DNA from: Rhodocyclaceae bacterium
GTDB taxonomy: Bacteria; Pseudomonadota; Gammaproteobacteria; Burkholderiales; Rhodocyclaceae
Assembly (NCBI GenBank): GCA_019455325.1
Contig: JACFMQ010000008.1
Span: forward strand, 62,001-126,000
Length of the DNA: 64,000 bases
Reading direction: 5' to 3'
The position numbers and the translations under genes were made by a program. Below the pieces are notes generated by a model. The model was not told the origin of the DNA, did no database searches, and saw only the letters and a list, made by a program, of their open reading frames with translations. This document shows, one piece after another, positions 1-64,000 of this stretch. Each line of letters begins with the position of its first letter. Position 1 is the stretch's first letter.

Positions 1-1
1 C

Positions 2-1276
2 AAGCACGCGGCCTGGATGGCCAAGCTGCGGGAAACGCGCGAGGCGATCGAGGAGCGCAAGCTGAACAACCCCGGCGTCGTCGCCAACTTCCTCTACGCG
101 GTGCGCGAGGAGCGACAGGAGGCGGTCGAGGCGCTGGCCAAGCTGATCACCTACCAGGCGGAGTTCGCCAAGGACGAATACGAACGCGCCGAGATGCGCT
201 ACGCGACCAGCCGCTTCCTGCTGCTCGCCTTCTTCGTCGCCGGCATCCTCTTCATCGCCGTGCCGGCCGTGGCCACCTGGCGGCACATCACGCGCAGCCT
301 GCGCGAGGCCGGCGAAGCGGCGTCGGCGATCGCCGCCGGCGACCTGGCGCGGCCGATGCCGCCGGCCGGCGGCGACGAGGTCGGCGAGATGATGGGCCGG
401 CTCGGCCAGATGCGCGGCGCGCTGCACGAACTGATCGCCGCCATCCGCAAGAACGTCGATACCCTCAGCGCCGAGGCCGCGGCGCTCTCCGACGCGGCTG
501 CCAGCAGCGCGCAGGCGATCGACAGCCAGACCCGCGCGGCGGCGAGCATGGCGACGGCCGTCGAGGCGCTGTCCACCTCGATCGCGCAGGTCGAGGGCGG
601 CGCCGGCGAAGCCCACGACGTCAGCCGGCAGGCCAGCGCGCAGGCCGTCGAAGGCGGCCGCATCATCGACGAGACGGCCGGCGAGATGAAGCTGGTGGCG
701 GCCGCGGTCAACGCCACCTCGGAGACGATCCGCGAGCTGGAAAACTTCTCCGGCCAGATCTCGACGATCGTCCAGGTCATCAACGAGATTTCCGACCAGA
801 CCAACCTGCTCGCCCTCAACGCCGCCATCGAGGCTGCCCGCGCCGGCGAGCAGGGCCGGGGCTTCGCCGTCGTCGCCGACGAGGTCAGGAAGCTCGCCGA
901 ACGCACGCGCCTGTCGACCCAGGAGATCGCCGGCATGATCGACAAGATCCGCGAGGGGACGCAGGGCGCGGTGCGCGAGATGGAGGCCGGCGTCGCGCGC
1001 GTCGGCGACGGCGTGCGCCTGGCGGCGCACGCGGGAGAATCGGTGACCGCCATCCGGGCCTCCGCCGAGCAGGCGGCGCAGGTGGTCGAGGACATCTCGA
1101 AGGCGCTCAACGACCAGGCGGCCTCGGCCCGGGAGGTGGCGCACAAGGTCGAGACCATCGCCCAGGGCACGGAGGAGAACAACGCCACCGTGCAGAAGAC
1201 GGCGGCGCTGGCGCAGGGCTTGTCCGACCTGGCCGGCGGGCTGGCGCAACTGATCGGGCGCTTCCGCGTCAACTGA
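2..1276 (+). CDS. Methyl-accepting chemotaxis protein, 3' part
   Basis: C-terminal part of a chemoreceptor that signals to CheA/CheW. The reading frame is open to the window edge, so the true start and most of the sensor domain lie upstream; the ATG at 17 is probably internal. Visible in order: the end of a helical periplasmic domain, a transmembrane helix (about residues 70-93), a HAMP segment, then a long coiled-coil signalling domain with the hairpin motif [20 protein letters not shown] and the following [13 protein letters not shown]. The ligand cannot be inferred because the sensor domain is missing. The gene ends 12 nt before the convergent reductase gene. Confidence 0.93.
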
Positions 1277-1288
1277 CGGCGCGGCGGC

Positions 1289-2164
1289 TCACTCCCCGCC
1301 GCTCAGCCTTTCCAGCAGCTTCAGCGCGGCGATCGAATCCTCCTCGCCCAGGCCGCTGCCGACCAGCGCGTTGAACATCTGCGCGGTGGCGGCGGCGGCG
1401 GGCAGCATCAGGCCGAGGCGGTGCGCCTCCTCCATGACGATGCGCAGGTCCTTCTGGTGCATCCAGGCCTTGAAGCCGGGCCGGAAGTTGCGGTCGAGCA
1501 TGCGCTGGCCGTGGTTTTCCAGGATCTTCGAATAGGCGAAGCCGCCGAGCAGCGCCGCGCGCACGCGCGCCGGATCGACGCCGCTCTTCGCCGCGAAGTC
1601 GAAGGCCTCGGCGACGGCGAGGATGCCGACGCCGGTGAGGATCTGGTTGCAGGCCTTGGCCACCTGGCCGGCGCCGCTGGCGCCGACCAGCGTGATCGAT
1701 TTGCCCATCTTCTCGAACAGCGGCTTCACCTGCTCGAACGCTTCCGGCCGGCCGCCGACCATGATCGTCAGCGTCGCCCCGATGGCGCCGACCTGGCCGC
1801 CGGAGACCGGCGCATCGAGAAATTCGATGCCCCTGGCGGCGAGCGCGGCGCCGATCTCGCGCGCTGCGTTCGGGTTGATCGTGCTCATGTCGACGACGAT
1901 CAGCCCCGGCTTGGCGCCGGCGGCGATGCCGTTCTCGCCGAGCGTCACCTCGCGCACGTCCGGCGCGTCGGCGACCATGGTGATCACCACCTCGCTGTGG
2001 CCGGCGACCGCGGCGGCCGAGGTGTGGACGCGGGCGCCCGTGCCCTTGAACGGTTCCAGCGAGGTCGGGCGGCGCGCCCACAGGTGCAGCGCGTGGCCGG
2101 CGGCGGCGAGGTGCAGGGCGAGGGGGCGGCCCATCAGGCCGAGTCCGATGAATCCTACGTTCAT
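1289..2164 (-). CDS. glxR: 2-hydroxy-3-oxopropionate (tartronate semialdehyde) reductase
   Basis: Member of the beta-hydroxyacid dehydrogenase family, 291 aa, the usual length. It is expected to reduce tartronate semialdehyde to D-glycerate with NAD(P)H. An N-terminal Rossmann motif GFIGLGLMG, the substrate-binding DAPVSGG motif, GASGAGQVAKACNQ carrying the catalytic Lys, and RNFRPGF..HQKDL near the C-terminus are all visible. The segment LGENGI.AGAKPG is close to E. coli GarR/GlxR, which favours this over 3-hydroxyisobutyrate dehydrogenase (MmsB). An MmsB role remains possible because an mmsA-like gene is near. It lies 36 nt downstream of dctM, so it is likely co-transcribed with the TRAP genes. 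A glycerate 2-kinase in the same cluster would take its product to 2-phosphoglycerate. Confidence 0.82.
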   Translation of the reverse strand: MNVGFIGLGLMGRPLALHLAAAGHALHLWARRPTSLEPFKGTGARVHTSAAAVAGHSEVVITMVADAPDVREVTLGENGIAAGAKPGLIVVDMSTINPNAAREIGAALAARGIEFLDAPVSGGQVGAIGATLTIMVGGRPEAFEQVKPLFEKMGKSITLVGASGAGQVAKACNQILTGVGILAVAEAFDFAAKSGVDPARVRAALLGGFAYSKILENHGQRMLDRNFRPGFKAWMHQKDLRIVMEEAHRLGLMLPAAAATAQMFNALVGSGLGEEDSIAALKLLERLSGGE

Positions 2165-2200
2165 GAGCGTTCTCCTTGCGTGAGTGCGGGGGATGTCCGT

Positions 2201-4183
2201 TCATTTGTACAGCGTCTGCGGCAGCCACAGCCCGATCTGCGGGAACAGGTAGAGCAGCGCCAGCGCGATCAACTGGATGCCCATGAACGGGATCATGCCG
2301 GCGAAGATCTGGTTCAGCGTCACGTGCGGCGGGGCCACGCCCTTGAGGTAGAACGCGGCCATCGCCACCGGCGGCGACAGGAAGGCGGTCTGCAGGTTGA
2401 GCGCGACGAGCAGGCCGAAGAAGAGCGGGTCGATGTGGAAGTGCGCGAGCAGCGGGATGAAGATCGGCATGAAGATGACGATGATCTCGGTCCACTCCAG
2501 CGGCCAGCCGAGGATGAAGATGATGAACTGCGCGAGCAGCATGAACTCCACCGGCGTCAGGTCCAGCGACAGCACCCAGCGCTCGACCAGCGCCTGGCCG
2601 CCGAGCAGCGCGAAGGCGGCGGAGAAGATCGACGAGCCGACGAACAGCCAGCAGACCATGGCCGAGGTCTTGGCGGTGAGGAAGACCGACTCCTTGACCA
2701 CCGCGAAGTTGAGCTGGCGATAGGCGGCGGCGAGCAGGAAGCCGCCGAGCGCGCCGATCGCCGCCGCCTCGGTCGGCGTCGCCAGGCCGAAGACGATGCT
2801 GCCGAGCACGGCGAGGATCAGGATGGCGAGCGGGAAGAAGGAGGCGAGCAGCATCTTGAACACTTCGAGGCGGACGAAGGTGAAGACGGCGTAGAAGCCG
2901 ATCGCCGTCGCCGTGCAGACGCCGGCGAGAATCCAGTACCAGGTCGGCACCGGCAGGCGGCCGCCGGCGTCGTCGGCCGGGGCGGGCGCTTCGGCGCCCG
3001 GCGGTTCCTGCACCGTTTCGGCGGCCGGCGGCGCGTCGTCGGCGTCGGGGACGGGCGGCTCCTGCACGCCGGCCCCGTCCGCCGGCGCGGCCTCGGCTTC
3101 CTCGGCGGGCGGCTCCTGCAGGCCGAACTCCTCCTCGCTCGGCTCGGCCAGGCCGCCCTCGTCGCGGCTCTCGAAGACCGCGCCGCCGAGGCCCATCTCG
3201 ACCAGGCCGGCGGTCTCGGCGACGACCGCCGGCTTCGTCGCCAGGTGCCAGGCGAGGCCGAGGAAGAGGGCGAGCGCGAACGCCGGCAGCAGCGCGACGA
3301 AGCCCTGCTTGAGGATCTCGCCGGCCGGCACGCCGAGGTTGCGGCGGCCTCGCAGGCCGCCGATCAGGCCCGGCAGCACGCGGTGGCTGACCCGCTGGTG
3401 CAGCCGGTCGGTGGCCGGCGGCAGGTCGATGTGCCGCTCGGCCATCGGCAGCGGCGGCGCCAGGTGCGGCTTCAGCTTGGCGAGCAGGATCACGTAGACG
3501 ATGTACAGGCCGGCCAGCATGAGGCCGGGGAAGAAGGCGCCGGCGTAGAGCTGGACCACCGAGACGCCGGCCGTGGCGCCGTAGACGATGAGCATCACCG
3601 ACGGCGGGATGAGGATGCCGAGGCAGCCGCCGGCGGTGATGGCGCCGGCCGACATGCGGATGTCGTAGCCGGACCTGAGCATCGCCGGGAAGGCGAGCAG
3701 GCCCATCAGCGTGACCACCGCGCCGACGATGCCGGTGGCCGTGGCGAAGACGGCGCAGGTGATCAGCGCGGCCACGGCCAGCGCGCCGGGCAGCCGCGCC
3801 AGCGACAGTTCGAGCGCGCGGAACAGCTTGGCGATCAGGTTGGCGCGCTCGACCAGATAGCCCATGAAGACGAACAGCGGGATCGAGATCAGCACGTCGT
3901 TGGTCATCACCGAGTAGGCGCGTTGCACCATCAGGTCGAGCGTCTGCTGCACGGCGGCGTCCGGGTCGCTGTCGCGGTAGGCGAGCCAGGCGAAGAACAC
4001 GCCCATGCCCATCAGCGTGAAGGCGGTGGGAAAGCCGAGCATGATCGCCACCACCACCAGCGACAGCATGAGCAGGCCGAGGTGGCCGCCGCTCAGGTCG
4101 GTCCACGGCGTCAGGATCGCCGTCGCGGCGAGGATCAGGGCCATCAGCGACAGCCCGAACCAGAGCGCGCCGCGCGCCTTCAC
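2201..4183 (-). CDS. dctM: TRAP transporter large permease (DctM), with acidic insert
   Basis: Large membrane subunit of a tripartite ATP-independent periplasmic transporter; it carries the Na+-coupled translocation path. The typical DctM pattern is present: many hydrophobic helices, a TATGIVGAVVTLMG segment near residues 148-160 and LGILIPPS near 188-195. At 660 aa it is longer than simple DctM proteins (about 430 aa), as in the mannitol/chloroaromatic TRAP subfamily. Residues about 318-410 form an acidic, Pro/Ala-rich stretch carrying three QEPP units exactly 18 residues apart (356, 374, 392). The start is a GTG overlapping the dctQ stop by 4 nt (GTGA), so translation is coupled to dctQ. 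Confidence 0.93.
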   Translation of the reverse strand: MKARGALWFGLSLMALILAATAILTPWTDLSGGHLGLLMLSLVVVAIMLGFPTAFTLMGMGVFFAWLAYRDSDPDAAVQQTLDLMVQRAYSVMTNDVLISIPLFVFMGYLVERANLIAKLFRALELSLARLPGALAVAALITCAVFATATGIVGAVVTLMGLLAFPAMLRSGYDIRMSAGAITAGGCLGILIPPSVMLIVYGATAGVSVVQLYAGAFFPGLMLAGLYIVYVILLAKLKPHLAPPLPMAERHIDLPPATDRLHQRVSHRVLPGLIGGLRGRRNLGVPAGEILKQGFVALLPAFALALFLGLAWHLATKPAVVAETAGLVEMGLGGAVFESRDEGGLAEPSEEEFGLQEPPAEEAEAAPADGAGVQEPPVPDADDAPPAAETVQEPPGAEAPAPADDAGGRLPVPTWYWILAGVCTATAIGFYAVFTFVRLEVFKMLLASFFPLAILILAVLGSIVFGLATPTEAAAIGALGGFLLAAAYRQLNFAVVKESVFLTAKTSAMVCWLFVGSSIFSAAFALLGGQALVERWVLSLDLTPVEFMLLAQFIIFILGWPLEWTEIIVIFMPIFIPLLAHFHIDPLFFGLLVALNLQTAFLSPPVAMAAFYLKGVAPPHVTLNQIFAGMIPFMGIQLIALALLYLFPQIGLWLPQTLYK

Positions 4184-4803
4184 GGTCGCTTCTCCTCGCG
4201 GCCGACGACGTAGCCGTCGAGCGCGGCGATGTCCTTGTCGGTGACGTTGACCATGGCCTTCAGCTTGTCGACGTCCACCTCCTCGACGTCCTGCTCGCGC
4301 GACGGCCAGGCGCCGTTGCGCAGGCAGACGACGCAGCGGACGATCTCGACCAGGCCCTGCAGCAGCAGGCCGAAGCCGGCGGCCGGGATGAAGAACTTGA
4401 ACGGCCAGAGCGGCAGCGGCTCGGGCGAGAAGGTCGTCTCGTCGATGGCGTAGGATTCCTCGGCGAAGGTCAGCCCGGCCCAGGAGAGGGCGAAGATGCC
4501 GGGGATGAAGAAGACGAGGTAGAGGACGAGGTCGATGCCCGCCTGCAGGCGCGGCGGGAAGAAGCCGTAGAGCACGTCGCCGCGCACGTGTCCTTCCTTG
4601 GCCAGCGTGTAGGCGCCGGCCATCATGAAGAGCACGCCGTAGAGCATGATCTGCGCGTCGAGCACCCAGGCGTGCGGCGTGTTCAGCGCGTAGCGGGAGA
4701 ACACCTCCCAGGAGATCAGCGCGGTCAGCGCGACGATGGCCCAGGCGAAGATCTGCCCGGCGAGCGTCGACAGCCTGTCGACGAACAGCAAAATCTTCTG
4801 CAT
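4180..4803 (-). CDS. dctQ: TRAP transporter small permease (DctQ)
   Basis: Small membrane subunit of the TRAP transporter, which pairs with DctM. Four hydrophobic helices are visible, beginning with the family-typical VDRLSTLAGQIFAW and FSRYALNTPHAWVLD region. The start chosen is the ATG at 4803 (protein MQKILLFVDRL, 207 aa) because a purine-rich GGAAGGGG lies 6 nt upstream and homologues begin here; an in-frame ATG at 4839 would add 12 residues without a good ribosome site. The C-terminal tail after the last helix is acidic and cytoplasmic. The gene sits 82 nt after dctP and overlaps dctM. Confidence 0.9.
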   Translation of the reverse strand: MQKILLFVDRLSTLAGQIFAWAIVALTALISWEVFSRYALNTPHAWVLDAQIMLYGVLFMMAGAYTLAKEGHVRGDVLYGFFPPRLQAGIDLVLYLVFFIPGIFALSWAGLTFAEESYAIDETTFSPEPLPLWPFKFFIPAAGFGLLLQGLVEIVRCVVCLRNGAWPSREQDVEEVDVDKLKAMVNVTDKDIAALDGYVVGREEKRP

Positions 4804-4885
4804 CTCCGGCCCCTTCCGCGAAGGCAATCGGAACTGCAACGGCCGGCCGGACGCGCCGCGCCCGGCCGGCCCGCGCCGGCGGCGC

Positions 4886-6022
4886 TCAGCCTCGGCGGCG
4901 GCCGAAGAAGTGGTTGTAGGCCATCCTGTAGTCGACCAGGGTGTCGTTCTGCCAGCGGCCGGCCCGCTGCGCGAAGGCGCGCATCGAATCGTTCACCCGC
5001 TTGAACATCGGGTTCTCCGCCTCCTTGGCGGCGATCACCTTGTCCCAGGCTTCGAGCTGCGCCCTGAGGATCGCGTCCGGCGTCTTCCAGAACTTGATGC
5101 CGGCCTGCTGCATCTCGGCGTAGTCCGTCGAATAGCGGTCGATCGCCTTCCAGCTCATGTCGGCGGAGGCGGCCTGCACGGCGTAGTCGATGATCGACTT
5201 GAGCTCGCCCGGCAGCGCGTCGTAGCGCCGCTTGTTGAAGAGGATCTCGAACTGCTCGGAGCACTGGTGGAAGCTCTGCAGCATGCAGTGCTTGGTGACG
5301 TCCGGGAAGCCGAGCACGCGGTCGCTCGACGCGTTGTTGAACTCGGCCGCGTCGAGCAGGCCGCGGTCGAGCGCCGGCACGATCTCGCCGCCGGGCAGCG
5401 GGTTCACCGCGGCGCCGAGCGCCTTGTAGATGTCGACGGCGAGCCCGACCGTGCGGAACTTGACGCCCTGCATGTCGGCTGCCTTGGTCACCGGCTTCTT
5501 GAACCAGCCGAAGGGCTGCGTCGGCATCGGGCCGTAGAGGAAGGACTTCACGTCGAGGTTGAGGCTCCTGTAGATCTCGTCGAGCAGCTCCTTGCCGCCG
5601 CCGTAGTTGTGCCAGGCGAGCAGCATGTTCGGGTCCATGCCGAAGGCCGGTCCGGAGCCCCACAGCGCGACCGCGGTGTTCTTGCCGTACCAGTAGGCGA
5701 CGACGCCGTGGCCGCCGTCGAGCGTGCCCTTGGCGACCGCGTCGAGCAGATCGAAGGCCTTGACCACGGCGCCGGCCGGCAGCACCTCGATGCGCAGCCG
5801 GCCGCCGGACATCTCGTTCACCTTCTTGGCGAAGTCCAGCGCGTACTCGTGGAAGATGTCCTTCGCCGGCCAGGTGGACTGCCAGCGCATGCTGATCGGC
5901 GACTGGGCGACGGCGATCATCGGGAAGCCGGCGACGGCCGCGCCGCCGGCGCCGACTGCGGCCGAGCTCAGGAAGCTGCGCCGGGACATCCTGCCCGGCG
6001 CCTGCGTTGCTTTGTTGTCCAT
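4886..6022 (-). CDS. dctP: TRAP transporter substrate-binding protein (DctP/TakP family)
   Basis: Periplasmic solute receptor of the TRAP system. It starts at ATG 6022 behind a strong GGAGGAG; the open frame continues upstream but adds only non-conserved residues. The first 40 residues form a twin-arginine signal (SRRSFLSSAAVGAGGAA...), so it is exported folded by Tat, as in the TakP-like (COG4663) mannitol/chloroaromatic family. The mature part has the family pattern with MRWQSTWPAKDIFHEYA at its start and KFRTVG / GGEIVPALDRG motifs. TakP binds 2-oxo acids such as pyruvate. The linked reductase and glycerate kinase suggest a C3 hydroxy- or oxo-acid, which is inference. 378 aa. Confidence 0.92.
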   Translation of the reverse strand: MDNKATQAPGRMSRRSFLSSAAVGAGGAAVAGFPMIAVAQSPISMRWQSTWPAKDIFHEYALDFAKKVNEMSGGRLRIEVLPAGAVVKAFDLLDAVAKGTLDGGHGVVAYWYGKNTAVALWGSGPAFGMDPNMLLAWHNYGGGKELLDEIYRSLNLDVKSFLYGPMPTQPFGWFKKPVTKAADMQGVKFRTVGLAVDIYKALGAAVNPLPGGEIVPALDRGLLDAAEFNNASSDRVLGFPDVTKHCMLQSFHQCSEQFEILFNKRRYDALPGELKSIIDYAVQAASADMSWKAIDRYSTDYAEMQQAGIKFWKTPDAILRAQLEAWDKVIAAKEAENPMFKRVNDSMRAFAQRAGRWQNDTLVDYRMAYNHFFGRRRG

Positions 6023-6202
6023 GGTTTGTCTCCTCCAGTGGGTGAATCCGGGTATCGCTACCCTTCCCTTCAATCGATCCCGTCCCTCGCGGGCGGGTCG
6101 TTGATTTTTGTCTTGCGGTGTCTGCGTCGACCGCATGAGGATTTCGACCGTCCGCGCCGGCGATGGTTGCCGGCGCCGCGGCCATGCGTTTGACACCGGC
6201 GA

Positions 6203-6225
6203 TGGTCTGAACCATATATAGACCA
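6203..6225. promoter_or_regulatory. Operator-like palindrome in the dctP/mmsA divergent promoter region
   Basis: The 277-nt gap between dctP and mmsA holds TGGTCT-N11-AGACCA (6203-6225). Nested in it is TGGT-N4-ACCA, the shape of FadR/GntR-type operators, followed by TATATA. Such regulators often control TRAP and hydroxy-acid operons. No regulator gene is linked within the window, so the cognate protein would be encoded elsewhere. No firm -35/-10 pair could be assigned. Confidence 0.45.
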
Positions 6226-6299
6226 AGTTCGCAATAAAGCACGACGTTCATGGCCGTGAGCGGGGGCGACCGCGCCCTTCACGGCGGGGAGAGAAGAGC

Positions 6300-7817
<1,518 letters not shown>

Positions 7818-7830
7818 ACCTCATCCGCCC

Positions 7831-9096
7831 GTGACCGACATCGCCCCGGCTGCGCTGCTGCGCGCCCTGTTCGACACCGCCGTCGCCAGCGCCCGGCCGG
7901 CGCTGCGCGTTCCCGCCTTCCTGCCCGAGCCGCCGGCCGGGCGGCTCGTCGTCATCGGCGCCGGCAAGGCTTCCGCCGAGATGGCGAAGGCGGTCGAGGA
8001 CCATTGGCCGGGCGAACTGTCCGGCCTGGTCGTCACCCGCTACGGCCACGGCGCGCCGTGCGCGCGCATCGAGATCGTCGAGGCCGCGCACCCGGTGCCG
8101 GACGCCGCCGGCGAGGCGGCGGCGCGGCGCCTGCTCGAACGGGTGCGCGGGCTGACCGCCGACGACCTGGTGCTGTGCCTGATCTCCGGCGGCGGTTCGG
8201 CGCTGCTGCCGCTGCCGCTCGCCGGGCTGACGCTGGCGGACAAGCAGGCGGTGAGCCGCGCGCTGCTCGCCTCCGGCGCCGGCATCGGCGAGATGAACTG
8301 CGTGCGCCGCCACCTGTCGGCGATCAAGGGCGGCCGGCTGGCCGCCGCCTGCCATCCGGCGCGCGTGGTGAACCTGTTGATCTCCGATGTGCCCGGCGAC
8401 GACCCGGTGGACATCGCCTCCGGCCCGACCGTCGGCGACCCGACGACCTGCGCCGACGCGCTCGCCATCGTCCGCCGCTACGGCCTCGACCTGCCGCCGG
8501 CGGTGCTCGATGTCCTGCGTTCGGGCCGTGGTGAATCGGTGAAGCCGGACGATGCGCGGCTCGCCTGCGTCGAAACGCACGTCGTCGCCGCGCCGCAGCA
8601 GGCGCTGGAGGCGGCGGCGCGGGTGGCCGAGGCGCACGGCGTCGCCGCGCACATCCTCGGCGACGCCATCGAGGGCGAGGCGCGCGAGGTCGGCCGCGTC
8701 ATGGCCGGCATCGCCCGCCAGACGGCGGAGCGCGGCCAGCCGTTCACGCCGCCCTGCGTGCTGCTCTCCGGCGGCGAGACGACGGTGACGGTGCGCGGGG
8801 GCGGCTGCGGCGGCCGCAACGTCGAGTTCCTGCTGGCGCTCGCCGTTGCCCTCGGCGGGCATCCGCGCATCCACGCGCTGGCCGGCGACACCGACGGCGT
8901 GGACGGGCTGGCCGAGATCGCCGGCGCGCTGCTCGCGCCGGACACGCTGGCGCGCGCCCGCGCGCTCGGCCTGCGCGCCGTGGACGCGCTCGCCGACAAC
9001 GACGGCCACGGCTTCTTCGGCGCGCTCGGCGATGCGCTGGTGACCGGTCCGACGCGGACCAACGTGAACGACTTCCGGGCGATTCTGGTGCTGTGA
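7831..9096 (+). CDS. Glycerate 2-kinase (MOFRL / GckA-TtuD family)
   Basis: Phosphorylates D-glycerate to 2-phosphoglycerate with ATP, feeding lower glycolysis. At 421 aa it matches the class II glycerate kinases, long mis-annotated as hydroxypyruvate reductase (TtuD). Visible signatures are VVIGAGKASAEMAKAVE near the N-terminus, the GGGSALLPLP loop, NCVRRHLSAIKGG, LLISDVPGDD, and the C-terminal MOFRL region with SGGETTVTVRG and AGDTDGVDG. The start is GTG at 7831, 13 nt after mmsA. Together with the tartronate semialdehyde reductase across the promoter it would complete the tartronate semialdehyde-glycerate-2-phosphoglycerate route. Confidence 0.9.
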   Translation: MTDIAPAALLRALFDTAVASARPALRVPAFLPEPPAGRLVVIGAGKASAEMAKAVEDHWPGELSGLVVTRYGHGAPCARIEIVEAAHPVPDAAGEAAARRLLERVRGLTADDLVLCLISGGGSALLPLPLAGLTLADKQAVSRALLASGAGIGEMNCVRRHLSAIKGGRLAAACHPARVVNLLISDVPGDDPVDIASGPTVGDPTTCADALAIVRRYGLDLPPAVLDVLRSGRGESVKPDDARLACVETHVVAAPQQALEAAARVAEAHGVAAHILGDAIEGEAREVGRVMAGIARQTAERGQPFTPPCVLLSGGETTVTVRGGGCGGRNVEFLLALAVALGGHPRIHALAGDTDGVDGLAEIAGALLAPDTLARARALGLRAVDALADNDGHGFFGALGDALVTGPTRTNVNDFRAILVL

Positions 9097-9105
9097 GGGG
9101 CGGGC

Positions 9106-10930
<1,825 letters not shown>

Positions 10931-10938
<8 letters not shown>

Positions 10939-11893
10939 CCGCGGCTCCCTTCTTTTCCGGGATCAGCCAGGAGGCGGCCATCGACACCGCGAGGATGGCG
11001 GCGACGACGCCGAGCGACAGGAACACCGGAATCTTGTACCACTCGACGATCAGCATCTTCGTGCCGATGAAGATGAGCACCAGCGCCAGGCCGTACTTCA
11101 GCAGGTGGAAGCGGCTGGCCAGGTCGGCGAGCAGGAAGTACAGCGCCCTGAGGCCGAGAACGGCGAAGATGTTCGAGGTCATGACGATGAACGGATCGGT
11201 GGTGATGGCGAAGATCGCCGGGATCGAGTCTACCGCAAAAATGACATCGGTAATTCCGATGAGGACGACGACGACGAACAGCGGCGTGAACCAGCGGGCG
11301 CCGTCCCGCATCAGCCACAGCTTCTCGCCGACGAACTCGCGGGTGATCGCCAGGTGGCCGCGCATCCATTTGAGCACCGGGTTCTTCTCCAGATCCGGCT
11401 CCTGCTCGGCGGCCCAGATCATCTTGACGCCGGTGAGCAGCAGGAAGGCGCCGAAGAGGTAGAGGATCCAGTGGAACTGCGCGATCAGCCAGGCGCCGAT
11501 CAGGATCATGATGGCGCGCAGCACGATGGCGCCGACCACGCCGATGATCAGCGCCCGCTTCTGCTGCTCCGGCGGCACGGCGAAGGCGGTGAACAGCAGC
11601 AGGAAGACGAAGATGTTGTCGACCGACAGCGATTTTTCGATCAGGTAGCCGGTGAGGAATTCGGTCGCCTTCAGGTTGGCCAGCGCGCGGTCGGCGGTCT
11701 GGTCGAGCCAGAGCCAGAGCAGGCCGTTGAAGACGAGTGCCAGCGTCACCCAGAGCAGCGACCAGGCGAGCGCCTCGCGCATGCCGACCGCGTGCGCGCC
11801 CTTCCTTTCCAGCGCGACCAGGTCGACGACGATGGCGACGACGACGAAGAGGGCGAAACCCGCCCACATCCAGGCATTGGCGATACCGTCCAT
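10931..11893 (-). CDS. alx: TerC-family Mn2+ exporter, Alx-like
   Basis: Integral membrane protein of the TerC family, 320 aa, nearly the length of E. coli Alx, to which it aligns by eye along the whole chain. Shared stretches are TGYLIEKSLSVDN, FGAFLLLTGVKM, DVIFAVDSIPAIFAITTDPF and LKYGLALVLIFIGTKMLIV. Family members export Mn2+; the acidic residues of the EKSLSVDN and DVIFAVDS segments are the conserved metal-site candidates. A yybP-ykoY Mn2+ riboswitch lies upstream, as for E. coli alx, which supports the assignment. The start ATG at 11893 has a GGAG 5 nt upstream, located just after the stop of the 65-residue ORF. Confidence 0.93.
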
Positions 11894-11903
11894 GGCGCGC
11901 TCC

Positions 11904-12101
11904 TCAGCGTTCGTTGTGCAGACGGCGGAATTCGCCGTCGATGGTCCGGCCGCCGGCGGCGGCGCGGCGCTCGGGCGAGGCCGCGGCCGGCCGCAGGCGG
12001 GAGGCGGCGAGCGTCATGAGCAGGCGGGCGAGGCCGCGCGAGACGAGGTTGAATGCGCCCGCGCGCAGGCGCGAGGCGAGGCGGGAGAGAAGGAATTTCA
12101 T
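11904..12101 (-). CDS. Small hypothetical protein between riboswitch and alx
   Basis: Open frame for a 65-residue, strongly basic, Arg/Ala-rich protein with an amphipathic N-terminal half (MKFLLSRLASRLRAG...). No family is recognised. It is supported by position: it lies between the riboswitch terminator and alx, has a GGAG about 9 nt before its ATG, and ends 10 nt before the alx start, whose ribosome site falls in that gap. It could be a membrane-associated small protein of manganese stress or a leader that couples alx translation. The composition is also what a chance frame in GC-rich DNA can give. Confidence 0.45.
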   Translation of the reverse strand: MKFLLSRLASRLRAGAFNLVSRGLARLLMTLAASRLRPAAASPERRAAAGGRTIDGEFRRLHNER

Positions 12102-12165
12102 GTCGTCGGCTCCGTATCGAGAGGGTTGCTGTCAAAGCCCCCTTGCCGGTGCCGGCGGGTCAACG

Positions 12166-12196
12166 AAAAAGACCTTTGCCGGTACGGCAAAGGTCT
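12166..12196 (-). terminator. Riboswitch expression-platform terminator
   Basis: An 11-bp perfect stem (12196-12186 with 12180-12170; arms AGACCUUUGCC / GGCAAAGGUCU, loop GUACC) is followed on the minus strand by a U run (12170-12166). It shares CCUUUG with helix P1 of the riboswitch, making the two folds mutually exclusive. It could also stop read-through from the lpxH operon. Confidence 0.85.
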
Positions 12197-12300
12197 CGCT
12201 TGCAGAGGCGATGCGCCGTTCGGCCACCGCTTGCCCGGCAGGCCGGGGAACGACGTTCCCGTATTGACGACCTGACGATCCAGCTACTCCCCTTTGGGGT
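12166..12300 (-). promoter_or_regulatory. yybP-ykoY manganese riboswitch controlling orf65-alx-recQ
   Basis: On the minus strand the RNA opens with the hallmark AAAGGGGAGUAGCUG (12295-12281), continues with GUCGUCAAUAC, a GGCCGAAC loop region and GCAAGCGAGACCUUUGCC, all typical of the yybP-ykoY aptamer. Helix P1 can form between CAAAGG (12296-12291) and CCUUUG (12193-12188). The same CCUUUG is also the 5' arm of a terminator hairpin, so Mn2+ binding that holds P1 would block termination and turn alx on. The family is an established Mn2+ sensor. The aptamer start is within about 30 nt of the lpxH stop, so its promoter must overlap the lpxH 3' end. Confidence 0.88.
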
Positions 12301-12326
12301 GGACGCATTCTGCCGGAGCCCCTGGT

Positions 12327-13058
12327 TCAGGTCAACTTCTCGCGGGACAGGCGTTCGCCGTCCCAGACCAGGCATTCGCCGGCGCCGTCGTGCCAGTCGG
12401 CGAGCACCCAGCGTTCGACGTGGATGCCGTCGACGATGTGGTCGTGCGTCGCCGGCCGGTGCGTGTGGCCGTGGATGAAGGTGGCGTAGCCGTGCGCGCG
12501 CAGGAAGTCGTCGGTGGCGCCGGGGTTCACGTCCATCAGGTAGTCGGCGCGGCCGGCCTTCTCCCGCTTGTCGGCCTCGCTCCGCTCGCGCAGCGCGCGG
12601 GCCACGGCGTGGCGCTCGGCGAGCGGCTTTTGCAGGAAGGCGGCCTGCCACTCGGGGCTGCGCGACTGCGCGCGGAAGGCCTGGTACTCGCGGTCGTCGG
12701 TGCACAGCGCGTCGCCGTGCGAGAGCACGAACTGCCATGCCGGCAGGGACAGCACGTAGGGGTCGGGCAGCAGGCGGGCGCCGGCGGCCGCGGCGAAGGC
12801 TTCGCCCATCAGGAAGTCGCGGTTGCCGCGCATGACGTTTACGGCGACGCCGGATTCGGCGAGCTCGCGCAGCGCGGCGACGACGGCGGCGTGCACCGGG
12901 TCGTCGAGGTCGTCGTCGCCGACCCAGTATTCGAACAGGTCGCCGAGGACGTAGAGCGCCTCGGCGGCGCGCGCGCGGCCGCCGAGGAATTTCAGGAAGA
13001 GGGCGTCGAGTTCCGGCGTCTGCTTTGATAGGTGCAGGTCGGAGACGAAGAGGATCAA
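12327..13058 (-). CDS. lpxH: UDP-2,3-diacylglucosamine diphosphatase
   Basis: Lipid A biosynthesis enzyme: hydrolyses UDP-2,3-diacylglucosamine to lipid X and UMP at the inner-membrane surface. 243 aa with the calcineurin-like phosphoesterase metal-site pattern of Lpx[43 protein letters not shown] and a C-terminal [10 protein letters not shown]. It is the last gene of the envelope operon and overlaps ppiB by 4 nt. In many beta- and gammaproteobacteria ppiB and lpxH are likewise adjacent. Confidence 0.96.
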
Positions 13059-13552
13059 ACCGCCTCGGCCTTCTCGATGATCACGTCGTCGACCGGCACG
13101 TCCTGATGGAAGCCCTTGTTGCCGGTGCGCACGTCCTTGATCTTGTCGACCACGTCCATGCCGTCGACGACCTCGCCGAACACGCAGTAGCCCCAGCCGT
13201 TGCCGGACGGAACCTTGAAGTCGAGGAAGTCGTTGTCGACGAGGTTGATGAAGAACTGGGCGGTGGCCGAGTGCGGATCGCCGGTGCGCGCCATGGCGAG
13301 GGTGCCGCGCTTGTTCTTCAGGCCGTTCGCCGCCTCGTTCTCGATCGCATCGCGCGTGTCCTTCTCCTTCATGCCCGGCGCGTAGCCGCCGCCCTGGATC
13401 ATGAAGCCCTTGATGACGCGGTGGAAGACGGTGTTGTCGTAGTGGCCGGCGGCGACGTAGGCGAGGAAGTTCTCGACCGTCTTCGGCGCCTTCTCGGCGT
13501 CGAGCTGGATCGTGACGGCGCCGAAGTTGGTGGTGAGCTTGACCTGGGACAT
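13055..13552 (-). CDS. ppiB: Peptidyl-prolyl cis-trans isomerase B (cytoplasmic cyclophilin)
   Basis: Cyclophilin of 165 aa without a signal peptide, so cytoplasmic; it catalyses proline isomerisation during folding. The catalytic-core motifs [35 protein letters not shown] and [19 protein letters not shown] are intact, including the active-site Arg of FHRV. It overlaps lpxH by 4 nt and follows the exported paralogue by 10 nt. Confidence 0.96.
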
Positions 13553-13562
13553 ATGGGTTTCC

Positions 13563-14126
13563 TTATTTCTCGGAGATGAGCTTGACCGACTGGATGACCA
13601 CCGGCTCGACCGGCACGTTCTGGTGGAAGCCTTTGTTGCCGGTCTTCACCTGGGCGATCTTGTCGACGACGTCCATGCCTTCGACGACCTTGCCGAACAC
13701 GGCGTAGCCCCAGCCGTCGCGCGACGGGTAGTCGAGCGGGCCGTTGTCGGCGTGGTTGATGAAGAACTGCGCGGTGGCCGAGTGCGGATCCTGCGTGCGC
13801 GCCATGGCGAGGGTGCCGCGCGCGTTCCTGAGGCCGTTCTTCGCCTCGTTCTGGATCGGCGCCTTGGTCGGCTTCTGCGTCATGTCGGCGGTGAAGCCGC
13901 CGCCCTGGATCATGAAGCCGGGGATGACGCGGTGGAAGACGGTGCCGTTGTAGAAGCCCTCGCCGGCGTAGGCGAGGAAGTTCTTCACCGTCGCCGGCGC
14001 CTTCGCCTCGTCGAGTTCGACGACCATGCGGCCGAGGTTGGTCTGCATCTCGACCTTGGGCCCGGCCCAGGCGGCGACCGACAGGGTCAGCGCGGCAGCG
14101 AGCAGGGAAACTTTCTTCAGCATCAT
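13563..14126 (-). CDS. ppiA: Periplasmic peptidyl-prolyl cis-trans isomerase (cyclophilin A)
   Basis: Exported cyclophilin paralogue of the gene just downstream. The start is ATG 14126 (or the second ATG at 14123), preceded by AAGGAG and overlapping the transpeptidase stop. The first 20 residues are a Sec signal ([20 protein letters not shown] with an Ala-x-Ala-like site), placing the enzyme in the periplasm. [15 protein letters not shown] and [20 protein letters not shown] carry the active site. 187 aa. In a TPR/transpeptidase operon it probably aids folding of envelope proteins. Confidence 0.94.
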
Positions 14127-15328
14127 GCGGCTCCTTCGTAAATGATCTTCCACGCGCCGTCCTCGCGGATCCAGTACTGGCGCTTCTTCATCTGGTTCGA
14201 CAGGTTGTTGCTGCGATAGTCCTGCTCGAAATTGACGACGACCAGCTCTTCCTTGCCCGGATTGCGGAACATGGAGAGGTTCTCGGTGCTCACCTTGATC
14301 CATTCCTTGCCGGCGTTGACCTGGCGCTTCTGCTTGGCGAATTCCTCGAAGCCCTGCTTGCCGGTCTGGAATTTCTTCGAGTAGTGGCGCAGGTAGCGCT
14401 CGGTGTCGCGGCTTTCCCAGTCGGTGCGCCATTCGTCGATGGCCTTGTTCAGCGCGGCGCGCTCCTTCTGCCAGTCGTCGAACGACTGCCATTCGATCTC
14501 GTTGCTGATGATCACCGGCGTCAGGCCCGGCTGCAGGTTCTTGGCGAGTTCGTCGAGGTCGGTGTTGGCGAGCACGACGCAGCCGTCGGAGGCTTTCGGC
14601 GGCCGCGAGAAGGTGTCCGACGGCGTGCCGTGCAGCCAGATGCCGTAGCCGTTGCGGCCCTGCCGCTTGTCCCATTCGTTCGGGTAGTTGATCGGGAAGG
14701 CGCCGCTGCCGTAGAAGTCGGTCAGCTTCTGGCGCGGCAGGCTGGCGGTGACGTGGTAGACGCCGACCGGCGTCTTCTTGTCGCCCTCGCGCCGCTTCTC
14801 GGCGCCGAGCTTGCCGTGGCTGATGTAGTAGTCGGCGACGAAGCGCGGCCGGCCGTTGTCGTTCTCGTAGAGGTAGAGGCGCGCCTTCTCGATGTCGATG
14901 ACCACGGCGTGCTTCTGGTCCGGCCGCATCTGCAGCAGGTAGCGCGGCACGGCTTTGGCCGACGGCTTCTGCCGGTAGCCGTTGAGGCGGGCGGCGGCTT
15001 CCTCGCGCAGGTCGGCGAGGCGGTCGGCCGGCGCGTTGGCGACGTTGCCGAGCGCCGTGATCGGCCGCGCCCGCGCCAGCAGCAGGTCGCCCTTGATCAG
15101 GTGGCCGAGGCGGAAGTTGGGGTACTGGCGCAGCAGCGCCTCGGTGTATTCCAGCGCCTTGTCCAGGCGCTTCTTCTCGATCTCGGCGTAGACGCGCGCC
15201 AGTTGGGCTTCCAGCCCGGCGTCGGAGTAGGTCGCCGGCGGCGGCGGCGTCGACTTGCCGAAGACCGGAAGGACGGGGCCGCCGGCGACGATGGTCAGCA
15301 GCAGACCACCGAGAACGATGCGCCGCAT
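14123..15328 (-). CDS. L,D-transpeptidase (YkuD) with C-terminal SnoaL-like domain
   Basis: Cell-wall enzyme that forms or edits L,D-crosslinks or attaches proteins to peptidoglycan. The start chosen is ATG 15328 (MRRIVLGG..., 401 aa), which begins a signal peptide; an upstream frame extension would run into the preceding gene. The YkuD domain spans about residues 140-275, with His233 in LHGTPSD and the nucleophile Cys250 in ASDGCVVL. Asp stands where many YkuD enzymes have His before Gly-Cys. Residues about 290-401 are an NTF2/SnoaL-like domain homologous to the C-terminus of the upstream TPR protein. The stop overlaps ppiA by 4 nt. Confidence 0.9.
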
Positions 15329-16440
15329 CAGCCGACGCGCTCCTGCTGGATCAGCCACTTGCCGCCGACGCGGACGAGCACCAGCGTCTTGCCGGTGGTC
15401 GAGTTGAGCGACGCCGACTTGTAGGCTTGGCGGAAGCGGACGGTGGCCTTGTCGCCGTCGATCGCGACGCGGACGCCGTCGATGCCGACCTCGATGCGGC
15501 CCGGCCGGTCGATGCGCTGCCGGCGCTCGGCCTCCCAGTCCTTGCGCGACACGCCCTTCGGCGTCTGGAAGTCGGGCGCGTAGTGGGCGAGATAGGCGCG
15601 CACGTCCTTCTTCGACCAGGCGGCGGCCCAGCTCTGCACGGCGGCGACGGCCTCGGCCTCGGCGGCGTCCGGCTTGTCGGCGGGCTTGGCCGCGGGCTTC
15701 TCGGCCGGCTTCGGCGCTTCCGCGGCCTTCGCCGGTTCGGCCGGCTTCGCCGCGGCGACGGCCGGCGGCGCGACGGGAACGACGGCCGCGGCCGCAGGCT
15801 TGGCCGGTTCGGCGGCGGCGACCTTGGCCGGCTCGGGCTTCGCCGGCGCGGGCGCGGGTTTCGCCGCCGCTTCGGCCGGCTTGGCCGCGGCCACCACCGT
15901 CTTGCTGCCCGGGCGCGGCGCGGCGCTGACCAGGTCGCGGATCAGCGACAGCTTGCCCTGCGCCGCGGCGTTCGACGAATCGAGCTGCAGCGCCTTGTCG
16001 TAGGCCTGGCTGGCGAGCCGGGCATAGACGTCGCCGAGATTCTCGTAGGCGATGGCGTAGGCCGGATGCGTGCGGATGGCCATCTCCAGCGCGGTGCGCG
16101 CCTTGTCGTACTGCCGCTGCTGCGCGTAGAGCACGGCCAGGTTGTTGTACGGCTCGGGCAGCTCGGGGTAATCCTCGGTCAGCCGGGTGAACACGGCGAT
16201 GGCGTCGGTCTGGCGGTTCATCTCGGTGAGGATCAGGCCCTTCATGAAGCGGCCCTGCGCGTCGCGCGGCTTGCCGGCGATGTAGGCGTCGGTCTTCTCG
16301 AGTGCCTGCGGGTATTGTCCCGACTTCATCAGCTTCTGGATGTCGGCGAGGTCGTCGGCGTGCACGGCCGGAGCGGCGAGGGCGACGAGAATGGCCGTCA
16401 GGCGGAGGGCGCGGAGACGGGGCAGGAAGCGGGTAGGCAT
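15328..16440 (-). CDS. Exported TPR protein with C-terminal SnoaL-like domain
   Basis: First gene of the envelope operon, 370 aa. A signal peptide (to about residue 28, ...APAVHA) is followed by tetratricopeptide-type repeats (about 30-170). Next comes a low-complexity Ala/Pro/Lys linker (about 175-258) long enough to span part of the periplasm, and then a SnoaL-like domain (about 262-370). That domain shares the pattern W..W..KD...YL.HY...FQT..G and V.F.Q.Y.S with the next gene, an L,D-transpeptidase. The stop overlaps the transpeptidase start by 1 nt (TGATG). A scaffold or activator role for the transpeptidase is inference; the domain architecture is seen directly. Confidence 0.88.
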
Positions 16441-16621
16441 CGATGTGGTATACTTCGCCGGGTTGAGTTATGCGGTCAGGCTGCGGGCCTTCTTCAACCG
16501 ACGAATTCTAGCAAGAAGCGCCGCGAATCCAAAACGTCCGAGCCGCCTTCACAGCCATTTCCCGACCATCGATCCCATGGCTCCCGGCGTCCGCCGGAGA
16601 GCGCCCGAACGAGCCCGCCAG

Positions 16622-17995
<1,374 letters not shown>

Positions 17996-18004
17996 GCCCG
18001 AGAC

Positions 18005-18040
18005 GCCGGCGGTGAAACGCCGCCGGCATCGCTTCTCCGC
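18005..18040 (+). terminator. Possible cysS terminator hairpin
   Basis: An 8-bp GC stem (GCCGGCGG 18005-18012 with CCGCCGGC 18020-18027, 7-nt loop) lies 10 nt after the cysS stop. The nearest T run (CTTTTCC) comes about 11 nt after the stem, so the termination signal is imperfect. Confidence 0.45.
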
Positions 18041-18084
18041 TTTTCCATTCCGCTGCCGTGGGCCGCACCGCGTTTGGGTGGCGC

Positions 18085-18112
18085 GCACCACGCATGTGCA
18101 TCACATCGTGAT
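18085..18112 (+). promoter_or_regulatory. NtrC-type site plus adjacent palindrome upstream of nirB
   Basis: GCAC-N7-GTGC (18085-18099) matches the core of the NtrC consensus. Directly after it comes the perfect palindrome ATCAC-N3-GTGAT (18100-18112). The pair lies about 43-70 nt upstream of the -24 element of the sigma-54 promoter. The same two elements recur before nrtA. The protein that binds ATCAC-N3-GTGAT is unknown. Confidence 0.6.
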
Positions 18113-18153
18113 CGTGAATCGGACAAGTCAATAAAACCAGCCACTTGCCGGCC

Positions 18154-18168
18154 TGGCACGGCTGTTGC
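18154..18168 (+). promoter_or_regulatory. Sigma-54 (-24/-12) promoter of nirBD
   Basis: TGGCAC-N5-TTGC (18154-18168) is an exact match to the RpoN consensus with GG and GC at the required spacing. Transcription would start near 18180, giving a leader of about 29 nt before nirB with GGAG 7 nt from its ATG. The core is almost identical to the one before nrtA. Confidence 0.87.
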
Positions 18169-18208
18169 GAAAAGTGCGTCGTCAGCATCGACGCAATGGA
18201 GTCGCAAC

Positions 18209-20656
18209 ATGGGCAAACCCAAGCTGGTGATGGTCGGCAACGGCATGGCGGGCGTGCGCACGCTGGAGGAACTGTTCCGGATCGCGCCGGACATGTACGC
18301 GGTCACGGTCTTCGGCGCCGAACCGCATCCGAACTACAACCGCATCCTGCTCTCGCCGGTGCTCGCCGGCGAGATGACGGTGCAGGACATCATCCTCAAC
18401 GATCACGACTGGTATCGCGCGCACGGCGTGAACCTGCACCTCGGCCGGAAGGTGGCGCGGATCGACCGCGTCCGCCGCCAGGTCGTCGCCGAGGACGGCA
18501 CCGTCGAAGCCTACGACCGCCTGCTGCTCGCCACCGGCTCGACGCCGTTCATGCTGCCGATTCCCGGCAACGGCCTGGCGGGCGTCATCGGCTACCGCGA
18601 CATCGCCGACACCGACGCGATGATCGAGGCGGCGAAGAAGTACAGGCACGCGGTGGTCGTCGGCGGCGGCCTGCTCGGGCTGGAAGCGGCGAACGGCCTG
18701 AAGCTGCGCGGCATGGACGTGACCGTCGTGCACCTCGGCGCCTGGCTGCTCGACCGCCAGCTCGACGAGGTCGCCGGCCGCATGCTGCAGCAGTCGCTGG
18801 AAGCGCGCGGCCTCAAGTTCCTGCTGGAAAAGCAGACCGAGGCGCTGATCGCCGGTGAGTCCGGCCGCGTGGCTGCGGTACGCTTCAAGGACGGCATGCA
18901 GATTCCCGCCGAGCTGGTGGTGATGGCCGCCGGCATCCGCCCGAACACGGCGCTCGCCGAGGCGGCCGGCATCCACTGCAGCCGCGGCATCGTGGTGAAC
19001 GACACGCTGCAGACCTTCGACCCGAAGATCTACGCGGTCGGCGAATGCGTCGCCCACCGCGGCGTCGCCTACGGCCTGGTGGCGCCCCTCTTCGAGCAGG
19101 CCAAGGTCTGCGCCAACCACCTCGCCAACCACGGCATCGGCCGCTACACCGGCTCGGTCACCTCGACCAAGCTGAAAGTGACCGGCATCGACCTGTTCTC
19201 GGCCGGCGACTACATGGGCGGCAAGGACACCGAGGAGATCGTGCTCAACGACCCGGCCGGCGGCGTGTACAAGAAGCTGGTCATCAAGGACGACCGGCTG
19301 GTCGGCGGCGTGCTCTACGGCGACACCGCCGACGGTCCGTGGTACTTCCAGCTCCTCAAGGACGGCAAGGACATCCGCGAGATCCGCGACCACCTGCTGT
19401 TCGGCCAGAGCATGGTCGGCGACGTCGGCCACCAGGGGCAGAGCAAGGCCGCGGCGATGAGCGACGACGCCGAGGTGTGCGGCTGCAACGGCGTGACCAA
19501 GGGCACCATCGTCCGCGCCATCAAGGAGAAGGGGCTGTTCTCGCTCGACGAGGTGAAGAAGCACACCAAGGCCGCCTCCTCCTGCGGCTCCTGCGCCGGC
19601 CTCTGCGAGCAGATTCTCGCGTCCACGCTGGGCGGCGCCTACCAGGCCACGGCCTCGGACAAGAAGCCGATGTGCGGCTGCACCGAGCACAGCCACGAGG
19701 ACGTGCGCCGCGCCATCCGCGAGCGCGAGCTGACCAGCATCGCGGCGGTGACGAAGGGCATGGAATGGCGCAACGCCGATGGCTGCGAGAAATGCCGGCC
19801 GGCGCTCAACTACTACCTGATCTCGACCTGGCCGCATCTCGCCGCGGACGACCCGCAGTCGCGCTTCATCAACGAGCGCGCGCACGCCAACATCCAGAAG
19901 GACGGCACCTACTCGGTGGTGCCGCGCATGTGGGGCGGGCTGACGACGCCGGCCGAGCTGCGCGCCATCGCCGATGCCGCCGAGAAGTACAAGGTGCCGA
20001 CGGTGAAGGTCACCGGCGGCCAGCGCATCGACCTTCTGGGCGTGAAGAAGGAGGACCTGCCGAAGATCTGGGCCGACCTCGCCGCCGCCGGCATGGTCTC
20101 CGGCCACGCCTACGGCAAGTCGATCCGCACCGTGAAGACCTGCGTCGGCGCCGAGCACTGCCGCTTCGGCACGCAGCGGTCGATGGACATGGGCGTCAAG
20201 CTGGAGAAGATGCTGTTCGGCATGTGGAGCCCGCACAAGGTCAAGCTCGCCGTCTCCGGCTGTCCCAGGAACTGCGCCGAGGCCGGCATCAAGGACGTCG
20301 GCGTCATCGGGGTGGACTCCGGCTACGAGATCTACGTCGCCGGCAATGGCGGCATCAAGACCGAGGTCGCCGAGTTCCTGTGCAAGGTGAGCAGCGACGA
20401 GGAGGTGATGGAGGTGAGCGGCGCCTTCCTGCAGCTCTACCGCGAGGAGGGCTGGTATCTGGAGCGCACCTGCCACTACGTGCAGCGCGTCGGCCTCGAC
20501 CACGTCAAGCGACGGGTGGTCGAGGACCCCGAGAACCGGCAGGCGCTGTACGCGCGCCTGCTCGATTCGCTGACGGGGGTGAAGGACCCGTGGTCCGAGC
20601 GCCTCGACGGCGAGCTGCGGAAGGAATTCGAGACGCTGGCGGTACGGCCGGCCTGA
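18209..20656 (+). CDS. nirB: Assimilatory nitrite reductase (NADH), large subunit
   Basis: Cytoplasmic sirohaem flavoprotein reducing nitrite to ammonium with NAD(P)H; 815 aa from ATG 18209 (GGAG 7 nt upstream). In order: an FAD/NAD(P)H oxidoreductase region (MVGNGMAGVRTLEEL at the start, VVGGGLLGLEAANGL near 150), BFD-like [2Fe-2S] regions with CGCNGV (about 424) and a second Cys set (CGCTE about 489), then nitrite/sulfite reductase half-domains. The sirohaem/4Fe-4S cysteines are in CVGAEHC (about 644) and SGCPRNCAEAG (about 685). nirD follows after 19 nt. The sigma-54/NtrC promoter points to nitrogen assimilation rather than respiration. Confidence 0.97.
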   Translation: MGKPKLVMVGNGMAGVRTLEELFRIAPDMYAVTVFGAEPHPNYNRILLSPVLAGEMTVQDIILNDHDWYRAHGVNLHLGRKVARIDRVRRQVVAEDGTVEAYDRLLLATGSTPFMLPIPGNGLAGVIGYRDIADTDAMIEAAKKYRHAVVVGGGLLGLEAANGLKLRGMDVTVVHLGAWLLDRQLDEVAGRMLQQSLEARGLKFLLEKQTEALIAGESGRVAAVRFKDGMQIPAELVVMAAGIRPNTALAEAAGIHCSRGIVVNDTLQTFDPKIYAVGECVAHRGVAYGLVAPLFEQAKVCANHLANHGIGRYTGSVTSTKLKVTGIDLFSAGDYMGGKDTEEIVLNDPAGGVYKKLVIKDDRLVGGVLYGDTADGPWYFQLLKDGKDIREIRDHLLFGQSMVGDVGHQGQSKAAAMSDDAEVCGCNGVTKGTIVRAIKEKGLFSLDEVKKHTKAASSCGSCAGLCEQILASTLGGAYQATASDKKPMCGCTEHSHEDVRRAIRERELTSIAAVTKGMEWRNADGCEKCRPALNYYLISTWPHLAADDPQSRFINERAHANIQKDGTYSVVPRMWGGLTTPAELRAIADAAEKYKVPTVKVTGGQRIDLLGVKKEDLPKIWADLAAAGMVSGHAYGKSIRTVKTCVGAEHCRFGTQRSMDMGVKLEKMLFGMWSPHKVKLAVSGCPRNCAEAGIKDVGVIGVDSGYEIYVAGNGGIKTEVAEFLCKVSSDEEVMEVSGAFLQLYREEGWYLERTCHYVQRVGLDHVKRRVVEDPENRQALYARLLDSLTGVKDPWSERLDGELRKEFETLAVRPA

Positions 20657-20675
20657 GCGATCCGGGAGAACGAAA

Positions 20676-20984
20676 ATGAGCGAATTCACGAAAATCTGCG
20701 CGCTGGCCGACATCCCGCGCCTCGGCGCGCGCGTCGTCGAACACCCCGGCGGCGACATCGCCGTCTTCCGCACCGCGGACGACGAAGTCTTCGCGCTGCA
20801 CGACAAATGCCCGCACAAGGGCGGTCCGCTGTCGCAGGGCATCGTGCACGGCAAGCGCGTCGCCTGTCCGCTGCACGGCTGGAACATCGGCCTCGACAGC
20901 GGCGAGGCCGCGGCGCCCGACGTCGGACGCTGCGGCCGCTTCGAGGTGAAGCTGGAAGCCGGCGACGTCTACCTCAAGGCTTGA
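20676..20984 (+). CDS. nirD: Nitrite reductase small subunit, Rieske-like
   Basis: 102-aa Rieske-fold partner of NirB. The segments DKCPHKGGPLSQGIV and CPLHGWNI retain the Cys-x-His and Cys-x2-His pairs, so this copy looks able to bind a 2Fe-2S cluster; some NirD proteins have lost these ligands. It lies 19 nt after nirB. Confidence 0.95.
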   Translation: MSEFTKICALADIPRLGARVVEHPGGDIAVFRTADDEVFALHDKCPHKGGPLSQGIVHGKRVACPLHGWNIGLDSGEAAAPDVGRCGRFEVKLEAGDVYLKA

Positions 20985-21032
20985 GCCGCGGCCGGCGCGC
21001 GGCGGCTTCCTCGCCACGCTACACTGTCGGCC

Positions 21033-21419
21033 ATGGAAGACAACGCTGCCCTCATCCTCTTCGCCCACGGCGCCCGCGACCCGGCGTGGGCCGACCCGAT
21101 GCGCCGCGTGCGCGCCGCCGTCCTCGAACGCACGCCGGCGGCGCGCGTCGAACTGGCTTTCCTCGAATTCATGTCGCCGGACCTCGAAACCTGCGCCACT
21201 GCGCTGGCCGACGAAGGCTTCGCCCGGATCGTCGTCGTGCCGATGTTCATCGCCCAGGGCGGCCACCTTAAGAAGGACGTGCCGGTCCTCGTCGACCGCC
21301 TGCGCGCGCGCCATCCGCGCGTCGACTTCGTCCTCGTGCCGGCGGTCGGCGAGGCCGAGCCGGTGGTGCGCGCGATGGCCGGCCATGCCGTGGATTTGAT
21401 GCGACATATCAAGGTTTGA
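21033..21419 (+). CDS. cbiX: Sirohydrochlorin chelatase, CbiX small type
   Basis: Short (128 aa) CbiX/SirB-type chelatase inserting a metal into sirohydrochlorin. ILFAHGARDPAW holds the metal-binding His of the N-terminal half, and VVPMFIAQGGHLKKDVP holds the second conserved region. Located 48 nt after nirD, it most likely supplies Fe to make the sirohaem required by NirB; a cobalt role is not suggested by the context. Confidence 0.9.
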   Translation: MEDNAALILFAHGARDPAWADPMRRVRAAVLERTPAARVELAFLEFMSPDLETCATALADEGFARIVVVPMFIAQGGHLKKDVPVLVDRLRARHPRVDFVLVPAVGEAEPVVRAMAGHAVDLMRHIKV

Positions 21420-21464
21420 CCGATCTCAAGGACGCCGCCGTATCCCGATGCAATACTGCACGGC

Positions 21465-21890
21465 ATGAAACGCTGTCCCGAACTCCAGAACCTCTCGCGT
21501 GAACACCACGCCGCGCTCCGGCTCGCGGTGCACCTGAAGCGCGCTGCCGCCAGCGGCGACGACGCAGAGATCGAAACCGCCTGCGCGCACCTGCGCGAGG
21601 TCTTCGACAGTGAACTGCTGCCGCATTTCCGCGAAGAGGAGCTGTGCCTGCTGCCCTGCCTGGAGTCGGCCGGCGGCAGCGCCGTCGTCGCGCGCACGCT
21701 GATCGAGCACCGCACCCTGCAGCGCCTCGTCCGCGAGCTGGAAATCCCCGACGCCGACACCCTCCGGCGCTTCGCCGAACTGATGACCGAGCACGTCCGC
21801 TTCGAGGAGCGCGAGCTGTTCGACGCGGCGGAAAACCTGCTCGGCCGCGAGACCCTCGGCCGCATCCTGCGCCACGACGAAGCGGCCTGA
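21465..21890 (+). CDS. Hemerythrin-domain protein in the nirBD operon
   Basis: 141-aa four-helix protein with hemerythrin-type ligands: SREHH in helix 1, LLPHFREEE, an intermediate His (LIEHRTL), and MTEHVRFEERELF. These residues would hold a di-iron site for O2, NO or iron. The gene follows cbiX by 45 nt. A clear paralogue lies at 60374-60778. In a nitrite-reductase operon a role against nitric oxide or in iron supply is plausible but inferred. Confidence 0.85.
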   Translation: MKRCPELQNLSREHHAALRLAVHLKRAAASGDDAEIETACAHLREVFDSELLPHFREEELCLLPCLESAGGSAVVARTLIEHRTLQRLVRELEIPDADTLRRFAELMTEHVRFEERELFDAAENLLGRETLGRILRHDEAA

Positions 21891-21952
21891 GCCGCCGCGC
21901 CCATCCCGCCGCCGACCGCGGGGCAATCGCATGAACGTTCGATGAACGGCGT

Positions 21953-22062
21953 AAACACCTACCGCAGAGGCGCAGAGACGCAGAGGTAACGCAGAGAAAT
22001 CCTTTTCCCCGGTTTTTCTCTGCGAATCTCTGCGTCTCTGCGCCTCTGCGGTGGACGTTTGC
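21953..22062. repeat. Long imperfect inverted repeat made of GCAGAG units
   Basis: Between the hemerythrin gene and nrtA the DNA folds into a long hairpin. The left arm (from 21961) is a run of CGCAGAG-type units; the right arm (to 22052) is its complement, CTCTGCG units; flanking AAAC/GTTT extends the pairing to 21953-22062. The centre is a short T/C-rich loop near 22000-22014. Similar GCAGAG-rich inverted repeats are scattered in many environmental proteobacterial genomes. It may act as a terminator of the nirBD unit or be a mobile REP-like element. The rest of the 391-nt gap (21891-22281) holds the NtrC and sigma-54 sites of nrtA. Confidence 0.85.
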
Positions 22063-22132
22063 CTTTTCATGCGATCGCCCCGCCGCCGACCACCGGGCGA
22101 CGCACGCCGGCGTGCGCATGCACCGCGATGTT

Positions 22133-22173
22133 GCACTGCAATAGTGCGATCCATTCATCGATCACCGCGTGAT
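22133..22173 (+). promoter_or_regulatory. NtrC-type site plus shared palindrome upstream of nrtA
   Basis: GCAC-N7-GTGC (22133-22147) matches the NtrC core. ATCAC-N3-GTGAT (22161-22173) repeats the palindrome seen before nirB; here it is 13 nt away and about 53 nt upstream of the -24 element. A near-miss GCAC-N6-GTGC lies further upstream around 22102-22115. Confidence 0.6.
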
Positions 22174-22224
22174 GTGACTTCGTATCTCCTTGTTCCTGAT
22201 GGATAAATGCCCCGTCTTCCGGCC

Positions 22225-22239
22225 TGGCACGGCGGTTGC
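22225..22239 (+). promoter_or_regulatory. Sigma-54 (-24/-12) promoter of nrtABD
   Basis: TGGCAC-N5-TTGC (22225-22239), an exact RpoN promoter. With its flanks (CCGGCC before, GCGA after) it is nearly identical to the nirB promoter, differing by one base inside the N5 spacer. The expected start site is near 22251, about 31 nt before the nrtA ATG. Confidence 0.87.
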
Positions 22240-22281
22240 GATGTGTTCCGCATCGCACCCCCACAGAGAAAGGAAGACACC

Positions 22282-23529
22282 ATGGACAAGAAGCGCGACA
22301 TCGTCGGCCGCCGCGGCTTCGTCAGGGCCGCTGCCGGCGCCTCGCTGCTCGGCCTGCTGCCGCCGGGCCTGCGCGCCGCGGCCTGGGCGCAGGGCTCGGA
22401 CGCGCCGGAGAAGGCCGAGGTCAGGATCGGCTTCATCCCGCTGACCGACTGCGCCTCGGTGGTGATGGCCGCGGCCAAGGGCTTCGACCGGAAATACGGC
22501 ATCCGCATCGTGCCGACCAAGGAGGCGAGCTGGGCGAGCGTGCGCGACAAGCTGACGAACGGCGAATTGGACGCGGCGCACGTGCTCTACGGCCTGATCT
22601 ACGGCGTCCAGCTCGGTATCGGCGGGCCGAAGAAGGACATGGCCGTGCTCATGAACCTGAACCACAACGGCCAGGCGATCACGCTCGCCAGCAAGCTGAA
22701 GGAGCAGGGCGTCACCGACGGCGCCGGGCTGAAGAAGCTGATCGCCGGGAAGCCCGGGGAATACACCTTCGCCCACACCTTCCCGACCGGCACGCATGCG
22801 ATGTGGCTGTACTACTGGCTGGCGGCGCACGACATCGACCCGTTCAAGGACGTGAAGACGATCACCGTGCCGCCGCCGCAGATGGTCGCCAACATGCGCG
22901 TCGGCAACATGGACGGCTTCTGCGTCGGCGAGCCGTGGAACAACCGGGCGATCATGGACCGGATCGGCTTCACCGCGGCGACGACGCAGGACATCTGGAC
23001 CGACCATCCGGAGAAGGTGCTCGGCACCTCGGCCGACTTCGTCGCCAGGTATCCGAAGACGGCGCTGGCGATGATCTGCGCGATCATCGAGGCCGGCCGC
23101 TGGATCGACGCCTCGCTCGCCAACCGCCGCGAGACGGCGGAGACGATCGCGCAGAAGGCCTACGTCAACACCGACACCGACGTCATCCTCGAACGCATGC
23201 TCGGCCGCTATTCGAACGGCCTGGGCAAGAGCTGGGACGACAGGAACCACATGAAATTCTTCAACGACGGCGCGGTGAATTTCCCCTACCTCTCCGACGG
23301 CATGTGGTTCCTGACGCAGCACCGGCGCTGGGGCCTGCTCAAGGAGGATCCGGACTACCTCGCCGTGGCCAGGCGGGTGAACCGGGTCGATCTCTACCGG
23401 CAGGCCGCGGCCCGCGTCGGCGTCGCCGTGCCGAAGAGCGAGATGCGCGCGAGCAAGTTCATCGACGGCGTGGTCTGGGACGGCAAGGATCCGAAGAAAT
23501 ACGCCGCCGGCTTCAAGGTCAAGGCCTGA
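22282..23529 (+). CDS. nrtA: Nitrate ABC transporter substrate-binding protein
   Basis: Periplasmic nitrate receptor of the NrtA/CmpA family, 415 aa from ATG 22282 with AAGGA 7 nt upstream. The N-terminus is a twin-arginine-type signal (GRRGFVRAAAGASLLG, cleavage after AWAQ). The mature start VRIGFIPLTDCASVVMAAAKG, the KEASWASVRDKLTNGELDAAH region and MNLNHNGQAITLASK are close to cyanobacterial NrtA. Nitrite may also be a substrate. It is the first gene of the nrtABD operon under its own sigma-54 promoter. Confidence 0.92.
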   Translation: MDKKRDIVGRRGFVRAAAGASLLGLLPPGLRAAAWAQGSDAPEKAEVRIGFIPLTDCASVVMAAAKGFDRKYGIRIVPTKEASWASVRDKLTNGELDAAHVLYGLIYGVQLGIGGPKKDMAVLMNLNHNGQAITLASKLKEQGVTDGAGLKKLIAGKPGEYTFAHTFPTGTHAMWLYYWLAAHDIDPFKDVKTITVPPPQMVANMRVGNMDGFCVGEPWNNRAIMDRIGFTAATTQDIWTDHPEKVLGTSADFVARYPKTALAMICAIIEAGRWIDASLANRRETAETIAQKAYVNTDTDVILERMLGRYSNGLGKSWDDRNHMKFFNDGAVNFPYLSDGMWFLTQHRRWGLLKEDPDYLAVARRVNRVDLYRQAAARVGVAVPKSEMRASKFIDGVVWDGKDPKKYAAGFKVKA

Positions 23530-23542
23530 GAAAGGAGACGCC

Positions 23543-24493
23543 ATGAACGCAGTCACGCTCGAAAACGCGTCCCGCGCCGACCGCGGCCCCGAGGCCGCAG
23601 GCCGGCAGGACGCAGACCCGCGGGAATCGCCCGGCCTGCCGGCCGCGGCGCCGGTCGCCGCCAACGACGACGCGCCGCCGCCGAGGGCCGCCGGCCGCAT
23701 CGGCGAATGGCTCGCCGGCGCCGTGCGCGCCTTGCTGCCGCCGGCCGTCGGCATCGCCGTCATGATCGGCATCTGGTACCTGGCCACGCTCCCCGCCGGC
23801 AGCAGCCTGCCCGGTCCGGTGCAGACCTGGGCGGCGGCGGCCCAGCTCTTCGCCGATCCGTTCTATTCGAACGGCCCGAACGACCAGGGCATCGGCTGGA
23901 ACGTGCTGGCCTCCCTGCAGCGCGTCGGCATCGGCTTCGGCATCGCGGCGGCGATCGGCATCCCGCTCGGCTTCCTGCTCGGCCGCTTCGCCACGCTGTC
24001 GGCGATGGTCGGCCCGATCATCAGCCTGCTGCGGCCGGTGTCGCCGCTCGCCTGGCTGCCGATCGGCCTGCTCGTCTTCAAGAAGGCCGATCCGGCGGCG
24101 ACGTGGACCATCTTCATCTGCTCGATCTGGCCGATGATCCTCAACACCGCGCAGGGCGTGACGCGCGTGCCCGCCGACTACATGAACGTGGCGCGCGTGC
24201 TCAATCTCTCGGAGTGGAAGATCTTCACCAAGATTCTCTTCCCGGCCGTGCTGCCCTACATGCTCACCGGCATCCGCCTGTCCATCGGCACGGCCTGGCT
24301 GGTCATCGTCGCCGCCGAGATGCTCACCGGCGGCGTCGGCATCGGCTTCTGGGTGTGGGACGAGTGGAACAACCTCAAAGTCGAGCACATCATCGTCGCC
24401 ATCTTCGTCATCGGCATCGTCGGCCTGCTGCTGGAGCAGGCGCTGATCGCCGTCGCCCGACGCTTCAGCTACGAACAGGGAGCACGCTCATGA
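23543..24493 (+). CDS. nrtB: Nitrate ABC transporter permease
   Basis: Inner-membrane permease, 316 aa. An N-terminal, Ala/Pro-rich disordered tail of about 50 residues precedes the first helix. A binding-protein-dependent permease domain with the EAA-type loop then follows ([20 protein letters not shown], then [17 protein letters not shown]). It sits 13 nt after nrtA and overlaps the ATPase gene by 4 nt (ATGA). Confidence 0.93.
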
Positions 24494-25290
24494 AGAAATT
24501 CGTCCTCGTCGAAGACGCCGGCATGCGCTTCGCCACCAAGAAAGGTCCGTTCGTCGCGCTGCGCGACGTGAGCCTGAGCATCGCCAGGGGCGAATTCATC
24601 GCGCTGATCGGCCACTCCGGCTGCGGCAAGTCGACGCTCCTCAACCTCATCGCCGGGCTGACGACGCCGACCGACGGCGCGCTCATCTGCGACGGCCGCG
24701 AGATCGCCGGCCCCGGCCCGGAGCGCGCGGTGGTCTTCCAGAACCACTCGCTGCTCCCCTGGCTGACCTGCTTCGAGAACGTCCACCTCGCCGTCGAGCG
24801 GGTGTTCGGCGCCAGGGAGGGCCGGGCGAAGCTGAAGGCGCGCACGAACGAGGCGCTGGCGCTGGTCGGCCTCTCCCACGCCGAGCAGAAGTACCCGCAC
24901 GAAATCTCCGGCGGCATGAAGCAGCGCGTCGGCATCGCCCGCGCCCTCTCCATGCAGCCGAAGGTGCTCTTGATGGACGAGCCTTTCGGCGCGCTCGACG
25001 CGCTCACCCGCGCCCGGCTGCAGGACGAGCTGATGAAGATCTGCGAGGCGACGCAGGCGACGACGGTGATGGTCACGCACGACGTCGACGAGGCCGTGCT
25101 GCTCGCCGACCGCATCGTGATGATGACCAACGGCCCGGCGGCGACCATCGGCGAAATCCTCGCCGTCGACCTGCCGCGCCCGCGCGACCGCCTGGCGCTG
25201 GCGCACGACGCGCGCTACCTCGACTGCCGCGCCGCCGTGCTTTCCTTCCTCTACGAGAAGCAGGCGCACCGCGAATCGATCGCCGCCTGA
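24490..25290 (+). CDS. nrtD: Nitrate ABC transporter ATPase
   Basis: 266-aa ABC ATPase: Walker [11 protein letters not shown]-loop [16 protein letters not shown], signature SGGMKQR, Walker [13 protein letters not shown] and H-loop VTHDVDEAV. The QNHSLLPW region is typical of nitrate/cyanate importers (NrtC/NrtD). It lacks the C-terminal NrtA-like domain of NrtC, so it is named NrtD; with a single ATPase the pump is probably a homodimer here. The start is ATG 24490, coupled to nrtB. Confidence 0.93.
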
Positions 25291-25408
25291 TCCTCCCCAT
25301 AGCCAGCGGCCACGGATGGCGGTATAAGGCATATAGATAATAACTACGGGCGGCGGACCGGCCGGGGGGCTGGTCCGCGACGCCCGTCACTCCTCGCCGA
25401 GGCCGTCC

Positions 25409-27523
25409 ATGAAGCTGCAGACACGCGTCTGGCTGGTCGCATCGCTGATGATCGCGCTGATCATCGCCGCCGATTTTTCCGTCAGCCGCGCGCTCACCGA
25501 GGGTAGCATCCGCGCCGAACTGGAGCGCGACGCGCGCACCATCCGCGGGACGCTGATGGCTACCCGCCGCGTCTATCACCGGCAGTTCATCGACAGCGGT
25601 CTGCCGGTCAACGAACGGACCATCGGCTTCCTGCCGGCGCACGCCATGTCGCGCATCGCCGCCGACTTCCCGAACTGGAGCGACAGCGGCCTGTCCTTCA
25701 ACAACGTCAGCGACCGCCCGCGCAATCCCGCGAACCTGGCCGACGAGGACGAACTGGCGGCGATGCAGTGGTTCCGCGCCAACCCCGAGCGCACCGAGCG
25801 CCTGACCGAAATCCACCGCGCCGACGGCAGCTTCTACCACTACACCGCGCCGATCTGGATCGAGCCCTACTGCCTGCAGTGCCACGGCGAGCGCAGCGCG
25901 GCGCCGCCCTCGGTCGCCGCCGACTACGACAGCGCCTACGGCTACCAGGTCGGCGACCTGCGCGGCGTGATGAGCATCAAGCTGCCGACGGCGGCGCTGC
26001 GCGACCGCGCCCAGGCCGAATGGTGGCAGGGCTTCTCGGTGCGGCTGGCCGGCTACGTGCTGCTGCTGCTCGCTCTCGGCCTGCTCATGCAGCGCTTCGT
26101 CACGCGCCGGCTGCTGGCGCTGCAGGATTCCGCCGGGCGCCTCGCCGGCGGCGACTACGCGGCGCGCTGCACGGTCGGCGGCGGCGACGAGATCGGCGAC
26201 CTCGGCCAGTCCTTCAACGCCATGGCCGGCGCCGTCGAATCGAGCACGCGCGAGCTGGAACGGCACCGCCACCACCTCGAGGACATGCTCGCCGAGCGCA
26301 CGCGCGACCTCGTCGCCGCCAACGCCGATCTCGCCCGCGCGCGCGACGCGGCCGAGGCCGGCAGCCTGGCGAAGAGCGCCTTCCTTGCCAACATGAGCCA
26401 CGAGATCCGCACGCCGATGAACGCCATCACCGGCATGGCCTACCTGATGCGCCGCGACGACGGGCTGCCGCCGAAGCAGGCCGAGCGCCTGGAGAAGATC
26501 GACGCCGCCGCCCGCCACCTGCTCGGCATCATCAACGACATCCTCGACCTGTCCCGGATCGAGGCCGGCAAGCTGGTGCTGGAGGATGCGCCGCTGTCGC
26601 CGGCGGCGTTGCTGCACAACGTCGCCTCGATGCTCTCCGAGGTCGCGCAGGGCAAGGGGCTGCGCCTCCTCGTCGTCGCCGCGCCGATGCCGCCCGGCCT
26701 GCACGGCGACCCGACGCGGCTGACGCAGGCGCTGGTGAACTACGCCGGCAACGCGATCAAGTTCGCCGAATCCGGCGACATCGTGCTGCGCCTCTCCCTC
26801 GTCGCCGAGACGCCGAACTCGGCCACCGTCCGCTTCGCGGTCGAGGACCACGGCCCGGGCATCGCGCCCGAGATGCAGCCCCGCCTGTTCGCCGCCTTCG
26901 AGCAGGTCGACGGTTCGATGACGCGCCGTCACGGCGGCACCGGCCTCGGGCTGGCCATCACCCGCCGCCTGGCCGGGCTGATGGGCGGCGCCGCCGGCGT
27001 CGACAGCATGCCGGGCGAGGGCGCCACCTTCTGGTTCACCGCCGTGCTGCGCAAGGACGAGGCGCCCGCGCCGCCGCCGCCGTCGGTCGAGCACGCCATC
27101 GACGCGGTGCTGGCCGAGCGGCATTGCGGCCGGCGCATCCTCCTCGCCGAGGACGAGCCGATCAACCGCGAGGTGGCGCTCGGCCTGCTCGAAGAGGCGG
27201 GCCTGGCGGTGGACGTCGCCGAGGACGGCGTGGTCGCCGTCGAGCGCGCGCGCGCCACGCGCTACGACCTGATCCTGATGGACCTGCAGATGCCGCGCAT
27301 GGGCGGGCTGGAAGCGGCGCGCCGCATCCGCGAGCTGGCCAACGGCGCCGACGTGCCGATCCTGGCGATGACCGCCAACACCTACGTCGAGGACCGGCAG
27401 CGCTGCGCCGAGGCGGGCATGGACGACTTCGTCGGCAAGCCGGTGGTGCCCGAGCGCCTCTACGCCGTGCTGCTCAAGTGGCTCGACCGCGGCCGCGCCG
27501 GCGCCGTCGGCCCGGACGCCTGA
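25409..27523 (+). CDS. Hybrid histidine kinase with haem-c (Tll0287-like) sensor domain
   Basis: 704-aa membrane sensor kinase. TM1 is about residues 8-28. A periplasmic DUF3365/Tll0287-like domain contains one CLQCH haem-c motif at 155-159. TM2 is about 210-228, followed by HAMP. HisKA has phospho-acceptor His331 (MSHEIRTP), then a HATPase with G-rich [10 protein letters not shown]-terminal receiver has Asp625 in LMDLQMP and the Lys in VGKPVV. The protein is complete and likely senses redox state or a small gas through its haem. It stands 118 nt after nrtD; a link to nitrogen oxides is tempting but unproven. No separate response-regulator gene is beside it. Confidence 0.9.
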
Positions 27524-27542
27524 ACGGGCGGTAAACGGAAAG

Positions 27543-27579
27543 GGGCTCCCGGAGCCGGAGGGGCGGCCGCCGGGAGCCC
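27543..27579. terminator. Hairpin between convergent genes
   Basis: GGGCTCCCGG (27543-27552) and CCGGGAGCCC (27570-27579) form a 10-bp stem between the convergent sensor-kinase and small-protein genes. On the minus strand a pyrimidine-rich CCTTTCCGTTTA follows. It could serve as a two-way terminator, though no classical U run is present. Confidence 0.45.
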
Positions 27580-27604
27580 GGCCGGCTGGGGGCCGGCGCG
27601 CTCC

Positions 27605-27877
27605 TCAGAGGGAGGAGATGGGCAGGGGATGGGCGTGCCGGAAGTGCTGATAGGTGCACAGCAGCTCGCCGGCGCGCTCGGTGTGGCCGTGTTCCAGCGC
27701 GTCCTCGATGTCGTCCAGGATCATCGTGTGCAGGCGGGCGACGCCTTCATCGGTCTTCAGCAACTGGCAGCCGAGCTCGGCGGCGACGATGACCGGCACA
27801 TGCTCGTGTTCGGCGATCGCCACCACTTCATCCTGTTCCAGTTCGCAGAGTTCGAGACAGTCTTCAAGGCAGAGCAT
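27605..27877 (-). CDS. Small Cys/His-rich acidic protein, unknown function
   Basis: 90-residue protein with a strong AAGGAG 8 nt before its ATG, so likely real. The N-terminal helix is acidic with Cys at 3, 7 and 11, one per turn on the same face; further Cys at 37 and about 73 and several His follow. This pattern suits metal or redox binding but matches no family I can name. It stands alone between convergent and co-directional neighbours. Confidence 0.6.
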   Translation of the reverse strand: MLCLEDCLELCELEQDEVVAIAEHEHVPVIVAAELGCQLLKTDEGVARLHTMILDDIEDALEHGHTERAGELLCTYQHFRHAHPLPISSL

Positions 27878-28068
27878 CGGAAGTCTCCTTCTTGCGCATG
27901 CCGTCCGCGCAGTGGCGGCATGTCAGGTTTAGGGTTCGATGCCCGCTTTATCGGAGGCCCGGTCAGGTCACGGGTTTGTCGGTGCGGTGCTTCGGACAGG
28001 TTAGCCGATGCCCGGTAAAAGGCAAGCGGCGGGCAGCCGCCGATAAAAAATTTCCATGCCGCGACCGG

Positions 28069-28836
28069 CTACAGGCGCAGCGTGTCGTCCGGCAGCGACG
28101 CCGCCGCCTGCAGGCGACGGAGCGTCGGCGCGAGGTCGAGCCCGGTCGTGCGCTTCAGCTCGACGGCGCGGCGGCGCAGTTCGGCGAGCGGCACGGCCAG
28201 CGGCGCGCCGGCGGTGGCCAGCGCGATGACGTTGCCGCCGGCGCAGGCCGGCAGCGCCAGGCAGCGGCCGTCGAAGACGCTGCGGATGCGCTCGACGCCG
28301 GCGCGGAAGCCGCGCCGGTCGCCGAACAGGTTGACGGCGAGGACGCCGCGCCGGCTCAGGCGCTCGCGGCAGGCGCGGTAGAAGGGCAGGCCGCCGAGTT
28401 CGCCGACGCGCGCGTGCTCGTCGAAGCCGTCGACCAGGATCAGGTCGTAGCGCCGCCGCTCGCGCGCGACGAGCGCGGCGCCGTCGCCGATGCGGATCGC
28501 CAGCCGCTCGTCCTCGGCCGGCAGGCGGAAGAACTGGCGGGCGACGAAGGGCATGCGCGGGTCGATCTCGATCACGGTCGTCGCCGTCTGCGGCAGGCGG
28601 CGCCAGATGAACTTGGCCAGCGAGCCGGCGCCGAGGCCGATCAGCAGCGCGCGCTTGGGCCACGGCGCGGCGTGCAGCAGCAGGCCGGCCAGCATCTCGC
28701 GCGTGTAGTCGAGTTCCAGCGACCACGGCCGGCGGATGCGCATGGCGCCCTGGATCCATTCCGAGCCGAAGTGCAGGTAGCGGACGCCGCCTTCCTCGCT
28801 GATGTCTATCGAATGTCCGGGTCCGTCGTCGTGCAT
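28069..28836 (-). CDS. Spermidine synthase-like methyltransferase-fold protein
   Basis: 255 aa. It belongs to the spermidine synthase-like group: LLIGLGAGSLAKFIWRRLP is the nucleotide (AdoMet/dcAdoMet) loop, VIEIDPRM holds the acidic ribose-binding residue, and YDLILVDGFDEHA corresponds to the catalytic D region. Stand-alone proteins of this kind lack the full polyamine site and their substrate is unknown. No polyamine genes are nearby. Confidence 0.8.
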   Translation of the reverse strand: MHDDGPGHSIDISEEGGVRYLHFGSEWIQGAMRIRRPWSLELDYTREMLAGLLLHAAPWPKRALLIGLGAGSLAKFIWRRLPQTATTVIEIDPRMPFVARQFFRLPAEDERLAIRIGDGAALVARERRRYDLILVDGFDEHARVGELGGLPFYRACRERLSRRGVLAVNLFGDRRGFRAGVERIRSVFDGRCLALPACAGGNVIALATAGAPLAVPLAELRRRAVELKRTTGLDLAPTLRRLQAAASLPDDTLRL

Positions 28837-28906
28837 CGTCGATCCGTGGGTATGTGTGTGCCGCCCGGCACCATACCCGATCGCGCTGCGCAGGGGAACG
28901 CGCGGG

Positions 28907-30052
28907 CTACTTCTTCCGGCCGCCGAGCAGCCGGTCGAGCGCGCTGCCGACGCCCTCGACGACGCTGCCGCCGGCGCCGCCGATGCCGGCGGCCAGCCCC
29001 TCCAGGCTGATGCCGAGCGCGCCGGCGCTGGCCGCGGCGACCTGCGCCAGGAAATTCTCGTTGAGCGAGAACTTCGGATCGGCGATGTCGCCTTCGAGCA
29101 CGAAGTCGGCGGCGATGCGTCCGTCCCTGCCCTGCAGCACCTTCACCACCGCCTCGCGCGGCATGCCCATGAAGCTGCCGCCGGCGGCTAGTTCCAGCCC
29201 GGAGAGCACGACGCGGCCCGGCGCGTGCAGGCGGTTCCGCTGCACCGTCGACTTCAGGTCGAGGTCGAGCGCGCCCTTTCTGACGCCGGTCTCGGCGGCC
29301 TTGATCAGGTAGGGCTGGAAGGCGACGAGGTCGACGCCGGCGAGCTGCGTGCGCAGCTCCGAATCCTTCGTCGCGATCTCGGCCCAGCCCTGCAGCGACA
29401 CCGTGCCGTCGCGCTGCACGCCCTTCACCGTGCCGTCGAGGCGGATCGTCGTGCGGCCGGTCAGCGCCGGCAGGCGCAGCTCGCCGAGCTCGACGCGCGT
29501 CTTCTCGATGCGCAGCCGGTGCGCCGGCCGGCGCACCGAGGCGTCGTGGAAGTCGACGGCGGCGTCGGTGAGCGTCACGCCGCCGATGACGATCTCGGGC
29601 AGCGCGCTGCCGTCGTCGTCGCCTGGCCGCGTCGACGCCGCCTTTTCCTCCTTCGCCCGGTCGAGCAGCGAGGACAGGATCGCCAGGCTGCCGTCCCGGC
29701 GCCGCAGCATGGAGACGTAGCCGCCCTCGATCTCGATGCCGGCGATGCGCATCTCGCGCGCGAGCAGCGCGTTCCAGTCGGGGCGGATCAGCACCCGCTG
29801 CGCCGCCAGCTCGTCGGCCGCCGGCCAGTCCTTGCCGGCGCGGATGCGGATGCCGTGGATGGCCACCGCCGAGAAGCCGGCCTCGATGCGCTCGACCTCG
29901 GCGTTCGGGCCGAGCGCCGCGACCACCGCCGCGTGCAGCCGGTCGGTGGCGAGCTTCAGGCCGACGGCGCCGGCCGCGGCCAGCGCCAGCAGCGCCGCCG
30001 CCAGCCACAGCGGCCAGCGGCGACGCGGCGTGACGGGGGTGGGTGCGTTCAT
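28907..30052 (-). CDS. AsmA-like DUF748 family protein
   Basis: 381-aa envelope protein. One N-terminal transmembrane anchor (about residues 14-34, after basic RRRW) is followed by a beta-rich periplasmic part with the repeated pattern of AsmA/DUF748 proteins (IEAGFSAVAIHGIRIRAG..., LPEIVIGGVTLTDAAVDF, GVRKGALDLDLKS). The Gly/Ala-rich C-terminus ends in basic RKK. AsmA-like proteins affect outer-membrane or lipid traffic. No neighbour reveals a specific partner. Confidence 0.82.
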   Translation of the reverse strand: MNAPTPVTPRRRWPLWLAAALLALAAAGAVGLKLATDRLHAAVVAALGPNAEVERIEAGFSAVAIHGIRIRAGKDWPAADELAAQRVLIRPDWNALLAREMRIAGIEIEGGYVSMLRRRDGSLAILSSLLDRAKEEKAASTRPGDDDGSALPEIVIGGVTLTDAAVDFHDASVRRPAHRLRIEKTRVELGELRLPALTGRTTIRLDGTVKGVQRDGTVSLQGWAEIATKDSELRTQLAGVDLVAFQPYLIKAAETGVRKGALDLDLKSTVQRNRLHAPGRVVLSGLELAAGGSFMGMPREAVVKVLQGRDGRIAADFVLEGDIADPKFSLNENFLAQVAAASAGALGISLEGLAAGIGGAGGSVVEGVGSALDRLLGGRKK

Positions 30053-30233
30053 GGTCCTTGCTCCTGTCTTCGTCGACGCTCGTCCGATAGCCGTCGGCTA
30101 TTCGATTCTTAGCCAAAATCAATTATGCACCGGCCGGGCGCCTGCCTATGGTGAGTGAGTCAAGGCCGACCGCCGCGACCGTGGCGAGCCTTGGTCATGT
30201 GCTCCATGCACCGTTTGTCGATAGGAGGCTCAC

Positions 30234-30650
30234 ATGCAACTGAAAGGTTCCATGACGGAAAAGCATCTGAAGGATGCGTTCGCCGGCGAATCGCAGGCCA
30301 ATCGCCGTTATCTCTACTTCGCCAACAAGGCCGACGTCGAAGGCCACGCCGACGTCGCCGCGCTGTTCCGCTCGACCGCCGAAGGCGAGACCGGGCACGC
30401 GCACGGCCATCTCGAATACCTCGAAAAGTGCGGCGACCCGGCCACCGGGCTGCCCTTCGGCAGCACCGCCGACAATCTGAAGTCGGCCGTCGCCGGCGAG
30501 ACGCACGAATACACCGACATGTATCCGGGCATGGCCAAGGACGCGCGCGCCGAGGGCTTCGACGAGATCGCCGACTGGTTCGAGACGCTGGCGAAAGCCG
30601 AACGTTCGCACGCCAACCGCTACCAGAGGGCGCTCAGCGAGCTGAACTGA
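30234..30650 (+). CDS. Rubrerythrin (ferritin-like domain only)
   Basis: 138-aa di-iron peroxide-scavenging protein. Four helices carry the two E...ExxH iron-binding pairs: DAFAGESQANRRY and GETGHAHGHLEYL, then VAGETHEYT and LAKAERSHANRY. The C-terminal rubredoxin domain of classical rubrerythrin is absent, so it needs an outside electron donor. AGGAGG lies just before the ATG at 30234. It is the first of three genes (rubrerythrin, Fe-S protein, DUF3501) that recur together in proteobacteria; the Fe-S protein could be the donor. Confidence 0.92.
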   Translation: MQLKGSMTEKHLKDAFAGESQANRRYLYFANKADVEGHADVAALFRSTAEGETGHAHGHLEYLEKCGDPATGLPFGSTADNLKSAVAGETHEYTDMYPGMAKDARAEGFDEIADWFETLAKAERSHANRYQRALSELN

Positions 30651-30670
30651 GCGGCCCCCCGGCCGCAGCC

Positions 30671-30689
30671 CCGCCCGTTTCGCGGGCGG
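30671..30689 (+). other. Intercistronic hairpin after rubrerythrin gene
   Basis: CCGCCCG / CGGGCGG with a 5-nt TTTCG loop lies between the rubrerythrin stop and the Fe-S gene. No U run follows, so it may stabilise the upstream message or adjust relative expression rather than terminate. Confidence 0.35.
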
Positions 30690-30728
30690 CAGAACGCGCA
30701 GTCGCAGGACGCACGAGGAGGATGACGC

Positions 30729-32063
30729 ATGCCCGCTCCCGCCCGCGAAAGCAACCTCGAAGCCCCGACGCGCCACCCCGTCGACTGGCAGGACGATCGC
30801 TACTACGACCGCGAGGCCCTGTTCGAGGAGATGGCGCGCGTCTTCGACGTGTGCCACGGCTGCCGCCGCTGCGTCAGCCTGTGCAACGCCTTCCCGACGC
30901 TGTTCGACCTGGTCGACGCGTCGGCGACCATGGAGGTCGACGGCGTCGCCCGCGCGGACTACGGCAAGGTCGTCGATCACTGCTACCTGTGCGACCTGTG
31001 CTACATGACCAAGTGTCCGTACGTGCCGCCGCACGCGTGGAACATCGACTTCCCGCACCTCATGCTGCGCGCCAAGGCGGTGCATTTCAGGACCGGCAAG
31101 ACGAAGCTGCGCGACAGGGTGCTGACTCGCACCGACCTGGTCGGCAGCTTCTGCGGCATTCCCATCGTGGCGCCGACGGTGAACGCCGTGAACAAGGTCG
31201 GCATCGCACGCAAGGCGGTGCAGGCCGTCGCCGGCATCCACGCCGAGGCCTGGCTGCCCGAGTTCTCGGCGAAGCCGCTCAGGAAGCGCCTGGCGCGCCT
31301 GCCCGACGACACGCCGGGCGAGGCGGCCGGGCGCACGCGCGGCAAGCTCGCGCTGTTCGCCACCTGTTACATGAACCGCAACGAGCCCGGCCCCGGCGAG
31401 GACTTCGCCGCCGTCTGCGCGCACAACGGCATCCCGCTCACGCTCGCCGTCAAAGAACGCTGCTGCGGCATGCCCAGGCTCGAACTGGGCGACTTCGCGT
31501 CGGTGCAGAAGGCCAAGGAGACGAACGTCCCGGTGCTGGCGAAGCTGGTCGACGCGGGCTGGGATCTGACCGCGCTGATTCCTTCCTGCGTGCTGATGTT
31601 CCGACAGGAGCTGCCGCTGCTCTTCCCCGACGACCCCGAGGTGGAGAAGGTCAGGAACGCTTTCTTCGACCCCTTCGAATACCTGCTGCTGCGGCATCGG
31701 CAGGGCCGGCTCGCCACCGACTTCAAGCATCCCCTCGGCAAGGTCGCCTACCACGCCGCCTGCCACCAGCGCGTGCAGAACGTCGGCCGCAAGACGCTGG
31801 AAGTGCTGTCGCTGGTGCCCGGCACCGAGGTCGACATCATCGAGCGCTGCTCCGGCCACGACGGCACCTACGCGGTCAAGGCCGAGTTCCACGAGAACGC
31901 GATGCGGATCGTCAAGCCGGTGGTCAACCGCGTGAACCAGGCACAGCCCGACCACTACGGCAGCGACTGCGCCATGGCCGGCCACCACATCGCGCACGCG
32001 CGCGCCGACGGCAGCGCGCCGGAACACCCGATCAGCCTGCTGCGCCGGGCCTACGGCATCTGA
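30729..32063 (+). CDS. Heterodisulfide reductase-related Fe-S protein (GlpC/CCG type)
   Basis: 444 aa. Two ferredoxin-like 4Fe-4S clusters sit near the N-terminus (CHGCRRCVSLC and CYLCDLCYMTKC). Two CCG-type Cys domains follow, visible as CYMNRNEPG...CCGMPRLELGDF and CHQRV...CSGHDGTYAVK. The layout is that of GlpC/HdrB-like electron-transfer subunits. It lies 78 nt after rubrerythrin and 13 nt before the DUF3501 gene. It probably passes electrons to rubrerythrin, an inference from the conserved trio. Confidence 0.88.
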   Translation: MPAPARESNLEAPTRHPVDWQDDRYYDREALFEEMARVFDVCHGCRRCVSLCNAFPTLFDLVDASATMEVDGVARADYGKVVDHCYLCDLCYMTKCPYVPPHAWNIDFPHLMLRAKAVHFRTGKTKLRDRVLTRTDLVGSFCGIPIVAPTVNAVNKVGIARKAVQAVAGIHAEAWLPEFSAKPLRKRLARLPDDTPGEAAGRTRGKLALFATCYMNRNEPGPGEDFAAVCAHNGIPLTLAVKERCCGMPRLELGDFASVQKAKETNVPVLAKLVDAGWDLTALIPSCVLMFRQELPLLFPDDPEVEKVRNAFFDPFEYLLLRHRQGRLATDFKHPLGKVAYHAACHQRVQNVGRKTLEVLSLVPGTEVDIIERCSGHDGTYAVKAEFHENAMRIVKPVVNRVNQAQPDHYGSDCAMAGHHIAHARADGSAPEHPISLLRRAYGI

Positions 32064-32076
32064 AGGGAGAACGCCG

Positions 32077-32652
32077 ATGCTCACCCGTGCCGACCTCTAC
32101 AGCCTGGAAGAGTACGCCCGCCTGCGCCCGGAATTCCGCGCGCAGGTCATCGCCCACAAGAAGATCCGCCGCGTCGCCCTCGGCCCGAACGCCACGCTGC
32201 ACTTCGAGGACGCGCTGACCGTGCAGTACCAGGTGCAGGAGATGCTGCGCCTGGAACGCATGTTCGAACCGGAGCCGATCCAGCAGGAGCTGGACGTCTA
32301 CAACCCGCTGATCCCCGACGGCGGCAACTGGAAGGCGACCTTCATGATCGAGTACCCGGACGAGGACGAGCGCCGGCAGCGGCTCGCCCGCCTGCGCGGC
32401 GTCGAGCGGGCGGTCTGGGTGCAGGTCGCCGACTGTCCGCGCGTGCATCCCATCGCCAACGAGGACCTCGACCGCGAAACCGAGGACAAGACCTCCGCCG
32501 TGCACTTCCTGCGCTTCGAGCTGACGTCGGCGATGGTGGATTCGGCGAAGCAGGGGGCGGCGATCCGCATGGGGATCGAGCATCCGGAGTATTCGGCCGA
32601 GGTGACGCTGGCGCAGGCGGTTCGGGAGTCCTTGGCCGGGGATTTGCAGTAG
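32077..32652 (+). CDS. DUF3501 family protein
   Basis: 191-aa soluble protein recognised as DUF3501 from LTRADLYSLEEYARLRPEFR, HKKIRRVALGPNATLHFED and LQEMLRLER-type patterns. Function unknown; it regularly follows a rubrerythrin and an Fe-S protein, as here. It has a GGGAGA-type ribosome site and lies 13 nt after the Fe-S gene, so it is in the same operon. Confidence 0.88.
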   Translation: MLTRADLYSLEEYARLRPEFRAQVIAHKKIRRVALGPNATLHFEDALTVQYQVQEMLRLERMFEPEPIQQELDVYNPLIPDGGNWKATFMIEYPDEDERRQRLARLRGVERAVWVQVADCPRVHPIANEDLDRETEDKTSAVHFLRFELTSAMVDSAKQGAAIRMGIEHPEYSAEVTLAQAVRESLAGDLQ

Positions 32653-32763
32653 ACACGGCCTGCTTCTCCGGGCTCGGCGCACGGCCGGCATCCGCTCTTC
32701 AAGCTTCCTCCACATTTGCCGGCTACGGTAGCGACATTTCCCGAATGGGGTCGCAACGTGCCG

Positions 32764-34245
32764 ATGTCTTCCCTGCCTCCGGCGGCGCGCCGGGTTCCCG
32801 GCTGCCTTGCCACCGCGCTGGCCATGCTCCTGGCCGGCTGCGCCGTCCAGCCCTATGCGCCGGCCGCGGGCGACCTGCCCGCGGTGCCGCCGGCCTGGAC
32901 CGAGGCGTCCGCCCCGCTCGCCGGCGCTGAGGACCGCGCCGAGCGCCTGACAGGCTGGTGGCGCCACTTCGGCGATGCCGAACTGACGGCGCTGGTCGAG
33001 CTGGCGCTGGCGCGCAACACCGACGTGCGCAGCGCGCAGGCCGCGCTGCGCCAGGCGCGCGCGCAGCGGGCGGTAAGCGCCGCCGGCCTGCAGCCGACGC
33101 TGGATTTCACCGGCGCCGCGCAGCGCGGCCGGACCGACGGCCAGCCGGCGAGCAACCAGTTCTCGGTCGGCGTCGATGCTGCCTGGGAGCTGGACCTGGC
33201 CGGCGGCCTGCGCGCCGGCCAGGCCGCGGCCGAGGCCGACGTCGGCGCCAGCGCCGCGTCGCTGGACGATACCCGGGTGTCGATCGCCGCCGAGGTGGCG
33301 CTGGCCTACATCGACCTGCGCGGCAACCAGCGGCGCCTGGCCGTGGCCCGCGCCAACCTCGCCAACCAGGAGGAAATCCTGCAGATCACCCGCTGGCGCG
33401 AGCAGGCCGGGCTGGTCACCGTGCTCGAAGTGGAACAGGCGCGCGGCACGGTGGAGGAGACGCGGGCGAGCCTCTCTGGCCTGGAATCCGCCGTCGTGCA
33501 GGCGCTCAACGGCCTGGCCGTGCTCTGCGCGCAGACGCCCGGCAGCCTGCACGCGCGCCTGGGCGCGCCGCGTGATGCGCCGCCGGCCGTGCCGCGCCCG
33601 GCCGCGGCCCTGGCCGTGAGCCTGCCGGCCGACACCCTGCGCCAGCGCCCGGACGTGCGCGCCGCCGAGCACCGCGTCGCCGCCGCCCGCGCCCGGCTGG
33701 ACGAAGCCCAGGCCGCGCGCTACCCCAGCCTGCGCCTGACCGGCTCGCTCGGCCTGTCGGCGCTGACCCTCGGCGCGCTGGACGGCGCCGGGGTGGCCAG
33801 CAGCGTGCTGGCGAGCGTCGGCCTGCCCCTGTTCGACGGCGGCGCGCGCGCCGCCCAGGCGGAGATCCGCGACGCCGAGCTGGAGCAGGCCTACCACGCC
33901 TACGGCGCCGCCGTGCTGAAGGCGCTGCGCGAGGCGGAAAACGCCCTGACCGCGCTGCGCACCGCCCGCGACGCGCTGGTCAGCCGGGAACTGGCCGCCG
34001 AGGCCGCCGCCACCGCCGATACCCTGGCCGGCCAGCGCTATGCCAGCGGCCTGGTGGACTTCCAGGTGGTGCTCGACACCCAGCGCACCCGGCTGAGCGC
34101 GGAGGACGGCGTGGTCAGCGCCGCCGCCCAGCTTGCCGCCAACCACGTGCAGCTCTACAAGGCGCTCGGCGGCGGCTGGCCCGCCCAGGCCACGCCGGAA
34201 TCCGCGCCGCTCTCCTCAACCGGAACCCCATCCCCCGCACCATGA
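32764..34245 (+). CDS. Outer-membrane efflux channel (NodT/OprM type) of the MacAB unit
   Basis: TolC-like outer-membrane lipoprotein, 493 aa from ATG 32764; an in-frame GTG at 32758 is an alternative with a better placed GGGG. The signal ends in the lipobox LLAGC. Two OEP repeats follow, with the typical coiled-coil helices (LAYIDLRGNQRRLAVARANL, LRQRPDVRAAEHRVAAAR, FDGGARAAQAEI, FQVVLDTQRT). It overlaps the adaptor gene by 4 nt (ATGA), so it is the channel for the adjacent ABC pump. Confidence 0.93.
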   Translation: MSSLPPAARRVPGCLATALAMLLAGCAVQPYAPAAGDLPAVPPAWTEASAPLAGAEDRAERLTGWWRHFGDAELTALVELALARNTDVRSAQAALRQARAQRAVSAAGLQPTLDFTGAAQRGRTDGQPASNQFSVGVDAAWELDLAGGLRAGQAAAEADVGASAASLDDTRVSIAAEVALAYIDLRGNQRRLAVARANLANQEEILQITRWREQAGLVTVLEVEQARGTVEETRASLSGLESAVVQALNGLAVLCAQTPGSLHARLGAPRDAPPAVPRPAAALAVSLPADTLRQRPDVRAAEHRVAAARARLDEAQAARYPSLRLTGSLGLSALTLGALDGAGVASSVLASVGLPLFDGGARAAQAEIRDAELEQAYHAYGAAVLKALREAENALTALRTARDALVSRELAAEAAATADTLAGQRYASGLVDFQVVLDTQRTRLSAEDGVVSAAAQLAANHVQLYKALGGGWPAQATPESAPLSSTGTPSPAP

Positions 34246-35519
34246 ACGCCACCCGCTCCGACGCTTCCACAGACCTTCCCTTCGACGAACCCCCCGATCG
34301 CCCCTGGTGGCGGCGCCCCGGCCCGTGGATCGCCGCCGCGCTGATCCTGCTCGCGCTGCTCGCGGTGCGCTTCTGGCTGGGCCGGGGCGCCACCGAGGCG
34401 CCGCAGTACGTCACCGAGGACATCGTGCGCGGCACCCTGCGCCTGTCGATCAACGCCACCGGCACCCTGCAGCCGACCCGCACCGTCGCCATCGGCAGCG
34501 AGCTGTCCGGCACCGTGGCGCGCGTGCGGGTGGACGTCAATGACACGGTCAAGGCCGGCCAGGTGCTGGTGGAACTCGATACCGCCAAGCTGCGCGACGA
34601 GGTGGCGCGCGCCCGGGCCAGCCTGACCAGCGCCGAAGCCGCCGTCGCCGAGGCCGTCGCCACGGTCGGGGAAAGCCGCAGCACGCTGGCGCGTCTGGAC
34701 GAGGTGGCGAACCTGTCCGGCGGCAAGGTGCCTTCGCGCACCGAGCTCGACGCCGCCCGCGCCGCGCTGGCCCGCGCCGAAGCGGGCGAACAGTCGGCGC
34801 GCGCCGCCGTGGTCGAGGCGCAGGCCGCGCTGGCCACCAACGAAACCAATCTGGCCAAGGCGTCGATCCGCTCGCCCATCGACGGCGTCGTGCTGGCCCG
34901 CAACGTGGACCCCGGCAACGCCGTGGCTGCCGCGCTGCAGGCCGTGACCCTGATCACCCTGGCCGAGGATCTGTCGCGCCTGAAGCTGGAAGTGAACGTG
35001 GACGAAGCGGACATCGGCCAGGTCGCGGTCGGGCAGCAGGCCACCTTCACGGTCAGCGCCTGGCCCAACCGGCGCTACCCGGCGCGCGTCACGCGCGTGG
35101 ATTTCGGTTCCACGACCACCGACAACGTGGTCACCTACACCACCACGCTGGAAGTCGCCAACGCGGATCTGTCGCTGCGCCCCGGCATGACCGCCAGCGC
35201 CATCGTCACCGCCAGCGAGCGGGAGAACGTCATCCTGGCGCCGAACATGGCGCTGCGCTTCACGCCGGCGCCGGCCGCCGGCGGCGGCAAGGGGCGCGGC
35301 CTGGTCGCCAGCCTGCTGCCGCGCCCGCCCGAGCAGACCACCGTGCCGCGCGCCGGCGGCGCCGATGCCCGCCAGGTGTGGGTGCTACGCGACGGGCAGG
35401 CGGTGGCCGTGCCCGTGACCACCGGGCTCTCCGACGGGCGCGTGACGGAGATCGTCGGCGGCGACCTGCAGCCGGGCCAGCCGGCCATCGTCGACCAGCG
35501 CAGCGGAGCCGCGCGGTGA
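34242..35519 (+). CDS. macA: Periplasmic adaptor of MacAB-type efflux pump
   Basis: 425-aa HlyD/MacA-type membrane fusion protein. One N-terminal TM (about residues 27-44), a biotinyl-lipoyl half with QPTRTVAIGSELSGTVARVRVD, a helical hairpin (about 95-190), and the second half with IRSPIDGVVLARNVDPGNAV and beta-barrel domains. Coupled to the channel gene upstream (ATGA) and the ATPase gene downstream (GTGA). Confidence 0.92.
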   Translation: MNATRSDASTDLPFDEPPDRPWWRRPGPWIAAALILLALLAVRFWLGRGATEAPQYVTEDIVRGTLRLSINATGTLQPTRTVAIGSELSGTVARVRVDVNDTVKAGQVLVELDTAKLRDEVARARASLTSAEAAVAEAVATVGESRSTLARLDEVANLSGGKVPSRTELDAARAALARAEAGEQSARAAVVEAQAALATNETNLAKASIRSPIDGVVLARNVDPGNAVAAALQAVTLITLAEDLSRLKLEVNVDEADIGQVAVGQQATFTVSAWPNRRYPARVTRVDFGSTTTDNVVTYTTTLEVANADLSLRPGMTASAIVTASERENVILAPNMALRFTPAPAAGGGKGRGLVASLLPRPPEQTTVPRAGGADARQVWVLRDGQAVAVPVTTGLSDGRVTEIVGGDLQPGQPAIVDQRSGAAR

Positions 35520-36276
35520 GCGCAGCGCCCGGCGAGGCCGCGCCGCTGATCCGCCTGCGCGGGCTGACCAAGGTCTACGGCCAGGGGCAGGCCGCGTTCC
35601 AGGCGCTCAAGGGCGTGGACCTGGACATCGAGGCCGGAGATTTCGTCGCCATCATGGGGCCGAGCGGCTCGGGCAAATCCACCGCGATGAACACCCTGGG
35701 CTGCCTCGACACGCCCACCGCCGGCGAATACCTGTTCCACGGCACGCACGTCGAACGCCTGGGCCGCGACCAGCGCGCGCGGCTGCGCCGGCGCTACCTG
35801 GGCTTCGTCTTCCAGGGCTTCAACCTGCTGGCGCGCACCTCGGCGCAGGAAAACGTCGAGCTGCCGCTGCTCTACCGCGGCGAGCCGGCCGCCGCCCGCC
35901 ATCGCACCGCCCGCGCCGCGCTGGACGCAGTCGGCCTGGCGGGCTGGGAGCACCACACGCCGGCGGAACTTTCCGGCGGGCAGCAGCAGCGCGTGGCCAT
36001 CGCCCGCGCCATCGTCACCGCGCCGGAAGTGCTGCTCGCCGACGAGCCCACCGGCAACCTGGACACCCAGCGCAGCCACGAGATCATGGAGCTGCTGTGG
36101 CGGCTCAACGAGGAACAGGGCATCACCGTGCTGATGGTCACCCACGAGCCGGACATGGCGCAGTACGCCCGCCGCATCGTGCATTTCGTCGACGGGCGCA
36201 TCGACAGCGATACGCGCAATGCCGCGCCGGCCGCGCTGACGCGCCGCGCGGCGCAAGCGGAGGAGAGGGCCCACTG

Positions 36277-36277
<1 letters not shown>
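35516..36277 (+). CDS. ABC efflux ATPase, MacB/LolD type
   Basis: 253-aa ATPase starting at GTG 35516, overlapping macA by 4 nt. Walker A GPSGSGKST, Q-loop FQGFNLL, signature LSGGQQQR, Walker B VLLADEPTGNLD and VTHEPDMAQYA are intact. In E. coli this domain and the permease are one MacB chain; here they are separate genes overlapping by 1 nt (TGATG). Confidence 0.94.
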
Positions 36278-37491
<1,214 letters not shown>

Positions 37492-37493
37492 TT

Positions 37494-38192
37494 TCAGGCG
37501 TCGAAGCGGTAGCCGACGCCGTAGACGGAGTGGATCCACTCCCGCTCCGGCGTCACCGCGGCGAGCTTGCGGCGCAGGTTCTTGATGTGGCTGTCCACGG
37601 CGCGGTCGGTCACCGCGCGCTGGTCGTCGTGCACGTGCCTGAGCAGGCTGTCGCGCGAGAACACCCGCCCCGGCGCGCCGGCGAAGGCCTGCAGCAGGCG
37701 GAATTCCACCGGCGTCAGGCTGAGCGCGACGCCGTGCAGGCTGGCGCGGTAGCCGGCGTCGTCGATGGCGAAGGGCGCCGCGGCGCCGTCCGGCGCGGGT
37801 TGGCGGCGGCTGCGGCGGAGCAGCGCGTTGACGCGGGCGACCACCTCGCGCGGGCTGAAGGGCGTCTTGCAGATGTAGTCGTCGGCCCCCGCGTCCAGTC
37901 CGGCCAGGCGGTCCGCCTCCTCGACGCGCGCCGTCAGCATGATGATCGGCACCTCGCTGAAGCCGCGCAGCTCGCGGCAGATCGCCATGCCGTCGCGGCC
38001 GGGAAGCATCAGATCGAGCAGGACCAGGCCCGGCGGATGGGCGCGTACGGCCGGCACGACTTCGCGCCCGTCGGCGAGCCAGCGGGTGGCGTGGCCGCCG
38101 GCCCGCAGGTAGTCGATGAGCAGGGCGGCCATCTTCGGCTCGTCCTCGGCGATGTAGATCAGGGCCGCGTCGGCGCGGGCGGGCAGGGTCAT
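37494..38192 (-). CDS. baeR: OmpR-family response regulator, BaeR-like
   Basis: 232 aa. The receiver domain has phospho-Asp in LVLLDLMLPGRDG, and the C-terminal winged helix carries DSHIKNLRRKL and SVYGVGYRFDA. IIMLTARVEEADRLAGLDAGADDYICK is close to BaeR. The conserved Lys-Pro step reads K-T-P-F, one residue more than the usual K-P-F. It starts at ATG 38192 and overlaps baeS by 4 nt. BaeR controls drug-efflux genes in enterobacteria, and here it flanks the MacAB and RND pumps. Confidence 0.9.
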   Translation of the reverse strand: MTLPARADAALIYIAEDEPKMAALLIDYLRAGGHATRWLADGREVVPAVRAHPPGLVLLDLMLPGRDGMAICRELRGFSEVPIIMLTARVEEADRLAGLDAGADDYICKTPFSPREVVARVNALLRRSRRQPAPDGAAAPFAIDDAGYRASLHGVALSLTPVEFRLLQAFAGAPGRVFSRDSLLRHVHDDQRAVTDRAVDSHIKNLRRKLAAVTPEREWIHSVYGVGYRFDA

Positions 38193-39592
38193 TGCCCGGC
38201 CCGCGGCAGATGGACGACGAGGCGCAGGCCGCCGAGCGGCGACGGCGCCGCGTCGATGGCGCCGCCGTGAGCCTCGGCGATGTTGCGGCAGATCGCCAGC
38301 CCGAGGCCGGCGCCGCCGCTGGCGCGGCTGCGCGAGCTGTCCACGCGGTAGAAACGCTCGAACAGATGGGGGAGGCGTTCGGGCGGCACCGCCGGCGCCG
38401 AATCGTCCACCGTCACGCGCAGCGGCTCGGCGTCGTCCACCGCGATGCGCAGCACGCCGCCGCGGTCGGTGTAGCGGCAACTGTTCTCGAGCAGATTGCC
38501 GAACAGTTGGCGCAGGCGCACGGCGTCGGCGAACAGCGTCACCGGCGCGGCGGGCAGCGCCATTTCCAGCGCGATGCCGGCGTCGGCCAGGCGCTCGCGG
38601 TACTGCTCGGCGGCGGCGGAGAGGATGTCGCGCAGATCGACGTCGTGCTTGCGGTAGGTCAGCGCGCCGACGTCGGCCAGCGACAGGTCGTACAGATCGC
38701 TGACCAGCTTCGAAAGCATCGCCACCTCGCCCTGCAGGGAGGCCAGGGACTGGGCGTCGAAGGGGCGCATGCCGTCCTCGATCGCCTCCAGTTCGCCGTT
38801 GAGCACGCCCAGCGGGGTGCGCAGCTCGTGGGAGAGATCGGCCATGAAGTCGCGCCGCATGCGTTCGTTGCGCTGCAGGGTCGCCGCTAGGTGGTTGAAG
38901 TCCTCGGCCAGGCGGCCGACCTCGTCGCGCGCGGCGACCGGCACGCGCAGGGCGTAGTCGCCGCCGGCGAGGCGGTGGGTGGCCTCGGCCACCTCGCGCA
39001 CCGGGCGCAGCAGCGTACGCGCCAGCCACCACGCGATGGCCGCGGCGAGCACCACCGCCGCCAGGCCGATGACCGTCAGAGCGTGCCGCTGCGCGGTCTC
39101 GAAGCGGGAGGCGCCGGCCGCCGCCACGCTCTCGAACTGGGCCAGCGACAGCCAGCCGACGGTGCGTCCGGCCACCACCACCGGCCGCTCTTCGGTGCGC
39201 GCGCCGGCGATGACGAAGCCGGCCACCAGCCTGCGGTCGGCGTCCAGCAGCGCCATGCGCATCACCACCCCGGTCAGGTCGGAGACCGGCGGCGAGGGCG
39301 GGCCGGCCTGCCGGCCGGCGTCCGCCGGAAAATCCAGGCCCGGCACCGGGCGCAGGATCTCCATCCAGCGCATGCGGTCGGCGCGTATGAAATCCCAGTC
39401 GCCGTGCGCCGCATAGGCGCTGGCCACGCGCGGGACCACCGTTTCCATGCGGGCCAGGGCCAGATCGTTCAGATAGCCGAGAAAGCCGCGCGAAAAACTC
39501 CAGCGCGCGGCCCCGCCGGCGGCGACGACGAGCACGATGGCGGTGGCGAACACCGCGAGGAAGATGCGGGCGGCGAGGCCGGGCCGCTTCAT
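38189..39592 (-). CDS. baeS: Sensor histidine kinase, BaeS-like
   Basis: 467 aa from ATG 39592, which overlaps the stop of the IclR gene (ATGA). TM1 lies at about residues 10-30, then a periplasmic sensor of about 140 residues, TM2 at about 172-190, and HAMP. HisKA contains DLSHELRTPLGVLNGELEAI, very like BaeS, and the HATPase has GLGLAICRNIAEAHGG. Envelope stress or toxic compounds are the likely signals. Co-transcribed with baeR. Confidence 0.9.
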   Translation of the reverse strand: MKRPGLAARIFLAVFATAIVLVVAAGGAARWSFSRGFLGYLNDLALARMETVVPRVASAYAAHGDWDFIRADRMRWMEILRPVPGLDFPADAGRQAGPPSPPVSDLTGVVMRMALLDADRRLVAGFVIAGARTEERPVVVAGRTVGWLSLAQFESVAAAGASRFETAQRHALTVIGLAAVVLAAAIAWWLARTLLRPVREVAEATHRLAGGDYALRVPVAARDEVGRLAEDFNHLAATLQRNERMRRDFMADLSHELRTPLGVLNGELEAIEDGMRPFDAQSLASLQGEVAMLSKLVSDLYDLSLADVGALTYRKHDVDLRDILSAAAEQYRERLADAGIALEMALPAAPVTLFADAVRLRQLFGNLLENSCRYTDRGGVLRIAVDDAEPLRVTVDDSAPAVPPERLPHLFERFYRVDSSRSRASGGAGLGLAICRNIAEAHGGAIDAAPSPLGGLRLVVHLPRAGQ

Positions 39593-40428
39593 GCCCGCCC
39601 CGGCGCCCTGCCGTTCGCGGCCGGCGCCTCGTGACCCTGCGCCGTGCCGAGCAGGCGTTCCAGTACCGCGCAGGTGTCGGCGAGGGCAGGCTTGAACGCT
39701 TCGACGCCGGCGCGCATGCGCGCCGTGGGCGCCAGGATCGTTACCGCATACGTCCCGCGGTAGGTGCCGATCGACGCCGACACGGCATTCACGCCTTCGA
39801 CGTGTTCCTCGTCGTCGTGGGCGAAGCCGCTGCGGCGGATTTCCTCCAGTTCGGCCAGCACGGCGGCAAGCCCCTTGCTGCGGTTGGTCCGCGGCGGCAG
39901 GTCCTCGCCCAGCCACTCGGCGGCCTTCTCCGTGCTCATGCGGGCCAGCAGCGCCTTGCCGTCGGCCGTGGTGTGCAGCGGCGCGGTGAAGCCGACCTGC
40001 GGCACGATGCGCAGCACCTGTTCGCCGACGAAGACCTCGACGATCTGCGTCTGCCGGCCGTTGAGCCGCGACAGGCAGACGGTTTCCTGCAGGGCGAGCG
40101 ACAGCCGCTCCAGATGGGGGCGGGCCACCGGCACGATGTCCGCCTCCGTCTGGTAGAGCAATTGCCCGAGGGCGGGGCCGAGCCGGAAGCCGCCGGCCGC
40201 GCCGGCCGGCTCGACAAGATGCTCCGCGGCCAGCGCGGTGACGATGCGCTGCACCGTCGAGCGCGGCAGATCGACCTCGGCGGCGATCTCGGCCAGGCTG
40301 AGTCCGTGCGGATGCGCGCTGAGCGCCCGCATGATCCGGCTGGTGCGGGCGATGACCTGAATGCCGCCCTGCTGGCGATCGCCGGCGTTGTCGGCCGCTT
40401 CCGTCATGCCCTGTCTGCGTCTGTTCAT
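39589..40428 (-). CDS. IclR-family transcriptional regulator
   Basis: About 279 aa from ATG 40428; GTG at 40461 and ATG at 40407 are other in-frame starts and none has a strong ribosome site. The N-terminal winged HTH is VIARTSRIMRALSAHPHGLSLAEIAAEVDLPRSTVQRI; the effector domain follows with typical TTADGKALLA and GVNAVSASI motifs. It is divergent from an RND pump operon, like TtgV/TtgT repressors of solvent pumps, and its stop overlaps the baeS start. It probably represses the RND operon and itself from the intergenic palindromes. Confidence 0.88.
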   Translation of the reverse strand: MNRRRQGMTEAADNAGDRQQGGIQVIARTSRIMRALSAHPHGLSLAEIAAEVDLPRSTVQRIVTALAAEHLVEPAGAAGGFRLGPALGQLLYQTEADIVPVARPHLERLSLALQETVCLSRLNGRQTQIVEVFVGEQVLRIVPQVGFTAPLHTTADGKALLARMSTEKAAEWLGEDLPPRTNRSKGLAAVLAELEEIRRSGFAHDDEEHVEGVNAVSASIGTYRGTYAVTILAPTARMRAGVEAFKPALADTCAVLERLLGTAQGHEAPAANGRAPGRA

Positions 40429-40549
40429 CGTTCTGATCGATCCGTGTCGTGAGCTGTTCACAGGGGCGAACTCTAACCCGTCCGGGGCCTGCGGATCATC
40501 CTCCGGCGCCGGGTCGAGGGAATTTCAAGGTAAGGGGTTGTAAATATTC

Positions 40550-40578
40550 GGTACACTGTACCATTATACGGTACAGTG
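40550..40578. promoter_or_regulatory. GGTACA/TGTACC operator array between iclR-type gene and RND operon
   Basis: A perfect palindrome GGTACA-C-TGTACC (40550-40562) overlaps a second inverted repeat CACTGTACC-N7-GGTACAGTG (40554-40578), so three half-sites lie in 29 nt. TATAAT on the minus strand (40568-40563) and TTATAC on the plus strand fall in the 7-nt spacer, so binding here would block divergent promoters. The remainder of the 259-nt gap has no other gene signal apart from one extra GTACC half-site near 40596. Confidence 0.65.
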
Positions 40579-40687
40579 CTTTGGCGTGCGGCACCGTACC
40601 GAAGACCTCGTCAGCTTCACCTGCGGACGCATGCGAATGGCCCGGCCCGGCGCCGCGGGCAGCAGACATTCAGGAGAGCGCAGTCAA

Positions 40688-41839
40688 ATGAAACTTCCCC
40701 GATCCACTTCCCGATCCCCATCCCGGCGGCTCGCGCCGCTCGTTCTGGCAGCGGCGCTGGCCGCCTGCGGCGAGGCGCCGCAATCGGCGCCACCGGCCGG
40801 CCCGGTCCGGGTCGGCGTCCATGCCGTCGACGCGCAGGAACTCGTCCTCACCACCGAACTGCCGGGGCGCACCAGCGCCTACCGCGTGGCCGAGGTCCGC
40901 CCGCAGGTCAGCGGCATCCTGCAGCAGCGGCTGTTCGTGGAAGGGAGCACGGTCAAGGCCGGGCAGCAGCTCTACCAGATCGACCCGGCGACCTATGGCG
41001 CCCGGCTGCAGAAGGCGGCGGCGAACCTGCTCGCCGCGGAGAGCCTGGCGCGGCGCTACGAGGGGCTGCGCGCGACCCATGCCGTCAGCCAGCAGCAGTA
41101 CGACGACGCGCTGGCCGCCTGGCGTCAGGCGCAGGCCGACGTGGACGTGGCGCGTATCGATATGGTCTACACGAAGGTGCTGGCGCCGATCACGGGCCGC
41201 ATCGGCCGCTCGCTGGTCACGGAAGGGGCGCTGGTCACCAGCGGGCAGGCCCAGGCGCTCGCCACCGTGCACCAGATCGATCCGATCCACGTCGACCTCA
41301 GCCAATCGACCGGCGAGATCCTGCGCCTGCAGCGCGCGCTGGCCGAGGGCGAGCTGGCGCGTGCGGAGGCGGGGGGCGCCAAGGTGGCGCTCAAGCTCGA
41401 GGACGGCAGCCTCTATCCGCTCGCCGGCACGCTCAAGTTCTCCGAGATCAGCGTCGACCAGGGCACCGGCTCGGTGGTGCTGCGCGCCGTCTTCCCGAAT
41501 CCGGACGGCAGGCTGCTGCCCGGCATGTTCGTGCATGCCGTGTTGCAGACGGGGGTCCGCCGGAATGCGATCCTGGTGCCGCAGCAGGCGGTGGCGCGCG
41601 ATGTCCGGGGCCAGGCGACGGTCTGGGTGGTGGACGCCGACGGCGTCGCCAGCCCGCGCGAGATCGAGACCCTGCGCACCGTCGGCAATACCTGGCTGGT
41701 CGGCAAGGGCCTGCAGGCGGGCGAGCGGGTGGTCACCGAAGGCGTGCAGCGCCTGCGTCCCGGCCTGCAGGTCGAGGCCGAGCCGGCGGGCAACGTCGGC
41801 GTCGTCACCCGCTTCGCCGCGCCCGGCGGCGAAGGCTGA
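40688..41839 (+). CDS. RND efflux periplasmic adaptor (AcrA/TtgA type)
   Basis: 383-aa membrane fusion lipoprotein from ATG 40688 with lipobox LAAC (about residue 27). The family layout is clear: [20 protein letters not shown], a helical hairpin, [21 protein letters not shown] (second lipoyl half), beta-barrel, and [11 protein letters not shown] near the C-terminus. First gene of the tripartite pump, 11 nt before the transporter gene. Confidence 0.94.
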
Positions 41840-41850
41840 GGAGGGCGGCC

Positions 41851-44800
41851 ATGTCGAGCTTCTTCATCGACCGCCCGATCTTCGCCTGGGTGGTCGCCAT
41901 CGCCGTCATGCTGGCCGGGACGCTGTCCATCCTCGGCCTGCCGATCAACCAGTATCCGAACGTGGCGCCGCCGGCGGTGTCGGTCAGCGTGGTCTATCCC
42001 GGCGCTTCGGCGCAGACGGTGCAGGACACGGTGGTGCAGGTCATCGAGCAGCAGCTCAACGGCCTGGACGGACTGCGCTACATCTCGTCGGCGAGCAATT
42101 CCGACGGCAGCATGGAGATCATCGTCACCTTCGAGCAGGGCACCGATCCGGACATCGCCCAGGTGCAGGTGCAGAACAAGCTGCAACTGGCGACGCCGAT
42201 GCTGCCGCAGGAGGTCCAGCAGCAGGGCATCCGGGTGGCCAAGCACCAGCAGAACTTCATGCTGGTGGTCGGCCTCGTCTCGGAAGACGGGTCGCTGAGC
42301 AACTTCGACCTGGCCGACTACATCGTCTCCAACATCCAGGACCCGGTGTCGCGCACCAAGGGAGTCGGCGACTTCATGGTGTTCGGCTCGGCCTACGCCA
42401 TGCGCGTCTGGCTGGATCCGGCCAGGCTCAACGGCTACCAGCTCACCCCGTCGGACGTGGTCGCCGCCATCCGCGCGCAGAACGTGCAGGTGTCGGCCGG
42501 GCAGCTCGGCGGCCTGCCCACGCGCGACAAGGTGCAGTTGAACGCGACGGTGATCGGCAAGACCCGCATGAAGACCGCCGCCGAGTTCGCGGACATTCTG
42601 CTGAAGGTCGAACGCAGCGGTGCGCAGGTGCGCCTCAAGGACGTCGCCGACATCGCCCTCGGCGCCCAGAACTTCTCGATCGCCGGCAACTACAACGGCA
42701 GGCCCGCGTCCGGCATGGCCCTGCGCCTGGCGACCGGCGCCAACGTGCTGGAGACGATCGCCAACGTGCGGCAGACGATCGCCGGACTCGAACCCTACCT
42801 GCCGGCCGGCGTGAAGGTGGTCTATCCCTACGACACTTCGCCCGTGGTCACGGCTTCGATCGAGTCGGTGGTGCAGACCCTGTTCGAGGCCATCGTGCTG
42901 GTCTTCCTGGTGATGTACCTGTTCCTGCAGAATTTCCGCGCCACGCTGGTGCCCACGCTGGCCGTGCCGGTGGTGTTGCTCGGCACCTTCGGCGTGCTGT
43001 TCGCGGCCGGCTTCACCATCAACATCCTGACCATGTTCGCCATGGTGCTGGCCATCGGCCTGCTGGTGGACGATGCCATCGTCGTGGTCGAGAACGTCGA
43101 GCGCATCATGCACGAGGAGGGCCTGCCGGCGAAGGATGCGACGAAGAAGTCGATGGGCCAGATCACCGGCGCACTGATCGGCATCGGCCTGGTGATTTCG
43201 GCGGTGTTCGTGCCGATGGCCTTCCTGGGCGGCTCCACCGGCGTCATCTATCGCCAGTTCTCGATCACCATCGCCGCGGCGATGAGCCTGTCGGTGCTGG
43301 TGGCGATCGTCTTCACGCCGGCCCTGTGCGCCACCCTCCTGCGGCAGAAGGACGTCGAGCACGTCGGACAGAACCGCTTCTTCCGCTGGTTCAACAACGC
43401 CTTCAACGCGAGTGCGGGCCGCTACGAGCGCAGCGTCGCCGGCACCCTGGTGCGCAGGAAGCGTTTCCTGGCGATCTACGGGCTCATGGTGCTGGTGCTC
43501 GGCGCCCTGTTCGTGCGCCTGCCGACCGCCTTCCTGCCCGACGAGGACCAGGGAATGATGCTCGTCCAGGTCCAGATGCCGCCCAACGCGAGCGCCGAGC
43601 GCACCGAGGCCGTGCTCGCGGAAGTCCGCGACTATCTGCTGAACGACGAGGCGGCGGCCGTCGATTCGGTGATGACCGTGCGGGGTTTCAACTTCGCCGG
43701 TCGTGGGCAGAATTCCGGCATCGCCTTCGTCTCGCTGAAGCCGTTCGCGGCGCGCAAGGCCGCCGAACTGCGCGTCCAGGCGCTGGCCGGGCGGGCCTTC
43801 GGCCGCTTCAGTGCGATCAAGGACGGCACGGTGATTCCCATCGTGCCGCCGTCCATCCTGGAACTGGGCAACGCGACGGGCTTCGATCTCTACCTGCAGG
43901 ACAACGGCGGCGTCGGCCACGACGCCCTGATGGCCGCGCGCAACCAGTTGCTCGGCATGGCGGCGCAGGAGCCCGGCCTGCGGCTGGTTCGCCCCAACGG
44001 CCTGTCGGACGAGCCGCAGTACCAGATCGTCATCGACGACGAGAAGGCGCGCGCGCACCAGGTGAGTATCGCCGACATCAACGACACCCTGTCGGTGGCC
44101 TGGGGATCGGTCTACGTCAACGATTTCATCGACGGCGGCCGCGTCAAGAAGGTGTTCGTGCAGGGCCAGGCCGATGCGCGGCTGGCGCCGGAGGATTTCG
44201 ACAAGTGGTACGTGCGCAATGCCGAGGGCAAGATGGTCCCGTTCTCGGCCTTCGCCGGCGGCCACTGGACCTTCGGCTCGCCCAAGCTGGAGCGCTACAA
44301 CGGCGTGTCGGCGGTGCAGATCCTCGGCCAGGCGGCGCCGGGCCACAGCAGCGGGGATGCGATGGCCAGCGTCGAGCGCCTGGCGCGGCAGCTACCGGCG
44401 GGGATTGGCCTCGCCTTCTCCGGCCTGTCCTACGAAGAACGCCTGGCCGGATCGCAGAGCGCGTTCACGCTGGTGCTGTCGCTGGCGGTGGTCTTCCTCT
44501 GCCTGGCGGCGCTGTACGAAAGCTGGTCGATCCCGTTCTCGGTGATCCTCGTCGTGCCGGTCGGCATCCTCGGCGCGGTGCTCGCCACGCTCGGCCGCGG
44601 CCTGTCCAACGACGTGTTCTTCCAGATCGGCATGATCACGACCATGGGCCTGGCTGCGAAGAACGCCATCCTGATCGTCGAATTCGCCCGCGAGCTGCAC
44701 GAGAAGGAAGGCAAGTCGCTGTCCGAGGCGGCGGTGCTGGCGGCGCGCATGCGGCTGCGGCCGATCATCATGACCTCGCTGGCCTTCGTCATGGGCGTCA

Positions 44801-44997
44801 TCCCGCTGGCCGTCGCCACCGGCGCCAGCAGCGGCAGCCAGCACTCGATCGGCACCAGCGTGGTCGGCGGCACGCTCGCCGGCACCTTCCTGGCGATCTT
44901 CTTCGTGCCGCTGTTTTTCTACGTCGTCGCCGGCCTGTTCGAGAGGAAGGCCGCCGTCGATCCGCGTGCCGGCAGCCAGCCGGCGGAGGTGAAATGA
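41851..44997 (+). CDS. RND multidrug efflux transporter (HAE1, AcrB/TtgB type)
   Basis: 1048-aa proton-driven drug exporter of the inner membrane. It starts [20 protein letters not shown] with GAGG upstream. The proton-relay residues are intact: the Asp pair in [13 protein letters not shown] and the Lys in [14 protein letters not shown]. Two large periplasmic loops and twelve TM segments are in normal order. Such pumps export solvents, dyes, bile salts and antibiotics. The IclR regulator upstream suggests aromatic or solvent effectors, by analogy with TtgV. Confidence 0.96.
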
Positions 44998-46409
44998 TGT
45001 CCGCCATCCCGCTGCGAAAACTGGGCACGGCCCTGGCCCTGAGCGGGCTGCTCGGCGCATGCTCGCTGATCCCCGCCTACGAACGTCCGGCCGCGCCGAC
45101 GCCCGAGGCGTGGCCCACGGGTGAAGCCTATCCGGCGGGCAGCGCGGCGGCCGCCCGGGACATCGGCTGGGAGCATTTCTTTCTTGCGCCGGAACTGCAG
45201 CGCCTGATCGGCATGGCGCTCGACAACAACCGGGATCTGAAGGCCGCGGCCCTGCGCGTCGAGGCCTACCGGGCCCGGTACCGCATCCAGCGCGCGGACC
45301 GTTTCCCCGCGGTCGATGTGAATGCAGGCGGCACGCGCCAGCGGCTGCCGGCCGACCTGTCGTCGAGCGGCGAGGCCGCGACCACCGGCCAGTACAGCGT
45401 CGGCCTCGGCATCGCCGCGTACGAGCTGGATTTCTTCGGCCGCGTCCGCAGCCTGGAGGCGCAGGCGCTGGAAGCGTATCTGGCCGAGGAGGCGAGCCAG
45501 CGCTCGGTTCGCTTGAGCCTGACGGCGGAAGTGGCGACGGCCTGGCTCAACTGGCGCAGCGACCGGGCGCTGCTGGCCTTGACCCGCGGCACCCTGGAAG
45601 CCTACGAAGCGTCGCTGGACCTGATCCGGCAGCGCTTCGCGGCCGGCGCGGCCTCCGAACTGGAGCTGCGCCAGGCGCAGGGCGCCGTGAATTCGGCCCG
45701 GGCCGAGGAGGCGCAGTTCGTGCGCCGGGTAGCCCAGGACGCGAACGGCCTGCAGGTTCTGATCGGTTCGCCGTTGCCGGAATGGGCCGCGGCAGACGTG
45801 CCGCTCGACGCCGATCTCCTCGCCGAGCTGCCGGTCGGCCTGCCAGCCAGCGTCCTGCAGCGCCGTCCCGACGTCCTTGCCGCCGAACACCGCCTGCGCA
45901 GCGCCAACGCCAGCATCGGCGCCGCGCGCGCGGCCTTCTTTCCGGCCATCACGCTGACCGCCGGGGCGGGCACGGCGAGCGGCGAACTCTCCGGATTGTT
46001 CGATGCCGGATCGGGCACCTGGTCCTTCTCTCCGCAGATCCGCCTGCCGATCTTCAGCGCCGGACGGCTGGCGGCGAGCCTCGACTACGCCGAGCTGCAG
46101 AGGGACATTACGATCGCCGAATACGAGAAGTCGATCCAGGTCGCCTTCCGGGAAGTGTCCGACGGCCTGGCGGCGCGCGGAACCTTCCGCGCGCAGTTGC
46201 AGGCTGAATCGGACCTGGTCGGGACGAACCGGCGTTACCTCGAACTCGCCGACCAGCGGTACCGCGTCGGTGTCGACAGCTACCTCACCGTGCTCGACGC
46301 CCAGCGCGCCCTGTTCGCGGCCCAGCGGCAACTGATCGGCAGCCGGCTGGCACAGTTGTCCGGCGAGATATCGCTGTACAAGGCGCTGGGCGGCGGAGGC
46401 TGGGGCTGA
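44997..46409 (+). CDS. RND outer-membrane channel (OprM/TtgC type)
   Basis: 470-aa outer-membrane factor. The start chosen is the second of two tandem ATGs (44997; the first at 44994) because GGAGGT is 6 nt before it. A signal with lipobox LLGAC (about Cys21) and two OEP repeats (LRQAQGAVNSARAEEAQF, LQRRPDVLAAEHRLRSANA, LTVLDAQRALFAAQRQL) are present. The stop of the pump gene overlaps the start codon. Second channel protein of the efflux island. Confidence 0.94.
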   Translation: MSAIPLRKLGTALALSGLLGACSLIPAYERPAAPTPEAWPTGEAYPAGSAAAARDIGWEHFFLAPELQRLIGMALDNNRDLKAAALRVEAYRARYRIQRADRFPAVDVNAGGTRQRLPADLSSSGEAATTGQYSVGLGIAAYELDFFGRVRSLEAQALEAYLAEEASQRSVRLSLTAEVATAWLNWRSDRALLALTRGTLEAYEASLDLIRQRFAAGAASELELRQAQGAVNSARAEEAQFVRRVAQDANGLQVLIGSPLPEWAAADVPLDADLLAELPVGLPASVLQRRPDVLAAEHRLRSANASIGAARAAFFPAITLTAGAGTASGELSGLFDAGSGTWSFSPQIRLPIFSAGRLAASLDYAELQRDITIAEYEKSIQVAFREVSDGLAARGTFRAQLQAESDLVGTNRRYLELADQRYRVGVDSYLTVLDAQRALFAAQRQLIGSRLAQLSGEISLYKALGGGGWG

Positions 46410-46418
46410 CGACGGGCC

Positions 46419-46901
46419 CTACGCCCGTCGTGCCGCCCGCCGATCCCTCGCCCCGTGCGGGCTCGGAATGTCGATCTGCAGCTCCGGATGCAGGGCCGCG
46501 AGCTGGTCGATCAGCCACGGGTTCGCCGCGTGGGCGAATTCGCGGGCTTCGAGCGGCGCGCCGGAAAAGGCTTCGACGAAGAGGGCGACGGCGGCGGAGC
46601 GGCTGACGCCGTATTCGCAATGCACCATCACCGAGATTTCGAAGGGCGCGGCGTGCAGCTCGCCGACGAAGCGGTCGATGCGCAGCGCCAGCCGGCGGTC
46701 GAACAGCCCCGGCAGCGCCGGCGTGAACGGGTCGGCCGGGATCGCGTCGAAGAAGGAGAGCCGCAGCACGTGGCGAAAGAGCGGATCGAGCCGCGCCTCC
46801 GGCGTGCCGGGGTCGGTGATCGAGATCACCGCCATGTAGGGATTGCCGTCCAGCGATTCGGCCAGTTCGCGCGAGGCGTAGTGAACCCGGATGATGGTCA
46901 T
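46419..46901 (-). CDS. Dual-specificity protein phosphatase-like protein
   Basis: 160 aa with the complete Cys-phosphatase signature at 94-101 (HCEYGVSR: Cys95, Arg101) followed by S-A-A-V. A possible general acid is Asp52 in FFDAIPAD. It is a compact DSP without extra domains, cytoplasmic. It follows the kinase-like gene by 7 nt with no good ribosome site of its own, so its translation is likely coupled. The pair is convergent with the RND operon. Confidence 0.8.
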   Translation of the reverse strand: MTIIRVHYASRELAESLDGNPYMAVISITDPGTPEARLDPLFRHVLRLSFFDAIPADPFTPALPGLFDRRLALRIDRFVGELHAAPFEISVMVHCEYGVSRSAAVALFVEAFSGAPLEAREFAHAANPWLIDQLAALHPELQIDIPSPHGARDRRAARRA

Positions 46902-46908
46902 GCGGCGG

Positions 46909-47487
46909 CTACTCCATGAAGACCGGATCGGAAAAGACGAGGGTGCCGTCCTTGCGCATCATCAGATTGTCGGCCTTGATCAGGTCGGGCAGGGCGTCGT
47001 ATTCGCCGGAGAAGGATTCGAGGGCCCGGAGCGATTCCTGCAGGGTCTCGTTCCAGCCCATCGGCGTGACGGCGAGGTGGTGCAGGGCGATGCGCCCCAT
47101 GTCGTGGGCGAGGTTGCGCCAGGTCATGCAGGCGTCGAAGTAGGCGGTGGAGATCTTCGCCGCCAGTTCGGCGGCGTCGCCGTTGCCGGGCAGCGGATAG
47201 AGCTTTTCGACCTCGACGATGTGGAACGGAAAGCCCTTGCTCGAACGCCCGGCCGTGCCGTGATCGGCGTAGACCACCGGGAAGTGGCGGCCGGTCGGGC
47301 GGTCCGGGGCGGTGTAGTAGGCGTAGTCGGTGGGCGAGGAGAGCACCTTGAAGACGCGCGCCTGGCCGTCGACCACGTCGCCGTCCAGCACGATGGTGTT
47401 CTCGCCCCGCCCGATCTCCTTCCGCCCGTTGAGCAGGGGATGGTCGGGCACGGGGTCGCGGATGATTTCGCCGAGGTCGGTGGTCAC
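46909..47487 (-). CDS. Compact protein-kinase-like protein of unknown function
   Basis: 192 aa from GTG 47487, chosen because GGAGGAG lies 6 nt upstream; a TTG at 47520 would add 11 residues. I see a minimal kinase-like order: a Gly-rich turn GRGEN (26-30), VFK with Lys47, a hinge-like HIVEVEKLYPL, a catalytic-loop-like DLIKADN (Asp168, Asn174) and SDPV (Asp187) in place of DFG, almost at the C-terminus. Phage proteins with a DPV-type ending of this kind are known to me. The coupled gene encodes a phosphatase. Kinase activity is inference; a binding-only role is possible. Confidence 0.6.
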   Translation of the reverse strand: MTTDLGEIIRDPVPDHPLLNGRKEIGRGENTIVLDGDVVDGQARVFKVLSSPTDYAYYTAPDRPTGRHFPVVYADHGTAGRSSKGFPFHIVEVEKLYPLPGNGDAAELAAKISTAYFDACMTWRNLAHDMGRIALHHLAVTPMGWNETLQESLRALESFSGEYDALPDLIKADNLMMRKDGTLVFSDPVFME

Positions 47488-47563
47488 GCGCGTCTCCTCC
47501 GGGGAGTGGCCATCCGCCAAGCATACGCCGATGCGCGGCGGCGCGCCCTTCCCCGGCCCGATG

Positions 47564-48328
47564 TCAGGCGACGATGTGCGCGCCGGCGTCGACGTAGACC
47601 GTCTGGCCGGTCATGCCGGACGAGCCTGCGGTGCACAGGAAGGCGGTGAGCGCGCCGACCTCGTCGATGGTCACCGTGCGGCCGAGCGGCGCCTTGACGG
47701 CGTCCGCTTCCAGCAACTGGTTGAAGTTGGCGATGCCGGAGGCGGCGCGCGTCATGATCGGGCCGGGCGACACGGCGAAGACGCGGATGCCCTTCGGTCC
47801 GAGGTCATAGGCCATGTAGCGCACGGCCGATTCGAGCGCCGCCTTGATGATGCCCATGACGCCGTAGTTGCGCACCACGCGCTCGGCGCCGAGGTAGGAC
47901 ATGGTGATCAGCGAACCGCCCTCGGCCATCAGCGGCTCCAGCGCCTTGGCCATGCGCAGGAAGCTGTGGCAGGAGACGTTCATCGCCGCGTCGAAGCCGG
48001 CCTCGGTGGTGTCGATGACGCGGCCGTGCAGGTCGTCGGCGTTGCAGAAGGCCATCGAGTGGACGGCGAAATCGATCTGGCCGAATTCCGCGCCGCACTT
48101 CTCGATCACCCCCTCCAGGCTGCCCGGCTGGCTGACGTCGAGCTTTTCGAACAGGCGGGCGCCGAGGGCGTCGGCCAGCGGCTGCGTGTATTTGGCCGTC
48201 TTGTCGTTCTGGTAGGTCAGCGCGATTTCGGCGCCCATTTCCCGGACGGCGCGGGCGACGGCGTAGGCGATCGACTTGTCGTTGGCGATGCCGGTGATCA
48301 GGCCCTTCTTTCCCTGCAGATTGAACAT
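47564..48328 (-). CDS. fabI: Enoyl-ACP reductase (NADH)
   Basis: Last step of fatty-acid elongation. 254 aa from ATG 48328 with AGGAAG upstream; longer frames run into the intergenic region. Short-chain dehydrogenase fold of FabI type: GLITGIANDKSIAYAVA, YLGAE with catalytic Tyr, YGVMGIIKAALE (Tyr-x6-Lys), and RVFAVSPGPIMTRAASGI. It is divergent from dinB across 188 nt. Confidence 0.96.
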   Translation of the reverse strand: MFNLQGKKGLITGIANDKSIAYAVARAVREMGAEIALTYQNDKTAKYTQPLADALGARLFEKLDVSQPGSLEGVIEKCGAEFGQIDFAVHSMAFCNADDLHGRVIDTTEAGFDAAMNVSCHSFLRMAKALEPLMAEGGSLITMSYLGAERVVRNYGVMGIIKAALESAVRYMAYDLGPKGIRVFAVSPGPIMTRAASGIANFNQLLEADAVKAPLGRTVTIDEVGALTAFLCTAGSSGMTGQTVYVDAGAHIVA

Positions 48329-48508
48329 TGTTCTTCTTCCTTTTGCCGAGTTTCCGTTGAAATAATGCTGCACTTGCACATCGGCGATTATGCCAGACAA
48401 ACCGCGTCATAAAGCGGGTCGGTGCCCGGTGCCCGGAATGTTGCGGCGATTTTACTTGTGCGTTGCATCATCGGTTTGCGGCGGGCCTTTCGGGGCGGGC
48501 TTGATATA

Positions 48509-48524
48509 CTGTATCGATGAACAG
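48509..48524 (+). promoter_or_regulatory. LexA (SOS) box over the dinB start codon
   Basis: CTGT-N8-ACAG (48509-48524) fits the LexA consensus with an AT-leaning spacer. The dinB ATG (48517) lies inside it, so LexA would sit directly on the translation start. Upstream TTGATATACTGTAT may serve as the promoter. No Shine-Dalgarno sequence precedes the ATG, which fits a very short or absent leader. Confidence 0.72.
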
Positions 48525-49662
48525 TGGTCGCCGCATCGCCCATCTCGACATGGACGCCTTCTTCGCCTCCGTCGAGCTGCTGCGCCATCCCGAGCTGCGC
48601 GGGCAGGCGGTGGTGGTCGGCGGGCGCAACGCGGCGCCGGTCACGGCGGCCGACGGCAGCCGGCGCTACGCGCGGCTCGCCGACTACGTCGGCCGCGGCG
48701 TCGTCACCACCTCGACCTACGAGGCGCGGGCGCTCGGCGTGTTTTCCGGCATGGGGCTGATGAAGTCGGCGCAGCTCGCGCCGCAGGCCATCCTGCTGCC
48801 GGCCAACTTCGACGCCTACCGCCATTATTCGCGGCTGTTCAAGGCGGCCGTCGCCGGCGTCGCGCCGAGGATCGAGGATCGCGGCATCGACGAGATCTAC
48901 ATCGACCTCTCCGACATCCCGGAAGAAACGCGCTCCCTCGCCGAGCGGATCAGGCGCGCGGTGCGCGAGGCCACCGGGCTCTCGTGCTCGATCGGCGTCA
49001 GCCCGAACAAGCTGCTCTCCAAGATCTGCTCCGACCTCGACAAGCCGGACGGATTGACGATCCTCGAACCCGAACGGATCGCCGCGCGCATCTGGCCGCT
49101 GCCGGTGCGCAAGATCAACGGCATCGGCCCGAAAGCGGGCGAGCGGCTGGCCGGATTGGGCATCCGCAGCATCGGCGATCTCGCCGCCGCGCCGGTCGAA
49201 CTGCTCGTCGAGCATTTCGGCCGCGCCAACGGCGTCTGGATGCACGAGGCGGCGCACGGCATCGACCGGCGGCCGGTGGTCACCGAATCCGAGCCGAAGT
49301 CGATCAGCCGCGAGACGACCTTCGAGCGCGACCTGCACGCGCGGCACGACCGCGCCGAGCTGTCGGAAATCTTCACCTCGCTGTGCGCCTGGCTGGCCGA
49401 CGATCTGCGGCGCAAGGGCTATGCCGCGCGCACCATCGGCATCAAGCTGCGCTACGCCGATTTTCGCGCGGTGACGCGCGACCTGACGCTGCCGGCCGCC
49501 GTCGGCGACGCCGGAGAAATCCGCCGGGCGGCCGGCGAATGCCTGAAGCGCGTGCCGCTGACGCAGCGGCTGCGCCTGCTCGGCGTGCGCGCCGGCGCGC
49601 TGGTGCCGATCGGGGCGGAAGACGCCGTCGCGCCGGCGATCCAGGCGAGCCTGCCGTTCTGA
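48517..49662 (+). CDS. dinB: DNA polymerase IV
   Basis: Y-family translesion polymerase, 381 aa. Metal-binding acidic residues are in HLDMDAFFASVE and RGIDEIYIDLSD; GVSPNKLLSKICSDLDKPDG is the typical finger/palm motif; a helix-hairpin-helix (INGIGPKAGERLAGLG) and a little-finger domain follow. It ends in SLPF, reminiscent of a beta-clamp-binding tail (QASLPF). The LexA box over the start indicates SOS induction. Confidence 0.95.
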   Translation: MNSGRRIAHLDMDAFFASVELLRHPELRGQAVVVGGRNAAPVTAADGSRRYARLADYVGRGVVTTSTYEARALGVFSGMGLMKSAQLAPQAILLPANFDAYRHYSRLFKAAVAGVAPRIEDRGIDEIYIDLSDIPEETRSLAERIRRAVREATGLSCSIGVSPNKLLSKICSDLDKPDGLTILEPERIAARIWPLPVRKINGIGPKAGERLAGLGIRSIGDLAAAPVELLVEHFGRANGVWMHEAAHGIDRRPVVTESEPKSISRETTFERDLHARHDRAELSEIFTSLCAWLADDLRRKGYAARTIGIKLRYADFRAVTRDLTLPAAVGDAGEIRRAAGECLKRVPLTQRLRLLGVRAGALVPIGAEDAVAPAIQASLPF

Positions 49663-49678
49663 GCGCGGCGGCGCGGCC

Positions 49679-50821
49679 TCAGGCCGCCCCGAACGCGGCG
49701 TCCAGCGGCTGCGGCCGGCCGTAGAGCCAGCCCTGCGCCAGTTCGATGCCGCAGCCGGCCAGCGCCGCGTGCTGGGCCTCGGTCTCGACGCCCTCGGCGA
49801 GCACGCGGATGTCCAGCGCGCGCAGTTGCGCCACCGTCTGCCGGATGGCGCCGACGAAATCGGTGCCGCGCCCGGCGTTGCGGATGATGGTGATGCACAG
49901 CTTGACCAGGTCCGGCCGCAGGCACGCCGCCGTTTCCAGGTCGGCGAAGCCGCAGCCGGTGTCGTCGAGCGCGACGCGCAGGCCGAGCCGGCGCAGGTCG
50001 GCGATGGCGCCGTGCAGGGCCTCGGCGGCGTCGAGCGGCAGGTGCTCGGTGATCTCGAACACCACGTCGCTGCGCCCGGCGAGCGGCAGCGCGTCGGCGG
50101 CGCAGGCCAGCGCCGACGGCCCGAGGTTGATGCTCAGGAACTGCCCCGGCGGCAGCCTGCCGCGCGTGCGTTCGAGGGCCAGGCGGGCGCAGGCGAGTTC
50201 GACTTCCGGGCCGCGCCCCAGGCCGTTGGCGGCGTTGAACAGGTGGTCCGGGCGTTCCAGCGGCGAACCCTGCGGGCCCCGCGACAGGGCTTCGTAGCCG
50301 CGCACGCGGCGGTCGTCCAGGCCGACGATGGGCTGCACCACGGTGTCGATCAGGCCGTGGCGCAGGATGCGCTCCAGTTCGTCGGCCGCCGCATCGTGGC
50401 CGGCGGCGTGCGTTGCCGCCTGCTGCCGGCGCTCGTCCAGCCAGCGGGCGAGGGGCTGCGTGGGGAGCTGTTTTTCGGAAATCGCCGCCAGCGTCGCCGG
50501 CACGCGCATGCCGGTGCCGCTGCCGAAGATCGCGCACAGCGCCTCGTGCAGCAGCTTCTGCCCGGCCGCTTCGATGCTCGCCAGGACCTCGGCCGGGTCG
50601 CGCAGCGTGTCGGTGATGCGGAAGCGGACGGTCCATCGGTCGAGTCCGGGGCTGCGGGTCAGGTCGAGGATTTCCTGGCGGGCGAGCAGACGTTCGATCA
50701 ACGCCGCGCACGCCTGGTCGAGATCGGCCAGCGCCCGGGCCGCCGCTGCCTCGCCGAAGGCGTCGAACAGGCGCTGGCGCTGGGCGAGGTCGATGACGAG
50801 CAGGGCGTGGTTTGCGGGCAT
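49679..50821 (-). CDS. EAL-domain protein with altered metal site
   Basis: 380 aa. The N-terminal part (about 1-125) has no family I recognise; the C-terminal part is an EAL domain. QPIVGL, YEALSRG, INLGPSA, EITEH and DDTGCGF are present. The usual KID motif reads K-L-C (RPDLVKLC), losing the metal-ligand Asp, so phosphodiesterase activity is doubtful and c-di-GMP binding may remain. It starts at ATG 50821, 20 nt after the chemoreceptor gene, so probably acts in the same operon. Confidence 0.85.
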   Translation of the reverse strand: MPANHALLVIDLAQRQRLFDAFGEAAAARALADLDQACAALIERLLARQEILDLTRSPGLDRWTVRFRITDTLRDPAEVLASIEAAGQKLLHEALCAIFGSGTGMRVPATLAAISEKQLPTQPLARWLDERRQQAATHAAGHDAAADELERILRHGLIDTVVQPIVGLDDRRVRGYEALSRGPQGSPLERPDHLFNAANGLGRGPEVELACARLALERTRGRLPPGQFLSINLGPSALACAADALPLAGRSDVVFEITEHLPLDAAEALHGAIADLRRLGLRVALDDTGCGFADLETAACLRPDLVKLCITIIRNAGRGTDFVGAIRQTVAQLRALDIRVLAEGVETEAQHAALAGCGIELAQGWLYGRPQPLDAAFGAA

Positions 50822-50841
50822 GGCGCGCTGCGGGTCCCCGT

Positions 50842-52494
50842 CTAGCCGAGCTTGAAGCGGCTGATCTGGGCGTTCAGCGAGCGCGAGATGCGTTCCAGCT
50901 CGCCGACGGCGTCGGTGTTGTCCTGCATCGCCGCATTGGTTTCTTCCGACATGCGCGCGATCTGCTCCATGCGCTGGGCGATCTCCGTCGCGTTGCCGGC
51001 CTGCTGCGCGGTGGCGTGCGCCACGTCGCGCACGTTGCGCAGCGAATCCTGCGCCTGGCGGTTGATCTCGCCGAGCATGCTGGTCGCCTCGTTGGCCAGC
51101 GCCAGGCCCTTCTCGACCTGCGGCGCGGTGGTTTCCATGGCAGCGGCGGAATGCTGCGCCTCGGTCTGAATCACCTGGATCATGTGGGCGATCTCGGCGG
51201 TCGCCGCGCTGGTGCGCTCGGCGAGCTTCCTGACCTCGTCGGCGACGACGGCGAAGCCGCGGCCGGCCTCGCCGGCGCGCGCCGCCTCGATGGCCGCGTT
51301 CAAGGCCAGCAGGTTGGTCTGCTCGGCGATCTCGGTGATGACGTTGGCGATGCCGCCGATTTCCTCGGAGCGCTGGCGCAGGCTGCGGATCTGTTCGGAA
51401 GAGCCGGTGATCGTGCGTGCGATGTGGGCGATCTCGGCCGCCGCGTTGCTCACCAGTTGGCTGCCCTGTTCCGACAGTTCGGCGGTGCGCTCGGAGTTCT
51501 CCTCGGTCTGGCGGGCGATCTGCGAAACCTCGCTGATGCTGTGGTTCATCTGCTCGATGCCGCTGGCCGAGGCCGACGAGGCTTCGGCCTGGTTCTCGGC
51601 GGCCGCGCGCGCTTCGCGCGACGCCTGGCCGACCTGGCCGGCCTTGGCGAGCAGCGCCGAGGCAGCGGCGCTGATTTCGCCGAACAGGTGGCGCAGCTCG
51701 TCCTGCATGCGGGCCACCGCCGCCAGCATGCTCTCCGAGTGGCCGGCGGCGATCGGCGTCGTCAGGTCGCCGGCGGCGATCTTGGCGACGATGCGCGCGG
51801 CCTGGTCGGGTTCGCCGCCGAGCGACAGGCGCAGGCGGCGGGTGATGCGGAAGGCGACGAAGACGCCGATCAGGATCGAGGCCGCGCAGAGGACGATCAT
51901 CAGCCCCGAGAACTGCTCGGCGACGCTGCGCGCGTGCGCGGTGGCCTTCTGGTTCCTGGCTTCCTGGTAGTCGATGAAGCGGTTGATCGCCGCCAGCCAT
52001 TCGGTGAATCCGCCGCGCGCCTGGTGCAGCAGGATGTCGCGTGCGCGCGCGAAGTCGCCGGCGCGGCGGGCCTCGATGACCTGCTGGGCGAGCGGCAGGG
52101 TCCTCGCCTCGATGGCCTTGATGTCGGTGAGCAGGGTCTTTTCCTCGGCGGAAATTTCGTCGGGAACGGCAGCGAAGAGCTTGTCCAGGGCCGTCGCCGA
52201 TTCCCGGTAGAAGGCGGCCAGCCGTTCGATGTCGGCCAGCGCCGGATCGAGATCGGCGGCGTTTTCGACCAGCGTCACGTCGCGCAGGCTGATCGCCCGG
52301 TCATGGACGCTGCCGCGGAAATTGATCGCATAGCGCTGCTTGACGGCGTTGATGTCGGTGATTTCGGTCAGGGTCCGGTTGATGAAGGCGACCCGCTGAA
52401 TGCCGACCACGACCAGCGTGACCATCAGCGCCAATACCAGACCGAAGCCGAGCGCCAGGCGCATGCGGATGGTCATCGAAGCCTGCGAATGCAT
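50842..52494 (-). CDS. Methyl-accepting chemotaxis protein, four-helix sensor type
   Basis: Complete 550-aa chemoreceptor. TM1 about residues 12-32, a helical periplasmic domain of the 4HB_MCP kind (about 35-185), TM2 about 193-215, HAMP, and the signalling hairpin with [20 protein letters not shown]. The start has GGGAG 9 nt upstream; ATG at 52476 is a second candidate. Ligand unknown. The 197-nt region upstream (52495-52691) is AT-richer and likely holds its promoter, but no clear sigma-28 or sigma-70 site was found. Confidence 0.93.
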
Positions 52495-52691
52495 GAAAGG
52501 CTGCTCCCTGTGAGATTTTGTAGTCTGCGACAGGGAGCAAGGGTATTTGAAAAGTCAAAAATTGTTTGATTGATCTTTACGATCGTCTTGATAGTTTGTT
52601 TCTATTCGATTTTCCCCTGAGTGATCGCGGCTGCCGGGAGGGCGGAGGGGGCCGGAAAATCCGGGCGCGACGGCCGGGACGATCCGGCGCG

Positions 52692-54665
52692 CTAACGCGG
52701 GACGGCGCCGCCGACGTCGAGCCGTTCGACGCGCGGCGGCCAGACGCCCCTGTCCGCCGCCCTGCCGCCGTCGAACACGATCCAGCTCTGCCGCCCGTAG
52801 TGCGGCAGCCCGCGTTCGAGCGCGCGCAGCGCCGCCGCGTCCTGGCCGGAGACCACGGCGTACGGCGTGCCCGAGGCGTCGCGCCCGGCCCACGCCTGCG
52901 CCGTGCCGCGCCCGCTCGCGGCCGCCGGCCGCGGCGGCAGCCCGCGGGCGGCGAGCCAGGCGTCGACCGCCGGCGCGCTGCCGACGATCAGGCGCGGCGC
53001 CGCGTCGGCCGCGCGCCGCGCGCCGCTTTCGAGCAGCCGCGCCGCCAGCGAACGGGCGGCGGCCTGCAGCGCCGGGTCGTCGTCGACGAACTGCAGTGTC
53101 GCCCGCGGCGCGACGAAGGTTTCGCGCAGGATCGCCGGCAGCGCGGCGGCGTCGACGCGGCGCCACAGCCGATAGTCCGGGTCCAGCTCGACCGCCTGTG
53201 CGGCGCCGGCGCCCGGCAGCAGGATCGTCTCGCGCGCCCCGGCGAGCGGCACGCGGCGCGTCTCGACGCGGTCGGCGAAGACGAGGCGCAGCGGCACGTT
53301 CAGCGCGTAGTCGCCGGTCTGCGCCAGCGTCACCGCCAGCGCCTCGCCCCGACGTTCTGCGGCGGCGAGCCGGACGGACGGCGCGCCGGCGCGCTCGACC
53401 CACTGCCGGAAGAAGTCGCGCAGCGGCCGTCCGGCCTCGTGCGCGAAAGCGGCCTCCAGCTCGCGCCAGCCGGCGACGCGGAAGCGGTGTTCCCGCCAGA
53501 AGCGGCGCAGGCCGCGCGCGAAGGCCTCCAAGCCGATCTCGTCCCGGAGCATCAGGAACAGCATCGCCGCCTTGTTGTAGCCGACGATCGACGAGATGCC
53601 GTGGCGGCGCGAGGTGAAATCGCGCAGCGCGCCGTCGTTCTCCGGCGTTACGGCGGCGAGGTCGCGCAGCCAGCCGAGCCGCATGTCGAGCGCCGCCGCT
53701 TCGCCCTCGTCCTCCTTGTAGGCGTAGTCGGCGAGGAAGGTGGTCAACCCTTCCGACCAGTTGCCCCTGGCCCAGTCCGGATAGACGCCGTTGCCCCACC
53801 AGTTGTGCAGCACCTCGTGGCCGAGCGAGGTGGCGCGGATGAAGGGCAGGCGCAGCACGTCGCGGCCGAGGTAGGTCAGGCTCGGCATGCCGAAGCCGGT
53901 CGGCGTCGGGCTGGAGACGACGCTGAACAGCGCGAACGGGTAGTCGCCGATGAGCCGGTCGTAGCGCTCGACGTAGCGCGCCGAGTCGTCGAGGTAGCCG
54001 GCGGCGAGTTCGGCCAGCTCGCGGTGGAACCAGGTGCGCAGGCGGATCGTGCGGCCCTCGGCGAGCGTCAGCGCGCGCTCGCCGACGACGTAGGGGCCGG
54101 CCATCAGGTCGATGCCGTCGGCCGGCTGCGGGAAGCGGAATTCGGCGCGGTAGCCGTCGGCGTCGTCGCGCTCGGCCACGAGCTCGCCCGGCGTCAGGCC
54201 CTTCTGGCCGGCGGGCAGCGCGAGCGCGACGCGGTACGAGAACAGCCCGCCGGGGTCCGGATACCAGCCGGACGCGGCGGGCAGGAAGCTGCCGTCCGCG
54301 TCGGCGGTCGGCGCGCGCGCCTGCAGGACCTGACGGTGGTCGAGCGTCCGCAGCGGCGCCAGCGTCGCGCGGTAGGCGATCTCCGCCCGCTGCGCGCCGG
54401 CCGGCAGGCGCAGCCAGCGGCGGCCGTCGCGGGTCGTCGCCTCGACCCTCGCCGGCCGGCCGTCGACGGTCAGCGCGGTGATCTCGAAACCGGGCGCCAG
54501 CGCGAAGCCGGCCAGCGGCCGGTCGTCCGCGAGCCGGGCGGTGGCGGCGAAGGCGCGCGTCGTCGGGTCGAGGCGCACGTCGAGGTCGAGCTGCGGCAGG
54601 GCCGCTGCCGGCCGGGCGAGGAGGGCGGCCAGCGCCGCGAGCAGCGCGATGCGGCGCGCGCTCAT
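52692..54665 (-). CDS. M1-family metallopeptidase (exported)
   Basis: 657 aa from ATG 54665, overlapping the ChaN-PDZ stop by 4 nt. A signal peptide (to about residue 22, ...RPAAA) precedes an aminopeptidase-N-like beta domain. The catalytic domain has the zinc motif HEVLH, then NWWGN and the Glu of GNWSEGLTTF 18 residues on. The exopeptidase GAMEN motif is replaced by GFGMPSL, so it may not act as a standard aminopeptidase. The C-terminal region (about 550-657) has lower similarity to known domains. Periplasmic protein turnover is a likely role. Confidence 0.87.
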   Translation of the reverse strand: MSARRIALLAALAALLARPAAALPQLDLDVRLDPTTRAFAATARLADDRPLAGFALAPGFEITALTVDGRPARVEATTRDGRRWLRLPAGAQRAEIAYRATLAPLRTLDHRQVLQARAPTADADGSFLPAASGWYPDPGGLFSYRVALALPAGQKGLTPGELVAERDDADGYRAEFRFPQPADGIDLMAGPYVVGERALTLAEGRTIRLRTWFHRELAELAAGYLDDSARYVERYDRLIGDYPFALFSVVSSPTPTGFGMPSLTYLGRDVLRLPFIRATSLGHEVLHNWWGNGVYPDWARGNWSEGLTTFLADYAYKEDEGEAAALDMRLGWLRDLAAVTPENDGALRDFTSRRHGISSIVGYNKAAMLFLMLRDEIGLEAFARGLRRFWREHRFRVAGWRELEAAFAHEAGRPLRDFFRQWVERAGAPSVRLAAAERRGEALAVTLAQTGDYALNVPLRLVFADRVETRRVPLAGARETILLPGAGAAQAVELDPDYRLWRRVDAAALPAILRETFVAPRATLQFVDDDPALQAAARSLAARLLESGARRAADAAPRLIVGSAPAVDAWLAARGLPPRPAAASGRGTAQAWAGRDASGTPYAVVSGQDAAALRALERGLPHYGRQSWIVFDGGRAADRGVWPPRVERLDVGGAVPR

Positions 54666-55858
54666 CCGCCGGCGACCGGGAAGCGGACGACGATCTCCGT
54701 CTCGTCGCTGCCGCGCCGCAGTTTCATCGGCAGCCAGGTGCCGGGCGGCTGCCGGTACACGACGCCGCGCAGCGCCTGCATGTCGCGCAGCGGCAGGCCG
54801 CCGGCCTCGACGATGACGTCGCCGGCCTTGAACCCGGACTGCTCGGCCAGGCTGCCCGGCGTCACCGAGACGATGCGCACGCCGCCCTTCTCCGCCGCCA
54901 TGGAGATGCCGAGGCGCGGCGGCCGCTCCGGCGGCGGCGCGACGATGAGCACGGCGTCGGCCAGGCCGGCGACGAGGCCGGCGCAGGCGTCGGTGTGCTT
55001 CCAGGTGAACAGCCCGGCGACGCGGCCGACGCCGAGGTCGCGCAACTGGTGCGCGACGCCGTGGCCGTGGCGCACGTGGCCGGAACCGAGGATGCCGACG
55101 ACGAGCGTCTCCGGGTTGCGCCCGAGGTGCTCGGCGATGGTCTGCGCCATGGCCCGGTCCCACACCGTCTGTGCGTCGACGAAGCGGCGGAAGCCGGCTT
55201 CGCCCGGCGTCTTCTCCTTGGTCTGTTCCGGGTGCTGGCGATAGACCTCGCGCAGCGTCTTCAGGTAGTCGGCGGGCGGTTCGGCCGGGCGCGAGACGCC
55301 CTCGCGGCGGTCCGCCGGCACGCCTTCCCAGCCGCTGCGCGCGACCGTGTCGATGAGGTCGCGCTCGACGTTCATCGCCAGCATCGGCAGCCGGTGCATG
55401 CGCGCGAAGTGAAAGAGCGGCAGGTAGTCGCGCGCGTCGAAGCCCCACACCTTGTCCCATTCCGACTGACGCAGGAATTCGGCTTCGTTCAGTTCGCCGG
55501 CCACCCAGCGGTCGAGCGCCGGCTGCAGCCGGCGCGGGAACATCTCCAGCGCCAGCGCGAGCTGCGGCCGGCGGCTGTGCAACTGCGCCAGCGTGTGCAA
55601 CTGCCAGCGGTGGTCCTCGGCGCTGTCGTGCGTTTCGCCGAGCAGCACGACCTGCCGGTCGGCCAGGCGTTCGAGCAGCGCGCCCGCGGCGAGCGGCGCG
55701 TCGGCGGCGCCGGGGCGCAGCCACTGCCCCGGCTGGCCGCAGGCGGCGGGCGCCTGTGCGGCGGCGGTCGGGGCGGCGGAGGCGGCAGCCGCAGGAGCGA
55801 CGGCGAACGGCAGGGTCAGGAGCGCGGCGGCGAACGTGCGGAGGCGGCGGGGCAGCAT
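54662..55858 (-). CDS. ChaN-like haem-binding protein fused to a PDZ domain
   Basis: 398 aa. A signal peptide with a Cys at residue 40 but no clear lipobox precedes a ChaN/DUF399 domain (VVLLGETHDSAEDHRWQL, LALEMFPRRLQP, ILGSGHVRHGHGVAHQL). A PDZ domain follows at the C-terminus (LGISMAAEKGG...SGFKAGDVIVEAGGLPL). ChaN proteins bind haem in the envelope. The coupled M1 peptidase gene suggests the two act together on envelope proteins, with the PDZ domain presenting a substrate or the peptidase. Confidence 0.87.
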   Translation of the reverse strand: MLPRRLRTFAAALLTLPFAVAPAAAASAAPTAAAQAPAACGQPGQWLRPGAADAPLAAGALLERLADRQVVLLGETHDSAEDHRWQLHTLAQLHSRRPQLALALEMFPRRLQPALDRWVAGELNEAEFLRQSEWDKVWGFDARDYLPLFHFARMHRLPMLAMNVERDLIDTVARSGWEGVPADRREGVSRPAEPPADYLKTLREVYRQHPEQTKEKTPGEAGFRRFVDAQTVWDRAMAQTIAEHLGRNPETLVVGILGSGHVRHGHGVAHQLRDLGVGRVAGLFTWKHTDACAGLVAGLADAVLIVAPPPERPPRLGISMAAEKGGVRIVSVTPGSLAEQSGFKAGDVIVEAGGLPLRDMQALRGVVYRQPPGTWLPMKLRRGSDETEIVVRFPVAGG

Positions 55859-55954
55859 GGGGTTCCCTTCGGCGGATCGTCTGTCGGTCTCCGCGATTAT
55901 GCCCCTGTTTGCCCCGGCCGCCGCCCGCGCCGCCGGACGCCGCGCGCGGCGGGG

Positions 55955-56554
55955 TCAGGCGAGGATCGTCGCCAGTTGCGCCTCAGCCTCGGCGAAGCCC
56001 TTGTCCGCGGCCTCGGCGCCCATGGCCAGGCCTTCGGCGTAGATGAACTCGACGTCGTTCATGCCGAGGAAGGCGAGCACGCTCTTCAGGTACGGCACCT
56101 GCGAATCGGCCGGCGTGTCGCGGTAGAGGCCGCCGCGGGCCAGCGCGACGTAGACCTTCTTGCCCTTGAGCAGGCCCTCGGGACCGTTCTCGGTGTAGCG
56201 GAAGGTGACGCCGGCGCGGGCGATGGCGTCGATCCAGGTCTTCAACTGCACGGGCACGCCGAAGTTGTACATCGGCACGCCGAGCACGATGACGTCGGCC
56301 GCCTGCACCTGCGCGATCAGCGCGTCGTCGAGCGCGACGCGCGCGGCCTGCGCCGGCGTGCGCTGGCCGGCGGGCGTGAACAGCGCGCCGAGCGACGGCT
56401 CGTCGAGCACCGGGTGCGGGTCGCTGGCGAGGTCGCGCAGTTCGACGACGGCCGCCGGGTGCTGCGCGCGCAGGCGGGCGGTGACGGCGTCGGCGAGGCG
56501 GGTCGAGTTGGCGCCGGTGGCGCGGGCGCTGGCGTTGATCTGCAGGATTTTCAT
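55955..56554 (-). CDS. azoR: FMN-dependent NADH-azoreductase
   Basis: 199-aa flavodoxin-fold quinone/azo reductase. [21 protein letters not shown] is the phosphate-binding loop, [23 protein letters not shown] the FMN-binding core, and [24 protein letters not shown] the family's C-terminal region. It uses NADH for two-electron reduction of quinones and azo dyes. Divergent from a LysR gene that probably controls it. Confidence 0.94.
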
Positions 56555-56662
56555 GATGGTTTCTCCGGGTTGGGGTTGGGGATCGGGCCGCGGTGGCCCG
56601 ATGCATGGAAGCCATTCTATTGGTGCAAAATCGGCAGATAAATCCGGTTTTATTGACTAAAC

Positions 56663-56680
56663 TGTTCCATATTCGGAACA
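56663..56680. promoter_or_regulatory. Operator palindrome between azoR and lysR-type gene
   Basis: TGTTCC-N6-GGAACA (56663-56680) is a perfect 18-nt palindrome with the T-N11-A core expected for LysR regulators. It is 11 nt before the LysR gene start, suggesting self-repression and azoR activation. Confidence 0.65.
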
Positions 56681-56691
56681 AAAAAGCTGTC

Positions 56692-57597
56692 ATGAACCTC
56701 GACGCCAACGACCTGATCCTCTTCGCCGCCGTCGTCGACGCCGGCAGCTTCTCGCGCGCGGCCGAGCAGGCGGGGCTGCCGAAATCGACGCTGTCGCGGC
56801 GCCTCACGCAACTGGAGGCGAAGCTCGGCGAGCGCCTGCTGACGCGCACGACGCGGCGGCTGACGCTGACCGAATTCGGCGAGCGCATCCTCGAACACGC
56901 GCGCCGCCTGCAGGAGGAGGCCGATGCCGCGGCGGCGCTGGCGCAGCACCGGCAGGCGACGCCGCGCGGCGTGCTGCGCGTGTCGCTGGTGCCCGCCTTC
57001 GCCGAGCTGGACATGGCGCAGTTCCTGCTGCAGTTTGCCGCCCGCTACCCGGAGGTGCGGCTCGAACTCGACCTCTCGCCGCGCCGCGTGGACCTCCTCG
57101 CCGAGCGCTACGACCTCGCGCTGCGCGCCGCCAGCCGCCTGCCGGACGACGCCACGCTGGTCGCGTGCAAGCTGTGCGAGATGCACAACGGCCTCTACGC
57201 CAGCCCGGCCTATCTCCGCCGCTACGGTACGCCGCGCGCGCCGGAGGATCTGCTGCAGGGCCACGTCGGCCTGCGCCTGATCGGCGGCTCCGGCGAGGTC
57301 CTGCCCTGGCAGCTCGCCGACGGCCGGCGGGAGTGGACGGGCATTCCGGACGGCGCGTTCGCCGCCAACTCGCTCGAACTGCTGCGCGATCTGGCCGCGC
57401 ACGGCACGGGCATCGTCGGCCTCTCCGACCGCCACGTGCGCGGCGAATGGCTGACAAAGGGGCTGCTGCAGCGCGTGCTGCCGGACTGGCACCTGCCGAC
57501 GGTGACGCTGTGGAGCGTGACGCCGGGCCGCCGCCTGCTGCCGGCGCGCACGCGCGCGTTCGTGGATATGCTGCGGGAGGCGCTGGCGGAGGGGTGA
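56692..57597 (+). CDS. LysR-family regulator, probably of azoR
   Basis: 301 aa from ATG 56692. The helix-turn-helix is in MNLDANDLILFAAVVDAGSF and AAEQAGLPKSTLSRRLTQLE; the effector domain follows with LRVSLVPAFAELDMAQFLLQF. Its pattern resembles CrgA/AaeR-like regulators of reductases. The longer upstream frame crosses the promoter and palindrome and is not coding. Confidence 0.92.
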   Translation: MNLDANDLILFAAVVDAGSFSRAAEQAGLPKSTLSRRLTQLEAKLGERLLTRTTRRLTLTEFGERILEHARRLQEEADAAAALAQHRQATPRGVLRVSLVPAFAELDMAQFLLQFAARYPEVRLELDLSPRRVDLLAERYDLALRAASRLPDDATLVACKLCEMHNGLYASPAYLRRYGTPRAPEDLLQGHVGLRLIGGSGEVLPWQLADGRREWTGIPDGAFAANSLELLRDLAAHGTGIVGLSDRHVRGEWLTKGLLQRVLPDWHLPTVTLWSVTPGRRLLPARTRAFVDMLREALAEG

Positions 57598-57711
57598 GGG
57601 GGCGCGGGAAAATGCCTGGAATGTATTGCCGCTCCCTCATCTTTCGCGTGTCGAGAAAGGGAGCCGCGTCCGCGCATGCCGGCTTGATCGAAAGGGAACT
57701 GCGGATCGCGT

Positions 57712-57754
57712 CTTTACGTTAAAGCAATCCTGACTTTACAATTAATTCTGTAAA
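57712..57754 (+). promoter_or_regulatory. Promoter with palindromes before the wHTH-GHKL-STAS-like gene
   Basis: The AT-rich stretch has CTTTA-CGT-TAAAG (57712-57724) and the perfect TTTACA-N8-TGTAAA (57735-57754). TTTACG and TACAAT about 18 nt apart may be -35/-10 elements, with the second palindrome over the -10. A direct repeat ACAATTAA occurs at 57738 and 57761. These are good candidates for autoregulation by the gene's own wHTH domain. Confidence 0.5.
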
Positions 57755-57775
57755 CATTGACAATTAACAAGCCAC

Positions 57776-58792
57776 ATGGACCCGTCCTCCCTGTTGAATC
57801 TCGTTGCCGATGGCAAGGGGAACGTTGCCGTGCGCTTGGCGGAGGCCGCAGGAATCTCCCGGCAGGCTGCGAGCGCCCGTATTTCATCGGCAATTCGCGC
57901 CGGGCTGATTGGCCGTACCGGTGTCGGCAGAGGCGTTCGTTACAGCTTGGCGGAAACGCATCGGCAAGAGCAGGAATTCAAGCGCGAGGGGCTGTCCGAG
58001 GATCGGGTGTGGCGGAGCCTGTGCGCGCCGGTGGTGGCCGACTTGCCGCCGAACGTTCGCGACATCTGGCAATACGGTTTGACGGAGATGATCAACAACG
58101 CCATCGACCATTCGGGCTCGGACACGGTGCGCGTCGGCATCGTGCGCAATGCGCTCTACACGCAAGCCTGGGTAGCCGACTCCGGCGAGGGCATCTTTCC
58201 CAAGATCGCCAAGGCGTTCGATCTGTACGATCCGCGCGAGTCCATTCTGGAACTTGCCAAAGGCAAGCTGACGACGGACCCGGCCAAGCATTCCGGCGAG
58301 GGCATCTTCTTTTCGAGCAAGGTGTTCGACCTGTTCGACATCCGCTCCGGTGCGCTTCATTTCATGCACGACGACGGCCTGGATGACATCCTGATCGAGC
58401 GCCCGAAGGATGCGCCCGGAACGCTGGTGCTGATGCGGCTGGACAATCAGAGCACGCGCACGACCAAGGAAATTTTCGACAAGTTCGCAGCGCCCGACGG
58501 ATACACCTTCGCGAAGACGATCGTTCCCGTCCGGCTCGCCCAGCACGAAGGGGAAAAACTGGTGTCGCGCTCCCAGGCGAAACGGCTGACGATGCGCTTC
58601 GAGCGATTCAAATCGGTGATCCTGGACTTTGCCGGCGTCGAGGAAATCGGGCAGGCATTCGCCGACGAGGTTTTCCGCGTGTTCCAGAAAGCGCATACCG
58701 ATACCCGCCTGGTACCGGTTAACATGTCGGTGCGGGTCAAGGGAATGGTATCGAGGGCAAAAAACCTGGCAGCACAGGACAAGAACGGCTGA
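57776..58792 (+). CDS. wHTH - GHKL ATPase - STAS-like (DUF4325) regulatory protein
   Basis: 338 aa, one chain with three parts. Residues 5-60 are a winged helix. Residues about 75-225 are a GHKL ATPase with N-box EMINNAIDHS (104-113), DSGEGI (135-140) and SGEGIFF (173-179). Residues about 245-325 are a DUF4325 STAS-like domain (VSRSQAKRLTMRFERFKSVILDF). No phospho-His domain is present, so it is not a classical sensor kinase. The layout recalls anti-sigma kinase and anti-anti-sigma modules joined to a DNA-binding domain. Base composition is visibly less GC-rich than neighbours, it has its own AT-rich promoter, and it lies at the 3' side of a tRNA gene; all suggest transfer. Start has a weak ribosome site. 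Confidence 0.82.
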   Translation: MDPSSLLNLVADGKGNVAVRLAEAAGISRQAASARISSAIRAGLIGRTGVGRGVRYSLAETHRQEQEFKREGLSEDRVWRSLCAPVVADLPPNVRDIWQYGLTEMINNAIDHSGSDTVRVGIVRNALYTQAWVADSGEGIFPKIAKAFDLYDPRESILELAKGKLTTDPAKHSGEGIFFSSKVFDLFDIRSGALHFMHDDGLDDILIERPKDAPGTLVLMRLDNQSTRTTKEIFDKFAAPDGYTFAKTIVPVRLAQHEGEKLVSRSQAKRLTMRFERFKSVILDFAGVEEIGQAFADEVFRVFQKAHTDTRLVPVNMSVRVKGMVSRAKNLAAQDKNG

Positions 58793-58804
58793 CGGAGTTC
58801 GACC

Positions 58805-58906
58805 ATGAACACCACGAGTGCAAGTGCCCGAAGCGATGCGCCGAGAGCCCCAGGGGGTTTTTACGAGACCCCCGTAAAGTACCCCAAAAAGCACCGGATT
58901 GACTAG
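58805..58906 (+). CDS. Possible 33-residue ORF after the STAS-like gene
   Basis: ATG 58805 has GGAG 7 nt upstream and opens 12 nt after the preceding stop. The frame encodes 33 residues with a basic end (YPKKHRID). It contains a GGGGGT/ACCCCC inverted repeat (about 58852-58872), so it may instead be part of a terminator region. No family recognised. Confidence 0.3.
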   Translation: MNTTSASARSDAPRAPGGFYETPVKYPKKHRID

Positions 58907-58999
58907 GAACGTTTCGGAATTCCACGGAACGGGAAGCGGCTAAAATCCTTGCCGTTGCTGCGTTTTCTGGAATTGTGAGGAACCGCTTGGAATGTCGGT

Positions 59000-59074
59000 T
59001 GGTCCCCTCGACAGGAATCGAACCTGTATCTGGCGCTTAGGAGGCGCCCGTTCTATCCATTGAACTACGAGGAG
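59000..59074 (-). tRNA. tRNA-Arg (anticodon CCU)
   Basis: 75 nt including encoded CCA (59000-59002). The acceptor CTCCTCG pairs with CGAGGGG (one T-G pair); the D stem is GTTC/GAAC; the anticodon stem is GGCGC/GCGCC with loop CTCCTAA, so the anticodon is CCT reading AGG; the T arm is ACAGG-TTCGATT-CCTGT. The 3' end points toward the STAS-like gene. No copy of the tRNA 3' end was found elsewhere in the window. Confidence 0.95.
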
Positions 59075-59142
59075 CGACCAAGGCGCGCATTGTAGCGGGT
59101 ATTGCGCCGGCGCGACCAGTTCGGCGGGATAATCGGCGGATC

Positions 59143-60384
59143 ATGAATGCGCCGCGCCGACGTCTGCCGCGCGTCGTCGTCATGCTCGGGCTGGTCAGTT
59201 TCTGCAACGACCTCGCCTCGGAGATGGTGACGCCGCTGATTCCGATCCTGCTCGCCGCGGTGCTCGGCGCCGGACCGCTGGCGCTCGGGCTGGTCGAGGG
59301 CGTGGCCGAGGCGGTGGCGGCCTGGCTGAAGCTGTGGGCCGGCCGGCGTTCCGATCTGTGGGGCGGGCGCAGGAAGCCCTTCGTGCTCGCCGGCTACTTC
59401 CTCTCCAATCTCGTGCGGCCGCTGTTGGGCGTCGCCGGCAGTTGGGGCGCGGTGGTCCTGCTGCGCGGCGTCGACCGCGTTGGCAAGGGCCTGCGCACGG
59501 CGCCGCGCGACGCGCTGGTGGCGGACGCGACGCCGCTCGCGCTGCGCGGCCGCGCCTACGGCCTGCACCGCGCGCTCGACAACGGCGGCGCCATGGGCGG
59601 CGCGCTGCTCGCCGCCGCCTGCCTGTCGTGGACCGACCTGAGCCTGTCGCAGATGATCCTGCTGTCGGCGATTCCCGGCTTCGCCGGCGTCGCGCTGGTG
59701 GCCCTGGCCGTGCGCGATCCCGCGTCCGGCGGGGATGGCCGTCCCGCGCCGGCTGCCGGCGCAGGCGCGGCTTCCGGCACCGCCGGCGGAGAAGCGCGCA
59801 CGGCGCCGGCCGCCGTTGCGCCGCCGCTCGCCTGGCGTCTGCTCGAACCGGCGCTGCGCCGCTATTTCCTGGTGCTGGCGCTGTTTGCGCTGGCGCGCGC
59901 GTCGGAGACCTTCATCGTGCTGCGCGGCCACGAGCTGGCGATGCCGGTGCCGCAGCTCCTGCTGCTGTGGGCGGCGATGAGCTTCGCCAAGGCGCTGGCC
60001 GCGTGGTTCGGCGGGCGGCTGGCCGACCGCGTCGGCCACGGCCGCGTCGTGCTGCTGCACTGGCTGGCGCACGGCTGCGCCTTCCTGCTGCTGGCGTTCG
60101 TCGATTCGCCGGCGACGCTGTCGGCGGCGGCGCTCGTCTTCGGCGTCTGCGCCGGCGTCGGCGAGGGCGCGGAGCGCGCGCTGGTCGGCGAGATCGGCAG
60201 CGCGCGCGCCCGCGGCACCGCCTTCGGCTGGTACAACATGACGCTCGGGCTGGCGGCGATTCCCGCCGGGCTGTTCTTCGGCGGCCTCTGGCAGTCCTTC
60301 GGCGCTGCCGCCGCCTTCGTCGCCGGCGGTGCGCTGGCGCTGTTCGCCGCGCTGCTGCTGCGGCTGACGGTCCTCAGGCGCTGA
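59143..60384 (+). CDS. MFS transporter
   Basis: 413 aa with about twelve hydrophobic helices. The signature loop after TM2 is GRRSDLWGGRRKPFVLAGY and the RTAPRDALVADATP motif follows TM4. The central cytoplasmic loop (about 195-225) is Gly/Ala-rich. Substrate unknown. It starts 68 nt from the tRNA 5' end; its 3' end overlaps the convergent hemerythrin gene by 11 nt. Confidence 0.88.
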   Translation: MNAPRRRLPRVVVMLGLVSFCNDLASEMVTPLIPILLAAVLGAGPLALGLVEGVAEAVAAWLKLWAGRRSDLWGGRRKPFVLAGYFLSNLVRPLLGVAGSWGAVVLLRGVDRVGKGLRTAPRDALVADATPLALRGRAYGLHRALDNGGAMGGALLAAACLSWTDLSLSQMILLSAIPGFAGVALVALAVRDPASGGDGRPAPAAGAGAASGTAGGEARTAPAAVAPPLAWRLLEPALRRYFLVLALFALARASETFIVLRGHELAMPVPQLLLLWAAMSFAKALAAWFGGRLADRVGHGRVVLLHWLAHGCAFLLLAFVDSPATLSAAALVFGVCAGVGEGAERALVGEIGSARARGTAFGWYNMTLGLAAIPAGLFFGGLWQSFGAAAAFVAGGALALFAALLLRLTVLRR

Positions 60385-60778
60385 GCGCCGCCGCGGCGAA
60401 TCCCTTCGCCTGCGCCGCCTCGAACAGCGTGCGCTCCTCGAAGCGGACGTGCGCGGCGAGGAGTTCGGAAAAACGCTGCAGCGTCGCCGCGTCCGGCTGC
60501 CACAGCGCCGCTGACAGCGCGCGCAGCTCGGCGTGCTCGGCGAGCGTGCGTGCGACCAGCGACGTTTCGCCGGCCGCTTCGAGGAAGGGCAGCAACTCGG
60601 TTTCCTCCTCGCGGAAGTGCGGTTCCAGCTCGCTCTCGAACTCGCCGCCGATGCGCGCGGCGAGCGCCGCCACCGCGGCGGCGTCGCCGGAAAGCGCGGC
60701 GGCCTTGCCGTCGCGCGCGAGCTTGAGCGCGCCGTAGTGTTCGCGGGAAAGCTCCTGCAGCGCGGGGTGGCGTTTCAT
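60374..60778 (-). CDS. Hemerythrin-domain protein, second copy
   Basis: 134-aa paralogue of the hemerythrin at 21465-21890: MKRHPALQELSREH.., LEPHFREEE, LAEHAELRAL and LAAHVRFEERTLFEAA align with the same spacing. The second His of the SREHH pair is Tyr here (SREHY), so ligand chemistry may differ. It overlaps the MFS gene 3' end and is next to the protoglobin regulator, which also senses diatomic gases. Confidence 0.85.
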   Translation of the reverse strand: MKRHPALQELSREHYGALKLARDGKAAALSGDAAAVAALAARIGGEFESELEPHFREEETELLPFLEAAGETSLVARTLAEHAELRALSAALWQPDAATLQRFSELLAAHVRFEERTLFEAAQAKGFAAAALSA

Positions 60779-60814
60779 TGCGATCTCCTCATGTGCGATC
60801 GGCGGCGGCCCTAT

Positions 60815-63088
60815 TCAGGCAGCACGCCGCGCGTCGGGCGCCGCGCTTGCGGCCAGGGCGGCGTCGGCCGGCTGCGGCCGGCCGAACAGCCAGCCCTGGC
60901 CCTGGTGGCAGCCGATCGCCGCCAGCCAGTCGCGCTGCCGGCCGCTCTCGACGCCCTCGGCGATGACGCGCAGGCCGAGCTGGCGGCCGAGCGCGACGAT
61001 GGCGACGACCACCGCCGCGTCCTCGCGGCTCTGCGGCGCGTCCGGCGCCGCCGGGATGAAGCTGCGGTCGATCTTCAGCTTGTCCACCGGCAGCCGGGTG
61101 AGCCGCGCCAGCGACGAGTGGCCGGTGCCGAAGTCGTCGATGGCGATGGAAAGCCCCATACCGCGCAGCCGGCCGAGCGCGGCCTGCGCCGCCGCCGGGT
61201 CGGCCATGGCCGCGCTCTCGGTGATCTCCAGTTCGATCCAGGCCGGCTCGCAGCGGGTCTCGGCGAGGATGGCGGCGATCGTCTCCGGCAGCGTCGGGCT
61301 GCGCAACTGGCGCGGCGAGAGGTTCACCGCCACCGGCAAAGGCCGACCGCGCGCGGCCCAGGCTGCGGCCTGGCGGCAGGCGGCGCGCAGCACCGCTTCG
61401 CCGAGCGGCAGGATCAGCCCGGTTTCCTCGGCCAGCGGGATGAAGCGGTCGGGCGGGATGGCGCCGAGTTCGGGGTGGAACCAGCGGGCGAGCGCCTCGA
61501 AGCCGGTGATGCGGCCGTCGGCGAGATCGACCTGCGGCTGGTAGTGCACTTCGATCCGGCCGAGTTCGAGCGCCCGCTTCAGTTCGCTCTGCAGGTGCAG
61601 GCGCGCGCGCGCCTCGTCGTTCATGCCGGCGGAGAAGAAGCGGTAGCCGCCGCGTCCGGCTTCCTTGGCGCGGTAGAGCGCGGCGTCGGCGTGGCGCAGC
61701 AGCGTCGCCGCGTCGTCGCCGTCCTTCGGGTAGAGGGCGATGCCGAGGCTGGCGCCGAGCGGGATCTCGCGCTCGGCCGCGCGCATCGGCGCGTCGAGCG
61801 CGGCGAGCACGCGCGCGGCGATGTCGGCGACGCCGGCCGCGGCGTCGTCGCCGGGCAGGTTCTCGACGAGCAGCACGAACTCGTCGCCGCCGAGCCGGGC
61901 GACGGTGTCGCCGCCGCGCGCGGCGGCGCGCAGCCGCGCGGCGACCTCGACCAGCACGCGGTCTCCGAAGTCGTGGCCGTCGCTGTCGTTGATCAGCTTG
62001 AAGCGGTCGAGGTCGACGAAGAGCAGCGCGCCGGGCGCACCGCGCTTGCCGCGGGCGATGGCGCGCTCGATGCGGTCGAGCAGCAGCGCGCGGTTGGGCA
62101 GGCCGGTCAGCGAATCGTGCGTGGCCAGGTACATCAGCCGCTCCTCGGCGGCGCGGCGGTCGGTGACGTCGTTGAGCACGCCGACGAAGTGCGTCAGCGC
62201 GCCGTCGTGGCTGCGCACCGGCGCGAGGAAGAGTTCGAGGTGGCGCGGCGTTCCGTCGTCGCCGGCGAGCGAGAGCACGGTGTAGCCCTGGCGGCCCTCG
62301 GCGATGGCCTGGCGCAGCGCGCCGACGCCGGGGCTTGGGCCGTGCTCGCCGCATTCTTGCCGCTCGCACGGGCAGGCCTTGCCCAGCGCCGCTTCGCGCT
62401 CGACGCCGAGCATGCGCGCGAAGGCCGGGTTCACGTAGGTCAGCGGGTGGCCTTCGCGCTCGGCGTCGGCGATGAAGATGCCGTTCACGCTCGACTCGAT
62501 GGCCCGCTCGCGCAGCGCGATGGTGCGCTTGTCGGCGTCGAAGTAGGTGTCGAGCGTCAGGCACAGGTCGAAGAAGACGACCTTGAGCAGCGCGTCGTAG
62601 GTGGCGAGGAAGCGCGCCTCGTCGTCGCCGGCCCAGTCGCGGATGGTGCGCAGCATGGCCGAGAGATAGCGGCGGAAGGCGCCGGCGTACCACTCGGGCT
62701 TGAGGCCGATGCGCGCGTGCGTCAGCCCGACCTGCAGGCGGCGGGCGACGTAGGCTTCGTCGTGCGGGCCGGCGATCAGCTCGGCGAAGTAGGTTTCGTG
62801 CGCGGCCTGCAGACGCTCGACGGTGGCGTCGTCCGGCAGCAGCGGCGCCAGTTCGGGGATGCGCCGCAGCGTCGCGTAGAAGGCGTCGCCGAAGCCGCGT
62901 CGGTCGTCGCCCGGGTTTGCGTACAGTGCTGCGTGCAGCGCGGCGAGGTGCGCGGTGTCGCCTTCGCCGACGTCGAGGAAGGCCAGCCGCCGGGCGATGT
63001 CCGCGTCGCCCAGGCCGAGGCTGGCGGCGACGTCGGCGAGCGGGTGGGCGGCGACCGTCGCGCGGTGCGGGCAGGCCGGTGCGGTCAT
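60815..63088 (-). CDS. Globin-coupled GGDEF-EAL protein (protoglobin-PAS-GGDEF-EAL)
   Basis: 757 aa from ATG 63088, coupled to the chemoreceptor gene by ATGA. A protoglobin-type sensor globin (about 35-195) has the haem-ligand His in [21 protein letters not shown] domain follows at about 215-325 with a Cys-rich [12 protein letters not shown] insert. GGDEF is near residue 398 (RLGGDEF, active form), and the EAL domain has FEALARW near 529 and the complete KIDRSF near 672. Both catalytic sites look intact, so c-di-GMP can be made or degraded depending on O2. Confidence 0.92.
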
Positions 63089-64000
63089 GGCTTCCTGCCG
63101 AAGATCGCCGCGCCGCCGACCTCGACCATGCGCTCGATGCCGTGCATCACGGTCAGGTTGGCCTGTTCCATCGCCTCCAGCGCGGCCAGCGCGCGCTCCC
63201 AGTCGCCGGTGTAGTAGAGCGCGACGGCGCGTTTGGCGTGTTCGTGCACGGCGCGGTGCGGCGTTTCCAGCTCGGCGTAGCCGGGCATGCGCGAGAAGTA
63301 TTCCTTGCCCTCGCCGTCGTAGTACCACTGGCCGAGGCGGCACTGCGTGTCGTCCGGGATGTCTTCCGGCCGCGCCTGGGAGACGCCGAGGAAGACCTTG
63401 TACACCTCCAGCTTCAACGTCAGCTCCTCGATGTCGGCGAGCTCGATGCCGGAGAGCAGCGCAGAGGAGGCGATGGTCCGCTCCATGCGCTGCGCCAGAT
63501 CGAGCAGGCGGCCCATGCTGGCCTTGGCCGCGTCGCTCTCGGCCGAGTAGCGGGCGGCGTCGCCGGCGCCGACTTCCATCACCGCGCGCGCCTTGCCGGT
63601 TTCGTCCTGGATGCCGCTGACCAGCCCGGCGATCTCGCCGGTGGCCTTGGCCGTGCGCTCGGCGAGCTTGCGGACTTCGTCGGCGACCACCGCGAAGCCG
63701 CGGCCGGCTTCGCCCGCGCGCGCCGCCTCGATGGCCGCGTTCAAGGCGAGCAGGTTGGTCTGGTCGGCGATCTCCTTGATCAACTGCACGATGCCGCCGA
63801 TCTGCCCGGCGCGCTGCGCGAGGCCGTCGACGCTTTGCGAGGCCTCGCTCATGCGCTCGAACATGGCGCGCAGGTTGTCGGCGATCTTCTCGAAGGCGGC
63901 GCGGTTCGCGTCCGACTCGGCGGCGGCCTCGGCGGCCGAGGACTTTTCCTGCTGCAGGCTGGTTGCCAGCCCGCGGAAGGAGACGGCGACGCCGTCGAGC
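63085..64000 (-). CDS. Chemoreceptor with C-terminal CZB zinc-binding domain, 5'-truncated
   Basis: The reading frame is open to the window end, so the start and the sensor part are missing; about 304 residues remain. It has the MCP signalling hairpin [20 protein letters not shown], then a CZB domain of about 110 residues. The CZB motif is in [17 protein letters not shown] followed by PHRAVHEHA. The first-helix His of many CZB domains is not apparent ([10 protein letters not shown]). CZB domains sense zinc or hypochlorous acid. Its stop overlaps the globin-coupled GGDEF-EAL gene. Confidence 0.93.

Follow-up and report, generated by a model that had tools for sequence, protein, structure and literature searches.

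The window analysed here is a 64,000-nt stretch of DNA from a Rhodocyclaceae bacterium (contig JACFMQ010000008.1). Its minus strand carries, in order, the end of lpxH with a promoter-like site, an aptamer, a terminator, a small ORF, alx and recQ. The features, with coordinates in the window, are as follows.

12335-12307, minus strand: sigma-70-like promoter TTGACC-17-CAGAAT, with its -35 box inside the last lpxH codons
12297-12188, minus strand: Mn2+ (yybP-ykoY) aptamer of the alx type, 80.7 bits by the covariance model R1, of whose 26 rows the window is one
12296-12291, minus strand: P1 5' strand CAAAGG, from the sequence, covariation and folds
12292-12283, minus strand: aptamer word GGGGAGUAGC, read from the sequence
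12270-12260, minus strand: aptamer word UCGUCAAUACG, read from the sequence
12265, minus strand: L3 adenosine that probably contacts Mn2+, placed as the equivalent of L. lactis A41 by letter match with the accessible text of PMC6754395
12201-12188, minus strand: aptamer word AAGCGAGACCUUUG, read from the sequence
12193-12188, minus strand: P1 3' strand CCUUUG, common to the terminator, from the sequence and folds
12195-12166, minus strand: intrinsic terminator with an 11-bp stem, the loop UAC and U5, from the sequence, folding and a terminator scan
12195-12185 and 12181-12171, minus strand: terminator stem arms GACCUUUGCCG and CGGCAAAGGUC, read from the sequence
12170-12166, minus strand: terminator U5, read from the sequence
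11904-12101, minus strand: 65-aa small ORF with an N-terminal cationic amphipathic helix and a C-terminal TIDGEFRR tail
10931-11893, minus strand: alx, for a TerC/Alx family metal transporter (TIGR03718, 405.8 bits against a cut-off of 246.4)
9106-10938, minus strand: recQ (TIGR01389, 814.6 bits, above the cut-off), overlapping alx by 8 nt

These parts are established by the sequence and by comparison with relatives. The initial annotation, made from the letters of the window, had the aptamer, the P1 strands and the 11-bp terminator and their coordinates right on the minus strand, and its 65-residue ORF, alx and recQ agree with the ORF list and with the TIGR03718 and TIGR01389 matches. A Pfam/NCBIfam scan found all of the DEAD, Helicase_C, zinc-binding, RQC and HRDC domains in the RecQ protein. 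Upstream of lpxH lies a cyclophilin-type isomerase gene (13055-13552, minus strand; Pfam), adjoined by a second similar frame, and both cyclophilin-like frames recur upstream of lpxH in relatives.

A gathering-level Rfam search gave no match to the window aptamer, which RF00080 scored at 12.1 bits against a gathering cut-off of 45. In control searches, RF00080 reported nothing on the E. coli K-12 alx leader at E values up to 0.1 and scored the E. coli mntP leader at 41.6 bits. A direct scan at the gathering level matched none of 60 related alx leaders, comprising 59 of the 62 complete non-window aptamers (L227, L228 and L229 were left out) and L182. An earlier RF00080 survey had taken only 12 candidates per genome, and the blind spot described here is based on the direct scans instead. 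Since RF00080 also misses E. coli alx, its miss is not a valid test for the alx subtype, and we rejected it as a refutation of the riboswitch. RF00080 is blind to the alx type, E. coli alx included, and manganese regulons read from RF00080 are therefore incomplete.

Two sRNA families, SSRC10 and ar7, outscored RF00080 on the window element and were rejected as its identity, their scores also being far under their own cut-offs. The weak match to SSRC10 (RF02617) covers window positions 12265-12164. The consensus of SSRC10, a Streptococcus sRNA family, holds GGGAGUAGC and, further on, AGCGAGACC, then a hairpin and U's, and the family may be a manganese riboswitch leader.

The covariance model R1 was trained on 26 leaders from the family, that of the window among them and none from E. 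coli. It recovered the alx leader of E. coli K-12 with 64.4 bits (E = 1.8e-15), a match that makes the window aptamer homologous to a known riboswitch. The initial annotation had read a Mn2+ riboswitch here and named a yybP-ykoY covariance search as its check; that reading of the aptamer is upheld by R1, which ties it to E. coli alx, and the check failed in its RF00080 form. The E. coli mntP leader was matched weakly by R1 in the same small search (20 bits, E = 5e-4). Both E. coli leaders, alx and mntP, are Mn-responsive according to the accessible text of PMC9603457.

The window's genome contains a second riboswitch, located before a GDT1 (UPF0016) gene and RF00080-positive at 72 bits (G000:C14:9254-9385, equal to locus L001:1501-1632). 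R1 matched this GDT1 leader weakly in a small search (19 bits, E = 9e-4). When R1 was run on the whole genome, it gave three matches at E values up to 10; only the window copy was strong (E = 5.7e-17), and the GDT1 leader was absent from the three. Because of this genome-wide absence, the link between the alx-type and the mntP/GDT1-type aptamers rests on weak scores. Judged by these sequence models, the window element is an alx-type member of the yybP-ykoY class, well apart from the mntP/GDT1 type, and two aptamer subtypes of one class coexist in the window's genome.

R1 matched 60 of 61 related loci, of which 24 were training rows and 36 were not; its one miss, G087, was also motif-less in a word search. 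Among 80 named alx loci of other bacteria, R1 gave 45 matches at E values up to 1, including 23 with E below 1e-10; Xanthomonas, Stenotrophomonas, Aeromonas, Dechloromonas and others are represented among the matches. Two Comamonadaceae bins carry a pair of alx-type aptamers arranged back to back, one on each strand. Their second copies (L085:3367-3473 and L117:3559-3720, both minus strand) scored 58.8 and 34.5 bits; one aptamer of each pair stands before alx and the other before a divergent second gene, which is TerC by Pfam in L085 and looks alike in L117.

The window aptamer has L1 GGGGAGUAG, L3 with the putative Mn2+-contacting A, and AGNAGACC. The constancy of the aptamer words across relatives is partly by construction, as they were used to pick the leaders, and does not count as evidence. 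In L. lactis, the Mn2+-contacting L3 reads UCA41AU43UC in the accessible text of PMC6754395, and by those published letters the window's UCAAUAC stands against UCAAUUC. We infer Mn2+ as the probable ligand. An element sensing alkaline pH, or another metal with the same fold, seems improbable to us: an E. coli alx reporter rose about 3.5-fold at pH 8.5 alone (PMC9603457, accessible text), but the same text has pH and Mn acting together and not pH instead of Mn, and the L3 letters fit the Mn2+-binding L. lactis aptamer (PMC6754395, accessible text). Since E. coli alx also responds to alkaline pH (PMC9603457, accessible text), Mn2+ need not be the only signal here, and by analogy the window element may respond jointly to pH and Mn.

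The folding energy of 12160-12305 was better than that of all 200 dinucleotide shuffles (z = -3.56). Across 62 distinct aptamers, helices P1, P3.1 and P4 keep their pairing through two-sided changes, which come from related rows, are not independent events and include misplaced 3' ends for L211 and L219. The outer pair of P1 was AU in 35, CG in 19, GU in 4 and UG in 1, and P3.1 pairs varied as CG 32/GC 12/UA 7 and as AU 27/GC 25. The hairpin arm co-varies with P1, with CAAGG/CCUUG/GGCAAGG in some leaders and CAAAGG/CCUUUG/GGCAAAGG in others. The score far under the RF00080 cut-off would suit a chance hairpin after lpxH that is no riboswitch at all, a view contradicted by the covariation, the homology to E. 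coli alx, the conservation and the recovery of held-out rows by R1, and so improbable that we give it almost no weight.

The terminator was the longest of four terminator-like sites in 8900-12450, with 13 pairs by the scan count, where shuffles led us to expect 1.3 sites. Eighteen leaders resemble that of the window and form its group. Their minimum-energy folds contained a complete P1 in 16 cases, the window included, when the aptamer was folded alone, and an incomplete P1 in the other two, whereas the terminator took the P1 strand in all 18 full-length folds. The doubling of the P1 strand as a terminator arm, as initially proposed, is thus borne out throughout the group, and the closing strand of the aptamer is common to an intrinsic terminator, as in an antitermination riboswitch. 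The terminator is favoured at equilibrium by 17.4 kcal/mol in the window; therefore, the switch must be kinetic and decided during transcription. In the terminator fold, CCCCAAAGGGG (12299-12289, minus strand) could form a small hairpin over L1 and the 5' strand of P1, and its letters are identical in all seven aligned leaders of the genus; this hairpin may lock the OFF state further.

A hairpin followed directly by a U-run was found in all 18 leaders of the group, and a recheck with ends set by R1 found it in 17 of 17 relatives. Among the other leaders (n = 43, ends from R1), 40 had a comparable hairpin, and two had four U in the next seven bases. In these two (L217 and L223), CGTCTTTC and TGTCTTTC follow an 8-bp hairpin, both interrupted.

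The site TTGACC-17-CAGAAT was the sole promoter-like site on either strand of 8900-12450, with 0.1 expected. In each of the 18 group leaders, the best promoter-like site agreed with the consensus at 9 of 12 positions; of 2000 random 75-nt windows, 19 did as well. The site preceded the aptamer word by 15-22 nt in 17 leaders and by 43 nt in G062.

The distribution of these elements was examined in 106 alx loci of the family, that is, 109 places minus four partial ones (G094:C173, G213:C117, G118:C207 and G195:C76) plus G004. A complete aptamer was present in 63 of the 106; L182 and L225, which have an aptamer whose 3' end was not located by rule, stand outside the 63. Adding G087, which lacks the aptamer, brings the window's group to 19 loci. 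In the alx phylogenetic tree, the alx genes of 17 of the 18 group leaders and of G087 fell within one 23-row branch (support 100/99), which also holds five rows without an aptamer and in which the internal order is unresolved; the alx of G004 was too short for the tree. The simplest reading of the sequences would be a single origin of the terminator platform with later losses.

An intact small ORF of 62-92 codons lies between the terminator and alx in 17 of the 18 group leaders. The exception is G119 (locus L158), where the ORF is cut to 19 aa. The 17 small proteins are basic (net charge +6 to +12), with an N-terminal cationic amphipathic helix, which in the window protein is predicted to span residues 2-35, and a C-terminal tail G-[ED]-x-R-R, mostly [VIT][IFL][DE]GE[YFW]RR. 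Beyond the helix, the AlphaFold model of the window protein is weak, with a mean pLDDT of 70 and a pTM of 0.33. No Pfam or NCBIfam match to the window protein was found at E values up to 0.001, and 15 members searched against Pfam at E values up to 1 gave only two matches, each in a single member: DUF6779 (E = 0.018) and TOR1L1_N (E = 0.23).

Among 199 family genomes, the small ORF was matched in 24, of which 14 had the match beside alx by tblastn (E values up to 5.7e-4); the ten weaker matches were not beside alx and were dropped. Across the order, 18 of 349 genomes gave a match at E values up to 0.001. Two of them (G000 and G026) represented the alx-linked ORF, and the other 16 gave 17 loci, at which tblastn matched neither alx nor recQ. 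Ten of the 17 loci contain an open frame that includes the tail, and the two of these frames given to Pfam were FxsA. On these grounds we rejected the idea that the small ORF is more widely distributed across the order.

The 65-residue ORF of the initial annotation evolves as a protein. pS exceeded pN in all seven small-ORF pairs (pS 0.24-0.55, pN 0.07-0.25), with a modest margin in G006-G002 and G000-G001, where pN was more than half of pS. In the two other reading frames of five of those pairs, pS was below pN in six of the 10 comparisons, equal in one and above in three, with an excess of at most 0.31 versus 0.20. These values are signs that purifying selection probably acts on the small ORF.

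In 12 of the 17 intact cases, the stop of the small ORF is directly joined to a stretch that resembles GGAG or GGAA and lies 7-12 nt ahead of the alx start, with overlaps such as TAAGGAG, TGAGGAG, TAGGAG and TAAGGAAG. The stretch at the stop is TAAGGGA in G061. This junction suggests that the small ORF and alx are probably translationally coupled. The main rival to a functional protein is that the small ORF is only a translational coupler, a leader ORF for alx whose sequence hardly matters. The stop junction would fit this view, as would the poorly conserved middle of the protein, the high pN in the two pairs above and the 19-aa remnant in G119, whose start is still preceded by a ribosome-binding-like site and whose end overlaps that of the alx start. 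However, the start, the basic helix and the G-[ED]-x-R-R tail are kept in 17 of the 18 leaders, pS is above pN in every pair, and G072, G127, G137 and G088 have no such stretch after the stop. We consider a pure coupler possible but doubtful, and prefer to read the small ORF as a real protein that would often also serve as a coupler.

In 13 of the 19 loci of the window's group, recQ starts no more than 150 nt from the end of alx, and it does so in none of the 87 other alx loci, among which L172 ends soon after alx and gives no verdict on recQ. In G004 the contig ends inside alx, leaving 18 judgeable loci in the group, and recQ was not found in this incomplete genome. In five of the 18, recQ was not within 150 nt of alx: in G155 it follows about 1 kb downstream, in G072 the distance is about 11 kb, and in G127, G062 and G073 it is on another contig. 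G087 has kept alx-recQ with no aptamer. Because of these non-adjacent loci and of G087, recQ linkage and the riboswitch are separable. recQ was not beside alx in the 80 named loci of other bacteria, with flanks of up to 4 kb, some shorter. The window recQ was the only strong RecQ match in its genome, the second match being partial and 33% identical.

Within the window, the scan of 8900-12450 on both strands found no promoter-like site between alx and recQ. The initial annotation had placed alx and recQ in one unit, a reading that the 8-nt overlap, the lack of a promoter-like site between the genes and the linkage in 13 of the 19 loci support at the level of sequence; it had also named a strong separate recQ promoter as contrary evidence, and none was seen in this consensus scan. 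The riboswitch might instead govern the small ORF and alx only, with recQ expressed from its own promoter inside alx or independently of read-through, its adjacency being mere neighbourhood. We regard this as rather unlikely. The five judgeable loci without an adjacent recQ and the retention of alx-recQ in G087 speak for it, and internal promoters need not fit the sigma-70 consensus, but the two genes overlap in the window, the sole promoter-like site of the region is that of the riboswitch, and most loci of the group keep the linkage. As far as the sequences go, the recQ link to alx is conserved, although neither universal nor inseparable from the switch. The prediction from a common unit is that recQ rises with manganese.

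In the accessible text of PMC11087558, Mn2+ stabilises P1.1 of the L. lactis riboswitch and blocks the terminator hairpin, which leads to read-through. The window has the L. lactis geometry; therefore, by analogy, a transcriptional ON switch would be the best explanation. We consider it highly probable that an alx-type Mn riboswitch controls the small ORF, alx and recQ as one unit via transcription antitermination. Transcription would start at the sigma-70-like promoter at the end of lpxH. At little Mn2+, the terminator hairpin would take the P1 3' strand and RNA polymerase would stop at the U-run; once Mn2+ binds between L1 and L3, P1 would hold and the polymerase would read on. The alx product would then help to remove or redistribute Mn2+, and the small ORF would give a basic protein that seeks the membrane surface. 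With its stop abutting or lying in the alx ribosome-binding stretch, alx translation would probably be coupled to it, and recQ, starting within the end of alx, would be carried on the same message.

Manganese riboswitches guard metal transporters, and a conserved DNA-repair helicase downstream of one would tie metal overload to genome maintenance. The small protein family, whose complete form was seen in these searches only between the riboswitch and alx, is a candidate TerC/Alx partner. We tentatively suggest that in one branch of the betaproteobacterial family the Mn riboswitch may have been rebuilt as a transcription switch over a new small basic membrane-surface protein, acting as a partner or tuner of Alx, over Alx itself and over RecQ, such that RecQ-dependent repair would be raised at excess manganese, a picture we hold to be speculative as a whole. 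Neither the aptamer class, nor alx as its target, nor the P1/terminator mechanism is new. The openly licensed PMC literature showed no operon joining recQ to a manganese riboswitch in its titles and abstract starts, no alx riboswitch with a small protein by title among the matches listed, and nothing for a yybP-ykoY riboswitch with alx and a terminator. As far as these literature searches tell, the novelty lies in the family of small proteins and in the conserved link to recQ. A further new result is the blind spot of RF00080 for the alx type.

Among known systems, the E. coli alx/mntP Mn2+ riboswitch is similar in its alx aptamer (R1, 64.4 bits) and in its target gene alx. In E. coli, the alx switch works chiefly at the level of translation. 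Unlike E. coli alx, the window has a U-run terminator on the P1 strand, plus the small ORF and recQ downstream. Rfam RF00080 describes the same class, through E. coli alx, and has a positive GDT1 copy in the window's genome, whereas the alx type falls under its cut-off (12.1 bits here, none of 60 relatives at the gathering level).

The small protein shares the tail type [VI][IF][DE]GE[YF]RR with FxsA (PF04186). The tail alone matches, and the PF04186 domain was not found in the small ORF (15 members against Pfam, E values up to 1). The FxsA tail was also seen in L237, L243 and other loci of the order, two frames of which were tested by Pfam. This tail may be a short motif common to inner-membrane proteins. 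E. coli MntS/MntP, set beside our system by description only (accessible text of PMC4361602), offers the likeness of a small protein in Mn homeostasis; MntS is induced at low Mn and MntP at high Mn according to that text, and unlike MntS, the window's small ORF sits inside the riboswitch unit.

The L. lactis yybP-ykoY riboswitch, a transcriptional ON switch, shares its P1.1 3' segment with the terminator as in the window (accessible text of PMC11087558), and its L3 UCAAUUC resembles the window's UCAAUAC when compared by published letters only (accessible text of PMC6754395). In contrast to L. lactis, the OFF fold of the window can add a CCCC/GGGG mini-hairpin over L1, and the genes downstream are the small ORF, alx and recQ.
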